The notes beneath the pieces were generated by a model. The model ran no database searches, was not told the DNA's origin, and was given only the letters and a program-made list of their open reading frames with translations. From positions 1 through 23,281 of IMG/VR virus record IMGVR_UViG_3300009550_000067: 23,281 nucleotides of DNA. One strand, 5' to 3'. The stretch comes from a virus. The number at the start of each line of letters is the position of its first letter. Within the stretch, counting starts at the first letter, position 1. This document shows positions 1 to 23,281 of the stretch, in pieces. A program made the position numbers and the translations under genes.

Positions 1-103
1 CCTGTATGGCTGCAGATGGTTTGAAGAGGATACGATGAAAACTCTTATCCTCTGCAAAATCATCATAATAAGGACTAACATTAAGGTCTGTTTTTTGAGC
101 CAC
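1..103 (-). CDS. N-terminus of DUF4815-like virion structural protein (partial)
   Basis: Only the first 34 codons are inside the window; the gene runs off the left edge. Translation starts at a GTG and reads (M)AQKTDLNVSPYYDDF, then FHRILFKPSAAIQ. This N-terminal pattern is one I associate with large DUF4815-type structural proteins of marine T4-like phages, which lie next to the baseplate wedge genes. An AGGA ribosome-binding sequence lies 9 bases before the GTG, and the stop of gp8 is 11 bases upstream, so the gene continues the same minus-strand operon. The GTG is chosen because it gives the expected N-terminus and no ATG lies nearby in frame. Its likely role is a baseplate-periphery or fibre-connecting protein. 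The identity rests on a short segment. Confidence 0.65.
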   Translation of the reverse strand, partial: MAQKTDLNVSPYYDDFAEDKSFHRILFKPSAAIQ

Positions 104-114
104 TGTTAGTTATC

Positions 115-1566
115 CTACATTTCTATAATTAGTTTAATATCCTCAATCTGGTCAGCTGCCCTTGCAACTGCACCTCTGTTTTCTAGATATACAATATCCC
201 CAGAATTTCTTTTTACTTCTGGGTAAGCTGCACTTATTCCACCACTAGCAAGAATAGTTCCTTTACTTCCAAGTGAACCTAATGTACTTCCAGATGAAAT
301 AGAATTACTATTTGCAAAACTATTAAAGTTTCCAACTGCATCAACTTCTGGTAAATAGAATACATGTCTGTTTGTTGCATCTACTGATACAACTCTACCT
401 ACTGCTGTTCCAGCAACAACTGTTCCAGCATTTGCAATAAAGTCGTCAACTGTCGGCATGGTTGCACCAGACTGTAATGTAAATCTATTTAATGCACTTA
501 GTGTGGTTGCACTTGATAATGTGTTACCACCAGCATTTGTTGGATTAGTAATAAGTCCAATTTGTCTAAAATCGTTGTCTGTTGGGAAGTCACCAGAACC
601 CTCTGCATATTCTAGTCGAGAGTTTACGATGACATAGTTTCCACCCAATTCTTCTGTTGGGTCTGACCCATGTCCATTCTTAGGACTAATGATTATATCA
701 AAAGTTGCACCAGTTCCAGAAGAACCTGTTGCAGTTTGAAGTAAAGCATTATCTATATTTGCAACTGAGTATCCACTACCCACTGCATTTACTGTTACTG
801 CTGTTATAGCACCAGAAGACACTGTTACTTGAAGTTGTCCACTTGCACCATCTCCACTAATTGCAACATTAGAGTTTCCATCTGAACCATATGAAGAACC
901 ACCTGCTGTGACTCTTGCATGTTCGATTGTTCCATCAACAGCTGCTTCTTCTACATCCCATTGTGCAGTATTATCATCTGCAGCTGCAGTTCCTAATCCA
1001 CCAACTTCACCCTCTACTGCTTCTTTTCTACCAATTGTTTTGACTGGTATGAAGTCTGAGGTTACAAACTTAATAACATCGGATGCAGAAATAGAATACA
1101 TAAATTTCCATTTGTATCCATCTGCTGTTGTTAAGATGTTTGTTGAAGTTCCTGTAGGCATAACTGTTGAGTCTGCACCATTATTATTTGAGATTACTTT
1201 ATATACATTGTAATCACTGGTGACAACATAGAATGTTGATGCCCATAGAGTCGAAGCTCCACTTGTTGCTGTGTTTGATGAAGTATAGTTGTGTCTATAC
1301 TCATCATATTTCGTTCCACTTGTCCAGTCTCTTCGGATAATGGCATGACTTACATCTGTTGCGTTAACTTTTTTAAGTGCTGTCATATTTGCATATGCAT
1401 CATACTCATCATTTAGAGAGTCAACTGGAGTAGGCGGTGTGTTGTCGTCTGGCCACGATGCGGGTCTTCCAATAAACATGTACATTGAGTTATTAGTCTC
1501 AGTAGCACTTTGTTTAAATTCCTTTGCATTGTGGAGACGAAATTTTTCTGTAATTATCGCTGCCAT
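115..1566 (-). CDS. gp8: Baseplate wedge protein gp8
   Basis: This 483-residue protein follows the T4 gp8 pattern along its length. It has MFIGRPASWPDD near residue 30, AIIRRDW near 75, DGYKWKFMYSIS near 149, DFRQIGLITNP near 332, and an end with SGDIVYLENR followed by DQIEDIKLII. T4 gp8 is a dimeric wedge component that joins gp7 and gp6 in the baseplate arm. The protein is about 150 residues longer than T4 gp8 (334 aa). The excess sits in two glycine/serine-rich beta-type insertions, roughly residues 215-300 (GxGY-type) and 358-448. A strong ribosome-binding sequence (AGGAAGGA) precedes the ATG, and two TATAAATA octamers lie 40-57 bases upstream. It follows the gp7-type gene, as gene 8 follows gene 7 in T4. 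Confidence 0.87.
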   Translation of the reverse strand: MAAIITEKFRLHNAKEFKQSATETNNSMYMFIGRPASWPDDNTPPTPVDSLNDEYDAYANMTALKKVNATDVSHAIIRRDWTSGTKYDEYRHNYTSSNTATSGASTLWASTFYVVTSDYNVYKVISNNNGADSTVMPTGTSTNILTTADGYKWKFMYSISASDVIKFVTSDFIPVKTIGRKEAVEGEVGGLGTAAADDNTAQWDVEEAAVDGTIEHARVTAGGSSYGSDGNSNVAISGDGASGQLQVTVSSGAITAVTVNAVGSGYSVANIDNALLQTATGSSGTGATFDIIISPKNGHGSDPTEELGGNYVIVNSRLEYAEGSGDFPTDNDFRQIGLITNPTNAGGNTLSSATTLSALNRFTLQSGATMPTVDDFIANAGTVVAGTAVGRVVSVDATNRHVFYLPEVDAVGNFNSFANSNSISSGSTLGSLGSKGTILASGGISAAYPEVKRNSGDIVYLENRGAVARAADQIEDIKLIIEM

Positions 1567-1605
1567 TTTTTTCCTTCCTCTAAGTTAAAAATATTTTCTA
1601 TTAAG

Positions 1606-1613
1606 TATTTATA
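1606..1613 (-). promoter_or_regulatory. Late promoter upstream of gp8 (proximal copy)
   Basis: A perfect TATAAATA on the minus strand, the T4-type late promoter -10 octamer, lies 40 bases before the gp8 start codon. It is in the short spacer between the gp7-type gene and gp8. Its function is inferred from the match and position. Confidence 0.65.
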
Positions 1614-1615
1614 TG

Positions 1616-1623
1616 TATTTATA
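1616..1623 (-). promoter_or_regulatory. Late promoter upstream of gp8 (distal copy)
   Basis: This is a second perfect TATAAATA on the minus strand, ten bases from the proximal copy. It overlaps the stop codon of the upstream gp7-type gene. The pair would let gp8 be transcribed independently of the very long gene before it. Confidence 0.6.
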
Positions 1624-4600
1624 CACCAGATTGTACAGAAGCTGGATAATTTAGTATCATACTTCGTCCACCATGTTCCTGTAAATCAGAAATACTTCTA
1701 TTTGGATATAAAGTACTTATATCACTAATTTTAACACCTTCATATGGTGCTTCTACAAGTAATCTACCTGCTTCATTCTCAAAGAGAATCTCACTACCAT
1801 CTTCCTGTGTAATTCTTTCTTCAAACCTAAGTGTTTGAGAGAAACCTATTTTTGCAAGGTCACCTAGTGTTGGGCCAAGTCTTTCGACTGGTTCACCAAA
1901 TGATATTGCATCTTCTTGGATTATTCTTGTTCCATCTTCATATACAAGTGTATCTTGTACTTCGGATTTCATAAAGTATGAACCCAAGTTATATGACCTT
2001 TCAGTCACAAATCTTTCATGTTCTTCTATGTCTGTTGCAAGTTCTAATGCAAGTCTACCACCATCTTCTAATGTTAGTTCTTCTGTTGGGTCTACTGTCC
2101 ACTTGTCTCCAATATAATATTTTCCATCGGATGTAGTTAAAGAATTATATTTTTCTGCTTCTGGTTCTGCCATTAAGAATCCATGGTCTATTTCTTCTAT
2201 TAGGTATGAACCATCTTCTGTTATGATAAACTCTTCATCTACATTTGCAACTGAGTTAATTCGTTTTGCATCAGATGGAACTTTATGTCTTTCTCTTCCT
2301 GTTACAAGGTTATTAATTATAGAATCTCTATTTGCACTCTTAATTGTTTCACCCCAATCTAATCCACCTGTTTGTACTAAAGCAGTTCTTGCACCACTAC
2401 CTCTTAGACCATGTTGGTTTACAACTTCTATAATATCTGCATTTAAGAATGGCCCTGTCTCTTTATCAGTAGATGTTGTATCTATCTTTCCTGTATTATG
2501 CCAACTTGTATTTCTTGTTGATACTGGTTGTGAACTTGCAAAGGTTTGTAGTATACTAATGTTCTTTCTTTGTTGTCTGTTTGCACCTTCATAGAATTCA
2601 GATGCTTTGAAGAATGCATTAGGGTCAAGTGTACCTGGCGGATGAATATTATTTTCTGGGTCTACTACTTGGTTTTGAGGTGGAGTAACTACTGGAGAGT
2701 TATGTCCTTCATCAAACTTAACTATACTCTCATGTACATGATGCATTTCTACTATAGTTGCAGTAAAGTGTGTTGTAGTCCCTGCTTCGTTTGTGACTGC
2801 ACTTGTGGTAAAGTTACCTACATTTGAACCAAACGAGTCTGCACCAGACCAAACTATAATGAACTTGTTAACTGTATCGTGTTCCATAACACGACCTAAC
2901 ACACCATTATTTTTTATGGTTTGACCTATTGACAATGCATTGTCTAAAGTGTTATAATAGATTCGGTGATGTGCATAATGAGGATATATCTCTAGTTCTT
3001 TGATAACTTGATGTCCATGTGCAGTTACATTTGCACGAATGATTCTATCGTATAATCCTACATCGGATTCTGTAATATCTTCTCCAACAATAAATGCTTG
3101 TCCAGAACCTTGGTCTGTTTTAACATTGTTATCTACTACAGAATTAAGTATTGCTTTCTTACCAGAAGCTGCACCAACAATACCATGTATAAATTCTATG
3201 TCTGTATCTGATTGGTCTGTTTTCCAATTACCATGTGTCTCTTTAAATAAAGTAAAGACACCTGCTCTTCCACCTTCGGAAGTTAACTGTTTCATTGCAG
3301 TATGGTCTGGTGTTATTTGGTCAATGATTATGAATGTTGGGTCTGCAACTAAGTTACCACTTTCATCTCTTTCTCTATCTATTACTCGACCTGTAATTGT
3401 TCCTATATCTCCAGATGCAGTTTTAAATAAGTTCTGTGATATTGTTTCACCTATAGTGAAGTTTCTTGCACCAGAAGGAGACATTCCTGTGGTAGTTATA
3501 TTTAATCTAAGTCTATCGTCTGCAAGGAATCTTTCAGTTACTACAACACCAGAACCATCTTCAAAGATAATGTTTTGTTCTTCTGCATAGAATACTTCTT
3601 CATCGCCTGGTGCAACTGTTCCTTCTTCTAAAATAACTTTAGCTGGGTCAATCTTAGAACCAATAATTAATGTTGGTATAAATGACCTTGTAACTCTGTC
3701 ACCATCAAACCCTTCTGTATTAGAACCAGCACGATATGTTTCTGCACTACCATCTACTACATTCTTGATTGCAACTTCACCAAAGAAAATTGTACCTGCT
3801 GGATTTAGTAATTGTTGAACAATAGAACGATACCTATTAATACTTTGTCCAACTTTAATTACATATGAAAAGTCTTGATAGAATCTGGAGTCATGAATTC
3901 TTTGTGATGTTACAGATGGGAATCCTATATCACTAGTATAGTTACCATCTATCTTTGCAAACGCATCATTGTTTGCACTAACTGTTGCTGGATTACCTTC
4001 TAATATTTTAAAAGTTTTACCATCGGATAAAGATACACTTTCGTTTTTTAAGAAAAATCCAGATGTCGTATCTATAGAGACTATTCCTCTATCTCCATCA
4101 AAGTTTTTAATCGTACCTATTGCACCACTAACACCACCTGTTGCAGTAGAATCTACAACTGGAGAACCAGAAACATCACCAACAATAAAGTGAGATACAA
4201 AGTCTGGTATACCTTTTGATTTATCAAAATGGTTTCCTTCCTGTATAACTCTAAGTTGTCCTATTGAACCAATCGAATCACCATAAGGTAATAATTTTAC
4301 TCCCACCCCTGTAGTAAAACTATTTTGTTTTACTGTTGCAGTTGCAGTCGATGATGACCCTGTAACAGTAGTTCCTACACTAAATGTTGTAGTGTCTGTT
4401 GTAGTTTGTAGTTTACCTATGACAAGTTTCTTTGCACCTATATCGTGGTCAACTAGAATACCTGTTGTAGTTCCTGCTGTTACTGTTTCACCAATCGTAA
4501 ATTCTGGTGTAGTTTCTTCTGTATAGAATACTTCACCACCAGCAAAAGCTTTAGGTAAAGAAGTGTACCCTACACCACTTGTTGTTATTCTAACTCTTTG

Positions 4601-6532
4601 TACTGAACCAGTTGGATTTGCACCAGACTGGTCAAAAATAAGTTTGTCATCTCCAGAAGATTGTAATCCATCTTCTAAAATTAAAGTTGTTTCTTCTGGT
4701 TGTGCAAATACTTCTATAACTGTACCAGCATTACCAACATAATTTGCATGAGAAGCGTTTGCATAAGTTCCTATGAATACAACTGAACTACCATTTAGTG
4801 ATATGTTTGCACCACCTGTAACTTCTTCAAATACTGAGAAGTTAACATTACCACCCTGTGCAGTTATGTTTTGTGTTGCATCTGCTCTCTTAACTCTGAC
4901 TATGACTTTTTCTGGGTCGTATACCATAAGACTGTTATGATTGTCTCTACCAGTAAATGTAGTTTGTCCACCTGTTGCAGTAAATTCAAATGAACCAAAT
5001 GTAGTACCAGCCTCTAATAGTATATCACCAGATGTCGATGTGATTACACCCTGTGCAAGTGTTCCACCACTATCTCTATTATCAAATACCACTAAGTCAC
5101 CATCTTCGTATCCTGTTCCTCGATTAGATGGGTCTACTAAAACTTTTTCTACTTTACCATCTGTGGCTTCACCCACTAATGTTTTTGCAGCTGTTCCTAC
5201 ACCAAGTTCTGATTGTGGTAAGTTTACTATAACATTTTCTGATAATGAATACAATGAACCTCTAGATGCTTCTTCGGATTTCATTGCACCACCAATTACA
5301 GCTTCTGTATTTACAGTATTAACTGATTCTCTAACTAGTATTGGTGTCTTACCATGTAACTCATTTAGACTATTATCTGTTTGTGTTCCTTCTTCTAATA
5401 ATAATAAACTTCCAGAATCTTGGTCTTCTAATTGAAATGCTTCTGTATCATCTGATTCTGCTGAAAAGAATCCTGTTCCATTTTCAAGTTTAATAAGTAT
5501 GTTACCTTCTGTATCATCTAAGTCTGATATGATACCTCTTACTGTTGCAACATGAAATTTTAAATTAGATTCTCTTGATTGTAATTCTACTGTATCACCT
5601 ATGTTTAATGTTCCTGTGTAAGGCTCCATGATTACCAATCGGTAAACATTATCTCCCTCTCCAGAGGTGACTCTTGTAATTGTGTCTGCTTGTATTTCTG
5701 TTACTACTTGTTGTTCTACATTTTTCTTTACTACTTTTCCTTTGTTATACTCAAGTAGATTTTCTGTAGAATGTAAATGTATGACTGTAGATTCTGTCCA
5801 TTTAGATTGTGATGGTGCTACAACATTATCCTGTGGATAACTAATGTCTATGTCTTCGTTGTATAATGCTCTAAATAAAAAATCGTATGATGCCATACTA
5901 CCTTTTGCAAGGTAAATTTGATTTATGTGTTTTGCAAGTAATCTTTTATCTGCAAGAATAGTTGCATCAATCGAAGGCATGAAGTCTCTTCGGAAGTATT
6001 CTAAAAAGTCTCCTGTTGTCTTATCTACATCTGCATAGTCTAACAGATTGTTTGCAGCGAATAATGCACCACCCTCAAAAGATTTTGCTTTTGCAGTGTA
6101 TCCACTATTTTGACCAACGATTGTTTCTTCTGGTAAAAATTGTGCTTCGGTAAATACCTCGATATAAAGTTTATTGGTTTCGTCTCCAATAACATCAATT
6201 CTTGCAGTTGCACCAGAAGTAGAACCAACTACATATTCACCAACTTCCCATGAACCAGTTTGTGTTGTACCTGTTGTATTTTGTTCATAAAGAAATCTTG
6301 CTTTGGATATAGGAGATGGAGAGAATGTCTGGTCTTCTTGAAGTAGACTTCCTTCTCCATCTTCTAAACCAACCTTTTCTAGGTCTGTACCCTTTTCATA
6401 TATAAGGATACCCTTCTCCAAGAAATCAAAGTAAGCAGTTATAAACTTCTTAAATCCTTGTCCTTCCTCATTCATGTACTCTGGTAAGAGTTCATGTAAT
6501 TGGTCAGTTATTCTTGTATTGAGAATGGGCAT
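1619..6532 (-). CDS. gp7: Giant gp7-type baseplate wedge protein
   Basis: At 1637 residues this is the largest gene here. It lies between gp6 and gp8, the place of gene 7 in T4, whose product (1032 aa) organises the wedge. Its N-terminus (about residues 1-245) has a pattern I associate with gp7-like proteins of marine T4-like phages: a start with LPEYMNEEGQGFKKFITAYF, then FLEYFRRDFMPSID near 177 and KGSMASYDFLFRALY near 211. The rest is a long beta-rich chain of small modules: G-E-x-V segments (first at about residues 95-150), GxGY segments, and at least nine acidic EDG micro-repeats concentrated at both ends. There is no signal peptide or membrane segment. The extra 600 residues compared with T4 gp7 are mostly modules. 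Position and N-terminus support gp7; a direct match to T4 gp7 cannot be seen by eye. Confidence 0.62.
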   Translation of the reverse strand: MPILNTRITDQLHELLPEYMNEEGQGFKKFITAYFDFLEKGILIYEKGTDLEKVGLEDGEGSLLQEDQTFSPSPISKARFLYEQNTTGTTQTGSWEVGEYVVGSTSGATARIDVIGDETNKLYIEVFTEAQFLPEETIVGQNSGYTAKAKSFEGGALFAANNLLDYADVDKTTGDFLEYFRRDFMPSIDATILADKRLLAKHINQIYLAKGSMASYDFLFRALYNEDIDISYPQDNVVAPSQSKWTESTVIHLHSTENLLEYNKGKVVKKNVEQQVVTEIQADTITRVTSGEGDNVYRLVIMEPYTGTLNIGDTVELQSRESNLKFHVATVRGIISDLDDTEGNILIKLENGTGFFSAESDDTEAFQLEDQDSGSLLLLEEGTQTDNSLNELHGKTPILVRESVNTVNTEAVIGGAMKSEEASRGSLYSLSENVIVNLPQSELGVGTAAKTLVGEATDGKVEKVLVDPSNRGTGYEDGDLVVFDNRDSGGTLAQGVITSTSGDILLEAGTTFGSFEFTATGGQTTFTGRDNHNSLMVYDPEKVIVRVKRADATQNITAQGGNVNFSVFEEVTGGANISLNGSSVVFIGTYANASHANYVGNAGTVIEVFAQPEETTLILEDGLQSSGDDKLIFDQSGANPTGSVQRVRITTSGVGYTSLPKAFAGGEVFYTEETTPEFTIGETVTAGTTTGILVDHDIGAKKLVIGKLQTTTDTTTFSVGTTVTGSSSTATATVKQNSFTTGVGVKLLPYGDSIGSIGQLRVIQEGNHFDKSKGIPDFVSHFIVGDVSGSPVVDSTATGGVSGAIGTIKNFDGDRGIVSIDTTSGFFLKNESVSLSDGKTFKILEGNPATVSANNDAFAKIDGNYTSDIGFPSVTSQRIHDSRFYQDFSYVIKVGQSINRYRSIVQQLLNPAGTIFFGEVAIKNVVDGSAETYRAGSNTEGFDGDRVTRSFIPTLIIGSKIDPAKVILEEGTVAPGDEEVFYAEEQNIIFEDGSGVVVTERFLADDRLRLNITTTGMSPSGARNFTIGETISQNLFKTASGDIGTITGRVIDRERDESGNLVADPTFIIIDQITPDHTAMKQLTSEGGRAGVFTLFKETHGNWKTDQSDTDIEFIHGIVGAASGKKAILNSVVDNNVKTDQGSGQAFIVGEDITESDVGLYDRIIRANVTAHGHQVIKELEIYPHYAHHRIYYNTLDNALSIGQTIKNNGVLGRVMEHDTVNKFIIVWSGADSFGSNVGNFTTSAVTNEAGTTTHFTATIVEMHHVHESIVKFDEGHNSPVVTPPQNQVVDPENNIHPPGTLDPNAFFKASEFYEGANRQQRKNISILQTFASSQPVSTRNTSWHNTGKIDTTSTDKETGPFLNADIIEVVNQHGLRGSGARTALVQTGGLDWGETIKSANRDSIINNLVTGRERHKVPSDAKRINSVANVDEEFIITEDGSYLIEEIDHGFLMAEPEAEKYNSLTTSDGKYYIGDKWTVDPTEELTLEDGGRLALELATDIEEHERFVTERSYNLGSYFMKSEVQDTLVYEDGTRIIQEDAISFGEPVERLGPTLGDLAKIGFSQTLRFEERITQEDGSEILFENEAGRLLVEAPYEGVKISDISTLYPNRSISDLQEHGGRSMILNYPASVQSGV

Positions 6533-6542
6533 TTAATTATCC

Positions 6543-7010
6543 TTATGCAATAGTATAAGAGTTACCACCTAAAACAACCCAACCATAAGTTGAACCAGTA
6601 TACAACATTTGTACACTGTCACCAGCTGTATCAAGTTGCACATAAGAACCACCTGTGAATGTGCCTGATGGAGTTACTCTTGGAGAACTACCACCATCTG
6701 ACACTAGGACAAAATATTTAACTTGTCCTGTAGAACCATTTGGTAATGTTAAAACATCTGTTCCACTTGAACTAGATGTTAGGTAATGTGCCCATATACC
6801 AGCAGTTGCAGTTGCAGCGTTCGAACTGAATGATACAGCTTGAGCTGATTGTGCAAATCCTAGATAGTCTGGAAGGTTATTTAAAACATTACTGACTGTA
6901 ACCTTTTTGTTTACTGGAGTACCAGAAGGGTCGTCAATAACATGAAGCAGGTCTTCGCCTGCAATGCCTGTCCCTAAATCGGACAATGCTGTTACTTTTT
7001 TATCTGCCAT
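6543..7010 (-). CDS. Short fibre-like virion structural protein
   Basis: This 155-residue protein begins [20 protein letters not shown], then [17 protein letters not shown]. Such a start is common in small structural proteins and in the N-terminal attachment parts of fibres in marine phages. The remainder is serine/threonine/glycine-rich and beta-predicted, ending [14 protein letters not shown], which resembles a compact trimeric fibre or decoration module. It lies between gp6 and the gp7-type gene, where T4 has no gene. A good ribosome-binding sequence (AGAGGAAA) precedes the ATG, and a terminator separates it from gp6, so it probably starts a new transcription unit. No catalytic motif is visible. 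The exact location in the virion is unknown; an appendage on the baseplate wedge is the likeliest reading. Confidence 0.55.
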
Positions 7011-7037
7011 TTTAAGTTTCCTCTCTAATTTAGCATT

Positions 7038-7060
7038 TTAAAAACCCACACCATGTGGGA
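7038..7060 (-). terminator. Rho-independent terminator after gp6
   Basis: On the minus strand, a perfect 6-bp stem CCCACA/TGTGGG with a 3-base loop (7045-7059) is followed at once by TTTTT. It lies about 33 bases after the gp6 stop codon and closes the hub/wedge operon before the fibre-like gene. Confidence 0.8.
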
Positions 7061-7092
7061 ATATTACTTCATGCATACACATGAATCATAGT

Positions 7093-8961
7093 TTAGGAGT
7101 AACTAGATGAGGATGTATATCCCACCCCAGCACTCGTATCACCAGATGCGATGGTGTCTGTTGCACCAGTCACACTTATCAATGATGTGTTAATATCTAG
7201 AAGGTTACTTCTAAATGCAACTGCATCATATGAATTTGGAATCACTGTAAAGTGAATTGTTCCATCGGTATTACTTGTTGAAATTATATTAATACCATTA
7301 ACTGTTATTTTACCATTTGTGTAATCAACTGTTCCTGCTTGATTATCACTATAAACTCTTGTTGAACCAACCATAGAATATCTTCGAAGATTTCCCTCTC
7401 CATCATCGTCAAAGAAAGAAGTCTGGGTATCACCAGATACGATAAATCCTGTTGTGGTAGTTATACCACCACCATGTTTGTTGTGACCAATATGTGGATT
7501 GTAGAAAGAGTTACCACTGCCAAATTCTACAGTGTAACCTTTACTCTCACTCAGTGTAGGTGAGATTGTTTTACGAAGCTTGACAGTTGTAGTGTTCGAA
7601 AGAATCGAGGATTCTGCACTGTCTATGTCTGTTGCTAGAACTGAGTGCCTAAAAATACTATCAAACCCACTTAGATAGGTACTGTCGTGTGTTACGATTG
7701 CAGCCCTAACAAGTGTTTCTAGTTCAGATACAGTTTTAGTTGTTGCACGAGGGTTATATTTGAAGTTACTGTTAACTACAATATCAATAATATCAGCATC
7801 AACTATTTGTGGTCTGACTGTTAACATATTTAGTGATTTCATTTTGTCTCTTAGGATAACTTTTTCAGAACTTGTTAATTTATTTACATTTTGGCCAGGT
7901 TTTATTGCAATGAATATTTTTCCATATTGTGGTGGGTCATTATCTTCTCCACCCCAAACTGAAATAGAATCTGCGCCTGGGTATAAAGTTTGTAGTTTAG
8001 ATTTGTAATCGTCTACTGTTACTAGTCTATTTTGTGAGGTATAGAATTTAGAAGCTGCAAATTTAATTGAGTCTATTGATTCTTTTTCTTTACCACCAGA
8101 AGATTGTGTTACATTGATTATTGATACATCTGTATTATTTGCAATTGAATCTGTCATGGTAAATACTTTTGCACCATTTATATGGTCTTCATTTGTTACA
8201 AGATATGAGACTGTAATTTTATCTCCATCTAAAGGTTCTGCACTAATTACACCATCACCAAAGTAAACTTCAAATTGTCCTAAATCATTTTCTTGTATAT
8301 ACCATACTTTACTTGTAGAATCTAAAGAACTAATATCTGTAGATTGTGTCCATGCAGAACTTGAACCACCTGTTGATTCTATAGTAACTGTAATACTAGT
8401 TGTGTCTACACCTTCTTCTGTCAATGGGAATCTTTGATTTTGTACTTGACCATTGTATAAGAATATATCTGAGTTCATTATTCCTTGATATATTTCAAGT
8501 CCTTCAAATTTATAAACACCATTCAATGGTGATATTGTTTTTGATTCTAGTAATACAAATGGAAAATTAAATCCATCAAATACTGTATTAAATTTATGAC
8601 CTCTATTAAGTGTAAGAGATGTAGGTACTGCACCACCAATGATAGGATTGTTTACTTGCATGTCTATAGTGGCCATTGATGAAGTTGCACTAGTCGGAGT
8701 ATATCCAATTTCTTTTGCACGAGAAACTACATTCTTTCTTATTTGTGCAGTGTCTAAAAACAATTCAGATGCAACCATATTTGCATTGAATGCTGATACA
8801 TGTGAACTATATGCAAGAAGGTCTATAAGTAAACTGATATTACTTCCTTCAAAGTTATAGTCTTTAAGAGTTTGTTGACCCTTAAGATATTCTTTTAAAT
8901 TTTTTGAAATATCATCGAAGTCTAAATCGGTGATATTAATTTGTGAACTTTTAACTGCCAT
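7093..8961 (-). CDS. gp6: Baseplate wedge protein gp6
   Basis: At 622 residues this is close to T4 gp6 (660 aa). The N-terminal 95 residues carry the gp6 / gpJ-type baseplate pattern: a helix with NLKEYLKGQQTLKDYNFEGS, then SLLIDLLAYSSH, then FLDTAQIRKNVVSRAKEIGY near residue 68. gp6 dimers form the inner ring that holds the wedges together and drives sheath contraction. The middle is beta-rich. The stretch near residue 325 (LQTLYPGADSISVWGGEDND) and following residues resembles the conserved core of gpJ-like proteins. The start codon overlaps the gp25 stop (TAATG), a translational-coupling arrangement that keeps the two interacting wedge proteins in step. The C-terminus is a low-complexity Ser/Gly/Tyr tail. 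Confidence 0.93.
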   Translation of the reverse strand: MAVKSSQINITDLDFDDISKNLKEYLKGQQTLKDYNFEGSNISLLIDLLAYSSHVSAFNANMVASELFLDTAQIRKNVVSRAKEIGYTPTSATSSMATIDMQVNNPIIGGAVPTSLTLNRGHKFNTVFDGFNFPFVLLESKTISPLNGVYKFEGLEIYQGIMNSDIFLYNGQVQNQRFPLTEEGVDTTSITVTIESTGGSSSAWTQSTDISSLDSTSKVWYIQENDLGQFEVYFGDGVISAEPLDGDKITVSYLVTNEDHINGAKVFTMTDSIANNTDVSIINVTQSSGGKEKESIDSIKFAASKFYTSQNRLVTVDDYKSKLQTLYPGADSISVWGGEDNDPPQYGKIFIAIKPGQNVNKLTSSEKVILRDKMKSLNMLTVRPQIVDADIIDIVVNSNFKYNPRATTKTVSELETLVRAAIVTHDSTYLSGFDSIFRHSVLATDIDSAESSILSNTTTVKLRKTISPTLSESKGYTVEFGSGNSFYNPHIGHNKHGGGITTTTGFIVSGDTQTSFFDDDGEGNLRRYSMVGSTRVYSDNQAGTVDYTNGKITVNGINIISTSNTDGTIHFTVIPNSYDAVAFRSNLLDINTSLISVTGATDTIASGDTSAGVGYTSSSSYS

Positions 8962-9380
8962 TATCGTACTCTCTCTAGTATAATTTCTAATTCCTGTGCC
9001 TCTTCCACACCTCTAATTCCATAATGAAGGTTGACATACATTCTATTATTCCTATCTTGATTTAAATATATCTCATCAATCATAACTCTAGGTTCAAAAG
9101 CTTCTATTGCTTCTGTAATTTGTTTTCTTATTTCAAATTTAGTAATATCATCTGCAAGTTCAAATAATAGAGCTCTAAGGTTTGCACCAAAGCCTGGTCT
9201 GAATGGTCTTTCATAATCGTTGGTCAACATAATATTTCTTATTGACCTTTTAACTGCATCCTTATCGTACTTAAGAATTAAGTCTCCACTAGAAGGATGT
9301 GGTGTGATATTCAAATCCATATCAGTATACCATCTTCTTGCAGTTACTTTGTTTTTATTTTTTCCATAAACTTGACTCAT
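8961..9380 (-). CDS. gp25: Baseplate wedge protein gp25 (GPW/gp25 family)
   Basis: This 139-residue protein matches the GPW/gp25 family, the small wedge protein that bridges gp6 to the first sheath ring. The visible family pattern is GDLILKYDKDAVKRSIRNI, then NDYERPFRPGFGANLR near residue 53, then LLFELAD and an acidic amphipathic stretch ending LEIILERVR. The FRPGFGxNLR motif is a strong family signature. Length agrees with T4 gp25 (132 aa). Members resemble lysozymes only distantly, and no catalytic role is implied. It is 8 bases downstream of the 368-aa gene, and its stop overlaps the gp6 start. Confidence 0.93.
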   Translation of the reverse strand: MSQVYGKNKNKVTARRWYTDMDLNITPHPSSGDLILKYDKDAVKRSIRNIMLTNDYERPFRPGFGANLRALLFELADDITKFEIRKQITEAIEAFEPRVMIDEIYLNQDRNNRMYVNLHYGIRGVEEAQELEIILERVR

Positions 9381-9388
9381 ACTATTAT

Positions 9389-10495
9389 TTATGCACCTTC
9401 TCCCACTAGATTGTCAATCGATATCTCTTTTGGAAAACCAAGAAACTCTAAGAACGAACATAGAGTAAATGGTATCGGTATATCATCTGGTATAAGTATT
9501 CCAATATACTTTTTAAGAGAATCTAAAACTGCTTCAAGTAACATTTGAGGTAGATTTCTTATGAAGTTATCAATTCTGTCTCTTAACTTATCTATGTTCC
9601 AGTTTGGAAAATCTATTTTTTTAAACTCACCTATTTCTTCTAAATCAATTAAGTCACCTAATGTCTCTGGTAAATCGAGTCCTACTAATTCTGCCTGACC
9701 AGCTATTTCTGATACTACTGGTAAAGGGTATGCAAGTAATTCTTCTTGGAAATCTTTACCTGCTTCTTTAAATTGTTTTTTTAATCCCATAAGAAATGCA
9801 TCGGTATCAAAATCTAGTTGACCACCATTTACAACCATGCCTGGCAAACTTATTAGTAAGTCTAGGTAATCTGTAAATGGACTTCCAGCTGCCTTAATAG
9901 CTTCTATTACAGTTTCAAGAGCTGCATCTTCTAATATATCTTTTAGTGTACCAAAAATATTTCCTTGAAATAATTCTTTTACTTTTGCAACAAACTCTTT
10001 CCATGCTTTACTCATCTTAATTGCTGGTACATCGATACCATCTGTACCATCCCAGTTTTCTAAAACAAAATCTGGAACAAGTAAGTCTATTATTTCATCA
10101 CCAGCTTCTTGGAATTCTGTTAAGAGTTTTGCTTTATAATCTGGGTCTGTTATTAATTTTTTAACATCAACTGTTATACCTGTAATTGGTTCTATAACAG
10201 TTAAAGGAATTGGTATTATTGAACTAAATTTTTCTGCAATGAAGACCAGTGGATATAATTTAAATTCTTCAATGATTGCTTGTATCTTACCTTCCCATTC
10301 TAATTCTGGTATATCTAAAGTAATACCATCCCAAGAATGAGATAAAGGAAATGCACCTAATAATTCTTCAAGAGGTTTAATATATTCCCAACCATATTGA
10401 TTCCCAATAAAAATTATTATTTTTTCTAGGTCATCAGCAGTTGGTTTAACAACCTTCGGACATGGGACTTTAACTGGTTCAGTAGAGGTTGTCAT
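9389..10495 (-). CDS. Conserved tail-cluster protein of unknown function (gp5-gp25 interval)
   Basis: I do not recognise a domain in this 368-residue protein. It is mostly amphipathic helix with many acidic and large hydrophobic residues, and it has repeated Pro-Ile and Leu-Pro turns (IIPIPLTVIEPI near residue 92, DDIPIPFTL near 340). There is no signal peptide and no clear membrane helix. It starts MTTSTEPVKVPCPKVVKP. Its start codon overlaps the gp5 stop in a TAATG junction, and gp25 follows 8 bases later, so it is made with the spike and wedge proteins. A structural or assembly role at the spike-baseplate junction is inferred from position only. Confidence 0.6.
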   Translation of the reverse strand: MTTSTEPVKVPCPKVVKPTADDLEKIIIFIGNQYGWEYIKPLEELLGAFPLSHSWDGITLDIPELEWEGKIQAIIEEFKLYPLVFIAEKFSSIIPIPLTVIEPITGITVDVKKLITDPDYKAKLLTEFQEAGDEIIDLLVPDFVLENWDGTDGIDVPAIKMSKAWKEFVAKVKELFQGNIFGTLKDILEDAALETVIEAIKAAGSPFTDYLDLLISLPGMVVNGGQLDFDTDAFLMGLKKQFKEAGKDFQEELLAYPLPVVSEIAGQAELVGLDLPETLGDLIDLEEIGEFKKIDFPNWNIDKLRDRIDNFIRNLPQMLLEAVLDSLKKYIGILIPDDIPIPFTLCSFLEFLGFPKEISIDNLVGEGA

Positions 10496-11664
10496 TAATC
10501 GTACTTAGTACCATTGACTGATACATTTCCTTTTAATTTAATTGCACCTGTGGCTGTAAGATTAATATCAGAATCACATGTAATAAAAACACTACCACCA
10601 TCTTCGGTTGTACCTTTTTTAGTAATTAAATTATAATCACCATTTGCAAGTTCTATATCTGCACTCCCAGCGATTAATATTTTTTTATCTTTTAATATTA
10701 CCTCATAGGAATTATTCATAACCTTCATGACTGCATCACCTTTAGGCATAAACTCTATACGACTTCCAGACCTATGATATAAATGTAGTCTTTCGTGATT
10801 TGGTGTATCATCCATCTCTAGAATATGACCAGCCTCACTTTCTATCATATGATTATATGGATACTTCGGTGCAAGTCCTCTGTCATAATCTTCTTTGACT
10901 GTATTACCTTGGTGTTTTAATATTAAATTGTTAGGATAAACTGAACTACCACCTGTGATTGCATTTTGATTTACATCTGAAAGAGATTCTTTAGTGTAGG
11001 AGTCCCTAGGATAATTGATTCCTCTTTCTGCATTGTTTATTTTTACACCTTTACCATCGACAATAGGGTCTCCTGTAATATTAAATGTACCAGTTTTGGT
11101 GGTCGAAACTTCTAAAGAGGTCGGTCTGCCAAGAGGTGCATTATCTAGATTACCTAGTAGAGTCCAGTTCTTACCACTATCGGAATCAGTACCTTCACTT
11201 GTACCACTATAAGTGACATCGGATGAACCACTGATTATATCGGGCCCAAAGTTATCTTCTAGTTTCTCTGGTAAACGAGGGTCATTAAATCCAAACTCAG
11301 CCTTTCTTTCTTTTACAGTACTACTACCATCGTTACTTAAATTAATTCGGTAGTCCTTAGATGGAAACCCAAAGAGACTACCAATAACTACAAAGTCTTG
11401 CATATCGTGTTCGTCTCGGAAAAATCCCATAACAGTAGAACCTTCTACTAAACCATGTGGAGACATACCTAATCCAGAAAGTGCTGGTGCAGTGGTCGGC
11501 ATAAGGACATCACTCCAAGGTAAATCGGAACTTGCAATGAGAGTCTTATTATCGGTATGTAAACCATATATTCTCACACGAACACGACCAACACTTAGTG
11601 GGTCATTTCGGTCTTCAACTACACCTGTATAAAAGTTATTCTGTAATCCTGTAAACTTTGCCAT
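10495..11664 (-). CDS. gp5: Baseplate central spike protein gp5 without lysozyme domain
   Basis: This 389-residue gp5/VgrG-like spike begins with an OB-fold domain (about residues 1-110): NNFYTGVVEDRNDPLSVGRV at the start, then LPWSDVLMPTTAPALSGLG, and GFFRDEHDMQDFVVIGSLFG near 88. The C-terminal ~110 residues form the beta-helix needle region (HILEMDDTPNHERLHLYHRS near 275, then repeating short strands with D/N-G turns). T4 gp5 (575 aa) has a lysozyme domain between these parts. Here the linker is a short Gly/Ser/Asp-rich segment with no lysozyme motif, as in marine T4-like phages. The trimer should sit under the gp27 hub and pierce the outer membrane. Its ATG directly follows the panD stop (TAAATG), and its stop overlaps the next gene. 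Confidence 0.9.
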   Translation of the reverse strand: MAKFTGLQNNFYTGVVEDRNDPLSVGRVRVRIYGLHTDNKTLIASSDLPWSDVLMPTTAPALSGLGMSPHGLVEGSTVMGFFRDEHDMQDFVVIGSLFGFPSKDYRINLSNDGSSTVKERKAEFGFNDPRLPEKLEDNFGPDIISGSSDVTYSGTSEGTDSDSGKNWTLLGNLDNAPLGRPTSLEVSTTKTGTFNITGDPIVDGKGVKINNAERGINYPRDSYTKESLSDVNQNAITGGSSVYPNNLILKHQGNTVKEDYDRGLAPKYPYNHMIESEAGHILEMDDTPNHERLHLYHRSGSRIEFMPKGDAVMKVMNNSYEVILKDKKILIAGSADIELANGDYNLITKKGTTEDGGSVFITCDSDINLTATGAIKLKGNVSVNGTKYD

Positions 11665-12027
11665 TTAATTATTCTCTATTATTTTAATTTTCGGTTCATG
11701 TCGTAATGGTAACACTTCTGAATTAGTATCTAAAAGAATGTAAGAACAAATAATTAATTCGTCTCCCACATCGGTAAGGTGTGCCCCTGCACCATTTACT
11801 TCAACTCGGTTTGAACCTCTAGGTAATGGTAGAACATATGTAGTATGTCTATTACCATTTGTCTTATTATATACATCTACCTGTTCATGAATTAGGAGTC
11901 CCACCTCATCCATGTAGTCTTCATCTATGAGAATAGAACCCTCATAGTCTACATCTGTATGTGTACAGACTGCATTATGTATCTTACTATTTAAAAAACA
12001 CCTTATACCTTTCATTTCCCAGCTCAT
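11665..12027 (-). CDS. panD: Aspartate 1-decarboxylase (PanD), pyruvoyl-dependent
   Basis: The protein aligns end to end with bacterial PanD, which converts L-aspartate to beta-alanine for pantothenate and coenzyme A. PanD cleaves itself at a Gly-Ser bond and the serine becomes the pyruvoyl cofactor. From the chosen start the protein is 120 residues. It has the cleavage motif YEGS (Tyr28, Gly30-Ser31), Lys15 (E. coli Lys9), Arg60 (Arg54), Thr63-Tyr64 (Thr57-Tyr58) and the NGAGAH loop at 78-83 (NGAAAH in E. coli), followed by VGD. Processing and catalytic residues are therefore intact. The frame stays open for 31 codons further upstream. I place the start at 12027 because it overlaps the stop of the upstream small gene (TAATG) and gives the normal PanD N-terminus. 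The ATG four codons later is also possible. The gene sits between hub gene gp27 and spike gene gp5, with no T4 counterpart. Confidence 0.9.
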   Translation of the reverse strand: MSWEMKGIRCFLNSKIHNAVCTHTDVDYEGSILIDEDYMDEVGLLIHEQVDVYNKTNGNRHTTYVLPLPRGSNRVEVNGAGAHLTDVGDELIICSYILLDTNSEVLPLRHEPKIKIIENN

Positions 12028-12191
12028 TATTGTATCCAACACACTGGATACACACACCAGTAGGGATTTGCAAATCCTAATAACCATAGAATTAAAATCC
12101 ATAGTGGTATTTGTATCCAAGTTTTACCTTTAGACCACTCTCTAAACTTTAGAGCATGTGGTACAAGTTTATTATATAACCAATTAGTCAT
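12027..12191 (-). CDS. Small membrane peptide upstream of panD
   Basis: This 54-codon reading frame begins MTNWLYNKLVPHALKFREWS and continues into a strongly hydrophobic, tryptophan-rich segment (IPLWILILWLLGFA, about residues 29-42) that could span the membrane once. A short Cys/Tyr/Trp-containing tail ends VCWIQ. Its ATG directly follows the stop of the preceding small gene (TAAATG), and its stop overlaps the panD start (TAATG). The three frames therefore form a tightly coupled set. I do not recognise a family. A small accessory membrane protein, possibly of lysis or spanin type, is only a guess. Confidence 0.55.
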   Translation of the reverse strand: MTNWLYNKLVPHALKFREWSKGKTWIQIPLWILILWLLGFANPYWCVYPVCWIQ

Positions 12192-12332
12192 TTAGAATAT
12201 CCAAAACATCAATAAGGTAAATCCTATACCTTTCATAAAACAAAACCATGCTAATCCATAATCATCTAACCCAGAAACTTCCATAAATTCATACATCATT
12301 TCTCTATGGGTTTTAATAATATCTTTTAACAT
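12192..12332 (-). CDS. Small membrane peptide, first gene of the panD set
   Basis: This 46-codon frame has the best ribosome-binding sequence of the region (CAGGGAG, about 5 bases before the ATG). It starts MLKDIIKTHREMMYEFMEVS and ends with a hydrophobic stretch (GIGFTLLMFWIF), so it is a charged, methionine-rich N-terminus with a probable C-terminal membrane anchor. It is immediately followed by the 54-codon gene. No family is recognised. Upstream lies a 139-base spacer after gp27 with three copies of TAGGAGTCCCA, one of which could pair with this ribosome-binding site. Confidence 0.55.
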   Translation of the reverse strand: MLKDIIKTHREMMYEFMEVSGLDDYGLAWFCFMKGIGFTLLMFWIF

Positions 12333-12358
12333 ATAATCTCCCTGTTTATAGTTTTATT

Positions 12359-12450
12359 TAGGAGTCCCATATAAAGGTTAGGAGTCCCACTACTTCCCAA
12401 GACATTTAGCCCCATCTCAAAGCCCTGGCAAAAAAAGTCTAGGAGTCCCA
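12359..12450. repeat. Three copies of the 11-mer TAGGAGTCCCA in the gp27-to-panD spacer
   Basis: Exact copies (plus strand) lie at 12359-12369, 12379-12389 and 12440-12450. Further copies are at 11893-11903 inside panD and, with ten of eleven bases, at 10997-11006 inside gp5. A variant (TTAGGAGCCCC) is at 22523-22533. On the transcribed minus strand the motif reads TGGGACTCCTA. Confidence 0.7.
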
Positions 12451-12471
12451 AAACACTGCTGCTCAGGTGGC

Positions 12472-13968
12472 CTAATGCTCAGGTGCTAACTCGTGGTCTA
12501 AGAAAGAATCCATAGGTACTTGGTGTCCTGTGGTTGTGCAGCTCAGCTGCGTTTGAAGGCCATCTTCATCTCCTGTCCAAGTGATACCTTCTACCAGCAT
12601 CTTACCATTATGTGTCATCTCATCCTTTATCATGGTAGTATACTGTTGTTTCATATCTATCTCTATACACATACCAGCAGCTATATTCGTTCTGCCAGCG
12701 ATTTGTATATTCATTCTATTATTTTTAAAGAGTTCTTCTACTCTAGTTCTATTAAATTTACTTAGAGTACTAGTCCCATATGACTCAGGCCCTACACCTT
12801 CACGGCCCCCAGAGAATGCAAAGGGATTCTGATAGTCAAAATAGACTGCTCCATGTCGTCTCTGTATATCTGGGCGCTTCTGGCCATCGACTGCTTGAGA
12901 CATATCCTCTCCCTCTATACCGCCATCCTGTGGTATTTTAATGTTCTCGTCACCTATTCTAAAGTTAGGCGCTTTACCTAGGAGTTTATCCTTGTATTCT
13001 CCATCACCATTTAACTTAAATTGTTGACTAAAGTTTGCATCTATAGTCTGATAGGTCTTGCTTTTCGTATCAAATAATGTTATACTACCACTGTATAGTC
13101 CATGCTGATGGCTTTCAATAGTGTTGTGAAGGTCTATTTTATTAAATGCTAGGATATCATGACCAGTTCCTTCCTCAAAATCATAGTTAAATGTCTCATT
13201 ACCATCACTCATACGCGGTGCAAATGATACTCTGCCATTCAAATAAGTCCTAGCACCCATGTTTCTCACTGAATGAAACTTGAATCCCTCGGTTGCTGTC
13301 TGGTAGAAATAGAAAGAATCCCCATATGTATCGTCATTAGGGTCACATGTATGGTCTCTCAGCCACTCTAAGGTCTTATATACAGTCCAGTTAGGTACTA
13401 CGAGACGACTTTGTTTCCCCACATTAGTCCTAAACTCAGTGAAGAAGTTACCGAGTTCCTTCCCCCCTTTCACACGGGCTAGAGACACTTTTTTATTATC
13501 TAAAAAACCCAAATATTGTTTACATATATTTCCGATTAAATTCGAGGTGTGATTCCTATATGCCTGAGATATTCTCTGAGTTCTTGCTTCATAGAGTAAT
13601 GGTGAACAGAATTGGAGTTGATAAAATTGTCTTTTAGGGTTTTCTATGTCTACAAACTTAGCAGATACATTAAATATTCGGAATACTTGATTAATTCTTT
13701 GTTCTTCTGGGACTATTTCTTCATTTTTTTGTATACCACCGATATGTATTCGAATATATTCCTGTCCAGTAAAGCCTATTCTATTATATAAATTCTGACC
13801 ATCTAATAAAGTAATACTACCAGTAAGGAACATATCATATATACTCTCATTTATTGTAAATGATTGCATTAAATTACTTACTTCATAGGTATTACCCTCT
13901 TGGTTTGATATGGATATACTCTCAATTCTATAAGAGTTTACTCTATTACTTCCTACTGTGATTGGCAT
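12472..13968 (-). CDS. gp27: Baseplate hub protein, gp27 type
   Basis: This 498-residue protein has the pattern of T4 gp27 and related tube-like hub proteins, which form the trimeric ring between the spike gp5 and the tube. The N-terminal domain contains NESIYDMFLTGSITLLDG near residue 38, then QEYIRIHI, a beta-hairpin tube-domain pattern. The part after about residue 150 includes IGNICKQYLGF and WTVYKTLEWLRDHTCD, typical of hub proteins, and a C-terminal beta region ending near VEGITWTGDEDG. It is longer than T4 gp27 (391 aa). The ribosome-binding sequence AGAGAG overlaps the end of gp53, 3 bases upstream. Hand-counted lines covering the C-terminal two thirds are 43-52% GC, against roughly 27-35% in neighbouring lines, which suggests recombination. 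Confidence 0.8.
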   Translation of the reverse strand: MPITVGSNRVNSYRIESISISNQEGNTYEVSNLMQSFTINESIYDMFLTGSITLLDGQNLYNRIGFTGQEYIRIHIGGIQKNEEIVPEEQRINQVFRIFNVSAKFVDIENPKRQFYQLQFCSPLLYEARTQRISQAYRNHTSNLIGNICKQYLGFLDNKKVSLARVKGGKELGNFFTEFRTNVGKQSRLVVPNWTVYKTLEWLRDHTCDPNDDTYGDSFYFYQTATEGFKFHSVRNMGARTYLNGRVSFAPRMSDGNETFNYDFEEGTGHDILAFNKIDLHNTIESHQHGLYSGSITLFDTKSKTYQTIDANFSQQFKLNGDGEYKDKLLGKAPNFRIGDENIKIPQDGGIEGEDMSQAVDGQKRPDIQRRHGAVYFDYQNPFAFSGGREGVGPESYGTSTLSKFNRTRVEELFKNNRMNIQIAGRTNIAAGMCIEIDMKQQYTTMIKDEMTHNGKMLVEGITWTGDEDGLQTQLSCTTTGHQVPMDSFLDHELAPEH

Positions 13969-13971
13969 ATA

Positions 13972-14691
13972 TTACTCTCTTATCATACTCTTGAATTCTC
14001 TGAGAACTTGTTCTATATATCGTGGTTTAATATACCTTATAGACCTCTTATCCTCGTTGAAATCAACTTCATAATCATGGTTAGATACTAGGGTATTTCC
14101 TGTACTTACTGAGGTTTTGAGACCCTCTGGAGTTGTGTAGTGATGTGGTGAGTCTGAAAAATCTCGAACCGAACTGAGAGTAAAACTCTTCTGGGAGCCT
14201 GTGACTGTTTCGTTTATTGTAAATGAACCTTCGATATCGTTAAGTACTATCTGGTTGTTTGTAGGGTCTACTTTGGTGACATATCCGAAGGCCGAACTGG
14301 TAGAACCTACTACCTTTTCTCCTTGTAAAAATTTTGCCGAACTGGAAACAATATCTGTGGTGTTGTTTGCAACCAGACATCTACCAGAATATTTTCTTTT
14401 TATGAATCTTTCTAATATATTAAATGACATTGGCCAGTCATCATATACTGCAAGGTGGTCGTTTACCATCCAAAATAACCAGTACATTGTAGAATCTCCA
14501 TATAATTTATATGCAGTTACATCTGGTCTATCTTGTTGACCGATTTGATAGAATTCATATCCTGTTGTAGATGCTAATACATCCGATGATACTCTAATAT
14601 TACGAAATATATCCTTTGCTTCTATTAAATTACCATCATTTTTGAGGTCAAAATCAATAGTTGGATAGTGTCTAAAATAATCTTGTGGCAT
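13972..14691 (-). CDS. gp53: Baseplate wedge protein gp53 with an inserted beta module
   Basis: This 239-residue protein fits the gp53 family (T4, 196 aa), which completes the wedge and binds the hub. The N-terminus reads DYFRHYPTIDFDL, with AKDIFRNIRVSSDVL near residue 25. The diagnostic YKLYGDSTMYWLFWMVND near 61 matches YGNPQLYWVLLMCND of T4 gp53. The C-terminal helix carries KPRYIEQVLREFKSM. Between them, about residues 121-168, is a small beta module (FLQGEKVVGSTSSAFGYV, then GSFTINETVTGS) that T4 gp53 lacks and that resembles modules in the gp7-type protein. The start is 2 bases from the end of gp48, and gp27 follows 3 bases later. Confidence 0.87.
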   Translation of the reverse strand: MPQDYFRHYPTIDFDLKNDGNLIEAKDIFRNIRVSSDVLASTTGYEFYQIGQQDRPDVTAYKLYGDSTMYWLFWMVNDHLAVYDDWPMSFNILERFIKRKYSGRCLVANNTTDIVSSSAKFLQGEKVVGSTSSAFGYVTKVDPTNNQIVLNDIEGSFTINETVTGSQKSFTLSSVRDFSDSPHHYTTPEGLKTSVSTGNTLVSNHDYEVDFNEDKRSIRYIKPRYIEQVLREFKSMIRE

Positions 14692-14693
14692 TA

Positions 14694-16151
14694 TTATCCC
14701 CCTGTACCATTACCTTGTGAGTTGAAATCAGATGCCAACCATGGTTTATTATTTTCTCTAAACCATCTATTTTTATCTGCTTGAGATAATGCATCCCATT
14801 TATCTTTGTTAGTTGTAGCTCCAAAATAACCACCAAATACATCGAAAGTCACTGGGTCAAAATCTTTTGGATAACCATTTTCTCTTATTTCTTCCTCATA
14901 GGTACTTTGTTGTGTTGCTGATATATCCTCTGCATTAATATTCTTTTCGAATTCATCAATCTCTGTTTGAACCTCTTGTTTTTTACCTTTTGCAGCTGCA
15001 CGAACTCTATCAACATATCTTAATCTATCGATGTTGAGTATTTCTTGGAATACTAGTGATAAAGTAACACCATTAGGGTAATGTTGCAACCCACGAACTC
15101 TTTTAAGCTCAGATTTTTTTTCTTCCCCTTGTCCTGTTTCTATAGTTACATCTGTTTCTTGAATACCTTCGATAAATGACATATCTTTACCACCAGAATA
15201 GTCTACATCACATGATTTCAAGAAACAATTTTGTGGATGTTCTATATGTCCTAATATAGGGCCTTTAAAATCAATACTAAATTCAGATGGCATAATCATC
15301 ATTCTTCTGTTTCTATTAGTTGACATAGGTAACATAAGAGTCTTAAATAAAGTAATTATCTTAGTTATTTCCTCTGCATCTTTTACATTATATGGTGTCA
15401 ATTGGAATGTATAACTATGGTCTCTGAATGATACTCCTTGGAATGTATTAAATTTAGGATTATCTATTACTACACCCTTCTGGAAAGCTTGGAATGCAAC
15501 CATAGATTGTTTTGCTTTATCAAACATCTCACCAACCATTGCTGGAGCTTCTCCAACAACACCACTAATATCTGCATTATTGAGTAGTTTATCCATTGCA
15601 ACATCTGACATACCTATTTCTTTCTGTTCATATTCTACATTAATTGCATCTTTTACACCACTTGGAAAATATAATGCAATTGTAGCATCCATTGATTCTA
15701 ATGTTGAATTTTCGACCTTATCACCATCTCTTGAATCAGTTATCTGTTGTATACCATGTGAATCAAGTCCATCTCTTGCAGCTTGTGTTAGTGTTGCATC
15801 AAATGATTTTGGTACACTTCTAAATATAATCCAGTTATCTACATATCTGTTGTCATCTGTTGGAAATCTAAGTATCTTTCTTGCATTTTTAGCTGTATAT
15901 CCACCAGAACCAGCATTATTTTGTTCTAAAGCTTTCTCTGCAATCTTTCTTTCTTCTGCACTTAATAGACCTTGTTCTGTAATTCCTTCTGGAATGTTAG
16001 ATATATTGATACCAGTTTTCATTGCAATTAAGTCATCTAATGCACCTGCTATTTTTGAGTTGAATAATTTCTGTTTACCAGTTAATGCTGAGTTAAGGTC
16101 TTCCTTGATTGAACCAAGTAGTTTACCTTTTAGTTTTTTGAAAAATGACAT
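14694..16151 (-). CDS. gp48: Tail tube cap protein, gp48 type
   Basis: This 485-residue protein resembles gp48, the tube-fold baseplate protein on which the tail tube starts. The signature part lies at about residues 236-400: FQGVSFRDHSYTFQLTPYN, then a helix with EEITKIITLFKTLMLP, IMPSEFSIDFKG, FLKSCDVDYSGGKDMSF, and GVTLSLVFQEILNIDRLRYV. These are the alternating strands and central helix of the tube fold. The N-terminus (1-75) is a basic helix with a lysine-rich start. The C-terminus (about 400-485) is an acidic, glutamate-rich helix followed by a Gly/Trp-rich tail. A late promoter lies 37 bases upstream, divergent from gp4. The gene heads the run gp48-gp53-gp27. gp54 is an alternative, but the size and the separate tube-fold gene at 21047 favour gp48. 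Confidence 0.72.
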   Translation of the reverse strand: MSFFKKLKGKLLGSIKEDLNSALTGKQKLFNSKIAGALDDLIAMKTGINISNIPEGITEQGLLSAEERKIAEKALEQNNAGSGGYTAKNARKILRFPTDDNRYVDNWIIFRSVPKSFDATLTQAARDGLDSHGIQQITDSRDGDKVENSTLESMDATIALYFPSGVKDAINVEYEQKEIGMSDVAMDKLLNNADISGVVGEAPAMVGEMFDKAKQSMVAFQAFQKGVVIDNPKFNTFQGVSFRDHSYTFQLTPYNVKDAEEITKIITLFKTLMLPMSTNRNRRMMIMPSEFSIDFKGPILGHIEHPQNCFLKSCDVDYSGGKDMSFIEGIQETDVTIETGQGEEKKSELKRVRGLQHYPNGVTLSLVFQEILNIDRLRYVDRVRAAAKGKKQEVQTEIDEFEKNINAEDISATQQSTYEEEIRENGYPKDFDPVTFDVFGGYFGATTNKDKWDALSQADKNRWFRENNKPWLASDFNSQGNGTGG

Positions 16152-16152
16152 C

Positions 16153-16160
16153 TATAAATA
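16153..16160 (+). promoter_or_regulatory. Late promoter for gp4
   Basis: A perfect TATAAATA on the plus strand lies 34 bases before the gp4 start codon and 1 base beyond the gp48 start codon on the other strand. Confidence 0.7.
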
Positions 16161-16187
16161 CCTATATGAGTTTTAATATGTATAAGG

Positions 16188-16195
16188 TATTTATA
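16188..16195 (-). promoter_or_regulatory. Late promoter for gp48
   Basis: A perfect TATAAATA on the minus strand lies 37 bases before the gp48 start codon. It overlaps the first base of the gp4 ATG on the opposite strand. Confidence 0.7.
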
Positions 16196-16626
16196 TGAGT
16201 TACAAGGGAAGATTCAAACCAAAACAGTATAAAAAGTATAAAGGTGACCCTACTAAGGTGGTATATCGTTCTATGTGGGAACTAAGGTTTATGAAGTATT
16301 GTGACTCAAATCCATCTATATTAGAATGGTCAAGTGAAGAAATAATCATACCATATCGTGGTTTAGATGGTAAGATACATAGATATTTCCCAGACTTCTG
16401 GATTAAATATAAAAATGCTGAAGGTAATATTAAATGTGAAATAATAGAAGTAAAACCAAAAGCACAAACAAAAAAACCCACTAAGAAAAATAAACACTAT
16501 GGTAAATATTTAAAAGAAGCACGAACTTATGGTATTAATCAATTAAAATGGGAAGCTGCAGAAGAATATTGCAAAGATAGACAATATAAATTTAGAATAT
16601 TAACAGAAGACCATTTAAAGAAATAA
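16195..16626 (+). CDS. gp4: Head completion protein gp4, PD-(D/E)XK-type nuclease fold
   Basis: At 143 residues this matches T4 gp4 (150 aa), which acts late in head assembly before tail joining; gp4 of T4-like phages has been reported to be a nuclease. The shared pattern is KYKGDPTKVVYRSMWEL near residue 14, SEEIIIPYRGLDGKIHRYFP near 47, and the C-terminal FRILTED. The fold's active-site layout is visible: Glu29, Asp67 in PDFW, and Glu85-x-Lys87 in EVKPK. A basic, lysine-rich segment follows. It is the only clear plus-strand gene, divergent from gp48, with its own late promoter and a following terminator. The Shine-Dalgarno-like AAGG lies inside the region that also holds the gp48 promoter. 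Confidence 0.88.
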   Translation: MSYKGRFKPKQYKKYKGDPTKVVYRSMWELRFMKYCDSNPSILEWSSEEIIIPYRGLDGKIHRYFPDFWIKYKNAEGNIKCEIIEVKPKAQTKKPTKKNKHYGKYLKEARTYGINQLKWEAAEEYCKDRQYKFRILTEDHLKK

Positions 16627-16630
16627 AAAA

Positions 16631-16676
16631 AACCCACCATATCATCATATCAAGTATGAATTCGAGGTGGGTTTTT
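16631..16676. terminator. Bidirectional terminator between gp4 and the noncoding region
   Basis: An 8-bp perfect stem (AACCCACC at 16631-16638 with GGTGGGTT at 16666-16673) encloses a 27-base AT-rich loop. A T run follows it on the plus strand (16672-16676). On the minus strand the A run at 16625-16632 becomes an eight-base T run. It can end gp4 transcription rightward and tape-measure/noncoding transcription leftward. Confidence 0.7.
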
Positions 16677-17600
16677 GACGATGGTTCTTATGATAGCAAT
16701 CGTCTAAATGGGGAAGTTCATTAATAAGTACTCGGTGTTTCGAACCACTGTTTCCTTACCATCGTGAGCGAGATTTCGTAAAAACCTACTAAATGTTAGA
16801 CGATTGTACTCTCTTATTCACCTAGAATCTAACATGACAAGTCATCCGATAACATCTGGTTACTCATTTCACCAACTTCCACCTCACACCTATTGTTTTC
16901 TTAGGGACACCATGACCCCACTTATCTACATACTCTGTAACTTGGACATCTTAACGCTCGAAATATTTACAATTCTTCCGACTACCATCATGATGCACTC
17001 TTGAGTCTCATCTCTTGTTTTTACATCAATCATCGTACACGCTTCCAAGTCAAGTACAAGGGATACTAACCCTCTCTCGTATATCACCACTCTATTATCC
17101 CAACAACTCTAAGTATAACCAATCTACCAACAGGAGTACGCAATGCCCTCGTTGTGAGTCAACCGATAATAGTCCTTTTGTCATCATTCATGCTACCCAT
17201 CCTCATCATTTGACCCTCTGGAGACTCCAGTTAGATTCTGGGTAATTCCCACCCCAGACTACTCCATACAGACGCCCCAAATGACGAGACTTCACACTTT
17301 TTGATACTGATAGTTCCACCCAATCTAGATATCTAGATACCTCTAAATTTTACAATAGAGTCCAGTAAAAGAAATTCTATGACCGCTCTCGCTCAGATAG
17401 TGAAGTTGTTAACCACTTATATTGAATGACACTAGGGTCAATCTCAGTGTAGGGTTCTTACCCCCCAACTCAACGATTTACGATAAGTCTTATGCTCTGA
17501 TTTTATTATCAGACAGTTCAGATAATCACACACCACTTCTCCACTGTACCCTCAGTACAGACAGGATTCGAACCTGTGACCTCTCAACGACTTTTGAACT
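16677..17600 (-). ncRNA. Candidate large structured noncoding RNA
   Basis: About 0.9 kb between gp4 and the tape-measure gene has no convincing protein gene. Its GC is higher than its flanks in places (31 of 60 bases in line 17221). It is dense in inverted repeats: 16678-16685 with 16758-16765 (8 bp); 16697-16707 with 16796-16806 (11 bp), which crosses the former as a pseudoknot; 16793-16800 with 16828-16835 (8 bp); 17218-17222 with 17226-17230 (5 bp, 3-base loop); 17237-17242 with 17253-17258; 17341-17345 with 17356-17360; 17429-17433 with 17446-17450; 17452-17455 with 17460-17463; and 17496-17501 with 17508-17513. The minus strand is preferred because the T-arm-like element reads that way and the A/T-flanked terminator at 16631-16676 would give it a 3' end. 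Large phage RNAs such as GOLLD and ROOL are the nearest known comparison, but no family match is claimed. Confidence 0.5.
17515..17600 (-). ncRNA. tRNA-like domain, T-arm and acceptor-like stem in permuted order
   Basis: On the minus strand, ACAGG-TTCGAAT-CCTGT (17561-17577) is a perfect T-arm with a consensus loop, preceded by AGGTC, a typical variable loop. Directly after it, CTGTACT pairs with GGTACAG across a 3-base loop (17544-17560) to form a 7-bp stem, two of whose end positions make one G-T wobble. An AGTGGT resembling a D-loop follows. The domain is closed by a 6-bp helix, TGAACT (17595-17600) with AGTTCA (17515-17520). No 5' acceptor partner exists upstream, so this is not an ordinary tRNA gene. 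Confidence 0.45.
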
Positions 17601-17616
17601 TCGTGACTGTTTTCTA

Positions 17617-17787
17617 ATGATTAAGAACCTTGCAACACAAGTATCATCTGGATTAAATCTTAATCAAGTAGGATTTTCTCTAATTTTTACAAGTCCGAAT
17701 CCTCAAGTACTTGGTAATTCTCAATTACAAGAGTATTATACAAAAAAATGTACCTATGATGCAACTATATTTTATACTTTATCCTAG
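17617..17787 (+). CDS. Possible small plus-strand gene convergent with the tape measure
   Basis: This 56-codon frame starts MIKNLATQVSSGLNLNQVGF and ends TYDATIFYTLS. It has AT-rich third positions like the genes around it, unlike the sequence just upstream. No ribosome-binding sequence is visible before the ATG and no family is recognised. Its last 9 bases overlap the tape-measure stop region on the other strand. A promoter-like pair on the minus strand lies inside it, so it may instead be leader DNA for the noncoding RNA or the remnant of a longer gene. Confidence 0.28.
   Translation: MIKNLATQVSSGLNLNQVGFSLIFTSPNPQVLGNSQLQEYYTKKCTYDATIFYTLS
17735..17764 (-). promoter_or_regulatory. Possible sigma-70-type promoter for the noncoding RNA
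   Basis: The minus strand has TTGCAT (17759-17764), an 18-base spacer and a perfect TATAAT (17735-17740). It points into the noncoding region and lies just after the tape-measure stop codon. The -35 match is weak (three of six). Confidence 0.3.
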
Positions 17788-19725
17788 ACTTGGATAGTGA
17801 AGTGCAGAATGTTTACCATTTGAACCACCACCAGTGGCTGCAAATTGAGTTCTTCTGACATTTGTGACATTTGATACTGGAGAAGCTTGTACTGCAACAA
17901 CATTATTTCCACTAGAACTATCTGTATTAGTAGGTGCTACATTAACAGGTATAGGGCCACCAGAATTAAAGTTGAATGATACATTTTCTAAGTTTTTAAC
18001 TGAATCTGTGATGTCTTCAAAGAAACCTACTTGGTCTGAATCTAAGTTATCCATTGCAGATGTTATTTCTTTAAGACCTTTTCCAGCAAGAGACATTTGG
18101 TCTCCAATACCTTCACTGAAATTGATACTCATAAGTTGTTCTAATTTACTAACACCATCTATTCCAAAGAATCCACCAATTAAATCAGTAAATTTTACAC
18201 TTGGCAATTTAAATCCATCCATTGCCTCTTTTGTTCCTTGTATATTTTCAAGTGCCATGTCCATGTCACCAGACATATTATTAATGAATCTAGCAAGTAT
18301 ATCTAATTGATTTTCATTACCTACGAGTTGATTGAAGTCAAACTTACCAGAAACACCTATCTCTGCAATTTTTTTGAATTCTTCTGATATTGAAGCGATA
18401 CCTCTAATATTCCTTTGTAAGCCTGGAATATTTAATTGTTCGAAAGGCATTATACTCTCTGCAAAACTACCTAATCCTTTACCAACTACAACTAAAGTGC
18501 CAATTAAACCCATTATTGCAAGAGCACCAGCACCCATAATCAATGCACCGATACCAGTAGAAACAATTCCACCGAGAACTCCCATCAAAGTTGCAAGTCC
18601 TAACATACTACCAAGAACTTTGAGCATGTTTACCTTACCAAACTTTTGCATTCCATCAAATGCACCCATTTTTTCACCAAGTGCAAATGAACCAAAGACA
18701 GCAGTCAAACCAATTGCAAGTGCAGCTCCACCTACAACTAATGCTTTACCTAATGCAAATGAGGCTTTACCAAACAAGGTCATACCTTTTGCAGCTGCAA
18801 TCATACCAGCACCAGCTGCACCACCAATTGTAGATGCAGTTGTTAAGAATATGGATGCAGATATAAATCTATTTGGGCCACTACCACCTTCCTCACCAGA
18901 CTCAGCTGGTTCTGGTTGACCATCATTTGCAAGACTACCAGAAACCATTCCAGATTTCATTTGTTGTCTCTTCATTTGTTCATCATTTTTAAGACTAGCT
19001 CTTTGGAAGAATTTAGTTTGTTTCCTATCTGCTAATCTATCTTGAATTTGTCTTTTACCAAATGCAACTATATTAAGAAATATTGACCCAACAACTCTAC
19101 CAAGAGTACCAAGAATTGTACCTAAGAATGGTATTTGTTGAATGACACCGACAATAGGGCCAAAGAAAGATAAAGTTTTATCAAAATCTGAAGCAATTGA
19201 ACTCTTAAGAGTATCAAATTGACCTGCGAAAGTTAATGAACCACCTTCTTCTATTTTAGCAAATTGTTTTTTTACAAAACCACCGAAAGTAACATCAGCA
19301 AACTTAGCAAACCCTTTCTCGAAACCAGTTAAAGTTCTACCAAACTTCATCATTTCTTCGAGTTGTGTTTTCTCTAATTCTAATCTTTCTACTTCTGGAT
19401 TATCTTTAATATTTTGACCAGTCTCTTCTAAGACTTCTTTAACTTTATCGAGTCTTTCCTTATTAAGTTCTAGTTGTCCTTTAAGACCTGCCAACTGTCT
19501 TGCTTGTTCTTTACCAATTCCAACTTGTTCTAATATGGCAGACCTTTCAAAACTTTTAGTTTGTTCGTCTGTTAATCCTTCAATACCTTTAGCCATTTCC
19601 TTTTGCACTTCTAAATTGTCTTGTAGACCTTTAGTAGTTTTTGCAGTACTTCTTCTTAGTACAGTAAGTGCTTTATTGATAAGCTTTTCAGCTTCGGTAT
19701 TTGTTAAATTGTTCTCGTCTGACAT
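17779..19725 (-). CDS. gp29: Tape measure protein, gp29 type
   Basis: This 648-residue protein has the layout of tape measures, which fill the tube during assembly and set tail length. Residues 1-150 are charged, Glu/Lys-rich coiled coil (for example LELEKTQLEEMMKFGRTL near 113). Residues 190-240 contain a hydrophobic segment. Residues 280-430 are a long Gly/Ala-rich hydrophobic region with repeated GGAAGAGMIAA- and LGGIVSTGIGALIMGAG-like stretches, typical of the membrane-interacting part. The C-terminal 200 residues are helical, then Asn/Ser/Gly-rich. Length is near T4 gp29 (590 aa). It follows gp26 and the membrane protein gene, matching the usual order of tube, chaperone and tape measure. 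A near-late-promoter GATAAATA lies 6 bases before the ATG, too close to be convincing. Confidence 0.8.
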   Translation of the reverse strand: MSDENNLTNTEAEKLINKALTVLRRSTAKTTKGLQDNLEVQKEMAKGIEGLTDEQTKSFERSAILEQVGIGKEQARQLAGLKGQLELNKERLDKVKEVLEETGQNIKDNPEVERLELEKTQLEEMMKFGRTLTGFEKGFAKFADVTFGGFVKKQFAKIEEGGSLTFAGQFDTLKSSIASDFDKTLSFFGPIVGVIQQIPFLGTILGTLGRVVGSIFLNIVAFGKRQIQDRLADRKQTKFFQRASLKNDEQMKRQQMKSGMVSGSLANDGQPEPAESGEEGGSGPNRFISASIFLTTASTIGGAAGAGMIAAAKGMTLFGKASFALGKALVVGGAALAIGLTAVFGSFALGEKMGAFDGMQKFGKVNMLKVLGSMLGLATLMGVLGGIVSTGIGALIMGAGALAIMGLIGTLVVVGKGLGSFAESIMPFEQLNIPGLQRNIRGIASISEEFKKIAEIGVSGKFDFNQLVGNENQLDILARFINNMSGDMDMALENIQGTKEAMDGFKLPSVKFTDLIGGFFGIDGVSKLEQLMSINFSEGIGDQMSLAGKGLKEITSAMDNLDSDQVGFFEDITDSVKNLENVSFNFNSGGPIPVNVAPTNTDSSSGNNVVAVQASPVSNVTNVRRTQFAATGGGSNGKHSALHYPSLG

Positions 19726-19737
19726 AGTAGTATTTAT

Positions 19738-20118
19738 CTATTTTTTTGCATTAGTGTCATGTTCTTTTGCAGCGGAGTTGACATATAGTCCAAACCATGC
19801 AGCTCCAGCACCTACCAGAATACTGATAAGACCAGATTGTTCCATTGAAGGTTCTGGTAATTCCATGAACCAAATGGCTGCATAATACACTAAGAATATG
19901 TAAACACTTAAGAATGCACGAGGCCAGATTCTCCATGCATCAACTGTTCTTGCAAGGTGAACCCACTTTTGCCAAGGGTTTACTGTGTCATTTGCTTTAA
20001 GGTCTCTAATTTCATCCTTAAGGGCACCATTCTCTTGAATCATCTCCATGAACTTTGATAAGTCCATTTCGACTTCGTTACGCGACATATCGCCACCAAA
20101 TCTTTCTCTATCACTCAT
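19738..20118 (-). CDS. Two-helix membrane protein, possible holin
   Basis: This 126-residue protein has a charged N-terminal helix (about 14-45, coiled-coil-like: LSKFMEMIQENGALKDEIRD). An amphipathic WQKWVHL region follows, then two membrane helices: about residues 67-86 (AFLSVYIFLVYYAAIWFMEL) and 93-112 (SGLISILVGAGAAWFGLYVN). They are separated by a short acidic, proline-containing loop (PEPSME). The C-terminus is a short charged tail ending DTNAKK. The WRIWPRAFLS entry to the first helix and the compact loop resemble small phage holin-like proteins. That assignment is inference; the position between the tail chaperone and the tape measure could equally mean a tail-assembly role. A clear AGGAGAG precedes the ATG by 4 bases. 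Confidence 0.55.
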   Translation of the reverse strand: MSDRERFGGDMSRNEVEMDLSKFMEMIQENGALKDEIRDLKANDTVNPWQKWVHLARTVDAWRIWPRAFLSVYIFLVYYAAIWFMELPEPSMEQSGLISILVGAGAAWFGLYVNSAAKEHDTNAKK

Positions 20119-20130
20119 AATACTCTCCTA

Positions 20131-20316
20131 TTAATTTTGAGCCTGTTTTCTTTTCAACTCCTCATCTTCAAGGAATTGAACTAGTAGAGAGACATATATC
20201 TCCCTTTCCCAAGGATGCATACCATCCAATTCTTCTAATGACCAATTATGATGTTGTATTAGACCAAAGTTTGTATTGATATAGTTTGCGAGTGTTTCAT
20301 GAGAAAGGGCTAGACG
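20131..20316 (-). CDS. -1 frameshift extension of gp26 (61 codons)
   Basis: This frame has no ATG, GTG or TTG in its first 30 codons and is preceded by an in-frame TAA at the end of gp26, so it cannot be translated on its own in the usual way. It joins gp26 in the -1 frame at T_TTT_TTC. The peptide reads RLALSHETLANYINTNFGL, then WSLEELDGMHPWEREIYV, and ends in a charged helix with EDEELKRKQAQN. Short, charged helical extensions with a W..E..MxxxERE pattern are typical of the T part of tail chaperones. A shifted product would have about 299 residues (238 plus 61). Confidence 0.72.
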   Translation of the reverse strand, partial: RLALSHETLANYINTNFGLIQHHNWSLEELDGMHPWEREIYVSLLVQFLEDEELKRKQAQN

Positions 20317-21029
20317 AAAAAATTCTGGATTCCTTCTAATCTTACCTTATTTTCTGTATTACATTTAACACAATTATATTCAACTTCTTTAACTAACTTT
20401 GGAAGGTCATTAAACCACTCCATCATATGAGTAAATTGTTCTGTAGACATTTCATTAAGAAAGACACTAAGTTCTTTTGATGTGACATCATTTCTTTTAA
20501 TCACATCATCTATAGTAATGATTTCTCTAACAGACATTTCTAGGACATCAAAGATATTAGAAGTAGTTATATTATCGATATCTTGTATCATACCTTGTAC
20601 TTCACTAAAGTTAGGAACTGAAAGTCTAATCGATACTTCATCTGTTAACTTGACAATATCAGATTTTACTTCACCCTCAACACCAACACTTAATAAGTCA
20701 ATGTCTACTGGTGTTTGTCCATCACATTCACTGTTACATCCTAGAACAATTCTACTTGTTTCACCTACAGATTTAATACGAACTTGTAAAAACAAGTACT
20801 CTAAATCTGTATTTGATAACTCCCTTACAGTCATTGTTGAATCTGGTAGTCCACAACATGATTCTACTAGATTTATGACTGTATGAGTTATCGTTTTTAC
20901 CTTGTCTTCTTCAAGAGCCTGTAACAATACCTTCTGTTCACCTACTGTGAATGGTCGATATTTAGCCTCTATTCCAGAGACAGGTAATTTACAAAAATAC
21001 TCTACAGTATTTAATTTAGGTAATGCCAT
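20310..21029 (-). CDS. gp26: Baseplate hub / tail assembly protein gp26
   Basis: This 239-residue protein fits the T4 gp26 family (T4_baseplate; T4, 208 aa), which assists hub assembly. It begins MALPKLNTVEYFCKLP and continues YRPFTVGEQKVLLQALEEDK near residue 24, the recognisable start of marine gp26 proteins. Four cysteines form two knuckles (Cys98-x3-Cys102 and Cys220-x2-Cys223), which look like a zinc ribbon. The middle is helical and acidic. The gene lies between a tube-fold gene and the tape measure, the position of the G chaperone in other long-tailed phages. A TAGGAG ribosome-binding sequence precedes the ATG. Its last codons contain the slippery heptamer for the -1 extension, so two products are expected. 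Confidence 0.82.
   Translation of the reverse strand: MALPKLNTVEYFCKLPVSGIEAKYRPFTVGEQKVLLQALEEDKVKTITHTVINLVESCCGLPDSTMTVRELSNTDLEYLFLQVRIKSVGETSRIVLGCNSECDGQTPVDIDLLSVGVEGEVKSDIVKLTDEVSIRLSVPNFSEVQGMIQDIDNITTSNIFDVLEMSVREIITIDDVIKRNDVTSKELSVFLNEMSTEQFTHMMEWFNDLPKLVKEVEYNCVKCNTENKVRLEGIQNFFV
20316..20322 (-). promoter_or_regulatory. Slippery heptamer T_TTT_TTC for -1 frameshifting
   Basis: In the gp26 frame the last codons are AAT TTT TTC GTC TAG. The heptamer T TTT TTC allows both tRNAs to re-pair with TTT TTT after a -1 slip, and the next codon becomes CGT of the extension frame. It sits one codon before the gp26 stop. The related heptamer T_TTT_TTG is used in the E/E' gene of phage P2. 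Confidence 0.72.
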
Positions 21030-21046
21030 AATATACTCCTATATGT

Positions 21047-21658
21047 TTAACCATAGATTGCGTCTTCAATCTTACCTTTTAAATTATTTGTTACTTTACC
21101 TAAAGCCTTATCTAAAAATCCTGTGAATAGATTAGAAGGCTTCCGATTATTAAATTCACTATACCAATATCTATAACGAAACTGTGCATTAAACTTCATA
21201 ATATCTACATTTTCGTATCCTACAGTTACAGCACCAAGTTGTAATGGAAATGCATCTGTCATAACACATCGATAATTAACATTATCATGTTTATCTAACA
21301 TTTCTAGATATATCAGACCAATGTAATCATCATGAAATCTGCTATGGAAGTTACCAGTATGAAGACCATTTATTGATTGTTGCCACATTTCTATGAGTTC
21401 TCTATCTTCAAAGTCATTTGTCATATAAAATGAACAGTCAAATTGGTCATACTGTGGTTTATGTGGGATTGCTCTTTTAGGGCCATACTCCGATTCTTCT
21501 TGAGTAAAGAATCCTCTGCCTGGCAAGTTTGCACTTTCACACTTTAAACCTCTTACTGCAAGACCATTGTTAAGGTTACCCATACCAAACATTGCAACAT
21601 TATATCGATTGTTTCTTTGTAAACCATCTATTTGTGCTTTAAATCTGTCTATCTTCAT
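21047..21658 (-). CDS. gp54: Tail-tube-fold protein, probably tube initiator gp54 type
   Basis: This 203-residue protein has the tube fold shared by gp19, gp48 and gp54. It shows RNNRYNVAMFGMG near residue 15, KCESANLPGRGFFTQEES near 39, FDCSFYMTNDFEDRELIEMW near 73 (strand then the central helix), and a final strand with FNAQFRYRYWYSEF near 154. The C-terminal 30 residues form a separate amphipathic helix. gp54 begins tube polymerisation on the baseplate. The genomic place directly before gp26 and the tape measure fits a tube or tube-initiator gene. gp19 usually sits with the sheath and portal genes, so gp54 is preferred, though it is shorter than T4 gp54 (320 aa). Its start overlaps the stop of the 194-aa gene (ATGA). 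Confidence 0.62.
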   Translation of the reverse strand: MKIDRFKAQIDGLQRNNRYNVAMFGMGNLNNGLAVRGLKCESANLPGRGFFTQEESEYGPKRAIPHKPQYDQFDCSFYMTNDFEDRELIEMWQQSINGLHTGNFHSRFHDDYIGLIYLEMLDKHDNVNYRCVMTDAFPLQLGAVTVGYENVDIMKFNAQFRYRYWYSEFNNRKPSNLFTGFLDKALGKVTNNLKGKIEDAIYG

Positions 21659-22239
21659 ACCATTTTTTTCCTACTTTCTTTCCATACATTTTGTAGAGAC
21701 GATTTCTTAAATGACTCAGTTGGTAAGAATATTGCAATCTCCCAGTCAGCACTGTCTACAATTGCAAATTTACTTCTAACTTGACTTGACAAATAATGTT
21801 TTGTACATGCTTTGAAGTATGGTTTACCAGATGCATTCTTTAAAAAACTATATGAGATATTAAATCTAGTAGTTCTATCAAACTTTTCGTTTGTAGTCCT
21901 ATCATACAATTCATCTAAAAATGCAGCTCTTAATGTATGTGGTAAGTAATGTAAATTTAATCCTAAGAACCCACCTTTTGCTGGTTCTATTGGTATTACT
22001 AGAGGAAATCTATCGTAATAAGGTAGTGTTCGTTTGTGTTTTGGGTCGTACATCATCATGTACATATCACCAAATATAGGTCTTGCTCGTTGTCGTGCAT
22101 CCCTTAGTATTTCAGTACGATTGACTGACTTTAACGATGCAACACGACTACGAAACCATCTTTGAGACTCTTTAGTTCTGGCTTGTATACCACCACGAAA
22201 TGCCTCTCGTTCTAACTTGTCAAATAGTTTTCCTGCCAT
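21655..22239 (-). CDS. Conserved marine T4-like tail-cluster protein, function unknown
   Basis: This 194-residue basic protein begins MAGKLFDKLEREAFRGGIQ. Its central signature is MYMMMYDPKHKRTLPYYDRF near residue 79, then PLVIPIEPAKGGFLGLNLHY and LPHTLRAAFLDELYD. I recall such LNLHYLP-type proteins in many marine T4-like phages without a secure function. It has no membrane helix and no catalytic motif that I recognise. It is coupled to the tube-fold gene (ATGA overlap), so an assembly role with the tube, baseplate or hub is likely. gp51-like or other hub-assembly names would be guesses. The start has no Shine-Dalgarno sequence and lies only 5 bases after a late promoter octamer. Confidence 0.6.
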   Translation of the reverse strand: MAGKLFDKLEREAFRGGIQARTKESQRWFRSRVASLKSVNRTEILRDARQRARPIFGDMYMMMYDPKHKRTLPYYDRFPLVIPIEPAKGGFLGLNLHYLPHTLRAAFLDELYDRTTNEKFDRTTRFNISYSFLKNASGKPYFKACTKHYLSSQVRSKFAIVDSADWEIAIFLPTESFKKSSLQNVWKESRKKMV

Positions 22240-22244
22240 ACATG

Positions 22245-22252
22245 TATTTATA
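22245..22252 (-). promoter_or_regulatory. Late promoter immediately upstream of the 194-aa gene
   Basis: A perfect TATAAATA on the minus strand is followed by CATGT and then the ATG. T4-type late transcripts usually start a few bases after the octamer, which would leave little or no leader. Confidence 0.65.
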
Positions 22253-22276
22253 CCACATAGACAGGTAGACTTGGTA

Positions 22277-22507
22277 TTACAAACCTAAATCTTTACCCCA
22301 CGGCCCTTCATACTGAGGTGAAGGTGTAGGATATTTGTCTTTTCTTTGATATTTTGATTTGTCCTTATGGACTTTGGTTAGACTATGTTTAGGGGTCTTC
22401 TTGCGTGTTTTGACCTTTGGTTCTTTCTTACCAAATATCTTTTCCCAGTTATCTTTAACTTGTTTATCACTGACCACTGTAGGTCTCCTTTTAGAACCCT
22501 TTCCCAT
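22277..22507 (-). CDS. Small basic protein of unknown function
   Basis: This 76-residue, strongly basic protein begins MGKGSKRRPTVVSDKQVKDN, then WEKIFGKK. Many phages encode short MGKGSKxRPT proteins with this start. The rest is Lys/Arg-rich with a Pro/Tyr-containing end (YPTPSPQYEGPWGKDLGL). It could bind nucleic acid, but no defined domain is visible. No clear Shine-Dalgarno sequence precedes the ATG. It follows a 170-base hairpin-rich leader with a late promoter and precedes the 194-aa gene. Confidence 0.65.
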   Translation of the reverse strand: MGKGSKRRPTVVSDKQVKDNWEKIFGKKEPKVKTRKKTPKHSLTKVHKDKSKYQRKDKYPTPSPQYEGPWGKDLGL

Positions 22508-22680
22508 AATAATTTAGAAGTGTTAGGAGCCCCTCATTTTTCCCGCTCTCTAACTTGATATCCTCTGCCGCATCGATATCTTACCACGATTATGTACCCA
22601 AACCTCAACCATCCTACTTGGTACATCCTCTGAGTCAAGTGGTAACTCAGCCCCCTAAGTCAATCCTATTAGTGCATAGT
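22508..22680 (-). ncRNA. GC-rich structured leader between gp32 and the small basic gene
   Basis: This 173-base spacer has no gene but three clear hairpins in a row: 22630-22635 with 22645-22650 (6 bp), 22592-22598 with 22620-22626 (7 bp) and 22557-22562 with 22575-22580 (6 bp). It lies directly downstream of a late promoter on the minus strand and ends with GGGGCTCCTAA, a variant of the repeat near panD. It could be a long 5' leader or a small RNA. Confidence 0.35.
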
Positions 22681-22711
22681 ATATTTATAATTCAAATAAA
22701 TTAGGATTGAC
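22659..22711 (-). promoter_or_regulatory. Inverted repeat enclosing a late promoter
   Basis: GTCAATCCTA (22659-22668) and TAGGATTGAC (22702-22711) form a perfect 10-bp inverted repeat around a perfect minus-strand TATAAATA at 22682-22689. The promoter part is well supported; a role for the repeat is inference. Confidence 0.55.
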
Positions 22712-22716
22712 AATCC

Positions 22717-23281
22717 TTACACATCATTTGCAAGTTTTTGGAAGTATGAAAGTGATTCATCTTCCTCTACATCTGCTGATGCAGTTGTAGGTTCTGCAAT
22801 TGTTGGTTCTGGACTTGGAAATGCAACATCATCCATGTCAGATGCAACTGAAGCTGCAGTTGCAGTGGATGCTGTTATTCCCAAAACTCTGTCGAGTTTT
22901 TGTTTCAACTCATCATAAGATTTGAATTCACTAGGTGCAATCACATCTTGCAATGAATGTTGACTATTCCAGATTGCTTCTAATTTTGCATCATCTTCTG
23001 ATAATGGTTTAGAAGTTGCAAACTCAGACTTGTCATAGTTCCAGTATCCATCTACTTTACGAACTTTGATTTTAAAGTCTGCACCTTCCCATAAATCAAA
23101 TGGATTCATAGGTGTTTCATCTTGAAACTGTGGTTGCATTCTGTCTTTCAACATTTCGAAGATTTTCTTCCCATATCTGAATAGGAATACTTTACCTTCA
23201 TTTTCTGGATGTGTAGGGTCAGAAACTACAAGAATGTTTGACACATAGTGCAACCTTCTTTTCTGTTTCCTTGCTATATCC
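22717..23281 (-). CDS. gp32: Single-stranded DNA-binding protein gp32 (C-terminal part)
   Basis: The gene enters from the right edge, so only its last 188 codons are present and the true start is outside the window. The sequence matches the core and tail of T4 gp32: RKQKRRLHYVSNILVVSDP, then HPENEGKVFLFRYGKKIFEM, then WEGADFKIKVRKVDGYWNYD and FKSYDELKQKLDRVLG. gp32 coats single-stranded DNA during replication, recombination and repair. The tail from about 60 residues before the end is Ala/Thr/Ser-rich and then acidic (DVEEDESLSYF), like the acidic C-terminus through which T4 gp32 contacts other replication proteins. It ends LANDV. Its 3' end is 210 bases before the small basic gene, marking the replication-to-structure boundary. 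Confidence 0.93.
   Translation of the reverse strand, partial: DIARKQKRRLHYVSNILVVSDPTHPENEGKVFLFRYGKKIFEMLKDRMQPQFQDETPMNPFDLWEGADFKIKVRKVDGYWNYDKSEFATSKPLSEDDAKLEAIWNSQHSLQDVIAPSEFKSYDELKQKLDRVLGITASTATAASVASDMDDVAFPSPEPTIAEPTTASADVEEDESLSYFQKLANDV

Follow-up and report, generated by a model that had tools for sequence, protein, structure and literature searches.

Does gp26 of this T4-like phage end in a programmed -1 frameshift that yields a short and a long tail assembly chaperone (TAC) from one gene, in the manner of lambda G and GT? The question is posed by a 23,281-nt stretch of viral DNA, referred to here as the window, in which a gp26 homologue on the minus strand ends with a slippery heptamer and is continued in the -1 frame by a conserved extension. 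We consider it very probable (about 93%) that a -1 frameshift on T_TTT_TTC makes a G/GT-type pair consisting of gp26 itself (TAC-N) and a longer product (TAC-NC), which would act on the tape measure. What we obtained here, and present below, is the gene architecture with its conservation and the selection acting on it, the homology with both gp26 and gp51 of T4, and the prediction of a TAC-like fold.

The gp26 gene and its -1 extension

The features at the junction, all on the minus strand, are the following.

20310..21029, minus strand: gp26 homologue, TAC-N (the short tail assembly chaperone form), 239 aa (PF12322, phrog_150)
20331..20336, minus strand: GAAGGA, resembling a Shine-Dalgarno sequence, 8 nt ahead of the heptamer; possible 5' stimulator
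20316..20322, minus strand: slippery heptamer T_TTT_TTC, read as X_XXY_YYZ in the 0 frame, with a single sense codon between it and the gp26 stop (sequence, conservation, synonymous constraint)
20310..20312, minus strand: 0-frame gp26 stop TAG, one codon past the heptamer, position kept in most relatives
20131..20316, minus strand: -1 frame extension, putative TAC-C domain, 61 codons plus TAA, homologue of the T4 gp51 C-terminus (phrog_634, phrog_150, dN/dS)

The gp26 homologue is recognized by PF12322 (E 1.2e-44, 153 bits against a curated cut-off of 24.5, residues 11-238) and, in a profile search, by phrog_150 (E 2.4e-46); the profile match with T4 gp26 has an E value of 8.6e-18. Its 3' end reads GAA GGA ATC CAG AAT TTT TTC GTC TAG on the minus strand, with 13 nt from T_TTT_TTC to the end of the gene, exactly as the initial annotation had described it. 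The -1 frame also proved to be as described there: it runs from an arginine codon (CGT, 20316) over 61 codons to the TAA at 20133-20131, the nearest in-frame stop upstream lies about 10 codons before the junction, and the first ATG, GTG or TTG is a TTG at codon 30, followed by an ATG at codon 33. Joined to gp26, the extension gives a TAC-NC of 299 aa with the junction ...QNFF-RLALSHE...

The extension was matched by phrog_634, the T4 gp51 family labelled 'baseplate hub assembly catalyst', with an E value of 7.6e-25, and on the 282 positions of phrog_150 the gp26 of the window covers 5-232 and the extension 236-276. The earlier proposal that the extension is the T-type part of a chaperone, for which a comparison with chaperone families had been suggested, is thus upheld in that a chaperone-related C-domain is predicted, and needs correcting in that this domain is a homologue of gp51. 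When the phage's own 23-kb record, a fragment, was searched for this domain, the sole match was at 20131-20328 (E 6.6e-28), and no second gp51-type copy was found in this fragment. Unlike T4, with its stand-alone gp51 that has a gp26-like N-domain of its own, the window encodes the C-domain only, in the -1 frame. A Pfam search with the extension yielded nothing above chance, and the extension alone is predicted to be all-helical.

Note that the heptamer alone is weak evidence, because 26 heptamers of the X_XXY_YYZ type stand in frame among the 6,517 codons of the window's main genes. TTTTTTC occurs seven times in the window against about 10 expected. Only the heptamer in gp26, among those 26, has a -1 continuation longer than 22 aa. 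It is conservation that carries the frameshift reading.

Three neighbouring genes, again on the minus strand, are relevant to the function proposed.

21047..21658, minus strand: tail-tube-fold gene just upstream (phrog_45 tail tube E 3e-31, phrog_3629 E 8.1e-19)
19738..20118, minus strand: 126-aa protein, next gene downstream (phrog_10198 E 6.7e-21)
17779..19725, minus strand: candidate tape-measure protein, 648 aa (position and composition)

Of the placement of gp26 between a tube-fold gene and a gp29-type gene, as initially annotated, the upstream half holds, whereas downstream the 126-aa gene intervenes and the 648-aa gene is a candidate tape measure by position. Family searches gave no match for the 648-aa protein, and BLAST comparison with its positional counterparts in Mosig and Cr30 detected no similarity. 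The 126-aa protein is probably membrane-spanning, judged by its hydrophobic stretches, and shares 44% identity over 73 aa with its positional counterpart in pelagiphage Mosig. Its gene has an in-frame A_AAA_AAA 10 nt from the end, where the -1 continuation amounts to 17 aa only.

Conservation of the junction and selection on the extension

Relatives were assembled in two sets. Searching with the extension yielded 71 viral contigs, while the second set was drawn by N-terminal gp26 motifs only and comprises 79 loci with a complete gp26. In the extension-anchored set T_TTT_TTC or T_TTT_TTA stands at the junction in 71/71 contigs, and the gp26 stop follows one codon past the heptamer in 70 of them. 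All 79 loci of the second set have T_TTT_TTC (47), T_TTT_TTT (29) or T_TTT_TTA (3) near the stop and then the extension, which runs off the contig end in two cases. The same site is present in 13 named phages, i.e., S-PM2, Syn1, S-T4, Mosig, Melnitz, Cr30, phi-ST2, OLIVR5, Atu_ph04, PX29, PhiW-14, Milchi and Yut3. These range from the Kyanoviridae (cyanophages, pelagiphage Mosig, Melnitz) to phages of Vibrio (phi-ST2), Aeromonas (PX29), Caulobacter (Cr30), Agrobacterium (two phages), Delftia (PhiW-14), Pseudomonas (Milchi) and Stenotrophomonas (Yut3).

Codon choice at the junction is equally uniform. In 48/48 non-redundant loci the codon before FF ends in T, though it specifies different residues (N, D, S, G). 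Of the two Phe codons that follow, the first is TTT, likewise in 48/48. The joint probability of this choice is about 10^-19, a naive value that uses each gene's own codon use and is uncorrected for shared descent. Internal stops are absent from the -1 frame of the extension in all 48 loci, against 2-7 stops in each of the other two frames. In the close clade, differences in the extension are concentrated at third codon positions and dN/dS is about 0.17, compared with 0.28 for gp26. Judged by these alignments, strong purifying selection acts on the -1 frame of the extension. The heptamer and the extension frame are kept across marine T4-like phages and beyond, and within the window's clade there is neither a start codon with ribosome-binding site for the extension, nor a locus without the heptamer, nor frame decay, any of which would have spoken against the initial annotation.

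A lone metagenomic contig could in principle carry a sequencing or assembly indel that splits one continuous gene, or the frame could have decayed, with no programmed event involved. No result points to an indel here, and the same junction recurs throughout both contig sets (71/71 and 79/79) as well as in genomes of cultured phages, with purifying selection downstream. Conservation refutes this explanation, and we regard its probability as practically nil.

A further possibility is that the extension is a small gene in its own right, gp51, whose translation begins at a start of its own or resumes by reinitiation past the gp26 stop. Public records such as those of S-PM2, Mosig and Syn1 do annotate a separate gp51 ORF, and in Cr30, phi-ST2, Atu_ph04, PhiW-14 and Yut3 the stop of gp26 and an ATG share bases (TGATG or TAATG), so that these phages could make a free C-domain in addition, by reinitiation. 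However, conservation starts at codon 1 of the extension, whereas its first start in the window, at codon 30, lies inside the conserved domain. Throughout the close clade the first start of the extension usually falls at codon index 26-32, the annotated gp51 starts in Mosig and Syn1 remove conserved residues, and a separate gene would leave the invariant heptamer without a reason. We therefore consider a separate gp51 gene very unlikely.

The T run itself could, finally, act on RNA polymerase instead of on the ribosome. Runs of eight Ts, found in 19 of 125 relatives, could also allow transcriptional slippage, but 94 of the 125 loci, including that of the window, have six Ts, and the run always stands in the T_TTT_TTx codon phase, as tandem tRNA slippage requires. 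With six Ts and an invariant phase, slippage of the polymerase is unlikely in the window, and that it takes the place of ribosomal slippage altogether appears very improbable.

Proposed mechanism, possible stimulators and the predicted fold of gp26

In the programmed ribosomal frameshift that we favour, most ribosomes would terminate at TAG, which yields gp26 (TAC-N). A smaller share would slip by -1 on T_TTT_TTC, where the two Phe-decoding tRNAs would re-pair in tandem (TTT to TTT and TTC to TTT), and would read 61 more codons to produce the 299-aa TAC-NC beside abundant gp26. By analogy with lambda G/GT, the role of TAC-N would be to coat the tape measure, and that of the TAC-C part to recruit tube subunits. 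That the frameshift occurs, its rate and the binding partners are what we infer. The initial view of gp26 as a G-type chaperone with a programmed -1 frameshift is supported, at the level of sequence and prediction, by conservation, selection, the gp51 match and the TAC-like fold.

As a 5' stimulator, the Shine-Dalgarno-like GAAGGA found no support beyond what the amino-acid sequence imposes. It is stronger than most segments along gp26, yet no better than synonymous shuffles, and because the shuffles do as well, its strength is explained by the conserved residues E-G. Downstream of the heptamer in the window no stem is predicted (z -0.13), and none is present in the window's clade. Over 111 loci, a helix of at least 8 bp within 54 nt downstream was found in 39%, compared with 11% in a control stretch, and almost no compensatory changes were seen in the lineages that have such helices. 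Lineage-specific hairpins lie 5-10 nt downstream of the heptamer in S-PM2 (L088), in loci L171, L148 and L183 and in relatives. In S-PM2 (L088:3711-3760) a 14-bp hairpin is located just past the heptamer and overlaps the annotated gp51 ATG. It is possible that these lineage-specific hairpins are frameshift stimulators.

The structural model of gp26 has a mean pLDDT of 86. The best PDB neighbours of its residues 2-97 are HK97 gp13 (Z 7.5, with the resemblance extending over residues 2-89), YqbN (Z 6.9) and Rbstp2171 (Z 6.6), all of which are phage tail assembly chaperones (PMC9603447). They are followed by a PICI protein of unknown function (Z 4.8) and then by unrelated folds at Z 2.4 or less. 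The gp26 N-domain is predicted to have a TAC-like fold; the match is modest, with moderate scores (Z below 8), and covers about residues 2-97. While this predicted TAC-N fold would be common to gp26 and the three chaperones, gp26 differs from them by an extra region, residues ~90-239, which no PDB entry matches clearly: the search with the whole gp26 model listed no fold match above Z 2.4 for it.

T4 genes 26 and 51 and other chaperone systems

The T4 genes 26 and 51 belong to the same family as those of the window, gp26 corresponding to TAC-N and the C-domain of gp51 to TAC-C. In T4, however, gene 51 is separate, without a frameshift, whereas the window has the frameshift form. Genes 26 and 51 of T4 are encoded on opposite strands. 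In profile matches T4 gp51 spans phrog_150 positions 13-280 and T4 gp26 positions 14-235, a coverage by which T4 gp51 consists of a gp26-like domain plus the same C-domain, i.e., a TAC-NC made from a separate gene. A single BLASTP comparison of T4 gp26 with T4 gp51 gave an E value of 2e-6. When the marine gp26 profile was aligned by HHalign with the single T4 gp51 sequence, the match was short and weak only; the PHROG profile gave a clear relation between gp26 and gp51 where this single-sequence comparison did not.

With lambda gpG/gpGT the locus shares a chaperone gene in the neighbourhood of a tube gene and a tape-measure gene (in the window a candidate one), an in-frame heptamer near the 3' end and a -1 extension without its own start. 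The likeness is one of architecture; the lambda heptamer is G_GGA_AAG and that of the window T_TTT_TTC. PMC12846349 describes a TAC locus in Vandenendeviridae and Andersonviridae where, as proposed here, a -1 frameshift takes place on a poly-T slip site (GTTTTT); the C-part of that locus is annotated as a separate hypothetical gene. The phage families and the motif are different ones.

The heptamer is absent in Ackermannviridae (0507-KN2-1, CBA120, LIMEstone1) and in Vibrio phage D533, where a related C-domain in the -1 frame still follows directly after gp26 (L096:3260-3480; L184:1270-1450; L185:1040-1230; L098:3110-3340). The C-domain of KN2-1 matches phrog_9633 ('unknown function') and phrog_634; the match for D533 is weaker. 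In D533 and LIMEstone1 stop and start overlap as TAATG, and the C-domain may therefore be expressed there by a different route. One may tentatively envisage three or more routes to the long chaperone in T4-like phages, namely T_TTT_TTx frameshifting, a gene both duplicated and fused, as for T4 gp51, and, in Ackermannviridae and D533, a heptamer-less -1-frame C-domain reached via weak slippage or stop-start reinitiation, although we think this scheme rather doubtful as it stands. Within it, T_TTT_TTx frameshifting would be the widespread and perhaps the ancestral state. As a separate observation, gp26 of LIMEstone1 (L185:273-1079) is annotated as a confirmed structural protein, which is unexpected for a chaperone absent from the virion. 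Cyanophage records annotate the gp51 extension from an internal start that cuts conserved residues (e.g., L089:3058-3192, L102:2558-2689 and L101:2555-2689), and in the Atu_ph04 record (L094) it is unannotated.

Vladimirov and co-workers are said to have found in 2022 that frameshifting is kept in several T4-like groups, with genes 26 and 51 in T4. Such a finding agrees with all results presented here. The initial annotation knew of no description of such frameshifting for T4-type gp26, but it has already been reported: PMC10885494 and PMC12846349 cite Vladimirov, Gautam & Davidson 2022 (Virology 566:9-15) for T4-like chaperone genes, the former for separate short and long chaperone genes in some T4-like phages and the latter for poly-T slip sites in T4-like TAC-N genes. 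A 2016 review treats T4 as the exception to the G/GT rule (PMC5009743). The idea of a frameshifted chaperone in T4-like phages is thus not new, and the window is a well-supported further example. Its meaning is that gp26 and the small 'gp51' ORF of marine T4-like phages would be one gene with two products, while many public genomes list gp51 separately, with a start that removes conserved residues, or omit it.
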